From contig JAJRCF010000006.1 of the NCBI GenBank assembly GCA_028679075.1, positions 44,927-108,926 on the forward strand: a stretch of DNA of 64,000 nucleotides. Direction: 5' to 3'. Below the pieces are notes generated by a model. It searched no databases. It was not told where the DNA came from and saw only the letters and a program-made list of their open reading frames with translations. This DNA comes from Methanoregula sp. (GTDB taxonomy: Archaea > Halobacteriota > Methanomicrobia > Methanomicrobiales > Methanospirillaceae). Below, piece after piece: positions 1-64,000 of the stretch; positions within the stretch are counted from its first letter, which is position 1; the number at the start of each line of letters is the position of its first letter. A program made the translations under genes and the position numbers.

Positions 1-188
1 ATCAGGGCCCGGGCAACGATGTTCACCTGCTCGGCGAATTCCCGGTATGTCCAACGGATATCCTGGTGCACCGAGACGACCGCCTCGGTATCCGGGTATT
101 TCTTTGCAATACTGTCGACCATCTCGCTGATGGTCATGCCCAGCAGGGGCACACCTGACGTCCCGCAAATATAACTGCCCTCAATCAT
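1..188 (-). CDS. AMP-forming acyl-CoA synthetase, N-terminal part (runs off the window)
   Basis: Only the first 62 codons are present, so this is a gene start read on the minus strand. The translation begins MIEGSYICGTSG and continues with VPLLGMTISEMVDSIA and IRWTYREFAEQVN, the pattern at the amino end of FadD-like AMP-binding enzymes, which activate fatty or other carboxylic acids with ATP and CoA in the cytoplasm. The adenylation motifs lie outside the window, so substrate and completeness cannot be judged. A TATA-like box centred about 27 bases before the ATG suggests a leaderless or nearly leaderless transcript. The ORF track omits it because it is truncated. Confidence 0.75.
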   Translation of the reverse strand, partial: MIEGSYICGTSGVPLLGMTISEMVDSIAKKYPDTEAVVSVHQDIRWTYREFAEQVNIVARAL

Positions 189-210
189 TGCACCAGTACT
201 AAGAATCGAG

Positions 211-219
211 ATTTTATAT
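211..219 (-). promoter_or_regulatory. TATA box of the acyl-CoA synthetase gene
   Basis: On the minus strand the sequence reads CATATAAAATC, a good archaeal TATA element. Its centre is about 27 bases from the ATG at 188, the usual distance to a transcription start, so the mRNA probably begins at or within a few bases of the start codon. No Shine-Dalgarno sequence is visible before that ATG, which fits. Confidence 0.5.
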
Positions 220-343
220 GCGTGATGATTTGTCCGGAATGTGGTGCACCTGCGCCCTGACCCATGTACAAGAGCAAAACTCTTAAGTTTATACACTGCG
301 ATTTTATTGAGTCAGCACGGGAATACCGTCCCTGCTGGTGTAA

Positions 344-512
344 GGGGTTGTGGCCTAGCCCGGTATGGCGACGGGCTCCAGCGGTCTTTGCGTTCTTTGT
401 GCTCGCAGATGATGAACAATGGGTCTACTGACGTAATGGATGATGACCCGTTGGAGCACTGATGCATGTCGGAGAGACCCGTCGATCGTGAGTTCAAATC
501 TCACCAACCCCA
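344..512 (+). tRNA. tRNA-Trp (anticodon CCA) with a 95-nt intron
   Basis: The acceptor arms GGGGTTG (344-350) and CAACCCC (505-511) pair, with discriminator A at 512 and no encoded CCA. The T arm is GTGAG-TTCAAAT-CTCAC. The anticodon stem ACGGG/CCCGT closes a loop that reads CTCCAGA once the intron is removed, giving anticodon CCA at 378-380. The intron interrupts the gene between positions 37 and 38, the canonical archaeal site cut by the splicing endonuclease. A TATA-like stretch (TTTATACA) lies about 50 bases upstream. The two ORFs drawn over this region are spurious. Confidence 0.95.
382..476 (+). ncRNA. tRNA-Trp intron carrying a C/D box 2'-O-methylation guide
   Basis: The intron holds box C ATGATGA (409-415), D' CTGA (428-431), C' ATGATGA (440-446) and D CTGA (459-462). 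The guide before D' (ATGGGTCT) pairs with AGACCC plus a wobble of the tRNA, and the fifth base upstream of D' faces C39. The guide before D (GTTGGAGC) pairs with the anticodon loop and the first intron bases, and its fifth base faces C34. Predicted products are therefore Cm34 and Cm39. Equivalent guides in euryarchaeal tRNA-Trp introns are established, notably in Haloferax, where positions 34 and 39 are the targets. Confidence 0.9.
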
Positions 513-519
513 CGTTTTC

Positions 520-1017
520 TCATATCTGCTCTTTTATCGTGTTGGTTTTTTCAGCCGCTCCTGATCTCCGGTGCATTAGCCAGCCTCCGGCAAGTGAAAA
601 GCCAGCAAATACTGCACTTACCAGCATTACGACGGGAAAAATAAAAATGGCGTATCCCGTCACAAATGCCAGCCGGGGCATGAGACCGGGTTCCAGGTAC
701 GGGACATACTGGTTCGCGGAGGATACCGCCATGATCAAATTGCACCCGAAAAACACGCCAATGAACCCAGCACAATAAGGGACGAGCAGCTCACGGCCGG
801 CAACAGGATCACGCTTACGGATCTTCTCTGATATCGCCCCGGTGATCACCAGCAGGACCGGGACGATGATAAATGCCATGATGATGGTCATGACCGGACG
901 AAATTCGCCAAACCTAGATAAGAAAAAATCCCGGCCTGTGGAAAAGAGGAGCCAGATGAGGAACCCGGATAGCAGTCCCGGGATAATTATCGCGGCAAGA
1001 CATAATTTTTTGAACAC
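520..1017 (-). CDS. membrane protein of unknown function, four predicted helices
   Basis: A 165-residue hydrophobic protein with about four membrane segments (roughly residues 5-28, 42-62, 78-100 and 115-145) and a short charged C-terminal tail. The start is GTG, followed by FKKLCLAAIII, which resembles a signal anchor; a GGAG element lies somewhat far upstream. I recognise no family. It stands alone, its 3' end facing the tRNA, and shares no operon with the divergent PhzF-like gene. Composition is ordinary for the window, and the long uninterrupted hydrophobic reading frame supports a real gene. Confidence 0.65.
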   Translation of the reverse strand: MFKKLCLAAIIIPGLLSGFLIWLLFSTGRDFFLSRFGEFRPVMTIIMAFIIVPVLLVITGAISEKIRKRDPVAGRELLVPYCAGFIGVFFGCNLIMAVSSANQYVPYLEPGLMPRLAFVTGYAIFIFPVVMLVSAVFAGFSLAGGWLMHRRSGAAEKTNTIKEQI

Positions 1018-1157
1018 TGCTGATCACTATTCTCCCGGTATCTGGGTGATACCATAATACGTTCCCGGTCACCTGCACCTTGGCACAGGATCTTTTTGGC
1101 CCGGTCTCATTGCGCCGTTCCGATCCTTTATTTCCCCCGGCACACAATCTCTCATCT

Positions 1158-1949
1158 ATGCAAGCAGAACTGCACCTCGTTGACGCGTTTACCCAGGCCC
1201 CGTTCCGCGGGAACACGGCCGGCGTCTGTATCCCGGACGGTCCGGCCGATGCGGCGTGGATGCAGCAGGTGGCCGCGGAGCTGAAGCATTCGGAGACCGC
1301 GTTCCTCTTCCCGGAGGGAGCGGGCTGGAACCTGCGCTGGTTCACTCCTGAAAAGGAGGTAGAGCTCTGTGGCCATGCCACGCTCGCCGCTGCGTTCGTG
1401 CTCTGGGAGACCGGTCGCCTTGCTCGCGACAAGGCGATCGTCTTTGAGACCCTCTCCGGCAAGCTGACGATCCGGCAGGACGGGGAATGGATCAGCATGG
1501 ACTTCCCGGCGCAACCGGCCGCTACCTCCATGGCGATCCCCGGCCTCGGGCAGGCGCTCGGCGTCGAGCCGTTGTATACCGGCCGGAACAAGTTCGATAT
1601 CCTGGTGGAGCTGCCGCTTGCGGACGATGTCTGCAGCCTCGAACCGGACATGAACGCCCTCTCCGCCATCAAGGCACGGGGCATCATCGTGACCGCCGCC
1701 TCCGACCTCCCGCACTTCGACTTCGTCTCCCGGTTCTTTGCGCCGTCCGTTGGGATACCGGAGGACCCGGTGACCGGCTCGGCCCACTGCTGTCTTGGGC
1801 CCTACTGGGGAGAGAAACTCAATAAAACTGAACTCGTCGGGTTCCAGTGCTCAGGTAGGGGCGGATCGGTACGCGTGAAACTGAACGGCGACCGTGTTAT
1901 CCTCGAAGGCCACGCGGTCCACGTGTTTTCGGGAAAACTTCTCGTCTGA
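1158..1949 (+). CDS. PhzF family isomerase/epimerase
   Basis: A 263-residue protein of the phenazine-biosynthesis PhzF/diaminopimelate-epimerase-like fold. Starting from ATG 1158 the sequence shows FRGNTAGVC near residue 16, SETAF with Glu46 in the place of the family catalytic glutamate, ELCGHATLAAAFVLW in the first half, and EDPVTGSAHCCLG near the end, all PhzF hallmarks. The longer ORF-track start adds 26 residues not seen in the family. Members catalyse isomerisation by proton shuttling; the substrate here is unknown, and no phenazine genes are nearby. An eight-T tract directly after the stop probably ends the transcript. Confidence 0.88.
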   Translation: MQAELHLVDAFTQAPFRGNTAGVCIPDGPADAAWMQQVAAELKHSETAFLFPEGAGWNLRWFTPEKEVELCGHATLAAAFVLWETGRLARDKAIVFETLSGKLTIRQDGEWISMDFPAQPAATSMAIPGLGQALGVEPLYTGRNKFDILVELPLADDVCSLEPDMNALSAIKARGIIVTAASDLPHFDFVSRFFAPSVGIPEDPVTGSAHCCLGPYWGEKLNKTELVGFQCSGRGGSVRVKLNGDRVILEGHAVHVFSGKLLV

Positions 1950-1964
1950 TTTTTTTTATCCTGA

Positions 1965-2180
1965 AGGTCCGTCAGGACCTGAAGGACGAGAAGAACGCAT
2001 CAGCGTTCATCGAAGGTCGGCTGATGCCTCCCTTCTCATTTCTCGGGTTTGATAACCCTCGAAACTTCGAATTCCGACCAGTCATCAGACTGGGAGGAAG
2101 AGAAGAACGCATCCGCGTTCTTCGAATGATCCTGAAGGAACCCGTCCGGGTATTCTCCTCCCTCAGAGTGCTTATCACTC
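1965..2180 (+). repeat. hairpin array A between the PhzF gene and mntP
   Basis: Just after a T tract this gap is almost entirely small inverted repeats: AGGTCC-GTCA-GGACCT (1965-1980), AAGAACGC-ATCA-GCGTTCAT (1991-2010, one mismatch), GGGTT-TGAT-AACCC (2044-2057), CCAGTC-ATCA-GACTGG (2078-2093), AAGAACGC-ATCC-GCGTTCTT (2103-2122) and AGAGTG-CTTAT-CACTCT near 2165. They are joined by GAAG or CGAA linkers. The AAGAACGC unit recurs in the array at 14.2 kb. Function is unknown; it may form part of the mntP leader or a downstream terminator array of the PhzF gene. Confidence 0.7.
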
Positions 2181-2205
2181 TCCGCTTCCAACAGTAAAGG
2201 AATTC

Positions 2206-2772
2206 ATGGATCTCATCACGCCTGTCCTCATCGGCATTGCACTCTCGATGGACTGTTTTGCCGTCTCGCTCGCTATCGGGACATCGACAAAGACAAAACT
2301 CTTCAACGCGGCCCTTGTCATCGCGCTCTGCTTCGGGGTCTTCCAGGCAGGCATGACGCTGATCGGTTGGGCCGCCGGCACCGGGTTCACGAGTCTCATC
2401 ACCGGATTCGACCACTGGCTGGCATTCCTCCTGCTCGCGATCATCGGAGCCAAAATGATCCACGAAGGGCTTGAGGACGGGGACGAAGAGGAGGAGACGA
2501 TCAAAGTCCTTCAGTTCGTCCCGGTGATGGTCCTCTCCCTTGCCACGAGTATCGACGCGCTCGCGGTCGGGGTATCGTTTGCGTTTCTCCAGATGGATAT
2601 CCTCGTGCCCGCTCTCATCATCGGGATCGTGGCCTTCATCATATCCTTCATTGGCGTGATGTCGGGGATAAGGCTCAAATCAATTCTCGGGAAACGGATC
2701 GAGATCCTTGGCGGCCTCATTCTTATCGTCATCGGGCTGAATATCCTCTTCACGCACCTGACCGCAGGATAA
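2206..2772 (+). CDS. mntP: MntP-type manganese efflux pump
   Basis: A 188-residue, six-helix membrane protein of the MntP (DUF204) family, which exports Mn2+ across the cytoplasmic membrane. Two half-repeats each carry the conserved acidic motif: SMDCFAVSLAIG with Asp16 and SIDALAVGVSFAF with Asp117. An acidic cytoplasmic loop (EDGDEEEE) sits near residue 90. Length is typical. Translation probably starts at ATG 2206 behind AAAGGAATTC. The structured hairpin array lies immediately upstream; bacterial mntP genes often have a yybP-ykoY riboswitch there, but I do not recognise that consensus here. Confidence 0.92.
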   Translation: MDLITPVLIGIALSMDCFAVSLAIGTSTKTKLFNAALVIALCFGVFQAGMTLIGWAAGTGFTSLITGFDHWLAFLLLAIIGAKMIHEGLEDGDEEEETIKVLQFVPVMVLSLATSIDALAVGVSFAFLQMDILVPALIIGIVAFIISFIGVMSGIRLKSILGKRIEILGGLILIVIGLNILFTHLTAG

Positions 2773-2795
2773 TTTTTCACGTATGCCCGGTTTTT

Positions 2796-3146
2796 TTAAG
2801 AAGAAGGGGTATTTGATCGCCGTTTCGTCTTCTTTCCCTCTTCGAGCCCGGCAAGCGCAGCAGGCAGGCACTCAAGTACCGTGACAAGCCCGGCCAGGTG
2901 CAGGTTCATTACGACTGCCCCCACGATCTCTTCCTTGTTTGCGCCTGCTTTCTGTGCCATCGTCGCGTGTATCCGCACCCCCTCGGGATTCCGGGTCGCT
3001 GTCTGGATGGCGACATTGATCAGCTGCTTTGTCTTAAGGTCGAGGCCGCATAAGGACTTCTGCACCTCAACAAGGTTTTCAAACCTCTCGGCAAGTTCCG
3101 GGCATTCCCGCCGGAAGAGATCAAACGAGTTCTTTGTCTGCATCAT
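2796..3146 (-). CDS. carboxymuconolactone decarboxylase (CMD/AhpD-fold) family protein
   Basis: A 116-residue protein with the CMD fold: KTKQLINVAIQTATRN followed by GVRIHATMAQKAGANKEEI matches the family core, with the conserved His in RIHATMA. The CxxC pair used by AhpD peroxidase reductases is absent, so a redox role like AhpD is not supported and the activity is open. I start it at 3146, where GGGAG lies six bases before ATG, rather than at the ORF-track start seven codons upstream. It is convergent with mntP and divergent from fae-hps. Confidence 0.8.
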   Translation of the reverse strand: MMQTKNSFDLFRRECPELAERFENLVEVQKSLCGLDLKTKQLINVAIQTATRNPEGVRIHATMAQKAGANKEEIVGAVVMNLHLAGLVTVLECLPAALAGLEEGKKTKRRSNTPSS

Positions 3147-3275
3147 GAACACTCCCTTCAGGTACACAGGTGCTGGCAGTCCCGGATGATAAGGCCTCGC
3201 ACGTGCCCGTGATAGCGCCGGCTCGTAACTTTATCATAGATTAGCGGCACATATTTGAGCAACACGGAGAGTTCC

Positions 3276-4457
3276 ATGTATCTTGTCGGAGAAGCACTTA
3301 TTGGCGATGGCGCGGAACTGGCGCACATCTACCTTTTAATGGGAGATAAGGAAGGGCCGATCGGCTCTGCGTTTGCAAATTCGGTCTCGCAGCTTTCAAT
3401 GGGGCACACGCCCCTCCTTGCGGTTGTACGCCCGAACCTGCTCACGAAGCCGGCCACCCTCGTTATCCCGAAGGTCACCCTGCGGGACATGTCGCAGGTG
3501 AATGAGATGTTCGGCCCCGTACAGGCCGCGGTCGCAAAAGCGGTTGCGGACTGTGTTGAGGAAGATGTGTTCAAGGGGATCGATATCGAGGGCACGGTTA
3601 TCATGGTGTCCGCGTTTGTCCACCCGGATGCAAAGGACTACAACAAGATCTACCGGTACAACTACGGTGCAACGAAGCTCGCCATCCGCCGTGCACTGGA
3701 CAAGTTCCCGGACACGAAGACGCTCGTGTTCGAGAAAGACCGTGCAGCACACGGGATCATGGGATTCAAGGTCACCCGCCTCTGGGACGCACCCTACCTC
3801 CAGGTCGCAATGGACCTCGTGGACATGGGCAAGGTCGCCGAAGTCTTAAAGTGTGTTCCGCAGAACGACCACGTGATCATCGAGGCCGGGACCCCGCTGA
3901 TCAAGAAGTTCGGCCTCTCGGTCATCGGCGAGATAAGGAAGCTCCGCCCGAACGCGTTCATCATCGCTGATATGAAGATCCTCGACACCGGCAACCTCGA
4001 GGCCCGCATGGCCGCTGATGCAACTGCTGATGCGGTCGTTGTCTCCGGCCTTGCCCCGGCATCGACCATCGAGAAGGCATGCTCGGAAGCCCGCAAGGTC
4101 GGCATCTATTCGATTGTCGACATGCTGAACGTCCAGAGTCCGGCCAAGCTGGTTGCGAGCCTGAAGGTCAAGCCCGACATCGTAGAACTCCACCGTGCGA
4201 TTGATGTCGAGGAGAGCGCCCATGCGTGGGGCGACATCCCGGCGATCAAGAAGGCGGCAGGCGGCAAGCTCCTCGTTGCAACCGCCGGCGGCATCCGTGT
4301 CGATGTTGTGAAGGACGCACTCAAGGCCGGCGCCGACATCCTCGTGGTCGGCCGTGCCATCACTGCCTCGAAGGATATCGAGCACGCAGCGGACGAGTTC
4401 CTCGACCAGCTGAACCGGGATGAGATTGACCAGTTCAGGGTTATGACTGACTTTTAA
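3276..4457 (+). CDS. fae-hps: bifunctional formaldehyde-activating enzyme / 3-hexulose-6-phosphate synthase
   Basis: A 393-residue fusion. Residues about 1-165 are Fae, which condenses formaldehyde with tetrahydromethanopterin; from ATG 3276 the catalytic histidine falls at position 17 (ELAHIYLL), as in characterised Fae. Residues about 170-393 are hexulose-6-phosphate synthase with the ADMKILDTG metal/substrate motif and a C-terminal GGIRVDVV phosphate-binding segment. In methanogens the fusion links ribulose-phosphate metabolism (pentose supply) to the C1 carrier. GGAGAG five bases before 3276 decides the start over the upstream TTG. A hairpin-plus-T terminator overlaps the stop codon. Confidence 0.96.
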   Translation: MYLVGEALIGDGAELAHIYLLMGDKEGPIGSAFANSVSQLSMGHTPLLAVVRPNLLTKPATLVIPKVTLRDMSQVNEMFGPVQAAVAKAVADCVEEDVFKGIDIEGTVIMVSAFVHPDAKDYNKIYRYNYGATKLAIRRALDKFPDTKTLVFEKDRAAHGIMGFKVTRLWDAPYLQVAMDLVDMGKVAEVLKCVPQNDHVIIEAGTPLIKKFGLSVIGEIRKLRPNAFIIADMKILDTGNLEARMAADATADAVVVSGLAPASTIEKACSEARKVGIYSIVDMLNVQSPAKLVASLKVKPDIVELHRAIDVEESAHAWGDIPAIKKAAGGKLLVATAGGIRVDVVKDALKAGADILVVGRAITASKDIEHAADEFLDQLNRDEIDQFRVMTDF

Positions 4458-4477
4458 GAAGTCAGAATATTTTTTTT
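4447..4477 (+). terminator. terminator of fae-hps
   Basis: CTGACTT (4447-4453) and AAGTCAG (4459-4465) form a 7-bp stem with a TTAAG loop that contains most of the stop codon, followed by AATA and an eight-T run. Oligo-T tracts terminate archaeal RNA polymerase; the stem may or may not contribute. Confidence 0.65.
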
Positions 4478-4707
4478 GCGTTTCATTCATTACAAAATCA
4501 TCCGGTCCAGGGAGATCCGTCTGGCAGTAGGTTAAGCCGGCCCTTTAAAACTGAATAATCCCTGCGATTGGATTTTTTACGATACCGCTATTCCACGGAA
4601 TGCGATCTGAAGCACAATTTTTATCTCCGTATCCTACCAAGATTGTACAACTATCTAATCTTATACAGTTGACCAGACATCTGCATGTTGCGAGGCGATT
4701 ATTGAAT

Positions 4708-4941
4708 ATGACACAATCCATTTCCCGACAGGAAGAAATTGCGGACAAGAGAGTGGCCCTCACACCGAGCACGTGGGCTGATCTCTCCCGTCTGAAAGAA
4801 CCGGGGAAAACCCTTGGGGACACGGTAGCTGATCTCATTGCTGAACATAAGTTACGAACTCTCGAACGGGATCTTGACGAAATTGACAAGGATGCACACT
4901 TCGTTCCCTGGGACAAGGCCAAGAAAGAACTCGGTCTTTAA
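4708..4941 (+). CDS. antitoxin-like protein paired with a RelE-type toxin
   Basis: A 77-residue protein starting MTQSISRQEEI at ATG 4708. The first half (KRVALTPSTWADLSRL, then TLGDTVADLI) looks like a ribbon-helix-helix DNA-binding segment; the second half is charged (ERDLDEIDKDAHFVPWD), as expected for the toxin-neutralising tail. It ends 12 bases before a RelE-type gene, the standard order for type II toxin-antitoxin operons. The N-terminal half would autoregulate the operon and the tail would cover the toxin. The longer ORF-track start at 4600 reads through an AT-rich promoter-like region and is unlikely. Confidence 0.7.
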   Translation: MTQSISRQEEIADKRVALTPSTWADLSRLKEPGKTLGDTVADLIAEHKLRTLERDLDEIDKDAHFVPWDKAKKELGL

Positions 4942-4953
4942 GGTAGGCATACC

Positions 4954-5220
4954 GTGCAGATAAAAATTGGGGACGATGCCAGGGCATTCATCAGGGACCT
5001 GCCCGAGAAAGACCGTCGTGTTATCGGGGAGCATATCGACCGGCTGACTGAACATCCCCATGCTCAGGGTGATATCAAGAAACTCAAAACCCGGAGACCC
5101 CGGTGGAGGATGCATATATCCTCGAAATACACGGTATTTTATTTTGTGGCTGACGACATGGTCTGTATCGACCGTATCATGAGCCAGGAACTTGCTCACA
5201 AGAAATACGGGAAGATCTAG
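4954..5220 (+). CDS. RelE/ParE family toxin
   Basis: An 88-residue basic protein with a GTG start. The layout is RelE/ParE-like: an N-terminal strand (MQIKIGDDAR), two helices (DARAFIRDLPEKDRRVIGEHIDRL), a basic strand region KKLKTRRPRWRMHI, then YTVFYFVADDMVCIDRI and a C-terminal QELAHKKYGKI. Relatives are ribosome-dependent mRNA interferases (RelE) or gyrase poisons (ParE); the basic strands and terminal Tyr favour RelE, but this is inference. Co-transcribed with the upstream antitoxin. Confidence 0.75.
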   Translation: MQIKIGDDARAFIRDLPEKDRRVIGEHIDRLTEHPHAQGDIKKLKTRRPRWRMHISSKYTVFYFVADDMVCIDRIMSQELAHKKYGKI

Positions 5221-5268
5221 CGATCTTTGCCCGGTAAAATCATTTTTATTACCGCATGTGCGGGGAAC

Positions 5269-5309
5269 GAGAGTGCCCATGCATGGGGCGACATCCCGGC
5301 GATCAAGAA
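5269..5309 (+). pseudogene. fragment matching the hps domain (first piece)
   Basis: These 41 bases match 39 of 41 in the intact hps domain at 4212-4252 (encoding ESAHAWGDIPAIKK). Both differences are at third codon positions (GCC-context C to T, GCG to GCA), suggesting descent from a gene once under coding selection rather than a recent copy. No open frame extends beyond it. The next part of the same domain appears at 7207. Confidence 0.65.
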
Positions 5310-5398
5310 AAATCCGTAGCCCCTCCTTCAGCATCTTTCCGCTTCGGGCATCGCAATCTTCCGGATTTTATCCTTCCCAGAAAATCTTCCCCCCGCTT

Positions 5399-6124
5399 TC
5401 ACACCGTCATCTTCCGGAATACCTGCATGCAGACAGCCAGCACAACCACACAGAGTATTGCAAGAATTCCCACTTGGATGAACGGTACCATGCCCGATTC
5501 CACCGAGCGGATCGCATCGATGGCAAAACTCAGGGGGTTGACCGATGCGATGGCACGGAGCCAGGGGGGCATCACGCTGTAGGGCATCAGGGCGCTCGAA
5601 GTGAAGAAGAGCGGCATGGTGATCAGCGTGTTGAACGCGGCATAGGAATCATGGTCTTCCACGTACAGGGCGACCGTTGTGGCAATTCCCGAGATGACGA
5701 GCCCGAACAGGACCAGGATCAGGTAGATCATGCCGTACTGGGCAAGAGAGAGGATCGTTGCACCGATCAGGGTGGCGACCACCAGGATGATCGTGGACTG
5801 GATGACCCCGCGGATGGTGATAAACAGGATCTTGCCAAACAGGATACTTTCCCGGGGAGACGGGAGGGCAAGGAACTTATTGAGGAACCCGAGGATCTTA
5901 TCGAAGATGAGAAGCGTCCCGCCCGCCATCGATGAGGCAAGCATGGTCATGACAAGAATGCCCGGCGTGATGAAATCCAGGTAATTACCGGTAAACGTGA
6001 CCGGCAGGGCAAGGCCGACAAAGATGAGCCATGCAGCCGGCATGATCAGGAGGGAGATGACGGCAACCCTGCCGCGGAGCCACTTGATCATGTCCCGTTC
6101 CATGTAATACCAGATGCTGCTCAT
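5399..6124 (-). CDS. ABC-2 type exporter permease
   Basis: A 241-residue membrane protein with six predicted helices and the ABC-2 layout: a cytoplasmic N-terminus (MSSIWYYMERDMIKWLRGR), helices near 20-40, 55-75, 105-130, 135-160, 170-190 and 215-236, and the family-typical NPLSFAIDAIRSV before the last helix. It partners the ATPase encoded upstream, overlapping it by 4 bases, so the two are translationally coupled. Homologous pairs (DrrAB, NodIJ) export drugs, lipids or polysaccharides; substrate here is unknown. Confidence 0.88.
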   Translation of the reverse strand: MSSIWYYMERDMIKWLRGRVAVISLLIMPAAWLIFVGLALPVTFTGNYLDFITPGILVMTMLASSMAGGTLLIFDKILGFLNKFLALPSPRESILFGKILFITIRGVIQSTIILVVATLIGATILSLAQYGMIYLILVLFGLVISGIATTVALYVEDHDSYAAFNTLITMPLFFTSSALMPYSVMPPWLRAIASVNPLSFAIDAIRSVESGMVPFIQVGILAILCVVVLAVCMQVFRKMTV

Positions 6125-7077
6125 TTGCGCCTCCGCAGCATGGTCCGGAACTGGTGATCGTCGAAGTTCCGGGGCTCGTCCTGGTTCCCGACCGCATGGA
6201 GAAAGACATCGTCCAGCGTGGGTTCCCGGAGCGAGAGCGAGTGGACGATTGCACCGTTTGCCGAAAGTGCCTGTGCGAGGTACGGCAGTGCCTCCCGCCC
6301 GTTCTCTGCCGTGAAGGTGATCTCATCTGCGGCCTGCCCGACAAGGAAGATCCCCTCGCGGGTGGGAATGCTGACGGGACCGGAAACTTTTGCGGTTATG
6401 ATATCGGTCATCAGTTCTGATTTCAGGGCAGACGGCTGCCCGAGCGCAACAACCTTTCCTTTGCTGATGATGCCGACCCGGTCGCAGTACAGGTCCGCCT
6501 CATCCATGTAGTGGGTGGTGACAAAGATAGTCATCCCGCTCTTCCGGAGCGCTCCGATATGCTCCCAGATCTTTTTTCTCGCAGCCACATCGAGCCCGAT
6601 CGTGGGCTCGTCAAGGAAAAGCACGGCCGGGTCATGGACCAGTGCCTGGGCAAGTTCGAGCCGGCGCAGCATCCCCCCTGAGTAGGTCCGGATCAGGTCA
6701 TCCGCCCGGTCTGTCAGTTCCATGACCGCGAGCACTTCATCGGTCTTGTCCTTTGCCCGCGGGATCCCGTAGAGGTGGGCAAAGAAGAGGACGTTCTCCC
6801 GGCCGGTCATCTTGATGTCGACTGCCATTTCCTGCGGGACATAGCTGAGCTGCCGCCGGACCTTCTCCCCCTCCCGGGCAATATCGTACCCGCAGACGCT
6901 CGCGGTCCCTTCTGTCGGATGCAGAAGGGTCGTGAGCATCAGCACGGTCGTTGTCTTCCCGGAACCATTGGGCCCGAGCAGGCCGAAGATCTCGTTGTTG
7001 ATAGAGAGGGACAGGTGGTCCACGGCACAGAGTGAATGATAATACCGGGTAAGATCGTGGGTTTCAATCGCGTTCAT
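6121..7077 (-). CDS. ABC-2 exporter ATP-binding protein (DrrA/CcmA type)
   Basis: A 318-residue ATPase. It shows Walker A GPNGSGKTTT, a Q loop SYVPQEMAVD, signature YSGGMLRRLELAQAL, Walker B LFLDEPTIGLD and the switch His in VTTHYMDEA, followed by a C-terminal accessory region of about 80 residues ending before the permease. I start at 7077 (MNAIETHDLTRYY) because AAGG lies upstream of that ATG and the additional 64 residues in the ORF track do not resemble an ABC protein. It drives export through the overlapping permease gene. Confidence 0.92.
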   Translation of the reverse strand: MNAIETHDLTRYYHSLCAVDHLSLSINNEIFGLLGPNGSGKTTTVLMLTTLLHPTEGTASVCGYDIAREGEKVRRQLSYVPQEMAVDIKMTGRENVLFFAHLYGIPRAKDKTDEVLAVMELTDRADDLIRTYSGGMLRRLELAQALVHDPAVLFLDEPTIGLDVAARKKIWEHIGALRKSGMTIFVTTHYMDEADLYCDRVGIISKGKVVALGQPSALKSELMTDIITAKVSGPVSIPTREGIFLVGQAADEITFTAENGREALPYLAQALSANGAIVHSLSLREPTLDDVFLHAVGNQDEPRNFDDHQFRTMLRRRK

Positions 7078-7206
7078 CTGGTAACCTTCAGGTACACCCC
7101 AATCGTTGTGAATGTTTCGGATGGGCCGGTTCCGGCAGGAGGTCGGGTTTGCTTCCGGGAAATAACGGGCGCTTTCTTCAGGAACGTGGGGGACCGGCCA
7201 TCGGAA

Positions 7207-7233
7207 GCAAGCTCTTGGTTGCAACTGCCGGCG
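7207..7233 (+). pseudogene. fragment matching the hps domain (second piece)
   Basis: These 27 bases match 24 of 27 in fae-hps 4264-4290 (GKLLVATAG coding region), again with only synonymous-type differences (CTC to TTG, ACC to ACT). In the intact gene this piece begins 11 bases after the stretch matched at 5269-5309; here 1.9 kb holding the ABC exporter separates them, in the same orientation. The short match makes the call less secure than the first piece. Confidence 0.45.
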
Positions 7234-7301
7234 ATCCTCCTTCAGAACCGCAAGGCAAAACCGGTACAAAACGCCATTTTTATATTTACAATGGTTTAAG
7301 C

Positions 7302-7322
7302 CCTCACCTGTCTCATGTGAGG
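7302..7322 (+). promoter_or_regulatory. hairpin covering the ribosome-binding site of the small Cys protein
   Basis: CCTCAC (7302-7307) and GTGAGG (7317-7322) pair around a nine-base loop, and the second arm contains the GAGG that would serve as the ribosome-binding site for ATG 7325. A TATA-like TTTTTATATTTAC lies near 7275-7287, so the hairpin would be transcribed. Regulation by occlusion is inference. Confidence 0.35.
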
Positions 7323-7324
7323 TT

Positions 7325-7531
7325 ATGCTTGAGGAGTTCTGTGAAGGAAATCACTGCGATCAATACATCCCTTCCGAGGGTGGGTCGTTTGCACAGTGTC
7401 TCATGGTGCAGAGGGAATTATCCCGGGTCGGCAACTGTCCTCTCCGCTATGATCGGATTGTGGTGAAGGCGATCCCGGAAGCACGGACCAGTCCCGGCGA
7501 TGTCAAAGGTAAACACAAAAGAAAGAAATGA
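7325..7531 (+). CDS. small cysteine-containing protein of unknown function
   Basis: A 68-residue ORF starting MLEEFCEGNHCDQYI, with four cysteines (residues 6, 11, 25 and 38) and a very basic tail GKHKRKK. The spacing could bind a metal or form disulfides, but no known zinc motif fits. A TATA element and GAGG before the ATG support expression, although the GAGG is only two bases from the start. It is divergent from the ABC exporter and convergent with the REC-PAS gene. Family not recognised. Confidence 0.5.
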   Translation: MLEEFCEGNHCDQYIPSEGGSFAQCLMVQRELSRVGNCPLRYDRIVVKAIPEARTSPGDVKGKHKRKK

Positions 7532-7571
7532 TTTTTCCTCAAGATGAAAAAGATCTGAACTCAGAATTTTT

Positions 7572-9239
7572 TTAATCCTGTCCCGCTCGTTTCTCGTCCG
7601 TGATATCCAGTGCAATAAAGATATTGCCGGCCGCCGGGCTGGAAGGATCGATCATGGTCCCGAAGAGCCGGATATCCAGGATAGTCCCGTTTTTTCGTTT
7701 GAACTGCGTATCCAGTGTCTCGATGGCGCCCTTGCTTTTACCAAGGGTATAGAATTTTCCCCCCGCGATATATTTGTCCTGATCCGGGTACAGGAATTGT
7801 GCATTGCGCCCGAGCAGCTCCTCGCGGGAGTACCCCACCATCTCGCAGAACCGGTCATTGACCCGGAGAAATCTCCGGTCTGCGGCCATGAGACCAATGC
7901 CCACCGGGGCTGCACGCAGGATGCCGGCGATCTCGGCCTCGCTCTTCCTCAGCCGCTCTTCGCTCCGGGCAATCTTCTCGTACTGCTCCCGGAGTTTGTC
8001 GTCCGATGCCTTGAGTTCTTCATATGCCGCTCTCCGTTCCACTTCGGCATTTTTCACCAGGGTAATATCATTCGTGGTAACCCCGAGGCCGGTGCCTACC
8101 CTGAAGGCCGTGACTGTCAGCCAGTTCCTGCCGAATTTCGGTTCCTCGATCATCCAGCTGCCCGAAAACGGGGTCCCGGTCTTCAGTACCTCACGGAACC
8201 GTTCACTCTCCCCCCGTGCATAGGTAACAGGAAGCAACTCCTGGTAATTCCGCCCGAGCACATCTTCCTTTCTGGTCCCCGGAGGAAGATAGGAAAGGGC
8301 AGCCCTGTTGAGGTCGACAAGATTGAGATCTGCATCCCAGATCGTGAACCCGTCGGTTGCCGAATCCATGAATGTCCGGAGCCGTTCCTGGCTCTCCCGG
8401 AGTTCCCGCTCTTTGATGACCAGCTCTTCATACTGGGCGCGGAGTTCCTCCTCCGTGGCCGTGATCTGTTCGTACGCAGCGCGGAGTTCGTCATGGTCCC
8501 GTTTCGCCCGGGTGATGTCAAGGGCGCTGTAAGTCATGGACGCCAGGGGATTGGACCGGTCGATCGCCGCCGCCGTTATCAGGACCTCGATGACTGTGCC
8601 GTCCTTGCGTTTCCAGGGGACCTGGATATCATCCGGTGCACCTCCTTCGTATGCCTGCTCCCGCATCCTCCCGACCGCTGCATAGTCCTCATCATTCAGG
8701 TAAAAAAACCGGGTATTTTTCCCCTCCAGTTCTTCGCGGGGATAGCCGGTCATCATACAGAGTCGTTCGTTGACCCGGAGAAGGACCCGGTTAGCAACAA
8801 CCGCGATCCCGACCGGGACCGCCTGGAAGATGCTCGTGATCTCGCTCTCGCTCTTCCTGCGGGCAACCGCCTGCCGCACCTTGTGCGCCAGCTCGGCGAA
8901 CTGCGATTTCGGGTCGCCGCCTTTCTGGATGTAGAAGTCGGCACCGTTGTTGATCGCCTCGATCACGACCTCTTCGCGGCCCCGGCCGGTGAAGAGGATG
9001 AAGGGAAGATCGCCGTACTGCTGCCGGATATTTTTTAAAAACTCGATCCCGTTCATTTCAGGCATCTGGTAATCGGAGATGATCGCATCGTGCGACACAA
9101 GTGACGGGGAACCGAGGGATTGCACCGCAGATGGTGAAGTAACTACCGTAAAATTGCCCGCATCCTCAAGGAAGAGTTTGCCCAGTTCGAGAAGGTCCGG
9201 CTCGTCATCGACGTAGAGAATGCGGATCGCATCGGCCAT
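7572..9239 (-). CDS. response-regulator receiver protein with three PAS domains
   Basis: A 555-residue cytoplasmic signalling protein. Residues 1-120 are a receiver domain: YVDDEP acidic pocket, phospho-acceptor Asp56 in IISDYQMPEMNG, and Lys in YIQKGG. Three PAS domains follow near 140-260, 300-415 and 435-550, separated by helical linkers rich in Glu and Arg. The protein ends at the PAS-associated ALDITDEKRAGQD with no histidine-kinase, cyclase or DNA-binding output, so it must act through partners. Start taken at 9239 (MADAIRILYVDDE); the ORF-track start adds a 27-residue extension with no domain match. Confidence 0.88.
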   Translation of the reverse strand: MADAIRILYVDDEPDLLELGKLFLEDAGNFTVVTSPSAVQSLGSPSLVSHDAIISDYQMPEMNGIEFLKNIRQQYGDLPFILFTGRGREEVVIEAINNGADFYIQKGGDPKSQFAELAHKVRQAVARRKSESEITSIFQAVPVGIAVVANRVLLRVNERLCMMTGYPREELEGKNTRFFYLNDEDYAAVGRMREQAYEGGAPDDIQVPWKRKDGTVIEVLITAAAIDRSNPLASMTYSALDITRAKRDHDELRAAYEQITATEEELRAQYEELVIKERELRESQERLRTFMDSATDGFTIWDADLNLVDLNRAALSYLPPGTRKEDVLGRNYQELLPVTYARGESERFREVLKTGTPFSGSWMIEEPKFGRNWLTVTAFRVGTGLGVTTNDITLVKNAEVERRAAYEELKASDDKLREQYEKIARSEERLRKSEAEIAGILRAAPVGIGLMAADRRFLRVNDRFCEMVGYSREELLGRNAQFLYPDQDKYIAGGKFYTLGKSKGAIETLDTQFKRKNGTILDIRLFGTMIDPSSPAAGNIFIALDITDEKRAGQD

Positions 9240-9300
9240 TAAAATTCCTATTGTCCTGACAGCATATCCTTCTTGTGCCTCCGGACCTTTAAAAGTAAGA

Positions 9301-9367
9301 ACAATATCCCCGGCTACCAACCCTCCAGTACAGGGAGACCGCCCGCATGGACCCGATCATCAAGGTG
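9301..9367 (+). pseudogene. remnant of a TMEM175-type channel gene: leader plus first codons
   Basis: This stretch aligns, with one single-base gap, to 14547-14614, the leader and first seven codons of the intact TMEM175-like gene. Shared parts include ACAGGGAGACCGCCC and ATGGACCCGATCA, and the remnant then reads MDPIIKVRLLGE before a short unrelated tail and a stop. No channel sequence follows. It lies in the divergent gap between the REC-PAS gene and the hydrolase gene. Confidence 0.75.
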
Positions 9368-9483
9368 CGGTTATTGGGAGAACCGGTTCCCGGTTGTAAA
9401 ACCGCAGAAAATTATTTTTAGAGCCCGCCCAATTACAAGACAACACGTTTCTGATGCTGATATATCAGTTAGGAGATATTTTC

Positions 9484-10344
9484 ATGAACAAGTCCCTGAT
9501 GCTCATCCTGGTTATCGCTGCCACCCTCTGCCTCATTGTCGCGGCAGGGTGCACGAATGCTTCCGCCCCGGCCACCTGCCCGGTAGTTCCGGCATCTCAG
9601 GCCTGGCCGGCCGTATCGATCAATGCCACGCCCGTGAAGTACGCAGAGGTCAACGGCATCACTCTGGGATACCGGGAGTTCGGGTCCGGTGAACCGATCC
9701 TGCTCATCCCCGGATTTGGCGCAACCATGGATACGCAGTGGAACGAGACCTTCATTGCGATCCTTGCTTCGAAATACCATGTCTATCTCTATGATCCCCG
9801 GGGGATGGGATACAGTTCGGACAATAATACCACACCCACGATCTCCCAGTACTCCGAGGATGCGGCCGGGCTGATGAAGGCTCTGGGGTATGACAGCATG
9901 CACGTGTACGGGGCCTCGATGGGGTCTTCGGTCTCCCAGCAACTCGTGATCGATCACCCGGACCGCGTGCGGAAACTGGTCCTGGACTCCGTGACCTACA
10001 GCATCCGGGTCCCCGAGACCCGGTTGTTATTCTCCATTATCAACGAGTCCGCAACCGATCCCACACAGACAGCTGGCGTCCGCGAGGAAGCGCAGGCAAA
10101 CCTTGCGTGGAACGGGTCATGGGACAAGCTCTCCGGGATCGACAAGGATGTGATGCTGGTCGTGGGGACCGACGATGTCCTGACCCCCGAACCGGTTACT
10201 GTCCGGATGGCCGGGCAGATCAATGGTTCATGGCTCGTGCGGTTTAAGGGACTCCCACATGTCGGGTCACATAATGCCCCGGTCGAGTACGGGGAGAATG
10301 CCCTCAACTTCCTTGGCATGGATGAATCACCGCTGAGTAAGTAA
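9484..10344 (+). CDS. alpha/beta hydrolase, predicted lipoprotein
   Basis: A 286-residue protein with a lipoprotein signal (MNKSLMLILVIAATLCLIVAAG then Cys23), so it should be anchored outside the membrane. The hydrolase domain has an oxyanion region LIPGFGATMD, nucleophile elbow VYGASMGSS with Ser145, an acidic residue in VVGTDDVLTP and a C-terminal His in FKGLPHVGSHN. It may be an esterase or lipase; substrate unknown. The lid region between DSVTYSI and the Asp is short, so it is smaller than typical. Start chosen at 9484, where AGGAG lies 8 bases upstream. No operon partners. Confidence 0.87.
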   Translation: MNKSLMLILVIAATLCLIVAAGCTNASAPATCPVVPASQAWPAVSINATPVKYAEVNGITLGYREFGSGEPILLIPGFGATMDTQWNETFIAILASKYHVYLYDPRGMGYSSDNNTTPTISQYSEDAAGLMKALGYDSMHVYGASMGSSVSQQLVIDHPDRVRKLVLDSVTYSIRVPETRLLFSIINESATDPTQTAGVREEAQANLAWNGSWDKLSGIDKDVMLVVGTDDVLTPEPVTVRMAGQINGSWLVRFKGLPHVGSHNAPVEYGENALNFLGMDESPLSK

Positions 10345-10451
10345 ATTTTTTCAGGGGAAGAGGGAAACCCCCTCATATCCCGGCATCTCCCCGCATCGGG
10401 CACCCCCCCTTATTCAGAGCAGATAGCCCAAAATCTCCCTGGATGAGATAC

Positions 10452-10622
10452 CCCAATCCGGGCCCGTAGATGCCCCGGATTGCCCTCCCGGGTACCCCAT
10501 TTCCGGCATTATCTGCAATTTTTTGTGCATTTTTACACACTTTTTCCAAAATCCGAAGAATCGGGCGATTTACGCCAAACGGGGCATTTTACGTTGAGTT
10601 GTAAAACGCTAATGTACGCTTT
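10452..10622 (+). repeat. 171-nt intergenic repeat, copy 1
   Basis: This segment and 15682-15852 align end to end at the same length. Both begin with a stem CAATCCGG/CCGGATT around a short loop, share CTGCAATTTT in the middle and are nearly identical at the end (GGGCGATTTACGCCAAACGG and GTAAAACGCTAATGTACGCT). Reading frames through it are not conserved between copies (a stop appears on the minus strand here), so it is more likely noncoding or a decayed element. Confidence 0.7.
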
Positions 10623-11104
10623 CAGGAGGCAAAACTCATGGCGGCGAGGGTGTCCGGGTGTGGCAACCCGTCCGGACGCGTCTATGGCCGTTTAGATGCA
10701 TGTGCCGGATATCGCGTCGTGCCGGGCCGGATGTACACGGGAGTCCCGGGGTCTCATCTCTCCCACGATCTTCTCTCCGACGAAAGAGTGTTCCGGCTGG
10801 CACCAGTCCCGCCTCTCTTTCGTGCATGTGGTGTCAACGGCCCGGAAAAAGTCCTCTTAAAAACCGTAATTCTGGAAATACTCCGATTAAAAAAGAGATC
10901 AGACCTGTCAAAATAGCGGGCCTGTACGGGAGGGGATTTTTGGCAAAACCTGCAGCCCGTTTTCCGGGAGATCCTCCGCCCGGATGCATCTATGGGCTTT
11001 TATCCATTTTTTACTTTTTCGTAACTTTAAATATTAAATCACAACACTTTTAATCTAATTAGTGCTACAATAATTAAAAAACGTAACATTATTGGGGAAA
11101 GCAC
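10623..11104 (+). other. gap between the 171-nt repeat and cbiM
   Basis: An AGGAGG at 10624-10629 precedes an ATG at 10638 that opens a 92-residue frame, but its product is low-complexity and unlike any family, so I do not call it. The last 100 bases are AT-rich with TATA-like CTTTTAATC and two CGTAAC motifs (11021 and 11082 region), presumably the cbiM promoter. GGGGAAAG lies 5 bases before the cbiM ATG. No cobalamin riboswitch core is evident. Confidence 0.4.
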
Positions 11105-11749
11105 ATGCATATTCCTGACGCATTCATACCGATTTCACAGGGCATTGTCTATTGGATCATCGCCCTTGTCTTTGTAGCATTGGCTCTCAGGTGGGCCAGG
11201 AACGAATTGAGCGAAGATAAGCTTCCGCTTGTTGCCGTCCTTGCTGCGGGCATCTTTGCCCTCCAGTCCTTCAACCTCCCGGTTGCCATGGGTACCAGCG
11301 GGCACCTTGTCGGGGGAGCGCTTGCCGCGATCGTTCTCGGGTCGCCGTTCGCCGCGATCTTCATCCTGACCATGGTTCTCGTCGTACAGGGGATCATGTT
11401 CGGTGATGGCGGTATCACGACAATGGGTGCAAACATCATCAACATGGGCGTGGTCGGGGGTTTTGTCGGATTTTATTCTTTCAAAGGACTCATGAAAGTA
11501 ACAAAGAGCATGGCATTCTCTGTATTCATCGCGGCCTGGCTTGCCTGTTTAATCCCGGCACTTGCCTGTGCTGTTGAGATGTACCTGGCCGGGACCTTCC
11601 CGCTCAATGTCGGTCTCATCGCAATGGGTCTGTATCACGCAGTCATTGGCGTGATCGAAGCGATCGTCACGGTCGCAGCGATCAACCTGATCACCAATGT
11701 CCGCCCCGATCTTATGGATACCGGAGCCAGGACCGCTGCGGGGGCCTGA
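11105..11749 (+). CDS. cbiM: CbiM-type cobalt/nickel ECF transporter substrate-binding component
   Basis: A 214-residue membrane protein with the invariant N-terminus MHIPD, whose amino group and His2 coordinate the metal in CbiM/NikM, and SGHLVGGALAAIVLGS in the core. About seven helices are predicted. Family members bind Co2+ or Ni2+ for cobamide or hydrogenase/methyl-CoM reductase cofactor synthesis and need CbiQ and CbiO for ATP-driven import. The next gene is the small companion subunit, but no Q or O component follows in the window. Confidence 0.93.
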   Translation: MHIPDAFIPISQGIVYWIIALVFVALALRWARNELSEDKLPLVAVLAAGIFALQSFNLPVAMGTSGHLVGGALAAIVLGSPFAAIFILTMVLVVQGIMFGDGGITTMGANIINMGVVGGFVGFYSFKGLMKVTKSMAFSVFIAAWLACLIPALACAVEMYLAGTFPLNVGLIAMGLYHAVIGVIEAIVTVAAINLITNVRPDLMDTGARTAAGA

Positions 11750-11757
11750 TCATCGTG

Positions 11758-12099
11758 ATGGACAACAAGACATTCATTATTGCGGGGATTATCGTTGCAC
11801 TGCTCATCGGTGCTGTTGCGGTATTCCTTGCATCCGGCGATCCCGATGGTCTTGAAAGCACTGCACTCGTTGTTCAGGGGCAGAAGACCATTACCGGTGA
11901 TACACCTGCCGATGCTGAAATCCATGAGGAGACTGCCGGACGTTTCTCGTATTCGTCTCCCATGCCGGATTATTCACTTGGCGAATCACTGGGATCTGCC
12001 GGAGGCCTGGTTGCGATCCTTGTCGGCACACTCCTTGCATTCCTTGTTGTGCTCGGGCTTGCCTATGGCCTCAAGATCGCCGGGAAACCAACGAAGTAA
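11758..12099 (+). CDS. PDGLE-domain protein, CbiN-like companion of CbiM
   Basis: A 113-residue protein with an N-terminal membrane helix (TFIIAGIIVALLIGAVAVFL), an external loop starting with the literal motif PDGLE (SGDPDGLEST), and a second helix near residues 80-105. This layout is that of NikN/CbiN-type subunits that assist the metal-binding subunit. It begins 8 bases after the cbiM stop, so the two are co-transcribed. GTG 11755 immediately precedes the ATG and could also start it. Confidence 0.88.
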   Translation: MDNKTFIIAGIIVALLIGAVAVFLASGDPDGLESTALVVQGQKTITGDTPADAEIHEETAGRFSYSSPMPDYSLGESLGSAGGLVAILVGTLLAFLVVLGLAYGLKIAGKPTK

Positions 12100-12626
12100 A
12101 CCATCAGGACAATGGATCGACAGCCGTATGAAAAATTGTGTGAACACCCGGATAACCGCGGCATCCTTGTTGCCGTTCCCGGATCCGGGCGATGTACCGG
12201 ATGAAGATCGCCTGGAATTCCTGAGTGGATGGTGATGGGTATGTGAACTCTCCGGAAAGCTCCGAAAACATCTCTACAAAGCTCTACAAATCAATCGCCT
12301 TAAAAAAAATCACATTTAATTTTTGCACGTCCCTTCGTGATGGAATGCCCGGGCAAGCGGTGATTTTTCAGATTCGGACACTGTAAAACACTGTCACAAA
12401 GCAATCGATCATGTCTGGTCTATCCGGGGAGTATACAGGGACAACGAAACCGGACTCCCCCCGTGCCATCCAGTTGCCGGCGTACCGGTGTGGGCCGGCA
12501 GAACACAATGTACCGTAACCAGTGCCGGTGCTCGTGACATTGGCTATTTATAGTGGACAAATCGATCAACCACTAATGGAATAGACTCATTATCTGATCC
12601 TTTGAAAAAACCGGAGTGCGCCAGAA
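12100..12626 (+). other. gap after cbiM/PDGLE, no gene recognised
   Basis: About 530 bases without a convincing gene. A 30-codon frame starting at 12111 (MDRQPYEKLCEHPD) and a 35-codon frame near 12410 resemble nothing known and do not look like CbiQ or CbiO remnants. Near the end TATTTATAG at 12545-12553 is a plausible TATA box for the DUF169 gene, giving a leader of about 50 bases. Confidence 0.4.
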
Positions 12627-13460
12627 ATGTTACCCAGGAGCGAAATTGCCCGGGCTGCCGGGATCACCCTTAACCCGGTCGCCATCGTATGGACTGATAA
12701 AAAACCAGAAAAAGCCCTTGAATTCAAACCCGGCGTCTGGAGCTGCACCATGTGGCTCTTTGCCAAGGTTGCAAAGGAAGGAAAGACCGCGGTCTTTTCC
12801 CGGGACACGACCACGTGCGCCGGCGGGGCGATGGGTCTTGGATTCGGGCGGCCGCTGGACCGGCACACGGCCCGGAACGAGGAAGGGTTCTGCTCGTTCC
12901 TCTCGAACGGTCTTGAGGGTGCAACAGACAAAAAAGCCTACCAAGGGATCATCTCACAGAGCTTCGATGCCCACCACACAAAGATGCTGACGGAAGGGGA
13001 GCGCTTCTTAAAAAGTCCTGCTGTTGTCAGAAAATTCCTCGCAAACCTCCCGGTCTATGATGCGAAGGAGGGGTACATCGTGATGAAACCCGTCCACGAG
13101 GTTGAGGATGGCGAGGATGTGAGGAGCATCGTGTTTGTCGCCAATGCGGACCAGATCGCCGCCCTGTCGATCCTTGCAAATTACGGGACCGGGAATATCC
13201 GGGACGGGATCATCGTTGCTGCCGGTGCTGCCGGGTGCCAGGCAATAGGTGTCTGCACGTATGCAGAGGGAGAGAGCGCCACTCCCCGCGCGGTTGTCGG
13301 CCTCACGGATCTCTCGGCACGGCGGAATGTCCGCTCCACGCTGGGCAAAGATGTCCTCACCTTCTCCGTTCCGCTCGCATTGTACCGTGAGATGGAGAAG
13401 AATGTCCCGAGAAGTTTCCTTGAGCTTGACCTCTGGAAGGAACTCCGGGACTCCGGTTAA
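12627..13460 (+). CDS. DUF169 family protein
   Basis: A 277-residue soluble protein of the DUF169 family, common in methanogens and other anaerobes. Characteristic segments are NPVAIVWTDKKPEKA near the start, TTTCAGGAMGLGFG around residue 70, and GAAGCQAIGVCTYAEGE near 205-220. Several conserved cysteines could bind a metal or cofactor, but the biochemical role is unknown. It is transcribed alone from its own TATA-like promoter. Length is typical. Confidence 0.85.
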   Translation: MLPRSEIARAAGITLNPVAIVWTDKKPEKALEFKPGVWSCTMWLFAKVAKEGKTAVFSRDTTTCAGGAMGLGFGRPLDRHTARNEEGFCSFLSNGLEGATDKKAYQGIISQSFDAHHTKMLTEGERFLKSPAVVRKFLANLPVYDAKEGYIVMKPVHEVEDGEDVRSIVFVANADQIAALSILANYGTGNIRDGIIVAAGAAGCQAIGVCTYAEGESATPRAVVGLTDLSARRNVRSTLGKDVLTFSVPLALYREMEKNVPRSFLELDLWKELRDSG

Positions 13461-13613
13461 GTGCGGAGCGCCGGCCTCTCCCGATGTTTTTGCGCGGTCG
13501 GGCACGGTCTCGTTCATGAACGATACCGGTGACTGGCGGGGATCAAACTGGCGTGATCAAACAGATTTCAACAGGGTTATTTACAAGGGCAGACAGACAT
13601 TTGGAAGATTTTT

Positions 13614-14168
13614 ATGAGAAAATCACTTGTTATTCTTCTGGCTGGCCTTGCCTGCATCATGATGATCGCGGCCGGCTGCACAAGCTCTTCCGGTACCACA
13701 CCGGCAACAACAACCGCTGTTACGACCGCTGCCGCTACCGAAACGGCGACGCCGTCCGCCCCGGCAGCCGAGACCACCATCGTGGTAACGGCAGAAGCAG
13801 CAAACGTTACTGCAAACGTAACAACCGCTGCTCCTGTTGCCGCCCCGTCATGGACCGGGACCTGGAACACGTCGTACGTGTCCTCGGATAAAAAACCGGT
13901 AATGGAAGTCCTCACAATGAACCAGACCGGCTCATCAGTAACCGGGACGTATGGCAAGAACAGCACTGGCACGATCAATGCGACCGTACAGGAAAGCAAA
14001 CTTGCCGGCACCTGGGCCGAGAGCGACCTGACCGGGAATTATACCGGGAAGTTCGAATTTACCCTGTCCGCTGACGAGAAGTCGTTCACCGGCCGGTGGA
14101 TTGATGCATCCGAAAATCTCTCTGCCCTGGCCAACACCACGCAGACGTGGGATGGCGTCAGGGTATAA
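13614..14168 (+). CDS. secreted lipoprotein with a Thr/Ala-rich linker
   Basis: A 184-residue lipoprotein: signal LVILLAGLACIMMIAAG before Cys22, then a 60-residue low-complexity stretch of Thr, Ala and Pro (a likely glycosylated spacer), then a compact domain from SWTGTWNTSYVSS to the end. The repeated pattern of SVTGTYGK, KLAGTWAES and SFTGRWIDAS suggests a small beta-barrel made of short strand pairs, as in some envelope proteins. No enzyme motif is visible. Promoter-like GTTATTTACA lies about 35 bases upstream. Confidence 0.8.
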   Translation: MRKSLVILLAGLACIMMIAAGCTSSSGTTPATTTAVTTAAATETATPSAPAAETTIVVTAEAANVTANVTTAAPVAAPSWTGTWNTSYVSSDKKPVMEVLTMNQTGSSVTGTYGKNSTGTINATVQESKLAGTWAESDLTGNYTGKFEFTLSADEKSFTGRWIDASENLSALANTTQTWDGVRV

Positions 14169-14174
14169 TCGTTC

Positions 14175-14209
14175 TGCCGGGTGATACCCGGTAGGGAAAC
14201 TTTTTTTTA
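14175..14209 (+). terminator. terminator after the lipoprotein gene
   Basis: CCGGGT-GAT-ACCCGG (14178-14192) forms a strong stem shortly after the stop codon and is followed by GGGAAAC and an eight-T run. Hairpin array B begins directly afterwards. Confidence 0.65.
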
Positions 14210-14212
14210 TCC

Positions 14213-14533
14213 GAGCGGTCATAAGGCCGCGAGGACGAGAAGAACGCATCAGCGTTCTTCGAAGAACCCTGTCGGGTTCTTCTCGTCCTCCTGGTTCTGA
14301 CGAACCAGTCGGAATTCGAAGTTGAAGTTGTTTTTCAGGACCCCGACAATGAGAAGGGAGGCATCAGCCGACCTTCGAAGTGCTGATGTGTACTCATCAT
14401 GCATCGGCACTGACGAGGCTCGAAAACTCGAAGGCTAGCTGATGTGTACTTCTCATACATTGGTTCTGGCAATCCTCGAAAACTCGAAGAACGCTGATGC
14501 ACTCTTCTCTTTTCCCGGGTCTGGAGACCCTCA
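14213..14533 (+). repeat. hairpin array B upstream of the TMEM175-like gene
   Basis: The first part folds into a three-way junction: GGACGAG and CTCGTCC enclose two hairpins, AAGAACGC-ATCA-GCGTTCTT (14240-14259) and AAGAACCC-TGTC-GGGTTCTT (14262-14281). CTGGTTC-TGAC-GAACCAG (14291-14308) follows, then repeats of CTGATGTGTACT and CTCGAAAACTCGAAG, ending in GGGTCT-GG-AGACCC near 14517. The AAGAACGC hairpin is identical to one in array A apart from its last arm base. No coding potential is apparent. Confidence 0.75.
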
Positions 14534-14593
14534 AAATCAGCAAAAAACAATATCCTCAACAACCAACCCATCATTACAGGGAGACCGCCCGGC

Positions 14594-15208
14594 ATGGACC
14601 CGATCAACAAGGTGAACCTCGAACGTTTGACGAATGGCATTTACGCATTCACGATGACCCTGATGGTCAGGAACATCACGGCACCCGTTGCAGGGGCGAT
14701 CACCGACGACCTGTCCTTTGCCCAATACCTCATTTCCGTCATCATGGAGATCACCGATTTTGTCGGTGCGTTCATCATCCTCGGGATGTTCTGGCTTTTT
14801 TATTTCCAGATGTTCCACCGGATGAAGACCTTCGATTACCGGTTTCTCTACCTCCATCTCCTTTCCCTGATGATTGTCGTCTTCGTCCCCTTCACCAACA
14901 GCTTTGCCGCACAGAGCGAGGAGGTCCCGGCGTCCAATATCCTGTTCCAGATCAACTACCTCATCCTCGCCATCATCCTGACCTGGCAGTGGCACCATGC
15001 ACGGACCCATCCGGCCCTGCTCGAACCGGAGCTCAAGGAGGCAGAGGCATCATTCCTTGCAAAAAAGTTCCTTGTCCCGCTTGGCGTGGCGATCTTCGGT
15101 ATCATCATGGTTTTGTCGGGAGCCGGGTATATCGATTTCCTGTACCTGCTGCCGTTTGTGATTCTTTTGATCTTCTTCCGGAATGGGCCGGAGAACGTTA
15201 CGGCATAG
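14594..15208 (+). CDS. TMEM175 family (DUF1211) potassium-channel-like protein
   Basis: A 204-residue membrane protein with the TMEM175 signature in its first helix, RLTNGIYAFTMTLMV (family consensus RxxxGIxAFxxTLLV), five or six helices, and FVPFTNSFA in the middle. Prokaryotic TMEM175 proteins are tetrameric K+-permeable channels with one copy of the repeat, as here. ATG 14594 follows GGGAGACC. Its leader and first codons are duplicated as a fragment at 9301-9367. Confidence 0.85.
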   Translation: MDPINKVNLERLTNGIYAFTMTLMVRNITAPVAGAITDDLSFAQYLISVIMEITDFVGAFIILGMFWLFYFQMFHRMKTFDYRFLYLHLLSLMIVVFVPFTNSFAAQSEEVPASNILFQINYLILAIILTWQWHHARTHPALLEPELKEAEASFLAKKFLVPLGVAIFGIIMVLSGAGYIDFLYLLPFVILLIFFRNGPENVTA

Positions 15209-16433
15209 GAGGGAGGCATCATAATTAAAAAAATTTCAAACACGACAAAAATTCAAAAAAAATTTCGGCAACATCCGGAAAAATTTTTCAAAAAAATCTC
15301 ATAAAAAATTCCCCAAATATTTTTTTGCAGATAATCCCCCCGAGCCTCAGCGAAAACACGGTGTTCATCCCTCACCAAAACGCTTGGCAGATATGCTTGG
15401 CGAACCGCAGGTTTAAGGAAAGTACGCGGACACTTTAGATGTGCTAGGGAAAAATGTCAAAACCTGCACACTCCTGTCACCTTTCCAGTCCTGGGGAATG
15501 CAGAAGAAATCTGCCAGAAATGATCCTTTGACAAAGTATCCCTGCGATAATGGGGAATCTATGCCATGCATTGACAGGGGGACCGCCTCCAATCCCCCCC
15601 ACACTCCTTACCACTACCGTCCTTTTCCCTCCACCGACCTCCCTCGCAGCACACACCACTGGATTACTTACCCTCCCGCTCCCCAATCCGGCTCCTATAT
15701 GGCCCCGGATTCCCCTTATTAGGTGCCGGTCCCAGGTATAACCTGCAATTTTGGGTACATTTTTGCTCAGTATTTCCAGAATCCCAAGATACGGGCGATT
15801 TACGCCAAACGGACGATTTTGCATGGTACTGTAAAACGCTAATGTACGCTTATGGATGGCAAAATGGAATGGTGTGAGGGGGGCAGGATGGTCACAGTGA
15901 AGGAAACCTCGATATTGCCTTTTTTTGGATCTCCGTCGGAGCACGCTCCCACCGCCGGTCCCGGTGGTGTCATAACTACCCTGGGTGAGATACCCTCTCC
16001 CATTTCCCCATCTCCGACGGAGACCCCCAGTCAGGATCCCTCCACCACCCACCCTAAGAGGCACTAATTCGAAGACATTCGTCTTCTCTTGTCTCATGCT
16101 TTCAGCATTCGACATCGCGAAAATGAGGTCATAATTCCGGGATTTTTCCCATTTTCACGTCGGAGAATGAGAGGTCATATTTAGGCGCATTTGGGCGGCA
16201 GATCTCCCCTTCCGCGGGTGTCTGGACGTGGAAACGTAACCGGGTGAAGATATGACCTTTTTTTGGGTATGTGCCCGATTTACCGTCGAAGAACACGGGT
16301 GCGTTCGGTCGAAGACCTGGATATAACGTCATGACGGGCCCGGGTTTTCTGTTGTTGCGGCCCCGGGTTCCGGATAAGGGCACGTGCGTTGGATATCACC
16401 TGCAGCCCGCCATCAATTGCCAGAATATCCCGG
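15209..16433 (+). other. 1.2-kb intergenic region with repeats and no convincing gene
   Basis: It opens with about 100 bases of A/T runs (15225-15325), then GC-richer sequence containing the second 171-nt repeat. Near 15929-15941 and 16010-16022 are ATCTCCGTCGGAG and ATCTCCGACGGAG, each near-palindromic and mutually complementary. GAGGTCATA occurs at 16125 and 16171 and its complement TATGACCT at 16251. The minus-strand ORF 15477-16115 crosses all of this, is low-complexity Gly/Arg-rich and looks spurious. Confidence 0.5.
15682..15852 (+). repeat. 171-nt intergenic repeat, copy 2
   Basis: Gapless counterpart of 10452-10622 in the same orientation. The terminal 60 bases differ at only about a dozen positions, whereas the middle is more diverged. 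The AATCCGG/CCGGATT stem is kept although its loop differs, and a diverged GGATGGCAAAA follows, corresponding to GGAGGCAAAA after copy 1. Confidence 0.7.
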
Positions 16434-16802
16434 TTATCCTTTGTAACGATAATATTGCTTCTGGGGTATGTTCCTTACAGAGAGCGAATCTCCAAATGAA
16501 TCGTATGTCCAGTTGGTTGTTTCACCGGTAGCCGATTGCGTGGAATAGTGGCCGCGTTCAACCTTTGCCCAGGTTCCGGTATCCGTTTCCTCCCCGCGGC
16601 TGATAAAAAAATTCACGGAATAAAAGGTCTGGTTCTCATAAAAGATCACGTGCATCTCCGATGCCGGCGGCTCACCGCCAATCCACTGGCCGATGATGGG
16701 ATCGGGAGTGTCGCTGATGATATGAAAGCCCGGCAGACTGGTGCATCCAGCTGCGAGAATTGACAGGAAAAGAATAATGCAAACGATGCCCCCCGGCTGC
16801 AT
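16434..16802 (-). CDS. small secreted lipoprotein of unknown function
   Basis: A 122-residue protein with a lipoprotein signal (GIVCIILFLSILAAG before Cys20) and a short domain DPIIGQWIGGEPP to NIPQKQYYRYKG. The pattern IGQW, MHVIFYENQTFY, GTWAKVERGHYS resembles the small lipocalin-like domains found in many methanogen lipoproteins in which strands alternate with turns, though I cannot name a family. The gene stands alone. Confidence 0.75.
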   Translation of the reverse strand: MQPGGIVCIILFLSILAAGCTSLPGFHIISDTPDPIIGQWIGGEPPASEMHVIFYENQTFYSVNFFISRGEETDTGTWAKVERGHYSTQSATGETTNWTYDSFGDSLSVRNIPQKQYYRYKG

Positions 16803-16903
16803 GAAGGAGAATGAGTAGTTCTGATACGTTTAATGGTTTCGCTTAACGAAGAAGTGCCCGGGATTAGCGGATAAAAACCTCATAAATTTAAATCATATCC
16901 CAC

Positions 16904-18718
16904 TTACATCTCCACACGCGTCACGACGCCATGGATCTTATCGGCTGGCAGCTTGTAGAACTGGACAAGGGAGGGGGAGAGGCGCTTGATCGCACCGAAT
17001 ATACGCCAGATCACATGGGTTGTCACGATATCTTCCATGCCATAGAAGATTGTTAATTCATCAATCTCTGCATCTTTTAAGATATGCCCGATATCCACGA
17101 ACTCCATGTAACCGGCATATATCTCGAAGATTGAAAAGCCCCGGGTAACCTCGCGGGTGACCCCCCAGGTTATCCCAAACGGGTCTTCGGTCCGGTTAAT
17201 CGAGACGATGATATTGTCATCATAGATGATCCTGTTATTGAACATGATCCGGGGGATATACTGCGGAAGGTTCCGGAAGTCCCGGGCAAAGAACAACGCA
17301 GTGCCGGAGATCCTGTTCGCCGAATGGTACGCCTCGTTGAATTTTCCCAGGAACTCCTCGAGGGGAACCGGACTTAACGCAGCAACGAGTTTCTTCTGGC
17401 CGTTGACATAGATGAGGATGATGCTGAACGGGATGAATGCGATCACCAGCGACCAGTAGCCCCCGTAGGGGATCTTGTCCAGGTTCGCGATCAGGAATAC
17501 CGTGGTCACTCCGAGAATAATGACGGCTGCCAGGGATTTAATGAACTGCCCGCGGAGGATGAGGATCCACGTAACAAAGACCGCAGTGATTACCATGGTA
17601 CCGCATACTGCGAGACCATAGGCATGGGTGAGGTTGCCGGAAGATCTGAAGACCAGAATAATGAAGAGAACCGCACACAGCAATGCCCAGTTCATGATAT
17701 CGATATAAATCTGGGAACGGAGCTGGGGGGAGGTGTATTCAATGCGCAATAATGGCAAAATCCGCGTGGTAATTCCCTGGTACACAATAGAGAATATTCC
17801 GGAAATCATTGCCTGCGATGCGATGATCGTTGCTGCGATGCTCATCAGCAGGAAGGGAATGTACAGGATTCCGAACTGCGAAAAGATCATCTCAAACAGG
17901 ATATTGTGTGCACCCGGGTGCGTCATGAGGAATGCCCCCTGGCCGAGATAGTTGATCGCCAATGCAACAAAGACAATATACCATGCCTTGATGATCGGCT
18001 CCCTTCCCATGTGCCCCATATCCGCGTACAGTGCTTCAGCGCCGGTTGCGACAAGGATGACCGATGACAGGATTAACAATCCTTCAATCCCGTGAGAGGT
18101 CAGGTAGTGGATCCCGTACAGGGGATTTACCGCAAGCAGGACCTGCGGTGCAGACCAGATGGCAACAAGACCCGCACCCGCGAGTGCAGCAAACCAGAGG
18201 ACCATGACCGGCCCGAAGGTCCACGCCACCTTTTCGCTCCCCCGGGCCTGGATGGCGAAGAGACCGATCGCGATGATCCCTGCGATGATCATCAGGGTCA
18301 CCTGGGATGTATTTTCAAAACCCGGGATGAGGACAATCCCCTCCACAGCCGAGAGCATGCTGATAGCAGGGGTGATGACAGCATCGCCAATGAAAAGTGC
18401 TATGCCGACAATTGCGAGGATGGAGACAAATGCGATCTGGTTACCGGATTTGAGCATCGGGAGCAGGATCTCCTTGAGCACAATCGTCCCGCCTTCACCT
18501 TTCTTGCCGAGATGCATGGCAAGCCAGGTGTACTGGACGGTGACGAGCAGGGTCAGGGTCCAGAGGATCAGGGAGAGAATTCCCATAATGTTTTCGCGGG
18601 TTGGCGGGATGAGAAGAAAAATCGCCGTAAGGGCATAGATGGGACTCGTCCCGATGTCGCCAAATACCAGTCCCATAGACTTGACAACACCATCGAGCGA
18701 GCCGGAATTGTGTGTCAT
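16904..18718 (-). CDS. kup: Kup-type potassium uptake transporter
   Basis: A 604-residue transporter of the KUP/HAK/KT family, which imports K+ with protons. The N-terminal 450 residues contain about twelve helices, including the family motif GDIGTSPIYAL at residues 20-30 and GEGGTIVLKEILLPML after helix 2. The C-terminal 150 residues form the cytosolic domain. Length is close to the usual 600-630. It is monocistronic and divergent from the downstream plus-strand genes. Confidence 0.95.
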   Translation of the reverse strand: MTHNSGSLDGVVKSMGLVFGDIGTSPIYALTAIFLLIPPTRENIMGILSLILWTLTLLVTVQYTWLAMHLGKKGEGGTIVLKEILLPMLKSGNQIAFVSILAIVGIALFIGDAVITPAISMLSAVEGIVLIPGFENTSQVTLMIIAGIIAIGLFAIQARGSEKVAWTFGPVMVLWFAALAGAGLVAIWSAPQVLLAVNPLYGIHYLTSHGIEGLLILSSVILVATGAEALYADMGHMGREPIIKAWYIVFVALAINYLGQGAFLMTHPGAHNILFEMIFSQFGILYIPFLLMSIAATIIASQAMISGIFSIVYQGITTRILPLLRIEYTSPQLRSQIYIDIMNWALLCAVLFIILVFRSSGNLTHAYGLAVCGTMVITAVFVTWILILRGQFIKSLAAVIILGVTTVFLIANLDKIPYGGYWSLVIAFIPFSIILIYVNGQKKLVAALSPVPLEEFLGKFNEAYHSANRISGTALFFARDFRNLPQYIPRIMFNNRIIYDDNIIVSINRTEDPFGITWGVTREVTRGFSIFEIYAGYMEFVDIGHILKDAEIDELTIFYGMEDIVTTHVIWRIFGAIKRLSPSLVQFYKLPADKIHGVVTRVEM

Positions 18719-18921
18719 GTCGTAGTAGTGCTATCCCAAGGTCGATATATATGCATTCGCTTTTGTCATACCGGATGAGTTCCCGAACAGGGAATCGGTT
18801 GCGAGCAGAGACAGGACGGTCACAAATTAAAAAATTTTCAACGCACCCGGATCAATTATTTTCCGGGGGGATCTCACTGGCAGCCGTGCGACAGCGAAAC
18901 AGACAACAAAAGAAAATACCC

Positions 18922-19596
18922 TCATGCTGAGTCGTTGATCCTTGAGAGGATGAGGACACCGAGGCTGCCATCCCAGCAGATTTCCCTGAATACCATGTCC
19001 AGCCTGACATTGCTGCGGGCTGGCCGCATGAGAAGGACATCGGAAACCTCAACCTGTGCTCCCAGTGAGGCCTGCCGGATCCGCTCCCTGACAATTTCCT
19101 TACGTTCAGGCTGGATCATATCGAGAATATCTTTTCCGACCGGTGTACTGGCCGGATCCGGATCAAACAAACGGAGAAATGCCCGGTTCGCGTACCGGAT
19201 AGCCCCGTCCCGGTACACGATCACAGCATCCGGTGACCATTCCGTGAGGATACGATAATTTTTCTCGCTTTTTTTCAGGTTTTCGCCACTCATCTTATAA
19301 TTCCAGATGAGGCAGGCCGAAGCGGCAAGCATGCAACTAAAAAATATCCGGTTCAGAAGTGCATAGAGCGGGGACATGTCCTGAGGAGAGAGGAAGAAAC
19401 TCGCAGCAATCAGGACAATGATGATACCAGTGACATAAAACGGCCCGTTCCGCACCTCCAGGTAGAGGGTCAGGAAGAGCGGGATGAAATAGAGGATCCA
19501 CGCCGAAAGGCCAAGCGGCGTGTTGATGTCAACGAAGAAGATAATCGTCAGGCAGACAAGGATCTCGAATGAGATCCGGATATTGTCTGCTCCCAT
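18922..19596 (-). CDS. membrane-anchored PAS domain protein
   Basis: A 224-residue protein with three or four helices in the first 110 residues (ILVCLTIIFFVDINTPLG, then LYFIPLFLTLYLEV and further hydrophobic stretches) followed by one PAS domain (NYRILTEWSPDAVIVYRDGAIRYANRAFL). No kinase domain follows; the protein ends at VLILSRINDSA, the close of the PAS fold. I prefer ATG 19596 because GGGGGAG lies five bases upstream; the ORF track uses a GTG 12 codons earlier. It may sense a membrane or redox signal. Confidence 0.78.
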   Translation of the reverse strand: MGADNIRISFEILVCLTIIFFVDINTPLGLSAWILYFIPLFLTLYLEVRNGPFYVTGIIIVLIAASFFLSPQDMSPLYALLNRIFFSCMLAASACLIWNYKMSGENLKKSEKNYRILTEWSPDAVIVYRDGAIRYANRAFLRLFDPDPASTPVGKDILDMIQPERKEIVRERIRQASLGAQVEVSDVLLMRPARSNVRLDMVFREICWDGSLGVLILSRINDSA

Positions 19597-20081
19597 CCGG
19601 ACTCCCCCCGTCACGCTCCCTGCATTACTCACATGGCGATATCCATTTTTATGGAATATAAATACTTGGATTCAAGAACCGGGATAAATCCGAAGACAGC
19701 AACGTGATGTGAGCGGAACGGGCTCAGGACCGTGGAGACAAACATAACCGGGTGGTCATCAGGCCGCGAGGAGGAGAAGAACGGAGTGCTCCGATCGAAG
19801 CCATCCGGTTTCTTCGGTTTCTGGAATATCCGTACTATTCATCATTCGCCCCCCATGATTCCCGACAATGATCCTCCTTGCAGATGATTAAATACAACAT
19901 CATTCACATTAAATTACTGCGCGTGAAAAATAATTCACCCTGACCACAAAACACGGGAGAAGATAGCGGTTTTTTTGAGAGGGTTTGGCCGGTTTTTTCT
20001 GGATAGCAGGGGGCATCACGAAAAAACAACAGGGCTCTCCCGGGGTCCTGGCAGATGACCGTCAGATAATGAGGAATACCG
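19597..20081 (+). other. gap with a weak relative of the hairpin arrays
   Basis: At 19750-19810 GGCCGCGAGGAGGAGAAGAACG repeats the start of array B in part, and CGGAG-TG-CTCCG forms a small hairpin. The rest is AT-rich (GATTAAATACAACATCATTC near 19886), likely the promoter region of the RND gene, plus a GGGAG-rich leader. The minus-strand ORFs here are not credible. Confidence 0.45.
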
Positions 20082-22424
20082 ATGATAAAAGAGATCTTTG
20101 AAGGCATTGCGAACACGATCATCAGGAGACCGAAACTGGTCGCGGTACTGATCCTTGTCCTCTTCGGCATCGGTATTTACGGCACGACCCTGCTCACCAT
20201 GGAGACGGGATGGAAGACCTATGTATTCAAGGATTCTCCTTCCGGGGCCATTGAGAAAAAATACAATGAGGACTACAAGTCGGATACGATCATCCTCATC
20301 ATCGAAGCCGGCGACTCGCTCAGCCCGGATGTCCTGGACTATGTCGATAATCTCGAAACGGATCTGCGGCAACAGCAGAATATCGAGAGCGTCCAGAGCA
20401 TCACCGATGTCCTGAAGATGTACAACGGGGGCACGCTGCCCTCGTCGCAGGAACAGACGCTCGCCATTGTCAATACCCTTCCCGAAAGCACCCGCAACAC
20501 GCTCTATCCTTCTAATGTGCTGACCCTCGTCCAGATCAAGCTCACGCCGGGATTGTCTGAGAAGGTCCAGAAGTCCGTACTCAGCAACGCACAATCGGTC
20601 GTCGACACGTCCGCTGCACCACCCGGTGTGACCGTTGAAATGTCCGGTTCGCCGGCATTCTCCCAGCAGATGAGCGCGGGACTCATGAGCAACATGGGCA
20701 TCCTCATTGGAGGTGCCATGGTCCTGATGATCATCACGATGGGGATCCTTTTTTCCTATGTCCGGCACCGGTTCATGCCGGTCCTGCTCGTCGCGATCGG
20801 TCTCGTCACCTCTCTTGGCCTGATGGGTATTGCCGGCATCAGCCTGAACATGGCGGTGATCGGGGCCTTCCCGGTCCTCATCGGCCTTGGGATCGATTAC
20901 GCGATCCAGTTCCATGCCCGGTTCGATGAGGAGGCGAGGAAAGGATCCCTTGATGATGCGGTCTTTATTACCGTGACCCGCACCGGCCCGGCCGTCATGT
21001 ATGCGATGCTCGCCACATCCATGGGATTTGTGGCCATGTATGTCTCAACGGTCCCGATGATCCGCTCGTTCGGGGTTGTCTCCATCATCGGCATCAACAC
21101 CTGCTTCTGGGTATCCTGCATCGGCATGCCCACGATCGCCCTCCTGGTGAACTACAAGCCCAAGCCCGAAAAGACCGGGCAGTGCTATGCTGTGGGAACG
21201 GATGCGTGCGATACGATCATCGATAACCCGAAGAACCGTGCCAGAAACGGGAAGAAAAGTTCCTTCTCCTATGGAGAGTTCCTCACTAGTACCTCCGTAA
21301 AAATTGCAAAGAACCCGATCCCTGTCCTTCTCGTTGCCGGTCTTATCGCCCTTATCGGGTTCCAGATCGACCCGACCATCCCGGTCAGTTCTGATGAGAA
21401 TGCCTTTGTTCCCTCGGATATGCCGGCCAAGATCAACATGGAGAAGGTCAGCCGGGTCATTGGTGCAACCAGTACCGCAGACCTGCTGGTCCAGGGATCA
21501 CGGGTAACCGACCTCGATACCGTGATATGGATAAAGGAGTTCCAGAACTACGAACTCTCGCACCATGCGGAAATGACCGGGGCGACAAGCATCGCCACGT
21601 ATGTCCTCCAGTATAACGGCGGCGTGATGCCGGAGACGCAGGACCAGCTCAATACCGTGCTCTCAAAAATACCGGAAGTTACACGGGAATCCGTCCTGAG
21701 TGACCCGATGTGCGGGATCATAAAGTTCAGCACCAAAAAGATCTCGATCTCCCAGCAGAACGCCCTAAAAGAGCAGGTGAAAAAGGATATTGCGTTCCTC
21801 GAACCCCCCATCGGGATCTCGGTAGAGCCCGCCGGGAACTTCGAGGTGACAACCACGCTCTTAAAGGCCATGTCAGACTCGAAGGATACGATGACCCTGC
21901 TCGGGTTCATCTTTGTCTTCATCTTCCTGATCCTTGTCTACCGGCACCTCCACGCGGTCTCACCGATCATCCCGATCATCTTCGTGGTCGGCTGGAACGC
22001 GGTCATGATGTACCTGATCGGGCTCACCTACAACCCGCTCACGGCAACCCTCGGGTCGATGACGATCGGTGTTGCCGCAGAATACACGATCCTTGTCATG
22101 GAGCGGTATGCAGAAGAGGAGGAGCGGCTCCATGACCCGATAGCCGCCATCCAGGAGAGCGTCCAGAAGATCGGCACGGCGATCACGGTCTCGGGCCTTG
22201 CGACCTTCTTCGGGTTCTCGGCACTCTGCCTTGCGACCTTCCCCATCATCAGCAACTTCGGTATCTCTACTCTCATCGCCGTCGCGTTCTCCCTGGTGGG
22301 CGCGATCTTTATCATGCCGGCAGCGCTCGCTGTCGTGGGCAGTCTGGATGAATGGCTCAGGGCAAAAAAGTCACAGGTGTTCACGAAAAAAGAGAATGAT
22401 CCAAGTCCCGGCAATACTCCGTAA
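20082..22424 (+). CDS. RND superfamily exporter (MMPL/HAE3-like)
   Basis: A 780-residue membrane protein with the RND duplication: a helix near 17-37, a large external loop to about 205, five helices (205-355), then the same pattern repeated from about 415. The transmembrane acidic motif is intact in the first half (GLGIDYAIQFHARFDEEA) and is IGVAAEYTILVMERYAEEEE in the second, with Glu where the first half has Asp. HAE3-type archaeal RND proteins are thought to move lipids or hydrophobic molecules using the ion gradient. No membrane-fusion partner is adjacent. Confidence 0.9.
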   Translation: MIKEIFEGIANTIIRRPKLVAVLILVLFGIGIYGTTLLTMETGWKTYVFKDSPSGAIEKKYNEDYKSDTIILIIEAGDSLSPDVLDYVDNLETDLRQQQNIESVQSITDVLKMYNGGTLPSSQEQTLAIVNTLPESTRNTLYPSNVLTLVQIKLTPGLSEKVQKSVLSNAQSVVDTSAAPPGVTVEMSGSPAFSQQMSAGLMSNMGILIGGAMVLMIITMGILFSYVRHRFMPVLLVAIGLVTSLGLMGIAGISLNMAVIGAFPVLIGLGIDYAIQFHARFDEEARKGSLDDAVFITVTRTGPAVMYAMLATSMGFVAMYVSTVPMIRSFGVVSIIGINTCFWVSCIGMPTIALLVNYKPKPEKTGQCYAVGTDACDTIIDNPKNRARNGKKSSFSYGEFLTSTSVKIAKNPIPVLLVAGLIALIGFQIDPTIPVSSDENAFVPSDMPAKINMEKVSRVIGATSTADLLVQGSRVTDLDTVIWIKEFQNYELSHHAEMTGATSIATYVLQYNGGVMPETQDQLNTVLSKIPEVTRESVLSDPMCGIIKFSTKKISISQQNALKEQVKKDIAFLEPPIGISVEPAGNFEVTTTLLKAMSDSKDTMTLLGFIFVFIFLILVYRHLHAVSPIIPIIFVVGWNAVMMYLIGLTYNPLTATLGSMTIGVAAEYTILVMERYAEEEERLHDPIAAIQESVQKIGTAITVSGLATFFGFSALCLATFPIISNFGISTLIAVAFSLVGAIFIMPAALAVVGSLDEWLRAKKSQVFTKKENDPSPGNTP

Positions 22425-22660
22425 CCCCGGAATTTTTCCGGGACGGCCACGGACACCGACGGGACCGGGTTCACAGGTTTTTTCCACCATCATTTTTAAA
22501 AAATTAAAAAAACCCGGTACACTCAAATTTTTTCGGGCTTTACTAAAAAAACCGGAATCCCCGTCGTTCCAATCCTCTCGCATACGCGTAGAAAAAACCG
22601 GAGAACAGATCAAAACGCCTAATATCTCGCATACCAGATCCGGATCACGTGGTGCCACAC

Positions 22661-23011
22661 ATGGCAGATAATTACCGTATCAGGGAGATCACGGACGAGG
22701 AGTACGACAAACTCACGCCGGACCAGCAGTTCGGGTATAACCTGGACGCCTGCACCCGGAGAGAATTAGCCTGGGCGAAAAAAGATTACGATGCCACGAT
22801 GAGTATTGTTGGTCCTGCATCCCTTGCGATCATTACCAACGTCACTGGTCTCCTCGTCTTCGTCCTCACCAGTTCCTTCCTCTCGGTCCTCCTTGTTGTC
22901 GGCGGGACTTCGGTTGCAGTGTTATGGGCGGTCATCCGCGTTGTCTTGCGTTCCCATGCGTACCGGCACCTGCGGGATACCGAAACCGAGCCCACGTCCA
23001 CAACCGGATAA
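22661..23011 (+). CDS. small two-helix membrane protein of unknown function
   Basis: A 116-residue protein. Residues 1-45 are polar (ITDEEYDKLTPDQQFGYNLDACTRRELAWAKK), residues 50-95 hold two hydrophobic helices (IITNVTGLLVFVL and LLVVGGTSVAVLWAV), and the tail is rich in Thr. I choose ATG 22661; the ORF track begins four codons upstream at GTG. No family recognised. It follows the RND gene by 236 bases and could be independent. Confidence 0.6.
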   Translation: MADNYRIREITDEEYDKLTPDQQFGYNLDACTRRELAWAKKDYDATMSIVGPASLAIITNVTGLLVFVLTSSFLSVLLVVGGTSVAVLWAVIRVVLRSHAYRHLRDTETEPTSTTG

Positions 23012-23087
23012 TACGCAGGCGGGTAAAACACCGGCCTGTATTCAGGCCCTGCAGTCCAGTACCTGAATACTATTACACACGTCCCGC

Positions 23088-23366
23088 TTACGGTCCGGAG
23101 ATCCTGAACTCACAGGTCTTGTTCTCCCTGCAGACCTGGCAGACCTGGAGAATTATTTCACAGTGAACACAGTCAGGCTTATTCGCGAGCTCGCAGTTAT
23201 CGCAATCCGGCTCATCGGGCTCCGGGCAATCGCCATCAGGGCTATGACATTGTCCGGGAACCCCGGGCTTTTTCTTAAACTCTTCCATGCACACGTTACA
23301 GAGGGCATCGAGGCAGGACTCGCATTCTGCGGCCAGGGGATCGCAACCCCAGTTCAGGTATGTCAT
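23088..23366 (-). CDS. cysteine-rich CxxC protein, putative metal binder
   Basis: A 92-residue protein from ATG 23366 with fourteen cysteines, including five CxxC pairs (CESC, CNVC, CDNC, CVHC, CQVC). A middle section is acidic and proline-rich (CPEPDEPDC). The spacing resembles zinc-ribbon or iron-sulfur ligand sets but fits no ferredoxin consensus (no CxxCxxCxxxC). It has no signal peptide, so in the reducing cytoplasm the thiols would most likely bind metal. The ORF track starts at TTG 11 codons upstream. Confidence 0.65.
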   Translation of the reverse strand: MTYLNWGCDPLAAECESCLDALCNVCMEEFKKKPGVPGQCHSPDGDCPEPDEPDCDNCELANKPDCVHCEIILQVCQVCRENKTCEFRISGP

Positions 23367-23466
23367 GACGGTATCCCAGCTATAGTGTACTGCGGACAAA
23401 AAATAATTGCGACAGGAAACGTGATCATAAAATTTTACCTTCGCGGAGAGCGTATAAAAAAAGCAT

Positions 23467-24633
23467 ATGGTCCGGCTGCACTACATCGACAACCTCCGGT
23501 GGATGAGCATCCTCCTGGTCTTTGTTGTCCATGCGGCCGTTGTCTTCTCTGACGGGTGGTTCGGGTATTACGTGACATCGGCATACTCGTCCGAGGCAGC
23601 GCTCGTCATTCTTCTCCTGATCATGCCGTGGCTGATGCTGCTTCTCTTCTGCATCGCCGGCATCAGCACGCGGTTTGCACTCGCGAAGAGGGCCCCCTCC
23701 CTCTACCTGAAGGAGCGGGTCGTAAAACTCCTGGTCCCGTTCCTTGCCGGCATTGTCCTGCTCTGCCCCATCCTCGCGTACTTCGGCATGAAGTCCCACG
23801 GGTACCCGGATGTTACCTTCCCGGAGGCGGTTGTGCATTTCTTCTCCAGCTGGAACAACATCCGGGACCCGTCGGGATTCACCGGTGACTTCGACATGGG
23901 CCATCTCTGGTTCATCGGGTACCTGTTCGTGATCTCGGTGGCTGCCCTTGGATTCATCCTGCTTACACAGAAACAGCAGCGTACCGGCATCAGCCCGGAG
24001 ACGGTCAGCCTGCCATTCCTCATCCTTCTCGTTGTACCGCTCTGGCTCCTGAATGGTATCGGCCCCGGCGTAGACGGGTACACGCTGGCCTCGTACTTTG
24101 CGGTCTTCCTCTTTGGGTATTACTTCCTTTCAGATGATACAGTCCTCGCCCGGCTGGAGAACCATTGGGCGGTCCTCGCCGCCATATGGGCAGTCCTCAC
24201 GCTCTGCCTCCTTGCCGTGGGTGCCGGCATCCTGCCCGGTGGTTCTGCAATCGATGATATTACGGCCTCACCGCTCGCGCCGCTCACCGGGTGGGTGGGC
24301 GTCCTCGCGGTCCTGGGCACTGGCCGGCACCTGCTCAACCGGACTGGCAGGGCAGAAGCGTACCTGAGCGCATCCTCGTACCCCATCTATATCCTCCAGT
24401 CGCCGGTCCTCGTGGCGGTTGCGTGGTACGTGGTGGCGCTCCCCTTTGGCCCGCTCATGCAGTATTTCCTGATCCTGGCCGCGAGCATTCCCGGCACCTT
24501 CGCCCTGTATGAGATCATACGGCGGCTGCCGGGCGTGCGGGTGCTGTTCGGGGTCGCGGGGCAAAAAAAGAAACGGTGTAACGTTCCGGCATTCCCCGTG
24601 GCTGATCGGGCAGGCCGCGGGAAAGAGAGATAA
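23467..24633 (+). CDS. acyltransferase-3 family membrane protein
   Basis: A 388-residue protein with ten or more helices of the acyltransferase-3 (OpgC/OafA-like) family. The signature is at the amino end, HYIDNLRWMSILLVFVVHAA, including the conserved Arg and His, and GHLWFIGYLFVIS lies near residue 145. Such enzymes acylate sugars of extracellular polysaccharides, lipids or glycans using cytoplasmic acyl donors. The last 35 residues are polar and basic. Single gene. Confidence 0.85.
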   Translation: MVRLHYIDNLRWMSILLVFVVHAAVVFSDGWFGYYVTSAYSSEAALVILLLIMPWLMLLLFCIAGISTRFALAKRAPSLYLKERVVKLLVPFLAGIVLLCPILAYFGMKSHGYPDVTFPEAVVHFFSSWNNIRDPSGFTGDFDMGHLWFIGYLFVISVAALGFILLTQKQQRTGISPETVSLPFLILLVVPLWLLNGIGPGVDGYTLASYFAVFLFGYYFLSDDTVLARLENHWAVLAAIWAVLTLCLLAVGAGILPGGSAIDDITASPLAPLTGWVGVLAVLGTGRHLLNRTGRAEAYLSASSYPIYILQSPVLVAVAWYVVALPFGPLMQYFLILAASIPGTFALYEIIRRLPGVRVLFGVAGQKKKRCNVPAFPVADRAGRGKER

Positions 24634-24673
24634 TACTCCTGTCACGGGTAAGCCGGGGAGTTCCTGCCCGTGC

Positions 24674-24991
24674 TCATACCGGTTCCTGTTTGACAGCCCG
24701 GATTTCATCGATGTAATCCTGCAGGCGGGCGTGGTAGACCTCGATCAGGATCTGTGCCGCGATCGATGAATTACACGAACAGTTTGAGAGCCCGATACTC
24801 CGGATCTCTTCAGGGTGGGAGTCGTTCGGCCCAAATATTTCATCAATCGCCGACCAGGTCTTCGAACACCAGCCGATAAAATCGTAATATTCCAAAAGGC
24901 CGTACTCGTTCTGTTTAATCGCATTGATCGCGTCGATCCTCTCGTTCAGCAGGAGAATTGCCTTCTCCGGGGATATTTTCAGGTCCGGCAT
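24674..24991 (-). CDS. helical protein of unknown function
   Basis: A 105-residue soluble protein predicted to be nearly all helical (SPEKAILLLNERIDAINAI, then EYYDFIGWCSKTWSAIDEIF). It has Cys42, Cys71 and Cys73. The pattern of an N-terminal helix pair followed by AAQILIEVYHARLQDYIDE resembles small bacterial and archaeal proteins of unknown function, sometimes found near defence or mobile genes, but I cannot assign a family. Neighbour on the same strand at 25037 is separated by 45 bases and may be co-transcribed. Confidence 0.6.
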   Translation of the reverse strand: MPDLKISPEKAILLLNERIDAINAIKQNEYGLLEYYDFIGWCSKTWSAIDEIFGPNDSHPEEIRSIGLSNCSCNSSIAAQILIEVYHARLQDYIDEIRAVKQEPV

Positions 24992-25036
24992 AGGGGTACG
25001 TCCACACTAATGATTCACTGACCCACCAGAAAAAGA

Positions 25037-25294
25037 TTATTTTTTATGCAGCGCGTCGTGTTGCCTGATTTTCATGGCAGCATAAAAATTACCTAAAGTA
25101 ATTAAATCTGCCCCCTGCTCCCTTGCGAATTTAATCGCGCCGGTCTTTTTTGAAGGGAACCTGTTACCGTCCTTGAGAACCGTAACGCGTTGTGTATCGT
25201 CGGACCTCTTGTCCGGATTGCAGGTCTTCCAACCGGGTTTACCGGATACTGGAAAAATTATTATCGGATCCGTTCCTGCCATTTCCTCCATCAA
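25037..25294 (-). CDS. small hypothetical protein
   Basis: An 85-residue ORF with regular amino acid use, ending in KFAREQGADLITLGNFYAAMKIRQHD. The middle (VTVLKDGNRFPSKKTGAIKF) has the look of a beta-hairpin followed by helices. It lies directly upstream of the 24674 gene on the same strand. Base composition is more AT-rich than the window average, as is the region behind it. No family recognised; could be an acquired gene pair. Confidence 0.5.
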   Translation of the reverse strand: MMEEMAGTDPIIIFPVSGKPGWKTCNPDKRSDDTQRVTVLKDGNRFPSKKTGAIKFAREQGADLITLGNFYAAMKIRQHDALHKK

Positions 25295-25405
25295 ACTTAT
25301 GTGTGGTGCACGACATTTTCCTAAGTTATTAAAAAAGGGATCCGTGAACAGAAATTATAAATTTCCTCCAAAATTGTGTATTTTTTTAAAAATGCCTGAA
25401 AAATG

Positions 25406-25415
25406 TTTAAATAAA
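25406..25415 (+). promoter_or_regulatory. TATA box of the archaellin gene
   Basis: TTTAAATAAA stands in an AT-rich region, 64 bases before the ATG, implying a leader of roughly 35-40 bases. CAGGTG lies 8 bases before the start as a ribosome-binding site. Confidence 0.5.
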
Positions 25416-25478
25416 ATAAGATCCAAATCCACAATAGGACGTCGATGAGCTATCATACTCAATCAATCAGGTGTACGC

Positions 25479-26066
25479 ATGAAAGTATCCAAACCAGATG
25501 AAGACGCATTCACCGGACTCGAAGCCGCGATTGTGCTTGTCGCATTCATTGTCGTTGCAGCAGTGTTCGCTTATGTGATGCTCGGTGCCGGGTTTGCAAC
25601 CACCGAGAAATCACAGGCGACCGTTCACTCTGCGATCGGCCAGGCAACCTCCGGGATCCAGCCTGCAGGGCAGATCAGTATGCAGGCAGATAGTACCGGC
25701 AACGGTGTCCAGAAACTCTCCTTCTTCCTCCAGCTCGCCGCAGCAGGTACCGGGACGGATATGGGAACCGTTGCGTATACACTGACCACTCCCCAGAAGA
25801 CCCAGACGTACTCAAGTAACGAAGTGGATTATACCTGGGTCAAGGAAGCCTCGGGGACGGGAAGCAACCATGGGACCCATACCGGTGTGCTCAATCCCCG
25901 GGAGATGGTCCTGGTAACGATCACCACAACCGGGTTCAGTTCAACGGACATGGGCCTTAACACCAAGTTTATCGTAGAAGTGAAGCCTTCCAATGCTGCA
26001 GCAGTGACCCTTACGGGCACGGTCCCGGGTGCAATGAGTGGCGACAACTGGTATGATGTATACTGA
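25479..26066 (+). CDS. archaellin (archaeal flagellin)
   Basis: A 195-residue protein with a class III signal peptide: KPDEDAFTG then LEAAIVLVAFIVVAAVFAYV, cut after Gly13 by the FlaK/PibD-type peptidase. The hydrophobic helix forms the filament core, and the following residues (LGAGFATTEKSQATVH) are typical. The rest is a beta-rich outer domain with NPREMVLVTIT near 140. It is a single gene; no other archaellum motor genes occur here, so it may be a stand-alone filament subunit. Confidence 0.9.
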   Translation: MKVSKPDEDAFTGLEAAIVLVAFIVVAAVFAYVMLGAGFATTEKSQATVHSAIGQATSGIQPAGQISMQADSTGNGVQKLSFFLQLAAAGTGTDMGTVAYTLTTPQKTQTYSSNEVDYTWVKEASGTGSNHGTHTGVLNPREMVLVTITTTGFSSTDMGLNTKFIVEVKPSNAAAVTLTGTVPGAMSGDNWYDVY

Positions 26067-26209
26067 TCCGGATAAGAATTTTTAAAAATTTCCGGTAATT
26101 CATCCTTTTTCTGAAAGAATTCTGTATAAAAATTACCTGTTTTTCCAGTTTTTTTCCCGATCTTTTCCAACCGGCAAAGAAACTCTTATCCGTCACACAC
26201 ACTAATCAC

Positions 26210-26788
26210 ATGCCGGAGAAAACCATCATGGAGAAGATCACGCTCGGCCCGGTGCCGTACATGAGTGTCATGCCCACCCTGCTCGTGGGCGCAAACGTGA
26301 AGGGGAAAGCAAACTACATGGCCGCCGCATGGGCAACCGTTGCCTGTATGGCGCCGCCCATGGTCTGCGTGGCGCTCAACAAGGCACGTTACACGGTGAA
26401 GGGGATCGAGGAGAACAAGACGTTCAGCCTGAACATTCCGTCAACCGGGCAGGTTGTGGAGGCAGACCACTGCGGGCTTGTCTCCGGTGCACAGGAGGAC
26501 AAGTCGGAGGTTTTTGCATCGTTCTATGGGAAACTGAAGAGTGCGCCGATGGCGGAGGAATGCCCGGTCAATATCGAGTGCAGGCTCTTCAAATCCGTGG
26601 ACTGCGGGAGCCACCTGCTGTACATTGGAGAGGTTGCGGAGATCCATGCGGATAAGGCGTGCGTGACGGACGGGAAACCGGATGTTGCGAAGATCCGCCC
26701 GATCGTGTACGCCCAGGCAACGTATTTCGGTGTAGGTAAGCAGGTGGAGAAGGCATTCTCGGCCGGGAAGAAGTATTCGAAAAAGTAA
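26210..26788 (+). CDS. flavin reductase/flavoredoxin family protein
   Basis: A 192-residue FMN-binding split-barrel protein. Features are PTLLVGANVKGKANYMAAAW near residue 22, the Thr/Cys-containing flavin loop ATVACMAPPMVCVALNKARYT, FSLNIPSTGQ near 78, and HLLYIGEVAEIHAD near 145. Relatives bind FMN and reduce it or pass electrons (flavoredoxin). An alternative ATG lies six codons downstream. A T run follows the stop at 26810. No partner gene. Confidence 0.85.
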   Translation: MPEKTIMEKITLGPVPYMSVMPTLLVGANVKGKANYMAAAWATVACMAPPMVCVALNKARYTVKGIEENKTFSLNIPSTGQVVEADHCGLVSGAQEDKSEVFASFYGKLKSAPMAEECPVNIECRLFKSVDCGSHLLYIGEVAEIHADKACVTDGKPDVAKIRPIVYAQATYFGVGKQVEKAFSAGKKYSKK

Positions 26789-26905
26789 GGCAGCATTTTC
26801 CCGGCACTTTTTTTATTTCACGTATGCCCTGTTCCATATGTTAATCCCACCCGGCATCCAAATCCCCTCTTCACACGCAGATCATCGGACGGAGGAAGCA
26901 GGGAT

Positions 26906-27175
26906 ATGGTTAACAAAGGCTGGCAGTTGCGGATGAAGCGCCTTGTCGAACGACTCGTCACACGTGAACGGAGGCTTCCGCTTTCGAAGCTGGAGAAGGA
27001 CCTCCTCGCGCTGGGATTTGTCGAACTCGGGGCCGACCAGGTGGCAATGGCATTTGAGCACATCGCCATGGAACTCTACCTCGAGCTCGAGCTGGATGAC
27101 CGTCGCTGTATCCACAGTTATTTCATAGTGCCCTTTGACGAGAAGGAGAAGAGGCAGCGGAAGTACCGGTGGTGA
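26906..27175 (+). CDS. small helical protein of unknown function
   Basis: An 89-residue protein, basic at both ends. A GGAGG at 26891 precedes the ATG by about 10 bases. The sequence RRLPLSKLEKDLLALGFVEL looks like a winged-helix or swapped-hairpin start, and LELELDDRRCIHSYFIV like paired strands. It might be a small DNA- or RNA-binding protein, but this is a guess. Transcribed alone. Confidence 0.6.
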   Translation: MVNKGWQLRMKRLVERLVTRERRLPLSKLEKDLLALGFVELGADQVAMAFEHIAMELYLELELDDRRCIHSYFIVPFDEKEKRQRKYRW

Positions 27176-27349
27176 GGCGGCATAACGCCCGGGTCCCCCG
27201 GTACGCGATATCACGGTCTTGCACCAGTACAGGCCTGCCATATATTGACCACTGTCTCAAGGTAACATGTGCCATCAAACTGCAGCACATTGTCTCGTCA
27301 ATAGGGGAAAAGAAGGATACTCCCGGCCGCCCGTGCTTTCCGTTAACGG

Positions 27350-27520
27350 TCAGCTTTCAGCGGGTCCGGTTGAGGTTTTTTGGGAATATGATTTTTCTTC
27401 CTTTGGAGAGGAATTGGTCTCCCGTTCCTGAGCATATTTCACTGCCGATTCCACCGGTATTGAAATGCTGATGACGCATGCAAGAACGAGTCCGAATGTA
27501 ACGAAGGGATTCCTTTTCAT
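27350..27520 (-). CDS. small secreted peptide, 56 residues (below the ORF-track cutoff)
   Basis: On the minus strand ATG 27520 opens MKRNPFVTFGLVLACVISIS, a clear signal peptide (two basic residues, hydrophobic core), followed by a polar mature region (KYAQERETNSSPKEEKSYSQ) ending TSTGPAES. With cleavage near SIPVESA the mature peptide would be about 30 residues. The overlapping 83-residue ORF in another frame is an unlikely coding sequence. Role unknown; no strong ribosome-binding site. Confidence 0.45.
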   Translation of the reverse strand: MKRNPFVTFGLVLACVISISIPVESAVKYAQERETNSSPKEEKSYSQKTSTGPAES

Positions 27521-27942
27521 ACCGTTCACGTTTTGTGGGTCTGTTTTCTTTTGAATTCCGACGGTCCTTTCCCGATTCCAGGATCTGTCCGCGGGAGTTC
27601 TCCGTCATCGGATTTCCGACAACGAGCCGGCATCATTTTTTAATGCTTAACCATCCATGCTCCAGGTAATCTCACGCTCCCTGATTTTGTATACTCTTAT
27701 TCTTTTAATCAAGTATATAATAATATCCTTTTACATTCTGACGCATTTTTTATAGTTTTATTAGAAATCAAGCGAAAATTTCAATCCATTGAAATTTTTG
27801 GCACACTTTTTCAGGTATTGTATAACGATCCGCATCATGCCGGGTCCTGTAATGTGGACGCTGAACGGACGTCGCGTCTCACATGGCTTCGTTATCAGCC
27901 CTCGGAGTAATTCCAATCCGGCGAATTTTTTAAAAAAAGGGA
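27521..27942 (+). other. AT-rich gap with a 10-bp hairpin
   Basis: No gene found. TATA-like stretches (AAGTATATAATAATAT near 27711) occur. AAAATTTCAA-TCCA-TTGAAATTTT (27775-27798) is a perfect ten-base-pair hairpin followed by T, suitable as a terminator for a transcript from either side. The strip near 27840-27905 matches no family. Confidence 0.45.
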
Positions 27943-28662
27943 TTATTTCCTGCGCTGTGATAATCCTGCGATCAGGCATAATCCCGCGAGCATCCCGCAG
28001 ACCAGCAGGGGGTCCGGGCCCGGAGAGTACGTTGTCTTTCCTGTAGGTACGGCGGCTGTTATCTCGGTTGTCACCGGTTCCGGCGTTATTTCCAGAATTG
28101 TATCTTCTGCCTCCACCGTAGGTTCCTGGGTAGGCTCCGGCGTCGGGACCGTGACCTGTGCCGTTTTCTTTATCAGCGTTCCTTTGACGAGCGTTGCACT
28201 GGGGTCCAGTTCCTGTATACGTGCGAGGATAATCTCCTGCGACTGGTTCAGGGCCGGGACCTTCCCGTTCAGGTTGACCGTGACATCGAACTGTTTCCGG
28301 GAAAAACTGAGATCCCAGCCATCCAGCCGGACCTGTGCAGCATTCCGGGACTCCAGTTCGGTTGACTTGGATGTTTCATCGTCGAGTGTCTCAATCATCG
28401 TCACCACCCAGTGCGGGTCTTTAAGATCCGTAAACATGACCAGCGTGTTGTCCTTGTCGAATGTCGAACCGGTCTCAAAGGAACTGAAACTGAACCGGTA
28501 ACTTACAACCACGTCGGTACCGGGCTGGACCGGTGCCTGGCGGGTAGAGTCTGACCAGCCCCCGAATACCCATGCCGATGCGCACGGTACCATCAACACG
28601 ATTGCCACCGCAAGGAGGCTGAATCGGAAAAAAACCTGTGATATGCTCATTGACTTTTTCAA
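27943..28662 (-). CDS. secreted surface protein with C-terminal membrane anchor
   Basis: A 239-residue protein with signal peptide (SLLAVAIVLMVPCASA, cleavage after ASA), a mature beta-rich domain (DVVVSYRFSFSSFETGSTF to VTVNLNGKVPALNQ), a Thr/Pro/Glu-rich stalk (VPTPEPTQEPTVEAEDT), and a C-terminal helix PLLVCGMLAGLCLIAGL followed by SQRRK. The stalk and anchor resemble archaeal wall-attached proteins. No enzymatic motif. Monocistronic. Confidence 0.75.
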   Translation of the reverse strand: MKKSMSISQVFFRFSLLAVAIVLMVPCASAWVFGGWSDSTRQAPVQPGTDVVVSYRFSFSSFETGSTFDKDNTLVMFTDLKDPHWVVTMIETLDDETSKSTELESRNAAQVRLDGWDLSFSRKQFDVTVNLNGKVPALNQSQEIILARIQELDPSATLVKGTLIKKTAQVTVPTPEPTQEPTVEAEDTILEITPEPVTTEITAAVPTGKTTYSPGPDPLLVCGMLAGLCLIAGLSQRRK

Positions 28663-29015
28663 AGATCAGTAACCCGATAAAGGTAACGGTTTTCATTCCG
28701 TCGGCATTCGCTTACGGTTCCTTCAGTTGTGTCAATCCTGATGGCAATGCCATGCAGGTCTTTTCAGCAAAAAACATGCCGGATTGTTCCGGGCCTGGCA
28801 AAAATTCCCTTCCGTTATTTATAGTATCCTTTTCTGGAATTATGCGATACATAGTGTTTCCGGAATATCCGGGCGCGTTTTCAAACCCGTTCCGATTATT
28901 TAATACACACAAATCACAGATAATATATAGTACACTTTTTGTAATATATTGGGATTGGCACGGGATTACCCCGGGAAAATAACTGGTATTGTAACAGAAC
29001 GGCGGGCACCTTTTC
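28663..29015 (+). other. divergent promoter region before the REC-PAS gene
   Basis: TAATATATAG at 28921-28930 is a good TATA element for the gene starting at 29016, with a leader of about 60 bases. The 101-residue minus-strand ORF covering this gap has no signal, domain or coding bias and is dismissed. Confidence 0.5.
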
Positions 29016-30596
29016 ATGTATTCACTACTTTATGTTGACGATGACGAGGCCATGCTTGGCGTCAACAAGATATTTCTTGAGAAAACCGGTGAATACTCGG
29101 TTGATATCGCCACATCCGCTCACGAAGCATTGGACCGGATTGCCTCAGCCGATTACGACCTGATCCTCTCCGATTACCAGATGCCCGTGATGGACGGGAT
29201 CGAACTTCTCAAGGAAGTCCGTTTGCGCCATGGGAATCTCCCCTTTATCATCTTCACCGGAAAAGGGCGGGAAGAAGTGGTGATGGAAGCCCTCAACAAC
29301 GGTGTCGATTATTATGTGCAGAAGGGGCCCGATATCAAGGGGATGCTGGCGGAACTGAAACACAAGATCAACCGGGCCATCGAGAGGAATAAGACCGGGG
29401 ACGAGCTGAAAAAGTCCCGCCAGCAGCTGACCGATATCATCAATTTCCTGCCGGATGCAACCTTTGTTATCGATACCAACGGGCGGGTGATTGCCTGGAA
29501 CCATGCGATCGAGACGATGACCGGTGTCCGGAAGGAAGATATTCTCGGGAAGGGCGATTACGAATATGCGCTCCCCTTCTGTGGGGAACGCCGGCCCCTG
29601 ATCATCGATACCGTGCTCCAGGACCCCCCGGCCCTGGAAACGCCGAGCCCCGGTTTCCGGTTCTATACGAATACCATCTCACGGGATCTCTATGCCCCGG
29701 CCCTGAACGGGGGTCGTGGTGCCCACCTATCGATCCATGCCGGCCCTCTCTGCGATCCGGACAGGATGGTGGAAGGGGCCATTGAGACGATCCGGGATAT
29801 CTCCGAGACCCATCGGATAAAACACGACCTTGACCTGGCCCGGGAGGCGAATCTCGGCTTTGCCAATATCCTGCCGGTCGGAGTCTATGAGATGGACCTG
29901 AACTGCATCCTCACGTTTGCGAATGACAAGGCATTCGAGATGTTCGGCCTCCTTCGTGAGGATTTCCCGGCCGGTATTTCAGTCCTCGATTATATCTTCC
30001 CAGAGGATCGCGAGCGGGCCTCCTCGGAAATCCGGGAGGTTACCCTGAAGGGGGGGGCGACCCACGGAAGGGAATACCTGCTCCAGAGAAAAGATGGAAG
30101 TACCTTCCCCGGCCACATTTACGCGGCACCTGTGATGGACCCCGGGACAAAAACGCCTGTAGGCCTCCGGGGTGTTATTATCGACATTACCCAGCGCAAG
30201 CTGGAGGCACAGGCACTTCACGAGAGCGAGGAGCGGCTGAAGCTTGCCCTACGGTCGGGGGATATCGGCATCTGGGACGTTGACATGCGGACCATGACCG
30301 TCCGTGATATCCATGAATGGACTGCCACGACCCTGGGGTATGCATTCGTTGCAGATGCCGTTACGATGGATATGTGCCAGTCGCACCTCCATATTGCGGA
30401 CCTCCCGAAAGTATATTTTGCATTCTACCAGCACCTGAACGGCAACACACCGTATTTTACATCCGAATTCCGTCTCCGCCATAATGATGGCAGCTGGAAA
30501 TGGGTGGCTGCCCGCGGGAAGATTATTGAACGCGATGAGAACGGCAAGCCGATGAGGATCACCGGTACGATCAGTGCAATCAGCCGGCCGGAGTAA
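29016..30596 (+). CDS. response-regulator receiver protein with multiple PAS domains
   Basis: A 526-residue signalling protein with the same plan as the 7572 gene: receiver domain 1-120 (LYVDDDE, phospho-acceptor Asp in LILSDYQMPVMDG, TGKGREE and the Lys in YYVQKGP), then PAS units near 135-260, 275-395 and 400-525, the last of PAS/PAC type (EFRLRHNDGSWKWVAARGKI). There is no kinase or DNA-binding output. It presumably receives phosphate from a separate kinase and relays through protein contacts. No partner kinase is adjacent. Confidence 0.88.
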   Translation: MYSLLYVDDDEAMLGVNKIFLEKTGEYSVDIATSAHEALDRIASADYDLILSDYQMPVMDGIELLKEVRLRHGNLPFIIFTGKGREEVVMEALNNGVDYYVQKGPDIKGMLAELKHKINRAIERNKTGDELKKSRQQLTDIINFLPDATFVIDTNGRVIAWNHAIETMTGVRKEDILGKGDYEYALPFCGERRPLIIDTVLQDPPALETPSPGFRFYTNTISRDLYAPALNGGRGAHLSIHAGPLCDPDRMVEGAIETIRDISETHRIKHDLDLAREANLGFANILPVGVYEMDLNCILTFANDKAFEMFGLLREDFPAGISVLDYIFPEDRERASSEIREVTLKGGATHGREYLLQRKDGSTFPGHIYAAPVMDPGTKTPVGLRGVIIDITQRKLEAQALHESEERLKLALRSGDIGIWDVDMRTMTVRDIHEWTATTLGYAFVADAVTMDMCQSHLHIADLPKVYFAFYQHLNGNTPYFTSEFRLRHNDGSWKWVAARGKIIERDENGKPMRITGTISAISRPE

Positions 30597-30809
30597 TGCG
30601 AGCCTGAGCCCTGTTTAATCGTCCAGCCCTTTTGAGTCATCCAGAACGGATGAGGCAGGGTCAGGAGGACCGGATACACCGCAACAATCCCCGGATGCGG
30701 ATACCCGCCACATCATTCCTGACAATTTATTATGTTCCGGAATGAAAGGGAAGATACCGGATGCTGCCCGGATCCGGTTGCACCCGCGTATCCTTTCCCG
30801 TGATCATCA

Positions 30810-32939
30810 ATGAGCCTCCCGCCACCCCCTCTGCCAAAGCTTAATGTCAGGACGAAGATCCTGATCATGTTCCTGGCCCTGGCCCTGATCTCTCTCATGA
30901 TAACGGGGTACGTGGCGCTCTTCACCATCACGGATGTTGCACGATCGGCAGAGTCCAGCAGTGTCAACCTGGGACGGGAGGCAATCGATGAGACGACGAC
31001 CGCCCTCCTGGAATCGGCAGAAGACCACCTTGTCCAGATCGCATCGGACCAGGCTGAGATCGCCAATGTCCTGTTCGAGGATACGGAGACCGAACTGGTG
31101 ATTCTTGCGGTACAGGCAGCAACCCTGCAGAACAATCCACCCGTACAGCCGGTCATCCCTTCTTATGATCGCTACAATCCCCCGGCTGATCCCTTCTCTG
31201 CAGTCCTGTACCGGCTGGCACCCGGGATCACGATCCCCCCTGGTTCTCCTGAATTCAGGAGGTCTGCCGGTATGGACGACCTCCTCCGGGGCGCCTATGT
31301 CGCGGATGCCAACCTGACCTCTGTCTACCTTGCCACGGACTCCGGTATCCTGCGTGTGTATCCGTGGCAGAACCTGACGGATGAGACGTATGATCCCCGC
31401 GAACGGGACTGGTTTACCGGGGCAAAGAAGACGCCGGAAGTGTACTGGACCGAACCCTATCCGGACGCGGCACAACATGGACTTGTCGTGACCTCGTCAA
31501 AAGCCATTGCAACTCCTGATGGCACATGGGTCATCGCGTGTGATGTAACGGTCGACGTGATCAACTCTGCATTCCTGAATACGTCCATCCCCGTCAACGG
31601 GTATGCGGTCCTCCTGGCAAGCGACGGGGATATCATCAGCCGCCCGGGCCTGTCAGCCGGTAACCTGTCCTGGGACCAGCCGTTCTCGCAGGAAAATATC
31701 TTTGAAAGCAGCAATCCTGCCCTCCTCTCCCTGGGGAAGAACATGACTGCCGGAAAGACCGGTGTCGAGAGAGTGTGGTTTGGCAGGCGGGAGGTCTTTG
31801 TTGCATATGCCCCGGTCAGGTCCATGAACTGGAGTTTTGCCGTCTCAATGCCTGTGGACGAGGTAACCGCACCGGTAGATGCGACCCGGGCAAAGATCGC
31901 GAGATCAACGGTGGAGGCCGGGCAGAGCATCGACCAGCGGACCGGGCAGATTGCCGTCCTGTTCTCCGCCCTTTTCTGCATCATCCTTGCCATTGTCATT
32001 GCTCTCGCCGTATACCTGTCCCGGATCATCACACGGCCGGTGGAGGTCCTCAAGAATGCGGCTCTCGCCCTTGGCCACGGTGATCTCAGGCACCGTGTCA
32101 GCCTCAGCACCGGTGATGAATTCGAGGACCTGGGGCATTCGTTCAACCAGATGGCCGCGGACCTCCAACAGAATATCGATACCCTCCAGCGTACGACGGC
32201 CGAGAAGGAGCGGTACAAAAAAGAGATGGAGATCGCAAAGGAGATCCAGGTGACGATCCTCCCGGAATCCATGCCGGTGATCCCCGGGTTTGAGGTTGGA
32301 GCGACCACCATCCCGGCAATGGAGATCGGTGGTGACCTGTATGATTTTATTCCCGTAACCGGGGACCGGTGGGGATTTGTGATCGCCGATGTATCCGGGA
32401 AAGGCGTGAGTGCTGCACTGTACATGGCGCTCTGCCGGACCCTGATCCGCGTATGCGGCACCGAACAGGACAATCCCCATGACGTAATCCGGAAAGCGAA
32501 CCGGCTCATTTACGAGGACGGCCGGTCGAGCATGTTCATCACGGTGTTTTACGGGGTTCTCGACCCGAAGAAGATGACCCTGTCGTACGTGAATGCCGGC
32601 CACAACCCCCCGCTGCTGGTCCGGGGCGACCCCCCGGGGGCGGAGATACTGGAAGGCCATGGGATTGCCCTCGGGGTAGTGGACGATGTCAGTATCCCGT
32701 TATCATCCATCCCTCTTGAACCCGGGGACCTCATCGTCCTCTATACGGATGGTGTCACCGAGGCGTTCAATGCGCAGAATGAATATTTCGGCGAGGAGCG
32801 GCTGGTTGCATCCCTCTGCAGGAACACGTCCCGCCCCGTACAGGAGATTATGGCCGCACTCCTTGAAGATATCAGGGAATTTTGCGGCACGGCCCCACAA
32901 TCGGATGACATCACCCTTATCCTGGTCCGTGTGCCCTGA
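30810..32939 (+). CDS. RsbU-like serine phosphatase with extracellular Cache sensor and HAMP
   Basis: A 709-residue membrane protein: helix near 17-38, an external dCache-type sensor (about 40-375) containing YDPRERDWFTGAKK and VYWTEPYPDA, a second helix (390-410, LFSALFCIILAIVIALAVY), a HAMP linker (SRIITRPVEVLKNAALALG), then a SpoIIE/PP2C domain from about residue 470. The phosphatase metal residues are present: EIGGDLYDFIP, IADVSGKGVSAAL, VLYTDGVTEAF and SDDITLILV. Such proteins dephosphorylate STAS anti-anti-sigma-like proteins in partner switching; a STAS gene is 13 kb away. Confidence 0.9.
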   Translation: MSLPPPPLPKLNVRTKILIMFLALALISLMITGYVALFTITDVARSAESSSVNLGREAIDETTTALLESAEDHLVQIASDQAEIANVLFEDTETELVILAVQAATLQNNPPVQPVIPSYDRYNPPADPFSAVLYRLAPGITIPPGSPEFRRSAGMDDLLRGAYVADANLTSVYLATDSGILRVYPWQNLTDETYDPRERDWFTGAKKTPEVYWTEPYPDAAQHGLVVTSSKAIATPDGTWVIACDVTVDVINSAFLNTSIPVNGYAVLLASDGDIISRPGLSAGNLSWDQPFSQENIFESSNPALLSLGKNMTAGKTGVERVWFGRREVFVAYAPVRSMNWSFAVSMPVDEVTAPVDATRAKIARSTVEAGQSIDQRTGQIAVLFSALFCIILAIVIALAVYLSRIITRPVEVLKNAALALGHGDLRHRVSLSTGDEFEDLGHSFNQMAADLQQNIDTLQRTTAEKERYKKEMEIAKEIQVTILPESMPVIPGFEVGATTIPAMEIGGDLYDFIPVTGDRWGFVIADVSGKGVSAALYMALCRTLIRVCGTEQDNPHDVIRKANRLIYEDGRSSMFITVFYGVLDPKKMTLSYVNAGHNPPLLVRGDPPGAEILEGHGIALGVVDDVSIPLSSIPLEPGDLIVLYTDGVTEAFNAQNEYFGEERLVASLCRNTSRPVQEIMAALLEDIREFCGTAPQSDDITLILVRVP

Positions 32940-33001
32940 ATGACTCGTGGCATACCGTTTGCACCAGCTTTGTACATCCTCCCGCACGGGAGTCCGGGTG
33001 G

Positions 33002-33601
33002 TTATTCCGAATGAGCGGATCCGGTCTTCTTTTCTATAACCGGATATTCCCTGTCGGAAGGGGACGGGTTGCGGTCAGGGAAGCGTGCCTCATTGAATTT
33101 CCTGATGCCCTCCGGCACATGTCCGGAATCCCCGGATAAATTGTCGTCAAGCATCGTGATGAGCGCCTCAATCCCCGAGATGTCGTAATCCCCTTTCAGT
33201 TCCCTGCATAATTCCCCGATAAGATCCCGCCGTGATATATCGCAGCCCTCGTCCGGGTTGATCTGGCCAAGATGCACGTAGCAGACTGCTGCATGGTACC
33301 TGTGGGCGAACGTCTGGAGATCGTAAAATAACCGGTCGCGGTACTCCTTTCCTTTCTCTTTATTGAATGTGTCCAGTCTCTGCGTGATCCGGTGGTATTC
33401 CTTAACGAGTGCCGCATAATCGGGTTCACTGCCATCAAACGAGTTGAGCAGTATCCGGATCGAACACTTCTCATAATAGGGGGCGCTGGCATATCCCGGG
33501 CCGGGATTCCCCGGCTCGCTGAAATGCCCCGTTATATCGTCGATTGATTGCTCGAATTTCTGCAGGTGGTGCCGTATATAGTCGGTAGCAGCGGGTGTCA
33601 T
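33002..33601 (-). CDS. hypothetical soluble helical protein
   Basis: A 199-residue protein, mostly helical and charged (FEQSIDDITGHF, YHRITQRLDTFNKEKGKEYRDRL). I begin at ATG 33601, seven bases after an AAGGA element; the ORF-track start six codons earlier is a TTG. The protein has a few cysteines and a polar C-terminus. It is convergent with the RsbU-like gene and divergent from the CDF gene. No family recognised. Confidence 0.6.
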   Translation of the reverse strand: MTPAATDYIRHHLQKFEQSIDDITGHFSEPGNPGPGYASAPYYEKCSIRILLNSFDGSEPDYAALVKEYHRITQRLDTFNKEKGKEYRDRLFYDLQTFAHRYHAAVCYVHLGQINPDEGCDISRRDLIGELCRELKGDYDISGIEALITMLDDNLSGDSGHVPEGIRKFNEARFPDRNPSPSDREYPVIEKKTGSAHSE

Positions 33602-33782
33602 AGGCAATCCTTGGGTCAAGGAGTGATGGGAACAGGGTGATGAGAGTGAAAGAGATTGCAGTAAAATATGTGGGTGTTTTTTCCCTTAAATCTCTTCCAG
33701 TTTCATTGTACGTGATACGGCCCGGCAGGTCCATGCATGCCGGTATTTATCTGGAAAAAGAGTGTATTGATCTATACCAATC

Positions 33783-34751
33783 ATGTCTCATGCATGTGCA
33801 CCAGGTGATACGGACAGAGGATCCTTCGCCACCAAGCAGCGGACGGTCCTCGTAAGCCTGATCGTTGATTTTGTCCTCTGGATTCCCGATATCGTCGCAG
33901 CCATACTCTCCGGATCGATCGTCCTGTTCGCGGATGCGCTGAAATGTGCCAATGAAATTCTTGCCACGTTCTTTGCCTACCTTACCCTCCGCAAGATGGC
34001 AAAAGGCGGCGGAGGGGCATATGATTACGGCCTCGGAAAATTCGAGACGATCACGTCCATAATCACCGGAGGCGTGATGTTCGTCTCCCTTGCCCTTGTC
34101 TTCTCTGTCGCGGTTTACCGGATCGCCGTGCCGGCAGAGCTCGTTCACGAAGGGGCGTACCTTGGTATCGTGCTCATGGTCATCGGTGTCTGCATGAACA
34201 GCTGGCTGTGGAGGAAGAACTACCGCTTGTTCTTAAACGAGCCGTCACCGATTATCGACTCGCAGTGGCGCCTCTTCCGGACCAAGGCTTTCTCGGATTT
34301 CTCGGTCCTCGTGTCCCTGATCGCAACACTGGCACTCTCGCACTATGCCTGGTCCCTGTACATCGATCCGCTGGCATCCTTCATCATCGCCGGCTTCCTG
34401 CTCACTTCCGGGTACCGGGTCATTACCTCATCCCTCCCGGACCTCCTCGACAAGACGCTTGACGAGGAACTCCAGATGGTGATCGTCCGCCACCTTGCGG
34501 AATTCTTCGACGACTATACTGCACTCCACGGAGTCCGCTCGCGCCGTTCCGGCACCAATGTCTATATCGAGATCTTCTTAGAATTCGATGGCAACAGGAA
34601 AATGTCCGAAGTGCAGGGGAGTATCAACAGGATCCGGGCATCTCTTGAGAAGAATATCCCCAAAAGCTCGGTCAGTATCGTGCCTACAGACGGGTTTGTG
34701 CCGGGCGGGACACCTGGTGGCCAATCGCCGGCTCCCGGTCCAAAAACCTGA
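33783..34751 (+). CDS. cation diffusion facilitator-like transporter with altered metal site
   Basis: A 322-residue protein with the CDF fold: about six helices up to residue 215 (first TVLVSLIVDFVLW, last YIDPLASFIIAGFLL) and a cytoplasmic domain (EELQMVIVRHLAEFFDDYTALHGVR). In canonical members helix 2 reads D..H...D; here FADALKCANEI has Asp51, Lys54 and Glu58, and the helix 5 counterpart KAFSDFSVLVS lacks the usual His/Asp pair. Metal selectivity, and even transport of divalent metals, are therefore uncertain. The C-terminal tail is Gly/Pro-rich. Confidence 0.82.
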   Translation: MSHACAPGDTDRGSFATKQRTVLVSLIVDFVLWIPDIVAAILSGSIVLFADALKCANEILATFFAYLTLRKMAKGGGGAYDYGLGKFETITSIITGGVMFVSLALVFSVAVYRIAVPAELVHEGAYLGIVLMVIGVCMNSWLWRKNYRLFLNEPSPIIDSQWRLFRTKAFSDFSVLVSLIATLALSHYAWSLYIDPLASFIIAGFLLTSGYRVITSSLPDLLDKTLDEELQMVIVRHLAEFFDDYTALHGVRSRRSGTNVYIEIFLEFDGNRKMSEVQGSINRIRASLEKNIPKSSVSIVPTDGFVPGGTPGGQSPAPGPKT

Positions 34752-34784
34752 CCGGGGTCCTTTTTCCCCGGCCGTGATCCCCGT

Positions 34785-36692
34785 CTATACTTCAGGCTGC
34801 TGCTGGGTGGCGCAATGGAATGTGCCGGACCCCTCGACCATTGCCCGGGCATTGATCCCGATGACCGTCCGGCCGGGGAAGAGTCCCTCCAGGATCTTCA
34901 ATGCCACGGCATCGTTAGGGTCATTGAAGACCGGGACGATCACGACGGTATTCCCGATATAGAAATTTGTATAGCTTGCCGGGTAGCGCTGCTCTTCATC
35001 CTCGACTTTTCCCGGCATCGGCAGCTTCACGACTGTGAGTGGCCGGCCGTCCTGATCGCGCGACTGGAGAAGGATCTCGTAATTTTCATTGAGAGCGGAA
35101 TAATTGGCGTCTGTGGTATCGGTCTCGAAGGCGCATACTACGGTTGACGGGCCGACGAAACGTGCAATGTCATCGATATGCCCGTCCGTATCGTCTCCGA
35201 CAATTCCCTTGTTGAGCCAGATGACGTTCTCGATGCCGAGATACTCGCAGAGCCGGTCTTCGATCTGCTCCCGGGTCAGGGAGGGGTTGCGGTTGGGATT
35301 GAGGAGGCAGGCACGGGTTGTCAGTACGGTCCCCCTGCCGTTCGTATCGATCGATCCCCCCTCCATGACGATACCGGGTTCAAAGATCGGCAGGATGAGC
35401 CGTCGGTTCATCACACGGGGGATCTTCCCGTCACTGATCTGGTCATCATACTTGCCGCCCCAGGCATTGAACTCCCAGCGCACCATTGCGATCTTCCCCA
35501 GTGCACGGCTGACGACAAATGTCGGGCCATAGTCGCGGATCCAGACATCGGAGTAATCACTGGTGTGGAGGATTACCCGTTCGAGGTCGACACCCATCTC
35601 CCGCAGTTTTGCCCTCACTTTCCGGTGGATAACCGCTGTCGGGACAAAGACCTCCACGCGTTCCGAGGTGTGGACATGGGCAATGAACTCAAAGTATGCC
35701 CGCTCCACGGCGGGGATGTCCAGGAATGTCCGTGGGTTATGGGGCCATGCGATCCAGACCGCATCGTGGGGTTCCCACTCGGCCGGCATATGGAACCCCC
35801 GGTTCCGCGGTGTATCCCCGGGACGCAGGGAGGGGAACGCGCCATCGGTGCCCGCGAATGGCACGGTGATACGGCCATAGGTATCAGGGCGCCGGTTACG
35901 GAGGAAACCCCAGGAATCCTGTACACCGGCATTCATGGACAGGTCAACCGGGACAACCAGGTTCTCCTCGCCATCCCCCGCCCGTGCCAGGACCTTCCCG
36001 AATGCGTCTGCCACAAACGATCCACCGAAGAACCGGGTTCCTCCCTCAATCCCGACCCGGTTCACTGCAACGATATGGACACTGTTCGCAATCGCGTGGC
36101 TGCGCTGGATGAGTTCCCATGCGTCATGCCAGTTGCCTTCATCAGGCTCGTCCGGCCCCGGGTGGCCGATGGCAGTCGGGTAAAAGATGATCTCCGCCCC
36201 TTCCAGTGCCACAGACCGGGCCGCTTCCGGGAACCACTGGTCAAAACATATGAGTACTGCGATGCGTCCGTAGCGCGTTGGGAATACCCGGTAGGTATCA
36301 CCGGGATAGAAATATCCCTTCTCGTAGAAGCCCGGGTCCTGGGGGATGTGGACTTTCCGGTACGGTTCGGAGAGGTTTCCGTCCGCATCGATGACAACGG
36401 CAGCATTGCAGAACTTTCCGCCAACTGTCCTCTCAAAAACCGGGACGATGATGACAACCTGGTATTTACGGGCGACTGCGGCAAACAGGCAGGTTGACTT
36501 TCCCGGGATTGTCTCGGCAGACGACCATGCGTCCGTGCCGGGATGTTGTGGGAAATACCGGGTCGCGTAGAGCTCGGGGAGGCAGATGATCTTCGCACCG
36601 TTTTGTGCCGCTTCCACTACCTTGCGGCGTGCCTTTTCGATATTTTCATCCGTATCGGGACTCATCGCCATCTGGATGAGCCCGACGGTCAC
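34785..36692 (-). CDS. fused N-carbamoylputrescine amidase and agmatine deiminase
   Basis: A 635-residue two-domain protein. Residues 1-285 are a nitrilase-family amidase with the Glu-Lys-Cys triad at Glu40 (CLPELYA), Lys113 (YRKVHIPQ) and Cys149 (VLICFDQWFPEA), matching N-carbamoylputrescine amidase (AguB). Residues 305-635 are a peptidylarginine-deiminase-type domain like agmatine deiminase (AguA), with HMPAEWEPHDAVWIAWPHN, DYSDVWIRDYGPTFV and catalytic Cys627 in GSGTFHCA. Together they would turn agmatine into putrescine. GTG start behind GGGGGAA. Confidence 0.9.
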   Translation of the reverse strand: MTVGLIQMAMSPDTDENIEKARRKVVEAAQNGAKIICLPELYATRYFPQHPGTDAWSSAETIPGKSTCLFAAVARKYQVVIIVPVFERTVGGKFCNAAVVIDADGNLSEPYRKVHIPQDPGFYEKGYFYPGDTYRVFPTRYGRIAVLICFDQWFPEAARSVALEGAEIIFYPTAIGHPGPDEPDEGNWHDAWELIQRSHAIANSVHIVAVNRVGIEGGTRFFGGSFVADAFGKVLARAGDGEENLVVPVDLSMNAGVQDSWGFLRNRRPDTYGRITVPFAGTDGAFPSLRPGDTPRNRGFHMPAEWEPHDAVWIAWPHNPRTFLDIPAVERAYFEFIAHVHTSERVEVFVPTAVIHRKVRAKLREMGVDLERVILHTSDYSDVWIRDYGPTFVVSRALGKIAMVRWEFNAWGGKYDDQISDGKIPRVMNRRLILPIFEPGIVMEGGSIDTNGRGTVLTTRACLLNPNRNPSLTREQIEDRLCEYLGIENVIWLNKGIVGDDTDGHIDDIARFVGPSTVVCAFETDTTDANYSALNENYEILLQSRDQDGRPLTVVKLPMPGKVEDEEQRYPASYTNFYIGNTVVIVPVFNDPNDAVALKILEGLFPGRTVIGINARAMVEGSGTFHCATQQQPEV

Positions 36693-36974
36693 TTCCCCCA
36701 GTTCAACACACCTCGTGCTGTATGGATTTTTCCTGATCGGATATCAGGGTATCCATATCGTCACATGATGTACTGTTGTGGAACCGGGGATGGCATCCTG
36801 CAGGGCCCGTACGTTCCCGGGTATATCCTGATCCTCCGGATCTCCCGGATATATAACGATAAAATACTCCGGGAAGTTCCCGGGCCAGGTGTCTTTTTGG
36901 ATCGCTTTTAAAACCAACGAATTACAGTCACATTTATCAGCGTCAATGGTAAATTCCAATAACAAAGGGACTGC

Positions 36975-37421
36975 ATGAAGAAGAATACATTCTATATCCT
37001 GTCCGGGTGCATCGCACTTGTCCTGCTCGCGGTTTTCTGGTATTCAGTCGAGGTCCACAATCCCCTGTTTATCGAGATTGCCTTTGTTATTGGAATTCTC
37101 ATTGCATACCTGGCCCGGAAGAAGGTCACCGATCTCATCGAAGATGAACGGAGTACAAAGATCACCGAACAGGCCGTGCTCCGGACCTTCCAGATCTTCT
37201 GGGTCGGGTTCTGTGCGTTCTCGATCGGGGCGGTCATGCAGATCCTGTATGTCCCGCAATTCCCCCGGGAATTTTTCTTCACTCGCCAGCCGGAAATAAT
37301 CTCCCCCCGGATGATGGGGTATTTCCAGCTGGGGCTCCTTTGCCTGACAATCTTCCTGTATGTCGGGTTCAGGATGTATTATGCCCGGAAATATGGGGAA
37401 TGGGAGACCGATGAAGAATAA
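36975..37421 (+). CDS. DUF2178 family membrane protein
   Basis: A 148-residue membrane protein with helices near 6-24, 30-48, 68-90 and 115-136, and between the second and third a polar segment TDLIEDERSTKITEQAVLRTF typical of the DUF2178 family. ATG 36975 follows AAAGGGA at about 6-10 bases. The helix-turn-helix gene downstream begins 11 bases before its stop, so the two proteins are translationally coupled, a pairing widespread in archaea. Function unknown. Confidence 0.8.
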   Translation: MKKNTFYILSGCIALVLLAVFWYSVEVHNPLFIEIAFVIGILIAYLARKKVTDLIEDERSTKITEQAVLRTFQIFWVGFCAFSIGAVMQILYVPQFPREFFFTRQPEIISPRMMGYFQLGLLCLTIFLYVGFRMYYARKYGEWETDEE

Positions 37422-37629
37422 GATCAAGGTATTCCGGGCAATGTATGATCTCACCCAGGAAGACCTTGCACAGGCAATCGGCGTAACGCGGCAGACCATC
37501 CTTGCCATCGAGAAGGGAAAGTATGTCCCCTCCCTCGAACTTGCCTTCCGGATTGCACGGTATTTCAAGGTCAATATTGAAGAGGTGTTCACCTACGATG
37601 AGGAATCCCGTACCGTCGACGAGAAGTAA
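37411..37629 (+). CDS. XRE-family helix-turn-helix regulator
   Basis: A 72-residue DNA-binding protein beginning MKNKIKVFRAMYDLTQEDLAQ at ATG 37411. The helix-turn-helix is DLAQAIGVTRQTILAIEKGKYVPS and the C-terminal part (LAFRIARYFKVNIEEVFTYDEE) matches short Cro/YgzD-type repressors. It overlaps the DUF2178 gene and probably controls that pair. The track's earlier start falls inside the upstream gene. Confidence 0.88.
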   Translation: MKNKIKVFRAMYDLTQEDLAQAIGVTRQTILAIEKGKYVPSLELAFRIARYFKVNIEEVFTYDEESRTVDEK

Positions 37630-37892
37630 CCTCGGTATCCGTGCTGATGGGAAACATTGATTTTTTCTTTTTTGTGCCTGTTTTTTTGCGAATGATGATG
37701 CGCGGGAGGTCCTGTCCGGATTGCTCCTTTACCATTGTCATGACTGAATGCTCACCAACCGGATACGTGGGGGATGAAAAGTTATAATATACAAAATGTT
37801 AAAAATAACTTACAATTTGTGAACCTGCACATGCCGGTCCCGTAGTGGGCCCTCGTATGGTGCACAACCTGAATTCCATCAAAGGAGAATAC

Positions 37893-39191
37893 ATGAAGAA
37901 ATTACCAGTATTTTTTGGGATTTTACTCATCCTCATGAGTATTATATCCGTGAGCGCGGCAGGAAATACCATTACTGCAACTTCGCAGCGGGAAGCCGCT
38001 GCGCTTGTGTACGTGTCCGGTTATGAAATGGACCCCGGTGTTTTTTACCCGTATGAATCCGGGACGATTACCGTACATGTGTCAAATGCAGCCAATGCAT
38101 CGGTGATGATATCCCAACCTGATCTCATCAGTCCCAATCTCCATGTATCCAACAAGGATACGTTTTCTACTTCAACGAATGTCGGCCCGGGCGCAACGGT
38201 CGATTATACCTTCCTTGTCACGGCGGATTGTACTGACGGGACGTATTTCCCCCTGTTTACCGTGTCCTCCAATGTTCCCGATGCAAATGCGATCCATGCC
38301 ATCCTGACCCTGAAGGTGGATTCAGCTGATGTCCGGGCCACCATCTCCGACAAGCCGGAAAATTTCGCCATCTCGAAAACAGATACCGTGAATGTCAGTG
38401 TCATCAACCCGAGGGACAATGAGATCATCAATGTCCTTGTCATGGCATCGGGCCCGGGCGCAGAGATCTCCCCCAGGGAACAGTATATCGGGACTATTGC
38501 TGCCAACAGCAAGGCTGAAACCACCTTCAGGATCACACCAGACACCCCGGAAGATGTAGTGTTCAATGTCACATTCGACAACGGGGACAACCACCGTAAG
38601 ACCAGCGTGGTCCTCCCCCTCAATATCGGCGATGACAAGACCGGGGCGGAGATCGTAGTCAACAACATCGAGAGCTCCGGTTCCGGCATGACACAGACCC
38701 TGAAAGGGGATGTGACCAACAACGGACTGACCGATGCGAAGTCGGTCCTTGTCACGGTGGGGGGCCCGGCAACACCGGTCAACCCGAACCCCGTGTACGC
38801 AATCGGTAACCTTGAACCGGATGACTTCTCCAGTTTCGAAGTGACCTATACCATGACCGGCAACGGCGCAGTCCCGCTTATTGTCGATTATAAGGATGCA
38901 GACGGGAATTCATTCAGTAAAACCTTCAGCATTGCCGCTTCCAACAGTTCGGCAATGCCCGGCTCACCGGCAATGAACAACGCACCTGCGGGTGCATCCA
39001 GCCAGCGTCGCGGAATGTTCGGATCGTTCGGGTCCGGTTTCAGCCAGATCCCGGTGACCGAGATCGTTGTCATTCTCATTGCCATTGTCATCCTCATCTA
39101 CGCATGGAGAAAGGGACTCTTACGACGCCTGACGAACAAGTTCCGCAAGGACCCCTTACCTGAAACGGATGACAGCGAAGAGCAGGAGTAA
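37893..39191 (+). CDS. secreted S-layer/CARDB-like protein, C-terminal anchored
   Basis: A 432-residue protein with a signal peptide (KKLPVFFGILLILMSIISVSA) and three beta-sandwich units resembling CARDB/alpha-galactosidase-NEW3-type archaeal envelope domains: GTITVHVSNAANASVM, VSVINPRDNEIINVLV and LKGDVTNNGLTDAKSVLVTV. The C-terminus is a helix (VTEIVVILIAIVILIYAW) with a cytoplasmic tail. AAAGGAGAATAC before ATG 37893 decides the start. It heads an operon with a MacB-type ATPase and permease, suggesting an accessory protein of that exporter. TTATAATATA at 37782 is the likely TATA box. Confidence 0.82.
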   Translation: MKKLPVFFGILLILMSIISVSAAGNTITATSQREAAALVYVSGYEMDPGVFYPYESGTITVHVSNAANASVMISQPDLISPNLHVSNKDTFSTSTNVGPGATVDYTFLVTADCTDGTYFPLFTVSSNVPDANAIHAILTLKVDSADVRATISDKPENFAISKTDTVNVSVINPRDNEIINVLVMASGPGAEISPREQYIGTIAANSKAETTFRITPDTPEDVVFNVTFDNGDNHRKTSVVLPLNIGDDKTGAEIVVNNIESSGSGMTQTLKGDVTNNGLTDAKSVLVTVGGPATPVNPNPVYAIGNLEPDDFSSFEVTYTMTGNGAVPLIVDYKDADGNSFSKTFSIAASNSSAMPGSPAMNNAPAGASSQRRGMFGSFGSGFSQIPVTEIVVILIAIVILIYAWRKGLLRRLTNKFRKDPLPETDDSEEQE

Positions 39192-39218
39192 GGAACCGGT
39201 CTTATCGATGGCAGAACC

Positions 39219-39899
39219 ATGACAACCGTACCGGTCATTGAACTGGCCGATGTGAGCAAGATCTACCCGCTTCCCTCCGGCGACGTGCTGGCGCTCGATC
39301 ACCTCTCGATCAAAATCGAGCGGGGCGAGTTTGTCGCCATCATGGGACCGTCAGGCTCCGGGAAGTCCACCCTCCTCAACCAGATCGGGGGATTGGACGT
39401 CCCGACTTCCGGGACGCTGCGCATCACCGGCAAAAACATCAGGAAGATGTCCGATGACAAACTCACCGACCTCCGGCTCAACGCCATCGGCTACATCTTC
39501 CAGAAGTTCAACTTAATCCCCCTCCTCTCCGCGTACGAGAACGTGGAGTACCCCTACATCCTCAAGCACCGGTGCAACGATACCACCGGCCGGGTCAGCA
39601 GGCTCCTTGCCGATGTGGGGATCAACAAGCGCCTGGCCAAGCACAAACCGGCCGAACTCTCCGGGGGTCAGCAGCAGCGGGTTGCCATTGCACGGGCACT
39701 CGTCAACGACCCCGATATCCTCCTTTGCGACGAACCGACAGGCAACCTGGACACGAAGACGGGTGGCCAGATCATGGAGATGCTCAACGGCCTGCACGAC
39801 CAGGGCAGGACCGTTATCATCGTCACCCATGACCCATCTGTGGGTGAACAGGCGGAACGGATCATCAGGATCCGGGACGGGAAGGTGGCAGACGCATGA
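39219..39899 (+). CDS. LolD/MacB-type ABC transporter ATPase
   Basis: A 226-residue ATPase with Walker A IMGPSGSGKSTL, LSGGQQQRVAIARALV signature, Walker B ILLCDEPTGNLD and the switch histidine in IVTHDPSVGEQAERI. This sequence class powers FtsX-like permeases that extract lipoproteins, export peptides or signal through the membrane. The permease gene overlaps its stop by four bases. Confidence 0.93.
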   Translation: MTTVPVIELADVSKIYPLPSGDVLALDHLSIKIERGEFVAIMGPSGSGKSTLLNQIGGLDVPTSGTLRITGKNIRKMSDDKLTDLRLNAIGYIFQKFNLIPLLSAYENVEYPYILKHRCNDTTGRVSRLLADVGINKRLAKHKPAELSGGQQQRVAIARALVNDPDILLCDEPTGNLDTKTGGQIMEMLNGLHDQGRTVIIVTHDPSVGEQAERIIRIRDGKVADA

Positions 39900-41107
39900 A
39901 GAACGATATCATCCTCCAGCTCTCGGTGAGGAGTATCCGGCTGAATTTCCTCCGTTCGCTGCTCGCAGCCATCGGCATCGTCATTGGTGTCGTGGCCATA
40001 TCCTCGATGGGCATGATGGGTGCGAACATGACCATGTCCGTCACCGAAGAGCTCTCGGCCATGGCCAACGTGCTGGTCGTGAAACCGGACAGCGGTGGCG
40101 GCGGTGGCGGTATGATGGGAGGCGGAGGCAGCTCCGGCGATGACGATTATATCGACAAGGATCAGTTTGATGATATTGAACGGGCTGCCGGGAAGTACGG
40201 GAATGTCTACCCGCTCTACCAGGAGTCCGATACGATCACGATCGGGGACGATGAGCGCAGGGCAACTATCTACGGAATGCGGGATGAGGACATGGCAACG
40301 ATCCTGACGGTGGCAAACGGGACACTCCCCCAGACATCAAGTTCGGTTGTTGTCGGCCCGACCTTTGCAGAGAACAATGACCTCACGATCGGCAGTCGCA
40401 TCACCATCGGTGACGAGGACGATGAAGAGGCGATCATCCAGAAGGTGCGGGTCGTCGGTATCCTTGAGGAGAAGGGCATGTCCATGGACCTCAACAGCGA
40501 CAATGCGATCATCATGACGGAGAAGGCCTATAACGGCCTCTATGGCGGGGAAGGCGAGTATGACCAGGTCAACGTCATTCTCTACGACATCAACGACGCA
40601 GACACGGCAACTGAGGCCATCGAGGACAAGCTGAACCGCAAGGAGGACGAGGTAGCCGTGCAGGACAGCAGCCGCATGATGGAGAGCATCACTTCGACCG
40701 TCAGTACTCTCACCACATTTGTCATGGCGATTGCCGGTATCTCGCTCCTGGTTGCCGCAACTTCGATCTTCAATGTGATGATGATGTCGGTAACCGAACG
40801 GATCCGGGAGATCGGTATCCTGCGCAGCATCGGCACGCGGAAGAGCGAGGTGCTCCGGATGTTCATCTATGAAGCGGTGATCCTCGGCCTGGTCGGTGCC
40901 ATCATCGGGGCGATCATGAGCGTTATCTTAGGCTGGCTCGTGGTGCTCGCCATGGTAGGGACAACGAAGTATTTCTTCACGTTCGCGAGCCTGATCTATG
41001 TCCCAGTATCGATGGCTATCGGCATTGCCATCTGTATCTTCTCGGGAGTCTACCCGGCGTGGCGGGCGGCAAACCTCGATCCCATCGAAGCGTTGCGGAG
41101 CGATTAG
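39896..41107 (+). CDS. MacB/FtsX-family ABC permease
   Basis: A 403-residue permease with the MacB layout: an N-terminal helix (SLLAAIGIVIGVVAISS), an external domain of about 230 residues, and three C-terminal helices (from FVMAIAGISLLVAATS) ending GVYPAWRAANLDPIEALRSD. The external domain starts with a glycine-rich loop (DSGGGGGGMMGGGGSSGDDD), unusual for the family, then shows the normal core. With the ATPase and the secreted protein it should form one export or signalling system, substrate unknown. Confidence 0.92.
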   Translation: MKNDIILQLSVRSIRLNFLRSLLAAIGIVIGVVAISSMGMMGANMTMSVTEELSAMANVLVVKPDSGGGGGGMMGGGGSSGDDDYIDKDQFDDIERAAGKYGNVYPLYQESDTITIGDDERRATIYGMRDEDMATILTVANGTLPQTSSSVVVGPTFAENNDLTIGSRITIGDEDDEEAIIQKVRVVGILEEKGMSMDLNSDNAIIMTEKAYNGLYGGEGEYDQVNVILYDINDADTATEAIEDKLNRKEDEVAVQDSSRMMESITSTVSTLTTFVMAIAGISLLVAATSIFNVMMMSVTERIREIGILRSIGTRKSEVLRMFIYEAVILGLVGAIIGAIMSVILGWLVVLAMVGTTKYFFTFASLIYVPVSMAIGIAICIFSGVYPAWRAANLDPIEALRSD

Positions 41108-41234
41108 GCACACCCGCATATCACCGTGCATGGCCGGGCCGGTGCACCGGCCCGGCCATCTCTTCCTTTTTAATACCCTTTCCTGCAATTCCCTGACGGA
41201 TCTGTAGTGTTCATCACATCATTCTGTATAAGTG

Positions 41235-41393
41235 GTGGTGCATAATGTGGGTGTAATCTCCTAACTGTGGTGCATATGCTAGTAAACCAGAACAAACAAA
41301 TCAAAATTGTTTAATATTGTGCACCGCAACTTTTAGAAAGTGGTGTATTATTAATGTAATTCACCCTTATGCTGGTGCACTTATTCGGTGCAC
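41235..41393 (+). promoter_or_regulatory. repeated GGTGCA motifs upstream of the acetate-transporter-like gene
   Basis: GTGGTGCATA occurs twice exactly (41235-41244, 41267-41276), GTGGTGTATT once at 41340, TGGTGCAC at 41373 and CGGTGCAC at 41386, with palindromic GTGCAC at 41319-41324. The two exact copies are 32 bases apart, about three helical turns. Between them and the gene lies AT-rich promoter-like DNA (TTTAATATTG). A repressor or activator of the transporter likely binds here. Confidence 0.6.
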
Positions 41394-41426
41394 AGTACTC
41401 AGTATCAGTATTCATATGAGGTAATT

Positions 41427-41987
41427 ATGGAACACATCGATGAGATCAACAGGAACAATATTTTTCTCAATGACAACACCGCCAACCCGGCACCTCTTGG
41501 GTTGTGCGCATTCGGTATGACAACCCTCCTGCTCAGCCTGCATAACGCAGGTTTCACGGGGCTCAGCAGTCCCATCATCGCGATGGCGATCCTCTACGGG
41601 GGCATCGCACAGGTCTGCGTCGGGTTCATGGAATGGAAGAAGAAGAACAGCTTCGGGATGCTGACCTTTGGCAGTTTCGGGTTCTTCTGGATTACCTTTG
41701 CGGCAATCCTGATCCTGCCGGCCCTCAGTCTTGCAAAGGCCCCCACGCCGGTTGAGCTTGCTGCATTCCTTGCCATCTGGGGGGTATTTGCGTTCGGCCT
41801 CTTCATCTGCACGCTTGCGATGCACCGTCTCCTCCAGATCACGCTCGCCGCTGTGGTGCTCCTTGTCGTCTTCCTTGTTGCGGCAAACCTGACTGGCAGC
41901 GCCCTGATCCTGACGATTGGCGGGGTTACCGGTCTCGTTGCCGGTGGCCTTGCGCTCTACATGGGCATGGGCCAGGTCATCAACTAG
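41427..41987 (+). CDS. GPR1/FUN34/YaaH family (SatP-like) acetate/succinate transporter
   Basis: A 186-residue, six-helix membrane protein with NPAPLGLCAFGMTTLLLSL near residue 18, the family signature (NPAPLGL), and YGGIAQVCVGFMEWKKKNSFG near 55. Relatives import acetate or succinate with protons. ATG 41427 (MEHIDEINRN) matches the family start better than the 13-codon extension in the track. Controlled by the repeated GGTGCA motifs upstream. Single gene. Confidence 0.88.
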   Translation: MEHIDEINRNNIFLNDNTANPAPLGLCAFGMTTLLLSLHNAGFTGLSSPIIAMAILYGGIAQVCVGFMEWKKKNSFGMLTFGSFGFFWITFAAILILPALSLAKAPTPVELAAFLAIWGVFAFGLFICTLAMHRLLQITLAAVVLLVVFLVAANLTGSALILTIGGVTGLVAGGLALYMGMGQVIN

Positions 41988-42027
41988 ATCTTCGGCAGGA
42001 AGATCCTCCCGGTCTAATCCCCCTTTT

Positions 42028-42543
42028 TTATCGCACGATCGCGTACATGACTTCGTCCATCGTTGTGCCGTTCTTTGTTATGGCATTCCTGTGGACAGCC
42101 TCGCGGACAAAATCGCATTTTTCTAAAACCCGCATCGATGCGGGATTGTTTGCAAATATCCCGGCCTGGAGCCGGACGATATCGTAACGGTCAAATGCGA
42201 CCGGTATGATCGTCCTTACCGCCCCGGTCACAATACCCTGTCCCCAGAAAGGTTCGGCAAGCCAGTACCCGATCTCCGCGGTCCGCCGGTACACATCCTC
42301 CAGCGGGTGGATGCCGATCCCCCCGCATGCCTCACCATCGACCACGATCGCGAGGAAGAGGTTCTTCCCGCCGGGTTCCGTTGCCATGGTAACAAAACGA
42401 TTCGCATCCGCGAGGGTGTACGGGGAGGGGAAACCGTCCCGCAGATTATCGGCAATGCGGGGATTGTCTGCGTGCCGTACAATGGATGGTGCATCATCCG
42501 GCGTCCAGTCGCGGAGTATGGAGGAGGGTGTGACGATGTGCAT
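42028..42543 (-). CDS. GNAT-family N-acetyltransferase (RimJ/RimL-like)
   Basis: A 171-residue acetyltransferase: ADNPRIADNLRDGFPSPYT near residue 25, GGIGIHPLEDVYRRTAEIGYWL in the core, WGQGIVTGAVRTIIP as the acetyl-CoA-binding loop (Q/RxxGxG/A-like), and ANNPASMRVLEKCDFV near 130. These mark the ribosomal-protein-alanine/aminoglycoside-type GNAT family; a protein or small-molecule target cannot be told apart. No operon. Confidence 0.87.
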   Translation of the reverse strand: MHIVTPSSILRDWTPDDAPSIVRHADNPRIADNLRDGFPSPYTLADANRFVTMATEPGGKNLFLAIVVDGEACGGIGIHPLEDVYRRTAEIGYWLAEPFWGQGIVTGAVRTIIPVAFDRYDIVRLQAGIFANNPASMRVLEKCDFVREAVHRNAITKNGTTMDEVMYAIVR

Positions 42544-42624
42544 GGATAGTAACAGATCTCCGGTATTTTCTGGCAGGAAGGCAGATTAAGGTTGGCGGCT
42601 GGGGCGCACTAGGCGTGCAACCTG

Positions 42625-43425
42625 TCAATCCTTTTTTACGAGATCGAATACCCAGCGGCTGATGCCCGGGGCCACGTTCCCGCAGGAGTTCTGGTACGTG
42701 AGATCGAAACCTTTCCCGGCAAGTTCCTCCACCAGTGCAGGGATCTCGTTTCCTGCCCTGAACGTGTAAAAATGGATCATGCCGTCCCCTGCCGCGAAGG
42801 GTGAGAGCACGTCGAGGATGGATTCCATGCCGTACGGTGTCGGGATGATAATCCGGTCAAACTGCCTTTTTGGCAGGAGTGTGGTGTCGCGTGCATCGCC
42901 CATGATGGTCGTCATCGCGTTCCGGACATGGTTCAGTGCAATATTCTCCTGGAGCCATGCATACGCGTCACGGTTCTGTTCGACCGCAACGACCCGGCCT
43001 CCCCGGGCTGCGGCCGGGATGGCAAAGGGCCCGACTCCGCAGAAGGGGACGAGGACTGCTTCCCCGGGTTCGACCTGGTCCGTGACCCGCATGCGCTCGG
43101 AGGCAAGGTGGTTATTGAAAAAGACCTTCGTGACATCGAACCGGTACTGGAAACCAAACTCGCGGTACCGGGTGATTGTGGTATCGCCGGCAAGGATCTC
43201 GTACGACGCGGTCCTCGCATCCGTCCGGACCTTGTGCACCTTGTTGAGGACGGTGTATATGTTTTTCCTGCTGGCGAGGATCGTTTCTGCGATGGTCTTT
43301 TTGTATTCATCCAGTTCAGGAGGAATCGAGACAATGGCGATATCCCCGATCACATCGAAATGGCCGGAGAACCGGTTCAGCGCATCATCAGGCACAGCGC
43401 CCTTAAGGCGGTCTTTGAGTCGCAT
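42625..43425 (-). CDS. Trm5/TYW2-family tRNA methyltransferase
   Basis: A 266-residue S-adenosylmethionine-dependent methyltransferase. The N-terminal part FDVIGDIAIVSIPPELDEYK and FFNNHLASERMRVTDQV, SAM-binding VLVPFCGVGPFAIPAAA, the acidic EQNRDAYAWLQENIALN and GDARD are those of archaeal Trm5, which methylates G37 of tRNA. The catalytic NLP/NPP-type motif is replaced by DRIIIPTPYGM, so activity may differ. Start at ATG 43425 because everything upstream in the track reads through another gene. Follows the small membrane gene. Confidence 0.8.
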   Translation of the reverse strand: MRLKDRLKGAVPDDALNRFSGHFDVIGDIAIVSIPPELDEYKKTIAETILASRKNIYTVLNKVHKVRTDARTASYEILAGDTTITRYREFGFQYRFDVTKVFFNNHLASERMRVTDQVEPGEAVLVPFCGVGPFAIPAAARGGRVVAVEQNRDAYAWLQENIALNHVRNAMTTIMGDARDTTLLPKRQFDRIIIPTPYGMESILDVLSPFAAGDGMIHFYTFRAGNEIPALVEELAGKGFDLTYQNSCGNVAPGISRWVFDLVKKD

Positions 43426-43445
43426 CTTTTTAAGAAGATCTGTGT

Positions 43446-43649
43446 CTACATCATCTCGTACAGGGAGAGTCCGGCAATGCACACGGCCGAGAAGAAAAGT
43501 ACAAGGGCGATATTGATCAGTTTGTCCCGGTCTGTCATCACCGTCCACCGGGGCTGCTGGCGCTTCGCGGCATACCCGATGAAAAGGCCGATCACCGTCC
43601 CTGCAAGGGTGCCGAGCGCGATGACCATGAGGATATCGAAGGTGTTCAT
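43446..43649 (-). CDS. small membrane protein
   Basis: A 67-residue protein with two helices (ILMVIALGTLAGTVIGLFIGYA and LINIALVLFFSAVCIAGL) joined by a polar loop (KRQQPRWTVMTDRDK). It ends 20 bases before the Trm5-like gene on the same strand, so they are probably co-transcribed. Function unknown; no catalytic motif. Confidence 0.65.
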   Translation of the reverse strand: MNTFDILMVIALGTLAGTVIGLFIGYAAKRQQPRWTVMTDRDKLINIALVLFFSAVCIAGLSLYEMM

Positions 43650-43738
43650 GATCTCTTTTTATCCGGTTGCCTGTTTTCCGATATAAACCCGTGTACGGGT
43701 AATGCAAAAGCCGGCCCGGGTGTGGTGCGAAAAAAAAA

Positions 43739-44716
43739 TTACCGGGACCGCGACCGGAAATACCCGATCGATGCGGCTGCTGCACAGAGTGACAGCAGGG
43801 CCCCCGCAGTGAGCCCCGGTGTCTTCAGCGGGAAGGCCGGCAGGGGGGATGATGACGAGAGGGTGACTTCCAGGGGAGAGGTTGTGCCCGCAGTAATCAT
43901 GACCTGTTGCCGGACGGGAACATACCCGTCTTTTGCGATCTCAACGGTGAGGTTGCCCGGGAGGATGTTCGTTATGGTGACCGGGGATATCCCGGCAAGG
44001 GTCCCGTCCAGGGATACGTTTGCGCCGGCAGGGGTGGTATTGATGACCAGCGTCCCTCTCTCGGGGGCAAGGACCGCAGTGACCTCCCCCTGTTCACCGG
44101 AGCGGATCACGGCAGTCGCAGTAACCGGGGTAAACCCGAACTTCGAGACATTAACGGTGTAGGTCCCCGGATCGATGCTGTTCAGCGTCAGGGGTGACTT
44201 TCCCTTGTATACTCCGTTCACGACCACCGATGCATCGGCCGGCTCGGATATGACGAGGAGGGATCCGGGCACGGCCTGTGTTGCCGGTGTACTGATGGAG
44301 ATGGACGGCCTGCCAAGAGTCACTGATATGGTGCCGTATTCCGCGTTCTGCAGGTGTGCACGGTCGTTTGGGCCATTGACGACCCAGATCGTGTATGTCC
44401 CGTCATCGAGGCGCCCGTTGATGTTGTTCGTATGCCAGTTGTAACTCCAGCTGTCATCCTCCCCGTTCACCTGCACGACGGTAAACCCTCCATCCTCCGC
44501 AAGTTTTGTCATGTCATTGAGGGCAACCCCGTTTGACGGGAGGTTGGGGCCGGTCAGGAAGAGGTACACGGAATTGCTGGTCGGGGAGTACCCGGAGAGC
44601 GGGATCGTATCTCCCGAGTATGCCTGGATGCCCATTCCCGCTGAGGCGCTGCCGGCAAGGAGCAGGCAGGCGAGCAGGAACAGGACCATCATAACGGGTT
44701 TGTGGAAGCAGGACAT
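43739..44716 (-). CDS. PEGA-domain surface protein
   Basis: A 325-residue protein with a signal sequence (MVLFLLACLLLAGSASA), an N-terminal domain (GIQAYSGDTIPLSGYSPTS) of about 130 residues, and two PEGA repeats (SEPADASVVVNGVYKGKSP and TTPAGANVSLDGTLAGISP), each carrying the expected Gly-Asn/Asp turn, followed by a C-terminal helix. PEGA domains are found in archaeal and bacterial surface proteins and often bind the envelope. Start taken at ATG 44716, giving a normal signal peptide. Divergent from the MFS gene. Confidence 0.82.
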   Translation of the reverse strand: MSCFHKPVMMVLFLLACLLLAGSASAGMGIQAYSGDTIPLSGYSPTSNSVYLFLTGPNLPSNGVALNDMTKLAEDGGFTVVQVNGEDDSWSYNWHTNNINGRLDDGTYTIWVVNGPNDRAHLQNAEYGTISVTLGRPSISISTPATQAVPGSLLVISEPADASVVVNGVYKGKSPLTLNSIDPGTYTVNVSKFGFTPVTATAVIRSGEQGEVTAVLAPERGTLVINTTPAGANVSLDGTLAGISPVTITNILPGNLTVEIAKDGYVPVRQQVMITAGTTSPLEVTLSSSSPLPAFPLKTPGLTAGALLSLCAAAASIGYFRSRSR

Positions 44717-44904
44717 ATATATCAGATCTATTATCATACCTGATCCCATTAAGTCTTTCAGATACGCATCTCCCTCCCTTGTCCTGCATCCTCGCCGGCA
44801 CGCCCCTCCGCACGCCACGGCCCGGGGGAACTCCCGGCAGTACCGGGACCAGCACGTTTCACAACTTCTTTGTGCCTGCCCTTCCTAAACGGTGTATACC
44901 CATC

Positions 44905-46293
44905 ATGCCCGAGACCCGGAAGATCGCCCTCTTCATTGCCCTCCTTGCCGGCTTCCTGACACCGTTTGACCTCTCCGCGGTCAACATCGCCCTCCCTTCC
45001 ATCAGCGGGGAGTTTTCGATGGACGCCATCGAGATGGGCTGGGTCGCATCGGCCTATCTCCTCGCATCCGCCGTGTTCCTCCTGCCGTTTGGCAGGATTG
45101 CCGACATCTACGGGCGGAAAAAAATATTTACTGGTGGGCTCTTCATCTTCACGCTGGCATCCGTCCTGATGATCTTCTCCACGTCGTCGCTGATGATCAT
45201 TCTCGTGCGCCTGCTCCAGGGGTTTGGCGGGGCGATGATCTTCGGGACGGCGGTCGCTATCCTCACGTCCGTGACCCCGGCGCACGAACGGGGCAGGGCA
45301 CTGGGAATTTACACCACCGCGGTCTATTTCGGGCTCTCCACCGGGCCGTTTTTTGGCGGGATCCTGACAGAATATCTTGGCTGGAGGAGTATCTTCCTCG
45401 TCAATATCCCCATCGGGGTGTTCACCATCGCGATGATCCTCCTGTTCTTAAAGGACGAGTGGGCGGACTGCTGCGGGGAGACGTTCGATACCGGCGGGGC
45501 GATCCGGTACGGACTCGGCCTTGTCTGCGTGATGTACGGGTTTTCCCTGCTCCCCGGGATCACGGGTTTTGTCCTGCTCATTGCCGGAAGTGCCATTCTG
45601 GTATGGTTTATCCAAAAAGAACTCCGCATCGACTATCCCCTGCTGGACATGGCACTCTTCACCGGGAACCGGGTTTTTGCCTTCTCGAATCTGGCCGCCC
45701 TGATCAATTACAGCGCAACCTTTGCGGTCACGTTCTTTTTGAGCCTGTACCTCCAGTATGTCAGGGATTTCACCCCGCAGCATGCAGGAATGCTTCTCGT
45801 GGTACAGCCGGTGGTCCAGGCACTCTTCTCACCGGCGGCGGGCATCCTGTCCGACCGGATGGAGCCGGGCAGGATCGCATCGGCGGGTATGGCACTGACC
45901 GCACTGGGACTCATCCTTCTCATCACCGTAGATGCCACGACCTCGCTCGTCATGTTTATCCTCATCCTCGTCATCCTCGGTGCCGGGCTCGGGCTCTTCT
46001 CCTCGCCGAATACCAATGCGATCATGGGCTCGGTTGACCGGAAGAAATACGGCGTTGCTTCCGGGACGCTGGGCACGATGCGGCTTGTCGGCCAGATGTT
46101 CTCGATGGGTATTGCCATGATGATCCTGGCGATCTACATAGGTGACGTGCAGATCACCGAATCGCTCTATCCGGCATTTATCGGGAGCATGCGGATCTGT
46201 TTTGGTATCTTTGCCGTGCTCTGCATTGCCGGGGTCTTCTTCTCCCTGGTGCGGCACACCCCCATTCCCGCCCCCATAACCAACAGCCCGTGA
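44905..46293 (+). CDS. MFS exporter of the DHA2 (14-helix) family
   Basis: A 462-residue transporter of the EmrB/QacA type, 14 helices. The first loop has motif A-like GRIADIYGRKKIFTG, the first helix has DLSAVNIALPSISG, helix 4 GFGGAMIFGTAVAIL, and the motif C-like TGPFFGGILTEYLGW. These pumps export drugs or metabolites against protons. The 42-residue N-terminal extension in the track is not membrane-like and lacks a ribosome-binding site, so the start is ATG 44905. Confidence 0.9.
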   Translation: MPETRKIALFIALLAGFLTPFDLSAVNIALPSISGEFSMDAIEMGWVASAYLLASAVFLLPFGRIADIYGRKKIFTGGLFIFTLASVLMIFSTSSLMIILVRLLQGFGGAMIFGTAVAILTSVTPAHERGRALGIYTTAVYFGLSTGPFFGGILTEYLGWRSIFLVNIPIGVFTIAMILLFLKDEWADCCGETFDTGGAIRYGLGLVCVMYGFSLLPGITGFVLLIAGSAILVWFIQKELRIDYPLLDMALFTGNRVFAFSNLAALINYSATFAVTFFLSLYLQYVRDFTPQHAGMLLVVQPVVQALFSPAAGILSDRMEPGRIASAGMALTALGLILLITVDATTSLVMFILILVILGAGLGLFSSPNTNAIMGSVDRKKYGVASGTLGTMRLVGQMFSMGIAMMILAIYIGDVQITESLYPAFIGSMRICFGIFAVLCIAGVFFSLVRHTPIPAPITNSP

Positions 46294-46432
46294 TGGCGTA
46301 CCCGTATCTGGCCCGGGCTACCCCCCGCCCTCCCGAATTCCGTTCACAACCTGTATTTCATATGCCGGGCGACCCGTGATAAACGGGCGTTATTTATATG
46401 CTTCCTGAACCAAAGTCACCGTACGGATACGT

Positions 46433-46771
46433 ATGACGTTAGAAACCACCACCATCAAAAACACCTGTATCGTCTCGGTCCCGGAGCGCCTCGATGGCAG
46501 CACGGCACCGGATATGGAGACGGAGCTCCGGAAGATCCTCGCGGGTGAACACCAGAAAAACGTGATCTTTGATTTCTCCCTGACAAATTATCTTGCCAGT
46601 GCCGGCATGAGGGCGGTGCTCCAGCTCTCACGTGACCTGATGAAAGCCGGTGGGAAGGTCATCCTTGTCGAGCTCCGCCCGACCGTGTACAAGGTCTTCG
46701 ACATTGCCGGGTTCACGAGTATCTTTACCATCTGCACCTCCCGGGAAGAGGCACTGCAGAAAATACCGTGA
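46433..46771 (+). CDS. STAS-domain (anti-sigma factor antagonist-like) protein
   Basis: A 112-residue protein made of a single STAS domain: CIVSVPERLDGSTAPDMET, then NVIFDFSLTNYLASAGMRAV with Ser56 at the phosphorylation position of SpoIIAA-type proteins, and a C-terminal helix. Such proteins are phosphorylated by a serine kinase and dephosphorylated by PP2C enzymes, and the RsbU-like phosphatase at 30.8 kb is a candidate partner. TATA-like TTATTTATATG lies near 46390. Single gene. Confidence 0.85.
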   Translation: MTLETTTIKNTCIVSVPERLDGSTAPDMETELRKILAGEHQKNVIFDFSLTNYLASAGMRAVLQLSRDLMKAGGKVILVELRPTVYKVFDIAGFTSIFTICTSREEALQKIP

Positions 46772-46775
46772 CCGG

Positions 46776-47117
46776 TCAGGTTTTCTCTTCCTCTTTTGCC
46801 TGCCCGGTCTCTCCCTTGAAATAGTCCACCCAGGCCTGCCGCGTCTCCTTCTGGAGCATGCTGTTTCCCAGGTGCTGCCAGAGCGCGATGAGCACCAGCA
46901 GGTAGGCAAGGGTCCTGATGATAATCAGGGGGACCGTCAGGGGCACCTTGAGGCCGGCCAGCGTGGCTGCATGGGATATGCCGAACAACCCGAATGCTGC
47001 CCCGATGAATGCCGGCAGCATCTCGCCGCTCTTCCGGAAACAGAGAAAACCGAGGACAACGATCGCTATGCACAACAGCAGGTTGACAAACAGGATCGGG
47101 TCCCATTCCAGCGCCAT
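46776..47117 (-). CDS. small membrane protein of unknown function
   Basis: A 113-residue protein with three helices (FVNLLLCIAIVVLGFLC, GAAFGLFGISHAATLAGL and IIIRTLAYLLVLIALW) and a charged C-terminal tail (QAWVDYFKGETGQAKEEE). It is convergent with the STAS gene with four bases between stops. Similar proteins occur in methanogens; no function known. Confidence 0.65.
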   Translation of the reverse strand: MALEWDPILFVNLLLCIAIVVLGFLCFRKSGEMLPAFIGAAFGLFGISHAATLAGLKVPLTVPLIIIRTLAYLLVLIALWQHLGNSMLQKETRQAWVDYFKGETGQAKEEEKT

Positions 47118-47248
47118 GATCTATTCTCGTACTGAACTGGGAAACGGTACTCTAAAAGAATTCCGATCTGTCCGTCGGAATTTGTAGATGACTGCGGATG
47201 AAAGCGGTTGCTCCTGCATATGGCCACAGCCGGGACAGGGAACGCGGA

Positions 47249-47911
47249 TTACGGGAGGAGCTCAAGGGTTTCGCCCGGCATCAGCACCTGCACCTTCAGG
47301 TCCGTTGTCCGTTCAACTGCCGTTTTCAGGGCCAGCGGATCGGCAGCGATCCGGTCCCACGTATTGTAATGGATGGGGATGACCGTCCTGGCGCCGATGA
47401 AATTTGCCGCCATCATCGCCTCGGTGACACCCATCGTATACCTTCCCCCGATGGGGAGGAGCGCCACGTCCGGGTGATAGAGCTCCCCGATCAGTTTCAT
47501 ATCGGAGAAGAGGGCGGTATCCCCCGCGTGGTATACCTTCACGGCATCCATCCCGATCACAAAACCCGCCGGTGCACCCGCTGAAAAACCCGGCCCCGCC
47601 TCTTCTATTGCCGTTGAATGGACCGCCTGCGTCATGGTGAACGAGACCCCGTCGACCACCTGGGTCCCGCCGATGTTCATGCTCTCGACAGGAACTCCCT
47701 TCGTTTTAAGATATTTTGCGATCTCCGTGATGGCAACGGTCTTTCTCCCCAGAGACACGGTCTCTCCCATGTGGTCGTTGTGCCCGTGGGTGACGGCAAC
47801 AATATCAGGATTGGTGGCGGCAACGCTTCCCCCTTCGATGAAGGGATCGATGAGGACTTTTTTTGTGCCGGAGAGGAGCACGCAGGAATGGCCGAGCCAG
47901 GTGAGTTGCAT
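47249..47911 (-). CDS. UPF0173 metallo-beta-lactamase-fold hydrolase
   Basis: A 220-residue metal hydrolase: MQLTWLGHSCVLLSGTKKVLIDP, metal-binding HGHNDHMG, a His in MTQAVHS, YHAGDTALF with Asp, and a final His in VIPIHYNTW. These are the UPF0173 family metal ligands; such enzymes often hydrolyse phosphodiesters or lactones. The start at 47911 (MQLTWLGH) is the family start. Single gene, divergent from nothing nearby. Confidence 0.92.
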   Translation of the reverse strand: MQLTWLGHSCVLLSGTKKVLIDPFIEGGSVAATNPDIVAVTHGHNDHMGETVSLGRKTVAITEIAKYLKTKGVPVESMNIGGTQVVDGVSFTMTQAVHSTAIEEAGPGFSAGAPAGFVIGMDAVKVYHAGDTALFSDMKLIGELYHPDVALLPIGGRYTMGVTEAMMAANFIGARTVIPIHYNTWDRIAADPLALKTAVERTTDLKVQVLMPGETLELLP

Positions 47912-48029
47912 ATATGCAGATCGGATTACGTACGAATGAACATTACTCTCAAGGGACCCGAAGAGGCGGGCATGGAGCGAGTGATCCGTTCGTAAAAAAG
48001 TATTGGCCAATGGCCGGGGAAACGGTCCC

Positions 48030-48638
48030 TTATGTCACATCGATCAGTTCGGCTTCCGTGATATCGATGGAATCGCCAAGGCTGTCGGCAGTGGCGCTCC
48101 GGGTCATCTGCTCCGTGAGATCCCGGTCTTCCATCACATCGCGGATGCGGTCGATATACGGATCGATGGTCGGGTCTTCCTGCTCCTCGATCACGTGCCG
48201 GTATTCCCGAAGGGTCGATGGGCTTACCCCAAGTTCTTCGGATACCTCTTTCATGGTCTTCCCGGACTCGATCAGTGCCTCCATCTGCTCCTTGTCAAAG
48301 GGCATCTTGAAGTCAAGTTCCCGGAAGAGCTTGAGCCGTACCCGTGCCCGTGCTACCGTCTTTGACAGTTTCTCGTCCCCGAGTTCGCGTGCAATCTCGG
48401 TGTCATTCTTCTCTGCATAGAATGAAGTGACGAGTTTTGCCAGCTGGATCGGTTTTAAGGAGGTCTTGAATATTCCCTGTTCCGTGATCTCTCTCATGAC
48501 GAGAGCGACCTCGCGTTCGATCGCGTCACTGTCTCTTAAAGTGCCATGGATATTTTTCATGGGTTCGACGATCTTGGTCTTGCCCGACATGGAACTGAAG
48601 AGTTTCAGAAGATGTGCTTTACGTTTGTCTTCGGTCAT
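48030..48638 (-). CDS. helix-turn-helix protein resembling archaeal CMI4-type regulators
   Basis: A 202-residue acidic protein without membrane segments. The middle TSFYAEKNDTEIARELGDEKLSKTVARAR and later SGKTMKEVSEELGVSPSTLREYRHV have the pattern of two helix-turn-helix units. The layout (polar N-terminus, TLRDSDAIEREVALVMREI, then the HTH pair) is like haloarchaeal conditioned-medium-induced protein 4. A regulatory role is likely, targets unknown. Divergent from the GlyRS gene. Confidence 0.55.
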   Translation of the reverse strand: MTEDKRKAHLLKLFSSMSGKTKIVEPMKNIHGTLRDSDAIEREVALVMREITEQGIFKTSLKPIQLAKLVTSFYAEKNDTEIARELGDEKLSKTVARARVRLKLFRELDFKMPFDKEQMEALIESGKTMKEVSEELGVSPSTLREYRHVIEEQEDPTIDPYIDRIRDVMEDRDLTEQMTRSATADSLGDSIDITEAELIDVT

Positions 48639-48976
48639 TGCATACCCCGTATTGGGATTAGGATATACAATACTTCGTCAGCTATTTAATGCTATCTTTA
48701 CGCGTTGTTTGACCAAAAGACGTATAAATCGGTTCTAATTTTTTTTAACTCCATGGTGTTTTTTGTACCAGTTTTGATCAAAAAAGGACCTGTTTGTGTA
48801 AACCGGAACAGCTACATCCATGAGCCCGGAAGTTTCCCGGAAATTCCGGAAGTCCCGCGGAAAAGAGAACGGGACGCCCCGGGATCGCCTCCCCGCGTTC
48901 TGTCCCGGTGCATATTTTCATCAGAGTCTTTTTGTCGCCAGTCGATCAACAGTATAAGAACGAATTCGTGATCACC
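48639..48976 (+). other. divergent promoter region between the HTH gene and glyS
   Basis: AAGACGTATAAATCGG (48718-48733) holds a TATA element for the GlyRS transcript or an upstream leader, and GGATATACAATAC near 48662 one for the HTH gene on the minus strand. An A-run AAAAAAGGACC near 48783 and CCCGGAAGTTTCCCGG (48824-48839 region) are short inverted repeats. No gene seen. Confidence 0.4.
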
Positions 48977-50698
48977 ATGAGCGATGTCTTTGAGAACGTG
49001 ATGGAACTTGCCAAACGCCGGGGTTTCATCTGGCCAACGTCCGAGTGTTACGGTGCCGTGGCGGGGTTTATCGATTACGGCCCGCTCGGCGCAATGATGA
49101 AGCGGCGGATCGAGAATATCTGGCGGGATTTTTACGTCATCCGTGAAGGGTACTACGAGATTGAATGCCCCACGATCGCACAGGAGGCCGTCTTTATCGC
49201 CTCCGGCCACGTTGCCGGGTTCGCCGACAAGATGTGCCAGTGCCCGCACTGCAGGGAGTTCCTGAGGGCAGACCATGTAGCGGAAGGCGGCGGAGTAAAG
49301 AACGCGTCCACCATGAAGAACGAGGAGCTTGCTCTCGCCCTCGCAGGCTGCAAGTGCCTTGCCTGCGAAGAGGTGCTCGGGAAAGTCGAGGTCTTCGGGT
49401 TCAACCTGATGTTCAAGACCTCCATCGGCCCCGATTCACAACGGGTCGGCTACCTCCGTCCCGAGACCGCACAGGGGATGTTCGTTGATTTCTCCCGGCT
49501 CCTCCGGTTCTACCGCGACAAGCTCCCGTTCGGCGCCGTCCAGATCGGCAAGTCCTACCGGAACGAGATCTCCCCCCGGCAGGGTATGATCCGGCTCCGC
49601 GAGTTCACGCAGGCCGAGGCCGAGATCTTCGTCCACCCGGACGAGAAGAACAAACACCCCCGGTTCCACCGCTACGCTGATTACCGGATGCCGCTTCTTA
49701 CCTTCGGCCAGCAGCAGAAATGCGAAGAGGCCGTCTCGCTTTCAATGCGGGAGGCCGTGGACAAGGGCGTCATCGCAAACGAATACCTCGCGTACTACGT
49801 GGCCCTGACCCACGAGATGCTCGTCTCCATCGGGATAAAGCCCGAGCGGCTCCGGTTCCGGCAGCACCTCCCCGATGAACGGGCGCATTATGCGACCGAC
49901 TGCTGGGACGCCGAGATCCTGTCCGACCGGTTCGGCTGGGTCGAAACCGTGGGCCTTGCCGACCGCACCAATTACGACCTCAATGCCCATGCAAAGGAGA
50001 GCGGGACCCCGATGACCGTCTTCATCCAGTACGCTGAGCCAAAAAAGGTCCCGCGCCGTCGGATCATCCCCAACATGGGTGTGCTCGGGAAACAGTACCG
50101 CAACAAGGCGAAGGCAATTTTCGAGGCACTCGGGAATTCAACTCCCACCGCGGACGGTGCTGATGTTGTTATCGATGGCGAGAAGATCCATATCCCTGCC
50201 GACCTCTTCGAGGTCCGCGACGAGGTCGTGGATATCCGGGGCGAGGACATCGTCCCGCACGTGATCGAACCCTCGTACGGTATCGACAGGATGTGCTACG
50301 CGGTGCTCGAACAGGCCTACGATGAGGATGAGGCCGATGGCGAGAAGCGTACGGTCATGCGTTTCTCCCCGAAGGTGGCTCCGGTGCAGGTCGCGGTCTT
50401 CCCGCTCATGACCCGCGACGGGCTCGACACGATTGCAGATGAGATCACCCGGAAATTACATAAGGCCGGCATCCTGGCGGAGTACGACGACAGCGGGGCA
50501 ATCGGCCGGCGCTACCGGAGGCAGGACGAGATCGGGACGCCGTTCGCTGTTACTGTGGATTACGATACCAAAGAGAACAATACTGTCACCCTCCGGGACC
50601 GGGACAGCATGAAGCAGGTGCGGATTGCGATTGATAAGCTGCCGGAGACGCTCGCGGCGCTGGTCGAGGGGACGAAGACGTTTGGGGAACTGGGGTAA
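48977..50698 (+). CDS. glyS: glycyl-tRNA synthetase, archaeal/eukaryal type
   Basis: A 573-residue class II synthetase. The N-terminus KRRGFIWPTSECYGAVAGFIDYGPLG is typical; SYRNEISPRQGMIRLREF is motif 2, EPSYGIDRMCYAVLEQ near motif 3, and the C-terminal anticodon-binding domain is VAPVQVAVFPLMTRDGL onward. A zinc-ribbon-like set CQCPHCREF and CKCLACEE sits between. It charges tRNA-Gly with glycine. I start at 48977 (MSDVFENV); the longer track start includes an AT-rich leader. Confidence 0.96.
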   Translation: MSDVFENVMELAKRRGFIWPTSECYGAVAGFIDYGPLGAMMKRRIENIWRDFYVIREGYYEIECPTIAQEAVFIASGHVAGFADKMCQCPHCREFLRADHVAEGGGVKNASTMKNEELALALAGCKCLACEEVLGKVEVFGFNLMFKTSIGPDSQRVGYLRPETAQGMFVDFSRLLRFYRDKLPFGAVQIGKSYRNEISPRQGMIRLREFTQAEAEIFVHPDEKNKHPRFHRYADYRMPLLTFGQQQKCEEAVSLSMREAVDKGVIANEYLAYYVALTHEMLVSIGIKPERLRFRQHLPDERAHYATDCWDAEILSDRFGWVETVGLADRTNYDLNAHAKESGTPMTVFIQYAEPKKVPRRRIIPNMGVLGKQYRNKAKAIFEALGNSTPTADGADVVIDGEKIHIPADLFEVRDEVVDIRGEDIVPHVIEPSYGIDRMCYAVLEQAYDEDEADGEKRTVMRFSPKVAPVQVAVFPLMTRDGLDTIADEITRKLHKAGILAEYDDSGAIGRRYRRQDEIGTPFAVTVDYDTKENNTVTLRDRDSMKQVRIAIDKLPETLAALVEGTKTFGELG

Positions 50699-51066
50699 TC
50701 TAACTCTCCAATTTTCTTAATAGAATTCTTGTAATACTGATGGGGGCTTATGTACCCGTGCCCCTGTTTGGGAGAACTACCGCCGCTTCGAAGAACCTGA
50801 TGGTTTTTCTCAAAAACATTCCTCACTGATGCGATGACTGATTCCCCGAAGGACACCCCGCGGCGGCCTCATTTACTTATAAGAAATCGCATGCAAGTGA
50901 TTGCCGTGCCGCAGAGCGGCCCTGAGAGGCGGGGAGCCCTCATTTTCAACACAATTCACCCTAATGAGCAGATATCTCACGTCCTCTTTTCTATGAGCAT
51001 ACTCCCGGATCCAGATCAACACTCCTAATACCCGGTACAACAGACCATCAGCAGGACGATCCGGAT
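50699..51066 (+). other. gap with a weak hairpin-array relative
   Basis: CTTCGAAGAACCTGATGGTTTTTC near 50787-50812 (imperfect AAGAACC-TGAT-GGTTTTT hairpin) resembles the arrays at 2.0 and 14.2 kb. The rest includes possible promoter DNA for the sensor kinase gene (no clear TATA), and no gene. Confidence 0.4.
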
Positions 51067-52455
51067 ATGACTGATGAGCTACTCCCAATCCTCTTTTCCC
51101 GGATGAGCGACAGTGCCATCCTCATTGATACCAAAGGGGACGTAGCAGATCTTAATCCGGCAGCCGAACGTTTCTTCGGGGCACGTGGCGCACTCGTCAA
51201 CAGACCCGCACGAGAGGCATTGCCCGGCCTTGCGCCGCTCCTGGAAGAGGCGGAATCCGGAGAGCAAGAGATCCGTAAACAGATTGCTGTGATCACAGGC
51301 GATGCCGTGCGGAATTTCGATGGGATCAGCATATCTCTCTCTTCAGCAATCTGTCCCCCGTTCGCCCGCCTCCTCCTGCTCCGCGATATCAGCGACAGCA
51401 AAAAGCGCGATGACGCACTCCAGGAGAGCGAACAGCGGTTCCACGAGCTTGTGGACCTCCTTCCGGAGATCGTTTTCGAGTTCGATCTTACCGGCAAATT
51501 CACTTTTGTCAATGATAACGCTCTTCAGCTCTTTGGGTACACCGGCGAGGATATGAAAAAGGGCCTCAACCTTTTCAATCATATCATTCCCGAAGACCGG
51601 CAACGGATTATGCAGGACATCGGCACTATTGCCAGCGGAAAAAAGTCGCAGGGTGGCGAATATAACGCGGTGAAATGTGATGGCAGCCGCTTCCCGTTTC
51701 TTGTCTATACAACTCCTGTTATGAGGAACGACCGCTGTACCGGTATCCGCGGGATCCTCATCGATATAACCCAGAGAAAACGGATAGAATACGCGATGCA
51801 GCAGGCAATAAAACGGCTCAGCCTGCTCAACGGGATTACCCGTCATGATCTTCTGAACAAGATGACTGCTCTCTATTCATATCTCAATACCGCCAGAAAG
51901 GGGGCAGGCGATCCGGAAGTCTCCGTGAAGATCGAACACTGCATCGATATCGTTTCTATCGTAAACAAGCATGTCAGGTTCATGCGCGATTACCACGAGA
52001 TCGGTATCCAGTCCCCAGCCTGGCAGGACCCGGCAGTCACTATCCGGCAGGTCACGGAATCGTGCGATCATACGGGTGTCGCGATCCGGATACCGGACCC
52101 CGGCTGGGAGGTCTTCTGCGATCCCTTGTTCAGGAAGGTCATCAACAACCTGGTAGACAATGCTGTCCGCCATGGCAGGGATGTGAAAACGATTACGTTC
52201 TCCATCGGGGAGACCCCCGCCGGTCTCCTCCTTTCATGCGAGGACGATGGCGCCGGCATACCGGAAGAGTCGAGGAGCAGCCTGTTCGAGTTCAGTGTCA
52301 GGGAGAACTCCGGGCAGGGGCTTTTCCTCTCGCGCGAGATCCTTGCGATCACCGGTATCTCCATCCGGGAAACTGGCGGTCCCGGGCACGGTGCCCGGTT
52401 CGAGATCCTCGTTCCCGCCGGTAATTACCGCAGGATTGGATCATCTTCACGATAG
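51067..52455 (+). CDS. PAS-PAS histidine kinase, cytoplasmic
   Basis: A 462-residue soluble sensor kinase. PAS domains occupy about 8-115 and 125-245 (the latter with ILIDITQRKR). The phosphorylated His is in GITRHDLLNKMTALYSYL; the ATP-binding domain has N-box INNLVDNAVRHG, G1 DDGAGIPEE, and G2 GQGLFLSREI. It could phosphorylate the receiver in the convergent gene at 52512 or other receivers in the genome. No membrane segment, so the signal is intracellular. Confidence 0.9.
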   Translation: MTDELLPILFSRMSDSAILIDTKGDVADLNPAAERFFGARGALVNRPAREALPGLAPLLEEAESGEQEIRKQIAVITGDAVRNFDGISISLSSAICPPFARLLLLRDISDSKKRDDALQESEQRFHELVDLLPEIVFEFDLTGKFTFVNDNALQLFGYTGEDMKKGLNLFNHIIPEDRQRIMQDIGTIASGKKSQGGEYNAVKCDGSRFPFLVYTTPVMRNDRCTGIRGILIDITQRKRIEYAMQQAIKRLSLLNGITRHDLLNKMTALYSYLNTARKGAGDPEVSVKIEHCIDIVSIVNKHVRFMRDYHEIGIQSPAWQDPAVTIRQVTESCDHTGVAIRIPDPGWEVFCDPLFRKVINNLVDNAVRHGRDVKTITFSIGETPAGLLLSCEDDGAGIPEESRSSLFEFSVRENSGQGLFLSREILAITGISIRETGGPGHGARFEILVPAGNYRRIGSSSR

Positions 52456-52511
52456 CGACCGGGAGTTCAGGGAAACCCGGGCCCTCCTGGAGCAACGGAA
52501 GGAAAGAACAA

Positions 52512-53771
52512 TTACTCACGGCTACCGAGCACTTGCTCGTAGGCAGTGTTGATCTCAGAAAGCCGGTTCCGAATATACGTTTCCCCCTCTTTTGTCGGGG
52601 AATAGAACCGGGCGTTCCCGCGCTGCGTTACCTTCAGGATCCCGTCCTTCTCCAGTTGATAGAGGTGCGTATACACGCTTGCCAGCGGGATGACGACATG
52701 GAACCGTTCGTTGATCTCCCGGATGATGCCATAGCCGGTTACCGGCCTCTGGAGGCAGGATAAGATCAGCACATCGAGTGACTTTTTTACCACACTGTCC
52801 ATGATCTCCTGCGGGACCACCTTCACAGACAGGGGTTTCTGGATTGGCGGAGTGAACGAGACGATATTCCCCTCCCCGGAGAACAGGATGACATGATTGA
52901 TGCCTTCATAGAGTTCTTCATTCCGCGGGCTTCTCACATCATCCAGCGGGATGGCAAGGATTCCGGAAAAGATGCCCGGGTGCACCTGTTCGGCTTCCCG
53001 GAATTTCTTGCGGATGTGGAGGACGACATCCGGATCCTTCAGGTTCGAGACATCGGCGATGCAGAACAGTTTCTTCCCGGAACCCGGCTGGGCTGCCTCA
53101 CCGCAGGCCCGGTCGAACCACTGGTCGAAGAGATACATCCCCTCACGCAGTTCAAAAAACTGAAGCTCCCCTTCCGCGACAGCGCGGGCGAAATACGCGA
53201 CAAGGTTGGTCTGGAAGTATGCGTACATGCATCCCACATGGTCGGCGATGCCCGTTTCGAGGAGATGCTTGAAGAGGGGGAACCGGTTCGCATCCCGCTT
53301 GTGGAGGAGGAGGGTGATGCCGCCCAGGGCTTTTCTCACAAAGATGGTCCGGGGACCCGCTGGGTCCGGGGAGATCTCGTCCAGTTTCTTCTCCATCGCG
53401 TGCTTGTAAAGCGCAAGCTCGATCGTGGTCCGGATCTCCTCCGGCATCTTCACCGGTTTTAAGATATACCCGAACGGTTCGGTGATCTTTGCCTTCTCAA
53501 GGTATTCTTCTTCCGCGTGGGCCGTCAGGTAAATGACCGGGATGCGCCAGAGCTTACGGATCTGCTCTGCGGCATCGATCCCGGTCATCGGGCCGGCAAG
53601 TTCGATGTCCATCAGGATGATGTCGGGATGTAGCCTTCCGGTCTCCTCAACGGCCTTCTCTCCGGTAGCTGCGATCCCGCAGACGGAGTACCCCATGTCT
53701 GCCAGCATCCCCGTGATGCCCGGCACAACCACGGGGTCATCTTCCACAACCAGAACGGATGCCCTGCCCAT
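52512..53771 (-). CDS. response regulator with unidentified central domain and PadR-like HTH
   Basis: A 419-residue regulator. Receiver domain 1-120 (VVEDDP, phospho-acceptor Asp54 in IILMDIELAGPM, Lys in YILKPVKM). Then a central domain near 150-315 with VGCMYAYFQTNLVAYFARAVAEG and FFELREGMYLFDQW that I cannot name. The C-terminal 100 residues contain a winged-helix motif of PadR type: GYGIIREINERFHVVIPLASVYTHLYQLEKDGIL. Convergent with the histidine kinase gene, a likely partner. The gene probably controls DNA targets directly. Confidence 0.85.
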   Translation of the reverse strand: MGRASVLVVEDDPVVVPGITGMLADMGYSVCGIAATGEKAVEETGRLHPDIILMDIELAGPMTGIDAAEQIRKLWRIPVIYLTAHAEEEYLEKAKITEPFGYILKPVKMPEEIRTTIELALYKHAMEKKLDEISPDPAGPRTIFVRKALGGITLLLHKRDANRFPLFKHLLETGIADHVGCMYAYFQTNLVAYFARAVAEGELQFFELREGMYLFDQWFDRACGEAAQPGSGKKLFCIADVSNLKDPDVVLHIRKKFREAEQVHPGIFSGILAIPLDDVRSPRNEELYEGINHVILFSGEGNIVSFTPPIQKPLSVKVVPQEIMDSVVKKSLDVLILSCLQRPVTGYGIIREINERFHVVIPLASVYTHLYQLEKDGILKVTQRGNARFYSPTKEGETYIRNRLSEINTAYEQVLGSRE

Positions 53772-54119
53772 TTTCTCCCCACCCGATGAACAGTTTCCGG
53801 ATTTTTACCGGAATAAATTACTAATATTATATTATGATCCTATCTCTCGGGAGATAAACCGGATACTTTTGTATCCCCCAGGATCTTTCCCCAGCGTATG
53901 CCGGTTGTCGCTGGTGCGGTACAGATAGTGGTGCACTTTCAGAATCTGAAAGTCCGCATCCGGGTTTATCTCCCTTCTCTGATCATACAAAATGCACTTA
54001 CATGATGACAGATGTGGCCTTCCCCAACCAAAGATCGTGCAAGGTCCCCCGTGGGATTCGCACCCGGGGGACCGGATACGGGAACCGATTCACAAGTCCA
54101 TCTGTAAAAAGGTGAAACC
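53772..54119 (+). other. promoter region of the propeller surface protein
   Basis: AT-rich segment AATTACTAATATTATATTATG near 53817-53837 precedes, with TCTCGGGAGA nearby. It contains no gene. The structured hairpin at 54043-54073 lies 47 bases before the ATG. Confidence 0.4.
54043..54073 (+). promoter_or_regulatory. GC-rich hairpin before the propeller protein gene
   Basis: GGTCCCCC and GGGGGACC pair, with GTG/CAC adding three more pairs beyond a two-base bulge, around the loop GGATTCG. It would form a stable structure in the 5' untranslated RNA and could regulate translation or end a transcript from upstream. No T tract follows. Confidence 0.4.
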
Positions 54120-56450
54120 ATGTCGTGGTTGCGATATCTGCTCTTGCTCATCCTTTGTACCGGGACGATTTCCGGCTTTGCTGCCGCTGGGCTTCCCGAA
54201 GTAATATTTTCCGGCAGTCCTACATCCGGACCTGTACCTCTTGAAGTGACATTTTCCGATCAATCAACCAGGTACCCAGCCGGATGGGCATGGTTCTTTG
54301 GCGATGAGAGTTACGGTCAGTCCTGGTCATTGGTCAACTCAAATCCCGGCTGGTCGGGAAGATCAGGTTCCTGCAGTGTCGTTCTCCCAGACGGGAGAAT
54401 CGTACTGATGGGAGGCGCCATTTCCGCTGGCGACACCAAGGACGTCTGGTATTCGACAGACAAGGGCACGTCCTGGACACAGTACACCGGCACACCCAAT
54501 TGGCCGGCGAGGCACGAACACAACTGTGTCGTTCTCCCAGACGGGAAGATCGTCCTGATGGGCGGCACCGGGTTGGGCTTCGGCAAAATGAACGACGTAT
54601 GGATTTCGTCAGACAAAGGTGAATCGTGGGACCAACAGACCCCAGCTGCCGCGTGGTCGAAACGGCAGGGATCCAGCAGTGTTGCTCTGCCTGATGGCAG
54701 TATCATCCTGATGGGTGGATTGACTAATTCCGCTTATCTGAATGACATATGGCGATCGACCAATGACGGCGCAACATGGACTCAGATAACAACCACCGGG
54801 AGCATGTGGGAGATAAGAACCCAGCATACCAGCGTGGTACTTGCTGATGGCAGTATCGTCATGATGGGGGGAAATAGCGGCGGTATGAGAGCTGACGTGT
54901 GGCGTTCCACGGATAAGGGCGAATCCTGGACACAGATGAACAAGGGTGCCTGGGACACGGGACGTGGTTATCCCAGCAGTGTAGTGATGCCTGACGGCAG
55001 TATCATCCTGACGGGTGGACGTACTTCTGATGGTAGGTACAAGAATGATGTGTGGCGCTCGACGGATAATGGCGCATCGTGGACGCAGGTGAACACGAAT
55101 GCCTGGGACTCGGGAAGGAACGGTCATAGCAGCGTTGCTCTGCCAGATGGCAGTATTGTTATCATGGGTGGGTATGACAGTAGCGGGTACAAGAATGACG
55201 TGTGGCGTCTGGCACCGGCCGGATCGACATTGAAAAACCCGTCGCACACGTATACCGTACCAGGAACTTACCAGGTCTCGTTGCAGGTATACTATGATGC
55301 AGAAGGAGTCCCGGGATACTACAGCAAACGGAAACCAGGGTACATTACAGTAAATCCAGGACCGCCAACCGTGACCAGTATCTCACCGTCCTCCGGTGTT
55401 AATACCGGGTCCGTCAGCATCACAGACCTTGCCGGTACCGGGTTCCTTGCCGGCGCAACAGTCAACCTGACAAAAGCCGGGGAGAACAACATCACGGCAA
55501 CCAAAGTCGTGATCACCTCAACCAAAATTACCTGCTACTTTGACCTGACCGGTAAGACGGCCGGATCATGGAATGTCAATGTCACTAATACGGACGGCCA
55601 GGAGGCGATGCTCGCGAGCGGGTTTACCATCAACCCTCCCACAACCCCAACCCCCACACCAACCACGACTCCAACACCGATCGTACAATCTGCATCCGAT
55701 GATGACGGCCCGCCGGTTCCCGCACAACCCGTACAGAACGCACCCCGGAATGAGAGAACATCGACCAGTTCCGTGAACGTAGGCCAGATTGGCCACACGT
55801 CCATCACGAGTGCGACCGTGACCGGGGCCGGGGTCAGGGATGTGGTGGTGACCGCCATCGAAGCGAAAGGGCCGGGCAAAGAAGCAGCCCCGGCGCCCGG
55901 GGTCGTGTACGAGTATGCCGATATCACACCGGCACAGTACACCACGATATCCGAAGCAAAGATCGATTTTGTGGTATCGGAGTCGTGGCTGAAAGAGAAC
56001 CACCTTGCCCCGCAGGATGTCGTGATGTATCACAACACAGGAAAGACATGGACGGCGCTGCCGACAACGCTCGTCATGGTGAAGAATGGCAATGCCTATT
56101 ACACCGCGAAAAGCCCCGGGTTCTCGCGGTTTGCGATCTCATGCAGGGCCAACAGCACGCTCAGCGCACAGAACGCAACGCCAACCGCCGTGCCCACGTT
56201 CGGGGGCATGCCGCAGGAACCGGTGACCACGCGGCCGACACGGGCAGTTGCTGAAAAAGCCCTGGAGGACACGCCGGTCGCCACACAGACCACCGTTGCA
56301 CCACCGGCCCCTCAGCCGTCGCCGGGCTTTACGTTCGGCACGCTCGTGCTCACCGGTGCGGCAGGAATAGTGCTCATCGGCGGTGTCTTCATCGTCAGGC
56401 GCTGGTGGATCCGGAGACAGAACCCGGCGCTGTTCAGGGAGTACGAGTAG
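54120..56450 (+). CDS. large surface protein: PKD domain split by a six-repeat propeller
   Basis: A 776-residue secreted protein. After a signal sequence (LLLLILCTGTISGFAAAG), a PKD domain begins (TSGPVPLEVTFSDQSTRYP, WAWFFGDE) and is interrupted at about residue 63. Six repeats follow, each about 48-51 residues with VVLPDGRIVLMGG-like core and DVWRSTDKGE-like end. Then PKD resumes (HTYTVPGTYQVSLQVYY). An IPT/TIG-like domain, a proline/threonine stalk, a PGF-pre-PGF-type domain (SESWLKENHLAPQDVVMYH) and a C-terminal helix with basic tail complete it. Likely an adhesin or cell-surface protein. Confidence 0.85.
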   Translation: MSWLRYLLLLILCTGTISGFAAAGLPEVIFSGSPTSGPVPLEVTFSDQSTRYPAGWAWFFGDESYGQSWSLVNSNPGWSGRSGSCSVVLPDGRIVLMGGAISAGDTKDVWYSTDKGTSWTQYTGTPNWPARHEHNCVVLPDGKIVLMGGTGLGFGKMNDVWISSDKGESWDQQTPAAAWSKRQGSSSVALPDGSIILMGGLTNSAYLNDIWRSTNDGATWTQITTTGSMWEIRTQHTSVVLADGSIVMMGGNSGGMRADVWRSTDKGESWTQMNKGAWDTGRGYPSSVVMPDGSIILTGGRTSDGRYKNDVWRSTDNGASWTQVNTNAWDSGRNGHSSVALPDGSIVIMGGYDSSGYKNDVWRLAPAGSTLKNPSHTYTVPGTYQVSLQVYYDAEGVPGYYSKRKPGYITVNPGPPTVTSISPSSGVNTGSVSITDLAGTGFLAGATVNLTKAGENNITATKVVITSTKITCYFDLTGKTAGSWNVNVTNTDGQEAMLASGFTINPPTTPTPTPTTTPTPIVQSASDDDGPPVPAQPVQNAPRNERTSTSSVNVGQIGHTSITSATVTGAGVRDVVVTAIEAKGPGKEAAPAPGVVYEYADITPAQYTTISEAKIDFVVSESWLKENHLAPQDVVMYHNTGKTWTALPTTLVMVKNGNAYYTAKSPGFSRFAISCRANSTLSAQNATPTAVPTFGGMPQEPVTTRPTRAVAEKALEDTPVATQTTVAPPAPQPSPGFTFGTLVLTGAAGIVLIGGVFIVRRWWIRRQNPALFREYE

Positions 56451-56684
56451 GCAAGGGCATATCCTGAGAGAAGCGCCTCCACAAATCCCGGTCCTGCCCC
56501 TCTTTTGAGGGAGGGTTTGCGGATATCCCCTGTCAGGGAAGTGGAGGGCCAGCAAGAGCCCTCCCCCTTCTTGTTTTACACCTGTACAGACTCCCGTTTC
56601 AATGAGTGGGGAGCTTTCCGGTCCGCTATTCTCCGGGGGACAATTCCCTATATTACCCAAGCCCGCCAACCCTCTCACCAACCA

Positions 56685-58934
56685 ATGAACTTCATCAGCC
56701 ACCCCTTGGTGAAACCGGACTCCATTGAGAAGCGGGAGTACCAACTCTCGGTTGCGATGCGGGCACTGGATGGGAACACTATGGTAATCCTGCCCACGGG
56801 CCTCGGCAAGACTGCCGTGGCACTCCTCGTTGCCGCGTCCCGGCTCTATAACGAGGGCGGCAGGGTGCTGATGCTCGCCCCGACAAAACCCCTCGTGGAG
56901 CAGCACCTCCGCTACTTCGAGAAGTATCTCCTCGCAAAGAGTCCCGCGGGTTCTGAAGAGTCGGATGCATCCCCATTCGTCATGTTTACCGGGGAAGCCC
57001 CTCCCGAGGAGCGGACTGCTGACTGGAACCGGGCGTCCGTCATCCTTGCGACCCCGCAGGTCATCAAGAACGATATCATTGCCGGGCGCTACACCCTCGC
57101 GGACGTCTCCCTCCTCATCGTTGACGAATGCCACCGGGCGGTCGGCAACTATGCGTACGTCTTCCTCGCCCAGCGGTATCTCGTTACCGCGGACAAGCCC
57201 CTCCTCCTCGCGATGACCGCATCGCCGGGTGGTGTGCAGGAAAAGGTGCAGGAAGTGTGCGCGAATCTCGGGATCGAGCACGTGGAGACCCGCACGGAGA
57301 ACGATGCGGACGTGCGGCCGTACGTCTTTGAGCGGGACCTCGAATACATCAATATCGATCTTCCCCCCGATCTCAAGGCAGCGATCCAGACGATCAACGC
57401 TCTCACTGAGGACCGGCTCGCCATCCTTGCATCACTCCACTTCACGGTGCCGAAGCGGGAGAAACTCTCCATGCGGGAACTTTCTGCCATCAACGCCCAA
57501 ATCCAGCAGCGGATCGCAAATCGTGATTCCGCAGCGTTTTCGGCTGCATCGGTGTACGCGGAGTTGATGAAACTTAAGCACGCGGTCACCCTCGCAGAGT
57601 CACAGGGGAGCGAGGTGCTGAAAGGATATCTTGCCAAGCTGTATGCAGAGGGGACGGGAGCGGGGGGCAGCAAGGCGAGCCAGCGGCTTGTACAGGACCA
57701 TTCGTTCCGCGAACTCTTCGAACGCTCCGTTGAGTGGACGCACGAGCTCCACCCCAAACCCGAAGTTGCCCTCGGCCTCGTGAAACAGCAGCTCGCGGAT
57801 TCGCCTGACAGCCGGATCATCATCTTCGCGACCTACCGCGACACCGTGCAGCTCCTCGTAGACTACCTCGCGAAACACGGGATCGTAAGCGAACGTTTCG
57901 TCGGGCAGGCAACGAAAGATGCCGAGAAAGGGCTCTCGCAGAAGAAGCAGATCGCGGCCCTTACCCGGTTCCGCGAAGGGGAGTTCAGGGTGCTGGTCGC
58001 AACATCGGTCGGGGAGGAAGGGCTCGATGTCCCGTCAACCGACCTGGTAATCTTCTACGAGGCCGTGCCATCGGAGATCCGGTCCATCCAGCGCAAGGGC
58101 AGGACCGGACGGTCTGGCGCCGGGAGGGTTGTTGTCCTTATCACGAAAGGCACATCAGATGAAGTCTTCCGCCACGTCAGTACCGCAAAGGAGAAGATGA
58201 TGCACAAGAGTATGCGGACGCTGAACACGGTGCTCTCATCCCCGCGGGAGACCCCGCTCATCGCAGATCAGGCAAGCATCGAGGAGTTCACCCCGCAGGG
58301 TGTGAAAATAGTCATCGATGACCGCGAGACATCGTCAAAGGTGGTCGAGGTCCTCTCCACCATGGGGGCAGCGATCCGGCTCGAACGGCTGGCACACGGG
58401 GACTATGCCGTTGGCGACCGTATCCTCATCGAGCGCAAGACATCCCGGGACTTTGCCGACACCCTCATTAACCGCGACCTGCTCGGACAGCTCAAGGAGA
58501 TGGCCGATGCCGTGCCACGGCCGGTATTGATCGTTGAGGGAGCGGATCTCTACACCCAGCGGGATATCCACCCGAATGCGATCCGGGGTGTGCTCGCTGC
58601 CATCACCATTGACATGGGCATCACGCTCATCTTCACGAAGGACGAGCAGGACACCGCCCAGATGCTCTATGTCATCGCGAAACGCGAGGAGGGCGAACGG
58701 GGCGAGCGCAAGGTACACCCGCACAAGTCTCACCGCTCGCTCGCGGAGGAGCAGGAGTATGTCGTTTCGGCGTTCCCGGAGATCGGGATGAAGAACGCAC
58801 GGCTGCTGCTGGCGCACTTCGGGTCGGTGCAGGCTGTGGTTAATGCTTCGATAGAGGAGCTGGTTGCGGTTCCGGGGATTGGGGAGAAGACGGCGGGGAA
58901 GATATTCGAGCTGTGCCGGAGGGAGTACGGGTAA
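56685..58934 (+). CDS. hef: Hef helicase-nuclease (archaeal XPF/FANCM homologue)
   Basis: A 749-residue protein with an SF2 helicase domain (Walker A LPTGLGKTA at 37-45, VDECHRAVGNYAY as DEAH-like motif, MTASPGG, GEEGLDVPSTDLVIFYE and QRKGRTGR) followed by an ERCC4 nuclease domain (IDDRETSSK, LERLAHGDYAV, IERKTSRDF) and a helix-hairpin-helix pair (GSVQAVVNASIEELVAVPGIGE). Hef acts at stalled replication forks, unwinding and cutting branched DNA. The 60-residue extension in the track is not homologous to the family. Probably PCNA-binding and essential for fork repair. Confidence 0.95.
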   Translation: MNFISHPLVKPDSIEKREYQLSVAMRALDGNTMVILPTGLGKTAVALLVAASRLYNEGGRVLMLAPTKPLVEQHLRYFEKYLLAKSPAGSEESDASPFVMFTGEAPPEERTADWNRASVILATPQVIKNDIIAGRYTLADVSLLIVDECHRAVGNYAYVFLAQRYLVTADKPLLLAMTASPGGVQEKVQEVCANLGIEHVETRTENDADVRPYVFERDLEYINIDLPPDLKAAIQTINALTEDRLAILASLHFTVPKREKLSMRELSAINAQIQQRIANRDSAAFSAASVYAELMKLKHAVTLAESQGSEVLKGYLAKLYAEGTGAGGSKASQRLVQDHSFRELFERSVEWTHELHPKPEVALGLVKQQLADSPDSRIIIFATYRDTVQLLVDYLAKHGIVSERFVGQATKDAEKGLSQKKQIAALTRFREGEFRVLVATSVGEEGLDVPSTDLVIFYEAVPSEIRSIQRKGRTGRSGAGRVVVLITKGTSDEVFRHVSTAKEKMMHKSMRTLNTVLSSPRETPLIADQASIEEFTPQGVKIVIDDRETSSKVVEVLSTMGAAIRLERLAHGDYAVGDRILIERKTSRDFADTLINRDLLGQLKEMADAVPRPVLIVEGADLYTQRDIHPNAIRGVLAAITIDMGITLIFTKDEQDTAQMLYVIAKREEGERGERKVHPHKSHRSLAEEQEYVVSAFPEIGMKNARLLLAHFGSVQAVVNASIEELVAVPGIGEKTAGKIFELCRREYG

Positions 58935-59082
58935 GAATACTTTCTTTTGATGGGGGGCTGACCCCCCCACCCCTCACAAAAAATTTCTCACGATCAGATC
59001 ACCCCCTCGACCCCTGCCCGGAAATTTTCAGGCAGGGTCTGGTTGATCGGCAACTCATCTCACGCCGGAGAAATTGGTTTAC

Positions 59083-59140
59083 TGTCAGATAAATATCCAA
59101 CAGTTGGATAATTATCCAACAGTTGGCAGCTTATCTGACA
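59083..59140 (+). repeat. 58-nt nested palindrome between hef and the CARF regulator
   Basis: The outer arms TGTCAGATAA and TTATCTGACA are perfect complements. Between them, TATCCAACAGTTGGATAA is followed by TTATCCAACAGTTGG, so the core CCAACAGTTGG occurs twice. The palindrome lies in the gap between two convergent gene ends, which fits a bidirectional terminator, but the double core would also fit a binding site for a dimeric DNA-binding protein. A similar element does not appear elsewhere in the window. Confidence 0.6.
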
Positions 59141-59192
59141 CCCTCGTACCCTGACAAAAAATTTTTTGGCAGGCCCTGGAGCTTCCATCAAT

Positions 59193-60050
59193 TCAGTTTT
59201 TGTCAAGAATTGTCTGGACCAGTGTGCTGGTTGCGGCACTTGCATAGAACCGGAATGCGATCTCCCCGCGTTCTGTTATCTGGTAGATCTTTTCCCGCTT
59301 CGTGTCTGACGCGGTCTCTTCAAGAACAAGCCCGGCTTCCTCAAGGCTGTGCAGTAATGTCGAGAGCGTCCCATGCGACAGTTCCGCTGCCGGTTTCGTT
59401 CCGCGCTTGTTTTTCGCGGGAATTGCCGGCAGATCGCCTGGCTTTGCCTTCTTCGTCCGGGACGGGGTATAAACGGACCAGAGTTGTTTATAGAGATATT
59501 CTCTGGATACCCATTGGTGGATCCCTCTTTCCGGTTTCTGTATGCCCGGACGGAGCAGCATTGCGAGAATCTTCTGGTAATTAGGGTTGGCGAGCAGGCT
59601 GCGTACCGGATGATCCGACAACGGCACGTTCCGCGGTATCTTCTCATCGAATGTTGCATACACTTCCGCACCAAACCACGGCGCGAAAGCGAAGAGCGCC
59701 ATGCAGAGATCTTTCGACCCGCCCGAGAGATCGAAGGTATACCGTGCCCCGGGATTATCCCGGTGGATTTTCGTCAGGATCGTCCGGACGGACGGGTAGA
59801 CCGGCTCAAAGACCGTCTCGCGGACAAACGGGATCGAGAGAGACGCGGAGATCTCCTTCACGGCATCGACCGCGTGCCGTATGGCAAGCCGCTCCTTTTC
59901 AATCCCGGGATCGGACGCAAGCGCATAGACTTCGCTGTCGGCAAGGACGTACGTGCGGGTGATCGTCGGCAGCGTGCGGAAGAGCGCCGGGTATGCTACG
60001 TGGATCTTTTCCCCGGCGCTGATGATGTGGATGTGTTCCTTCCGGTCCAT
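59193..60050 (-). CDS. CARF-domain winged-helix regulator
   Basis: A 285-residue protein. The first 160 residues form a Rossmann-like CARF domain, with the ligand motif YTFDLSGGSKDLCMALFAFAP and HIHIISAGEKIHVAYPALF at the start, as in Csa3/Csx1-type proteins that bind cyclic oligonucleotides. A linker with basic residues follows (SRTKKAKPGD) and then a winged helix (LSHGTLSTLLHSLEEAGLVLEET). It lacks a nuclease domain, so it is more like Csa3-like regulators or the HFX_2341 family. No CRISPR genes occur nearby. ATG 60050 is the only early start. Confidence 0.8.
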   Translation of the reverse strand: MDRKEHIHIISAGEKIHVAYPALFRTLPTITRTYVLADSEVYALASDPGIEKERLAIRHAVDAVKEISASLSIPFVRETVFEPVYPSVRTILTKIHRDNPGARYTFDLSGGSKDLCMALFAFAPWFGAEVYATFDEKIPRNVPLSDHPVRSLLANPNYQKILAMLLRPGIQKPERGIHQWVSREYLYKQLWSVYTPSRTKKAKPGDLPAIPAKNKRGTKPAAELSHGTLSTLLHSLEEAGLVLEETASDTKREKIYQITERGEIAFRFYASAATSTLVQTILDKN

Positions 60051-60123
60051 GGATCAGGGTCGGGCGCGATCGATTATATTGTTGTTTGTTTAAAAATCAC
60101 TGGATAAAAAAGGGTTCTGTTGA

Positions 60124-60549
60124 TTATAACCGGCACAAAATCTCGAGCGCCTCGGTCCCGGCCTTCACTGCCTGCATGAGGGCAAGGACATTCTCCGGGT
60201 CCCTCTCGTTGTGGACCCGCTCGCAGAGGGAATGGATCGTCATTGCGATCTCCTCGGCGAGCATCCCGCCCTCCTCGTCATCGCCGCACGTGCAGGACTC
60301 CTCGTCATGGTCCATGCCGCACCCGCAACCGGCGACGTGCTCGTGGTGATGGGCGTGGGGCTCTGCTGCTGCCGCAGCCGCCGGGGCCTTTGCCCCCTTT
60401 GCAGCGGTCTCGTTCTCTGCACAGACAACGCAGAGCGTCTTGCCCTTGACGTCAAAGAGCGGGCAGCCGCAGGTCTTGCAGGTCTTTTCAAGCATTTTCC
60501 CCCCTTTGAGGAGGCATTCAGCCATTATCTCGTCTTCTTTTCGTGGCAT
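60124..60549 (-). CDS. Sjogren's syndrome autoantigen 1-like zinc-ribbon protein with a His/Cys-rich insert
   Basis: A 141-residue protein. Residues 1-45 form the zinc ribbon of the autoantigen p27 family ([20 protein letters not shown] and then LCVVCAEN, two CxxC pairs), the rest of the family usually being a short helix. Here an additional stretch ([20 protein letters not shown] and CTCGDDEEG) is rich in His, Cys and Asp, likely to bind extra metal. The C-terminal helix ([17 protein letters not shown]) is typical. Role in the cell is unknown, and it is divergent from the UPF0147 gene. Confidence 0.8.
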
Positions 60550-60628
60550 GGGGTCACCGTCTGATCGATATTTAAACTATATATGTCGGTTCCGCATATT
60601 AACTACAGGTACACAGGTAGGCGATACT

Positions 60629-60892
60629 ATGCCAACAGCAGAAAAGACCATGGAAAACTGTATCCTGATGCTGCAGCACATCCAGGAGGACGGTTCAATA
60701 CCGAGAAATATCCGGCGCGTTGCTGATGAGACCCGGACGCTGCTCACGAATAATTCCAAGGCGATGGGGCTGCGCGCCGCGGAAGCCATCTCGAAAATCG
60801 ATGAAATCTCCAATGATCCCAATATGCCCATCCATGCGCGGACACGGATCTGGGAACTCGTGTCGCAACTGGAGACAATCCCGCTGGATTAA
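60629..60892 (+). CDS. UPF0147 family protein
   Basis: An 87-residue all-helical protein that matches the archaeal UPF0147 family: [43 protein letters not shown] and [21 protein letters not shown]. It is widespread in archaea but of unknown function. Start at ATG 60629 (MPTAEKT); the ORF-track extension covers the promoter (AACTATATATGT near 60580). A run of T follows the stop at 60900. Confidence 0.9.
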
Positions 60893-60978
60893 AAAGAAGA
60901 TTTTTTTCATTTTTTTGCCGCATACCGGCATTCGCATCTGTTCTGGTTTTGTAACACGTACGCGGGCGGATAGTTCCC

Positions 60979-61320
60979 TCAGCTGTTCTTCCTGATATGT
61001 TCCCTGATCTCCCGGATATTTGTCAGCATCTCTTCCGAGTAGGGCGTGACACGGTAGCTCAGGTTGTTCTCGATCTGCCAGAACCCGCTCTTCTCATCAT
61101 AGTACCCGATGATATAACAGATGATGATGTAACAGGGTACCGAGAGAGCAATAACCATGGGCAGGGTCAGCCCGAGATGGATGTAGAAGAAGTCCTCAAA
61201 GAGTTTTGCATTCGCGGTAATGATACCGAAGTTGAGCACAATCTGGGTCCAGGAAGACCCCCGGACGTACCGCTGTTTGAAGAGGGCAAGGGGGTACAGC
61301 ACCCCGTGATTTTCCGACAT
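60979..61320 (-). CDS. small membrane protein of unknown function
   Basis: A 113-residue protein with helices near 25-45 (QIVLNFGIITANAKLFEDFF is amphipathic) and 48-74 (LTLPMVIALSVPCYIIICYIIGYY) and a charged C-terminus (EEMLTNIREIREHIRKN). No family recognised. It lies 65 bases from the DUF2115 gene on the same strand, in the right order to be its downstream partner. Confidence 0.6.
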   Translation of the reverse strand: MSENHGVLYPLALFKQRYVRGSSWTQIVLNFGIITANAKLFEDFFYIHLGLTLPMVIALSVPCYIIICYIIGYYDEKSGFWQIENNLSYRVTPYSEEMLTNIREIREHIRKNS

Positions 61321-61385
61321 AGGTACATCTGTCTGGCACTACGGGATATGCTTTCTCTCATCCGGCCGCCATCCTATCCGCCATC

Positions 61386-62027
61386 CTATGATGGCTGTTT
61401 TCCCGTGCCGGGCTCCTCGCTCTGGAGTGCGGGGCAGAAGTTGCAGATGGAATAAAAGATCTCTTTCTCCTTGTCCCGGATCAGGCAGTAATAGTCCCGT
61501 CCCCGCTGCTCTACTTTGAACCCCCCGGGGAACGGCATTCCTACCGGGTGGCCCGGCTCCTCGAGGACGAACATGGTGAACGCGGCGATCAGGTAATAGA
61601 AGAGACGGTTCTTCGGGTTCCTGAAATAGGGGTTCCGCTCGCTGGAGTCATCCCATGCAAACGTCCCTTCGGGTACCATCCCGCAGAATTTGTCGAAGCG
61701 CTCCCGGTCGCGGATGGGTGTCGTGAGCCGCTCAAACGCCCTGCCGCGGTACATTGCCAACAGGAGGTGGTGCTTTCCGAAGAGCTGTTCGCGGAAGCAG
61801 GGGCGGATCGCGTCCCGGTATGGCGGGGGCAGTTTCTCGATCTCGGTATTGAGTTTTCCCCCGATGATCTGGAGGTCGAACAGGGAATATTTCTGTACCT
61901 CGTGCGTAACGATGATGCCCAGGTCGCCCTTGGTCCGGGCGGACTGCATCCGCTCCGCGACCTGCCGGATCTCCCTCTCCGCAGCGTCCGTCTCCCCGTG
62001 TCCAGCGGTTTTTCCTGTGCCTGTCAT
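61386..62027 (-). CDS. DUF2115 (UPF0305) family protein
   Basis: A 213-residue protein of a methanogen-restricted family. HEVQKYSLFDLQIIGGKLNT, LPPPYRDAIRPCFREQLFG and the ending CLIRDKEKEIFYSICNFCP match UPF0305/DUF2115 members, including the conserved Cys pair near the end. The start is uncertain: ATG 62027 (MTGTGKTAGHG) or the GTG 12 codons upstream in the track. MTGTGKTAG looks like a P-loop by chance but no other ATPase motif follows. Function unknown. Confidence 0.8.
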   Translation of the reverse strand: MTGTGKTAGHGETDAAEREIRQVAERMQSARTKGDLGIIVTHEVQKYSLFDLQIIGGKLNTEIEKLPPPYRDAIRPCFREQLFGKHHLLLAMYRGRAFERLTTPIRDRERFDKFCGMVPEGTFAWDDSSERNPYFRNPKNRLFYYLIAAFTMFVLEEPGHPVGMPFPGGFKVEQRGRDYYCLIRDKEKEIFYSICNFCPALQSEEPGTGKQPS

Positions 62028-62176
62028 CCCGTACAGCCTGATGATAGATGTCTTATCCGGCACCAGAAATAGGTAGTGGGTTTACATCCGCCGGTCCTTA
62101 CGGCAGGCACCTGGTGCGCTGGTGACCTGGGCTGAAATACTGTTATTACCCGGGCAAAGCCATATGATCCTGATCC

Positions 62177-63094
62177 ATGGACATCCTTTCCATCGTACTG
62201 ATCATCGCGGGTCTCTGTCTCTTCGAGACGATCACGAGCATCGACAACGCGATCATCAATGCCGAAGTACTTTCGACGATGAGCGAGCGGGCGAAGCGCT
62301 GGTTCCTGCTCTGGGGCCTGATTATTGCGGTCTTTGCGGTCCGCGGCCTCCTCCCGTGGCTGATCGTCTGGTTATCCGCGCCTTCCCTTGGGCCCATCGG
62401 GGCATTCATGGCAACATTCTCCAGCGACCCGCTGGTGATTGCGGCCATAGAACAGTCCGCACCCATCCTCCTGATGGGCGGGGGGACATTCCTCATCTTC
62501 CTCTTCTTCCACTGGCTGTTTCTCGAAGGCAAGAACTTTGGCCTGAAGGGCGAGCGGTTCTTTGCCGTCAAAGGTGTCTGGTTCTTCGCGGTGGTCTCGA
62601 TAATCCTTGCTGCCCTGGTCTGGGTTGCCCTCGGTTACAACACGATGGTCGCGTTCGGGGCGGTTGTCGGTTCCACGGCCTTCTTCATCGTACACGGGTT
62701 CCGGGAGAACGCCGAGCAGGCCGAGAAGAAGATGCTTCACGGCAACATGACCGATCTCAGTAAGATCTTCTATCTCGAAGTGATCGATGCAACCTTCTCG
62801 ATTGATGGTGTTGTCGGGGCGTTCGCGTTCACGATGGCTGTACCCCTGATCCTGGTTGGTAACGGCCTGGGGGCATTTGTCGTGAGGGAACTGACGATCA
62901 GGAATGTCGACACTATCAAGAAATATCTCTATCTCAAGAACGGGGCCATGTACTCCATCTTCTTCCTGGGAGTCATCATGATCATGGACAGTTTCGGCTT
63001 TGATATCCCGTTCTGGGTATCCCCGATCATCACCTTTGGTATCGTCGGGTTCTTCTATGCAAAATCGATACGGGCGATCCCGAAAACAGCGTGA
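62177..63094 (+). CDS. DUF475/TerC-like integral membrane protein
   Basis: A 305-residue membrane protein with about eight helices. Both TerC-family acidic signatures are present: FETITSIDNAIINAEVLS (residues about 16-33) and EVIDATFSIDGVVGAFAF near 205. TerC/DUF475 proteins are linked to metal (Mn, Ca) export or tellurite resistance. A T-rich tract after the stop (TTTTTTTGATT) is a likely terminator. Single gene divergent from the DUF2115 pair. Confidence 0.85.
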   Translation: MDILSIVLIIAGLCLFETITSIDNAIINAEVLSTMSERAKRWFLLWGLIIAVFAVRGLLPWLIVWLSAPSLGPIGAFMATFSSDPLVIAAIEQSAPILLMGGGTFLIFLFFHWLFLEGKNFGLKGERFFAVKGVWFFAVVSIILAALVWVALGYNTMVAFGAVVGSTAFFIVHGFRENAEQAEKKMLHGNMTDLSKIFYLEVIDATFSIDGVVGAFAFTMAVPLILVGNGLGAFVVRELTIRNVDTIKKYLYLKNGAMYSIFFLGVIMIMDSFGFDIPFWVSPIITFGIVGFFYAKSIRAIPKTA

Positions 63095-63193
63095 TCCTCA
63101 AGGGTGCACGGACCATTTTTTTGATTTAGTTTGCCACGTGCAGGGGAGGCGCGGAGGTCAGGTATTCCCCAACCGGGTCGTGGTCGCCCGGAC

Positions 63194-64000
63194 CTAACAT
63201 TCCGCCCTGATCCAGCCGTTGATGATGATCCCGTCGATGACGGGGTTCCCGTACAGGTTGCTGATGATCCCTTCCATGATCGTCGGTGACCCCGAAGTGC
63301 TTTTCATTTTCAGCCGTATAGGCCGTACCATGCCCGGTGTTTCAAGGACCTCGGTGATGAGCCGGTTGAATTCCGGCACATTATCTTCGTGAACAATATC
63401 GGCAAACGATTTTCCCATAAGAATGGCCGGTTCAAAACCGAGGGACCGGGTAATGGACGGGCTCTCGTGCCGGATCGTCCCGTCCCTGTTCAGTACGGCG
63501 ATGATATCGGACGTCTCCTCGATCAGCGAACGGAAGAACTCCTCGTTCTGCCGTGACTGCTCTTCGACTTTCTTGCTGTTCGTGATATTCCTGACCGAAA
63601 CGGCAAACAATACGATATCCCCCTCAGGGCTGAGGACCGGGTATATCGAGGTATCGTACCAGTTGTTCCGGAACTCTTCCTGGAAATGGATCGGTTTTTT
63701 CTGGGTAGGGTTCAGGTTCCAGGCCGCCATGCGGGGTGATATAAACCCGTGCGTAACGAGGTCCGATATATCCGATCCAACGAACCCCGCGATGTCTTTA
63801 CCCGCCCTCAGGGCCAGGGCCTGGTTCACGGCAAGGAACCGGCCCTTTGTGTCGATCAAAAACAGGAAATCCTCCGTGGCATTGAGCAGCACACGGGTCG
63901 TCTCCTCGCTGATGCGGAGGGCGTGTTCCATGGCAAATTTGTACAGTGCCATCTCGATGGTGGTCTTGAGTTCCAGTTCACGGAACGGCTTGAGGATGTA
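63194..64000 (-). CDS. receiver-PAS-PAS signalling protein, C-terminal part
   Basis: The reading frame continues upstream beyond the window edge; the visible 268 residues start YILKPFRELELKTTIEMAL, the end of a receiver domain (the Lys-Pro switch region), then PAS domains near 35-145 (ATEDFLFLIDTKGRFLAVNQ) and 155-268 (SDIIAVLNRDGTIRHESPSI). It ends without an output domain (NPVIDGIIINGWIRAEC). This is a third protein of the receiver-PAS type in the window. The ORF-track start at 63952 is an internal Met, not the real start. Confidence 0.85.
   Translation of the reverse strand, partial: YILKPFRELELKTTIEMALYKFAMEHALRISEETTRVLLNATEDFLFLIDTKGRFLAVNQALALRAGKDIAGFVGSDISDLVTHGFISPRMAAWNLNPTQKKPIHFQEEFRNNWYDTSIYPVLSPEGDIVLFAVSVRNITNSKKVEEQSRQNEEFFRSLIEETSDIIAVLNRDGTIRHESPSITRSLGFEPAILMGKSFADIVHEDNVPEFNRLITEVLETPGMVRPIRLKMKSTSGSPTIMEGIISNLYGNPVIDGIIINGWIRAEC

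Follow-up and report, generated by a model that had tools for sequence, protein, structure and literature searches.

Known intergenic palindromes of the REP/BIME type are bacterial and come with a dedicated HUH transposase. Organelle genomes contain double-hairpin elements, which are short, consist of two hairpins with variable stems, spread in bursts and have no enzyme of their own. These elements and the palindromic repeats of organelle genomes have a literature of their own (e.g. PMC2670323). REPs, BIMEs and REPINs are extragenic, abundant and arranged in alternating orientation, and their palindromy is preserved through complementary changes (PMC2817692); the definition of a REP includes a GT[AG]G guide tetranucleotide at the foot of the hairpin (PMC6006769). 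During replication, template switching can both generate perfect stems and preserve them, with no G.U stage in between (PMC8794818). Here we analysed hairpin array B, located in a 64,000-nucleotide stretch of a Methanoregula genome (the window; genome G000). Array B is probably a copy of a dispersed, intergenic, non-autonomous palindromic DNA repeat of archaea that resembles BIMEs and REPINs and whose stems are kept by template switching. No earlier description of such palindromic repeats in Methanoregula or Methanomicrobiales was found in the open-access literature and, as far as that literature goes, the family appears to be undescribed.

The units of array B were called as matches to R1, a covariance model built from 19 units (its E-values are rough), and the array extends slightly beyond the segment 14213-14533 that had drawn attention to it (Table 1). 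The unit, of approximately 56 nt, consists of hairpin H1, linker L1 (TCNTCCTC), hairpin H2 and linker L2 (TCGGANTTC), a grammar derived from reading 16 further arrays beyond array B. H1 follows the pattern GAAGAANNN-loop-NNNTTCTTC and H2 the pattern NNGGTY-TGAT-RACCNN; a variant H1, GAAGGTCGGC-TGAT-GCCTCCCTTC, was seen repeatedly across many arrays. Unit 1 is inverted and reads L2, H2 (GCGGTC-ATAA-GGCCGC, with one T.G mismatch), L1 and H1. Unit 2 reads H1, L1, H2 (CTGGTTC-TGAC-GAACCAG) and L2 (TCGGAATTC); it is itself a member of the R1 seed alignment (A1). The perfect three-way junction of 55 bases described in the original prediction is present, measuring 56 nt if GGACGAG/CTCGTCC and hairpins of 8 bp are counted and 60 nt in full with hairpins of 9 bp. 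It is a head-to-head pair of units with complementary L1 linkers, which pair over 8 bp around the two 9-bp H1 tetraloop hairpins of units 1 and 2. The DNA fold of 14206-14317, which takes in the larger dimer, reached -41.8 kcal/mol (z -9.5). Unit 3 contains the variant H1 (GAAGGGAGGCATCAGCCGACCTTC, 14353-14376), found again in many other arrays, followed by L1 (GACAATGA) and a decayed H2. Unit 4 is made of H1 (GAAGAACGCTGATGCACTCTTC, two mismatches), L1 (TCTTTTCCC) and H2 (GGGTC-TGGA-GACCC). The CTCGAAAACTCGAAG repeats noted beforehand correspond to the direct repeats D1 between units 3 and 4, which are decayed units.

Table 1. Features of array B, array A and their surroundings in the window.
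Feature	Position	Strand	Evidence or content
Hairpin array B, whole	about 14206..14539	.	four R1 units, order -,+,-,+
Unit 1 (inverted)	14206..14263	-	R1 match, 70.6 bits, and sequence
Unit 2	14258..14317	+	R1 match, 78.6 bits, and sequence
Three-way junction	14231..14290	.	inverted repeats I1, I15 and I16 and DNA fold
Junction, L1 of unit 1	14231-14238		GAGGACGA
Junction, H1 of unit 1	14239-14260		GAAGAACGC-ATCA-GCGTTCTTC
Junction, H1 of unit 2	14261-14282		GAAGAACCC-TGTC-GGGTTCTTC
Junction, L1 of unit 2	14283-14290		TCGTCCTC
Larger closed palindromic dimer	14210..14313	.	outer stem TCCGA/TCGGA around the three-way junction and an H2 on either side of it
Unit 3 (inverted)	14311..14379	-	R1 match, 18.6 bits
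Two 52-nt direct repeats D1, CTCGAAAACTCGAAG ends	14382..14489 (copies 14382-14433 and 14438-14489)	+	repeat search, 81% identity, spacing 56
Unit 4	14483..14539	+	R1 match, 35.0 bits; also picked up by the locating script
Isolated weak pair of hairpins resembling a unit, GAAGACATTCGTCTTC-TCTTGTCTC-ATGCTTTCAGCAT (uncertain)	16068..16116	+	R1, 18.1 bits, E 0.009
Upstream gene, 184-aa lipoprotein-like protein	13614..14168	+	signal with AAGC lipobox
T8 tract directly 5' of array B, probable terminator	14201..14208	+	sequence
Downstream gene, TMEM175-type channel protein	14594..15208	+	Pfam PF06736, E 1.3e-16
Array A, three units (-,+,-)	1955..2126	.	after a T8 tract, between PhzF-like and MntP genes
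Array A, first unit	1955-2014	-	R1 match
Array A, second unit	2009-2067	+	R1 match
Array A, third unit	2069-2126	-	R1 match

Array B lies as first described, behind a T-tract that follows a lipoprotein-like gene and ahead of a TMEM175 gene. The lipoprotein-like protein had no match in the Pfam search; judged from the sequence, the tract is the probable terminator of its gene. Array A, between genes assigned by Pfam to PF02567 (PhzF-like) and PF02659 (MntP), had been said to occupy the same kind of position, and a T-tract does precede both arrays, but in G000 such a tract, read as an A-run adjoining the outer L2 end, stood at just 7 of 24 ends against a background of 8.4% (p 0.003, post hoc), and among the outer ends listed from G040, a second Methanoregula genome, none had one. 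The T-tract shared by the two arrays probably reflects a tendency, not a rule, and the T-tract as an insertion target was rejected, the excess being mild, post hoc and restricted to G000. Arrays were intergenic in nearly all sampled cases. Gene orientations came from a home-made caller. Of 33 arrays whose flanks were clear, 19 lay between tandem, 9 between convergent and 5 between divergent genes, compared to 161, 61 and 106, respectively, for intergenic gaps of at least 100 bp. Divergent promoter regions are somewhat avoided, and no rule places arrays after genes: the idea that copies are always at gene 3' ends fails on the 5 of 33 arrays between divergent genes. An apparent gene desert beside an array in contig C1 of G000 (20394-23501) was actually a gene missed by the caller.

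The covariance-model search of related genomes that the original prediction had suggested was decisive and exposed a dispersed family. The array sequence had 53 BLASTN matches in its own genome. R1 matches numbered at least 131 in G000, at least 127 in G040 (closed, 2,820,858 bp), at least 132 in G052, 88 in G014, 69 in G019, 58 in G002 and 52 in G046, that is, 52 to at least 132 units in each of six array-rich Methanoregula genomes beside G000; several of the compared genomes are fragmented MAGs. The remaining 32 members of the genus had 0-10 matches each. The spread is therefore burst-like in copy number, the repeat having multiplied in some Methanoregula lineages and being nearly absent from others. 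Amplification was also found in the sister genus g13 (44 R1 matches in G056), and all R1 matches in a class-wide sample fell within the same order. Exact-pattern matches in named records belonged to Methanoregula sp. and to one Methanomicrobiales MAG. A viral origin was rejected, as 13 pattern matches in viral contigs were due to chance, with no hairpins in their sequence. A similar grammar, made of a GAAG..CTTC hairpin, TCATGCTC, a second hairpin and TCGCAC, was found in genera g5 and g35, which belong to a different family of the order; its exact pattern gave 32 matches vs. 0 for the reversed control. Separately, identical unit-like hairpin pairs were observed in G140, also of another family of the order, approximately 45 bp inside a GAGGTCATCCCAAAA repeat (L204, L208, L212, L216 and L220). 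The start of this repeat looks like the end of an insertion sequence, and most copies are at contig ends.

The original prediction left open a structured RNA or a DNA cruciform. The element might act as a structured non-coding RNA or 3'-UTR element, its hairpins working in the transcript, for example in mRNA 3'-end protection or protein binding. The predicted RNA fold of the 321-nt segment was indeed very strong (-154 kcal/mol, z -10.1 on the + strand), but the opposite strand folded equally well (-149 kcal/mol, z -10.1); 0 of 100 shuffles came near these values. Stem covariation, alongside conserved loops and linkers, likewise speaks for an RNA. In seed alignment A1 loops and linkers are conserved, whereas both arms of the stems vary, with 47 cells showing two-sided changes; 98.2% of the cells were paired, compared to 81.3% in shuffles and 38-54% in slid alignments, and the covariation score was above every shuffle and every slide. 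As the seed was chosen for paired stems, this measure of covariation is overstated for H2 and for the five outer pairs of H1; no such selection applied to the inner pairs of H1, which showed 24 double changes vs. 2 non-pairs.

RNA helices tolerate G.U pairs, and a G.U read from the opposite strand is an A.C. Across 115 model matches (1473 stem cells), 1354 cells were Watson-Crick, 28 G.U, 38 A.C and 53 other, whereas a small control, the acceptor stems of tRNAs at these loci (133 cells), had 123 Watson-Crick, 10 G.U, 0 A.C and 0 other. Oriented by the sense of the flanking genes, the mismatches comprised 10 wobble vs. 18 anti-wobble. The 115 matches were drawn from 864 kb of searched stretches and a further 400 kb; C10 and the G040 stretches L086-L089 were sampled for containing matches, and C1 of G000 and G040 bases 1-320,000, 320,001-580,000 and 600,001-740,000 irrespective of them. 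The test of symmetry is conservative because R1 itself should favour G.U over A.C. Mismatches are thus strand-symmetric with no excess of G.U, and therefore stem pairing is maintained at the DNA level and not through selection on RNA. Selection for a cruciform or for hairpins of single-stranded DNA could equally yield this pattern.

An Rfam gathering search of the window returned nothing in the arrays; its sole match was the C/D-box sRNA sR3 (RF01133, 405-464, 63.2 bits). The DNA-palindrome half of the earlier proposal fits these results, and the RNA half found no support in them. The position of A and B after T-tracts at gene 3' ends favours an RNA, but an array behind a T-tract that terminates the upstream transcript would not be part of that transcript. 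Both unit orientations occur within one array, divergent genes flank some arrays, orthologous sites are empty and most congeners have few or no copies. We consider an RNA element very unlikely.

Individual sites were found empty. In G052, although it is array-rich, the PhzF and MntP genes that flank array A in G000 have no array between them. Among 21 gene pairs conserved between the sampled parts of G000 and G040, three had arrays in G000 and 0 of the three in G040. The array at C10:39715-40088 of G000 lies in a 436-bp spacer; its counterpart genes in G040 are approximately 50 bp apart, with no array. Reciprocal best hits between these genomes average only about 59% protein identity, and the spacers have diverged too far for the empty sites to reveal target-site duplications. 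Array positions were mostly not conserved between species. One orthologous unit, after a HEAT-repeat gene, is common to G014 and G040, and the arrays diverge beyond it; arrays are therefore old in places yet turning over. Five identical 55-bp tandem units were found in G014 (L038:1361-1640; GAAGAACCCTCGCGGGTTCTTC TCATGTCTC GGGTCTTCGACCC TCTCTCTCATC).

Other dispersed repeats were also observed. A second hairpin family, P (ACGATGGCTCCCCGCCTCAGGGCCTCTCCGAGGCACGGCGGGGCA), is present in the window (50903-50941, - strand) and elsewhere in G000 (C1:230784, C36:4677, C1:210843 and others), and its inner stem varies in matched pairs (GCCTC/GAGGC, GCCCC/GGGGC, GCCGC/GCGGC). A third hairpin-rich motif, Q (CTTGCCCAGCGAGGGCCCGACGAGGCGCCCGAGCGACTCC...GGAG; G000 C1:282927, C16:61915, C38:6181 and others; L187, L188, L186), is often 60-100 nt downstream of P. 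Single units in G040 (C1:45968-46010 and 254487-254540) are followed by the same dispersed repeat, GAATTCTGAYCCSACAAGACCCYTTAGGACTAAGTACCC. One H1-H2 unit of approximately 54 nt sits at the apex of four copies of P, and seven copies lack it at the same point. CGAGG stands on both sides of the inserted unit in one copy and is degenerate in the other three; this 5-bp duplication could be a slippage product, and the four filled copies may be one subfamily and not four insertions.

The presence or absence of a 54-nt unit at one point of P, flanked by CGAGG in one copy, would suit a miniature element that a DDE insertion-sequence transposase moves in trans or that travels within insertion sequences, as would the unit-like hairpins of G140 inside a repeat with an IS-like end. 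However, no constant terminal inverted repeat or target duplication was seen across the arrays, long arrays are atypical of MITEs, and no insertion-sequence end was recognised beside Methanoregula arrays, which makes this origin quite improbable. Pairing at the DNA level and conserved linkers and loops would also be expected of a host DNA element selected for its cruciform or hairpin, such as a binding site for nucleoid, topoisomerase or repair proteins, and gyrase and IHF do bind BIMEs (PMC2817692). Such a role is unlikely nonetheless: most species of the genus have none or nearly none of these repeats, their positions are mostly unconserved, and unit number and array length vary freely. The repeat behaves as non-autonomous, probably selfish DNA and presumably has no host function.

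Units are joined head-to-head at CTTC|GAAG, tail-to-tail or in tandem. Orientation alternates: adjacent units in 36 arrays were alternating in 23 cases vs. 9 in the same direction (p 0.02), and the overlap offset was identical in 8 of 13 head-to-head pairs. A CRISPR array was rejected, since stems and linkers differ between units and the tandem of G014 (period 55) has no unique spacers. The foot of the hairpin in alignment A1 has TTC/GAAG on one side and TCTC on the other, and the guide tetranucleotide GT[AG]G is absent from it. The genome-wide search for a mobiliser was confined to Y1_Tnp (PF01797; TnpA_REP/RAYT) and reverse transcriptase (PF00078, RVT_1). Both were absent from 7 of 7 array-rich genomes, including the closed genome G040; Y1_Tnp was present only in five array-poor genomes. 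RAYT/Y1_Tnp and reverse transcriptase were rejected as movers on these grounds, and with the latter a retroelement or reverse transcriptase-driven repeat. Among 79 sites with 322 ORFs no recurrent gene family was found beside the arrays, the recurrent neighbour clusters being duplicate loci, syntenic orthologues or spurious ORFs. More than 100 extragenic palindromes that alternate, form inverted dimers and change their stems in a complementary manner recall the REPs and BIMEs of bacteria (PMC2817692), and a true REP, BIME or REPIN would be moved by TnpA_REP (RAYT) or another Y1 HUH transposase acting on single-stranded hairpins. The distribution of Y1_Tnp and the hairpin foot speak against this mover, which is largely refuted already and, in our judgement, very unlikely.

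The reading that we prefer, a non-autonomous DNA repeat with stems kept by template switching, can be set out as follows. Units of approximately 56 nt (H1, linker, H2, linker), laid head-to-head and tail-to-tail, build the arrays; units or arrays are gained and lost at individual sites, probably moving as a unit of approximately 54 nt or as an inverted dimer, and arrays grow through duplication or inversion of units. The stems stay near-perfectly Watson-Crick paired while their letters drift, most likely through template switching, in which one arm would be recopied from the other during single-stranded phases or when the hairpin stalls a fork. We hold a bolder version to be doubtful: a chained-hairpin mobile DNA of archaea that spreads as single-stranded or cruciform DNA, is moved by an activity that differs from the known transposases and renews its stems through template switching. 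If true, what is kept in such DNA is the fold and not the sequence, and the similar grammar of g5 and g35 would point to an ancient system spanning the order.

As an archaeal family with the architecture of the bacterial palindromes has multiplied without an HUH transposase, its mobiliser becomes a concrete search target. The hundreds of natural hairpins allow template switching to be separated from selection on RNA by comparing G.U with A.C. They also carry a warning: structured RNAs are usually recognised by covarying stems, yet such stems alone can arise in DNA whose pairing is not upheld as RNA.

Compared to known systems, the Methanoregula repeat resembles REPs, BIMEs and REPINs in its more than 100 extragenic palindromes, alternating clusters, inverted dimers, complementary stem changes and patchy occurrence among relatives; the head-to-head pair that forms the three-way junction resembles a bacterial REPIN or BIME. 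It differs from them in being archaeal, in its two-hairpin unit with the linkers TCNTCCTC and TCGGANTTC, and in the lack of both a GT[AG]G foot and a Y1 transposase in carrier genomes. Like MITEs, it is a short, non-autonomous repeat present or absent at a given site; unlike them, it showed no constant terminal inverted repeat or consistent target duplication, and no cognate transposase was found. The double-hairpin elements of organelles are similar in the general traits given above, but they belong to organelles and not to archaea. It resembles the hairpins formed by template switching (PMC8794818) in that both arms of a stem change and pairing is perfect with no G.U stage, but those hairpins are in RNA genes, while the stems of the Methanoregula repeat lie in dispersed intergenic DNA.
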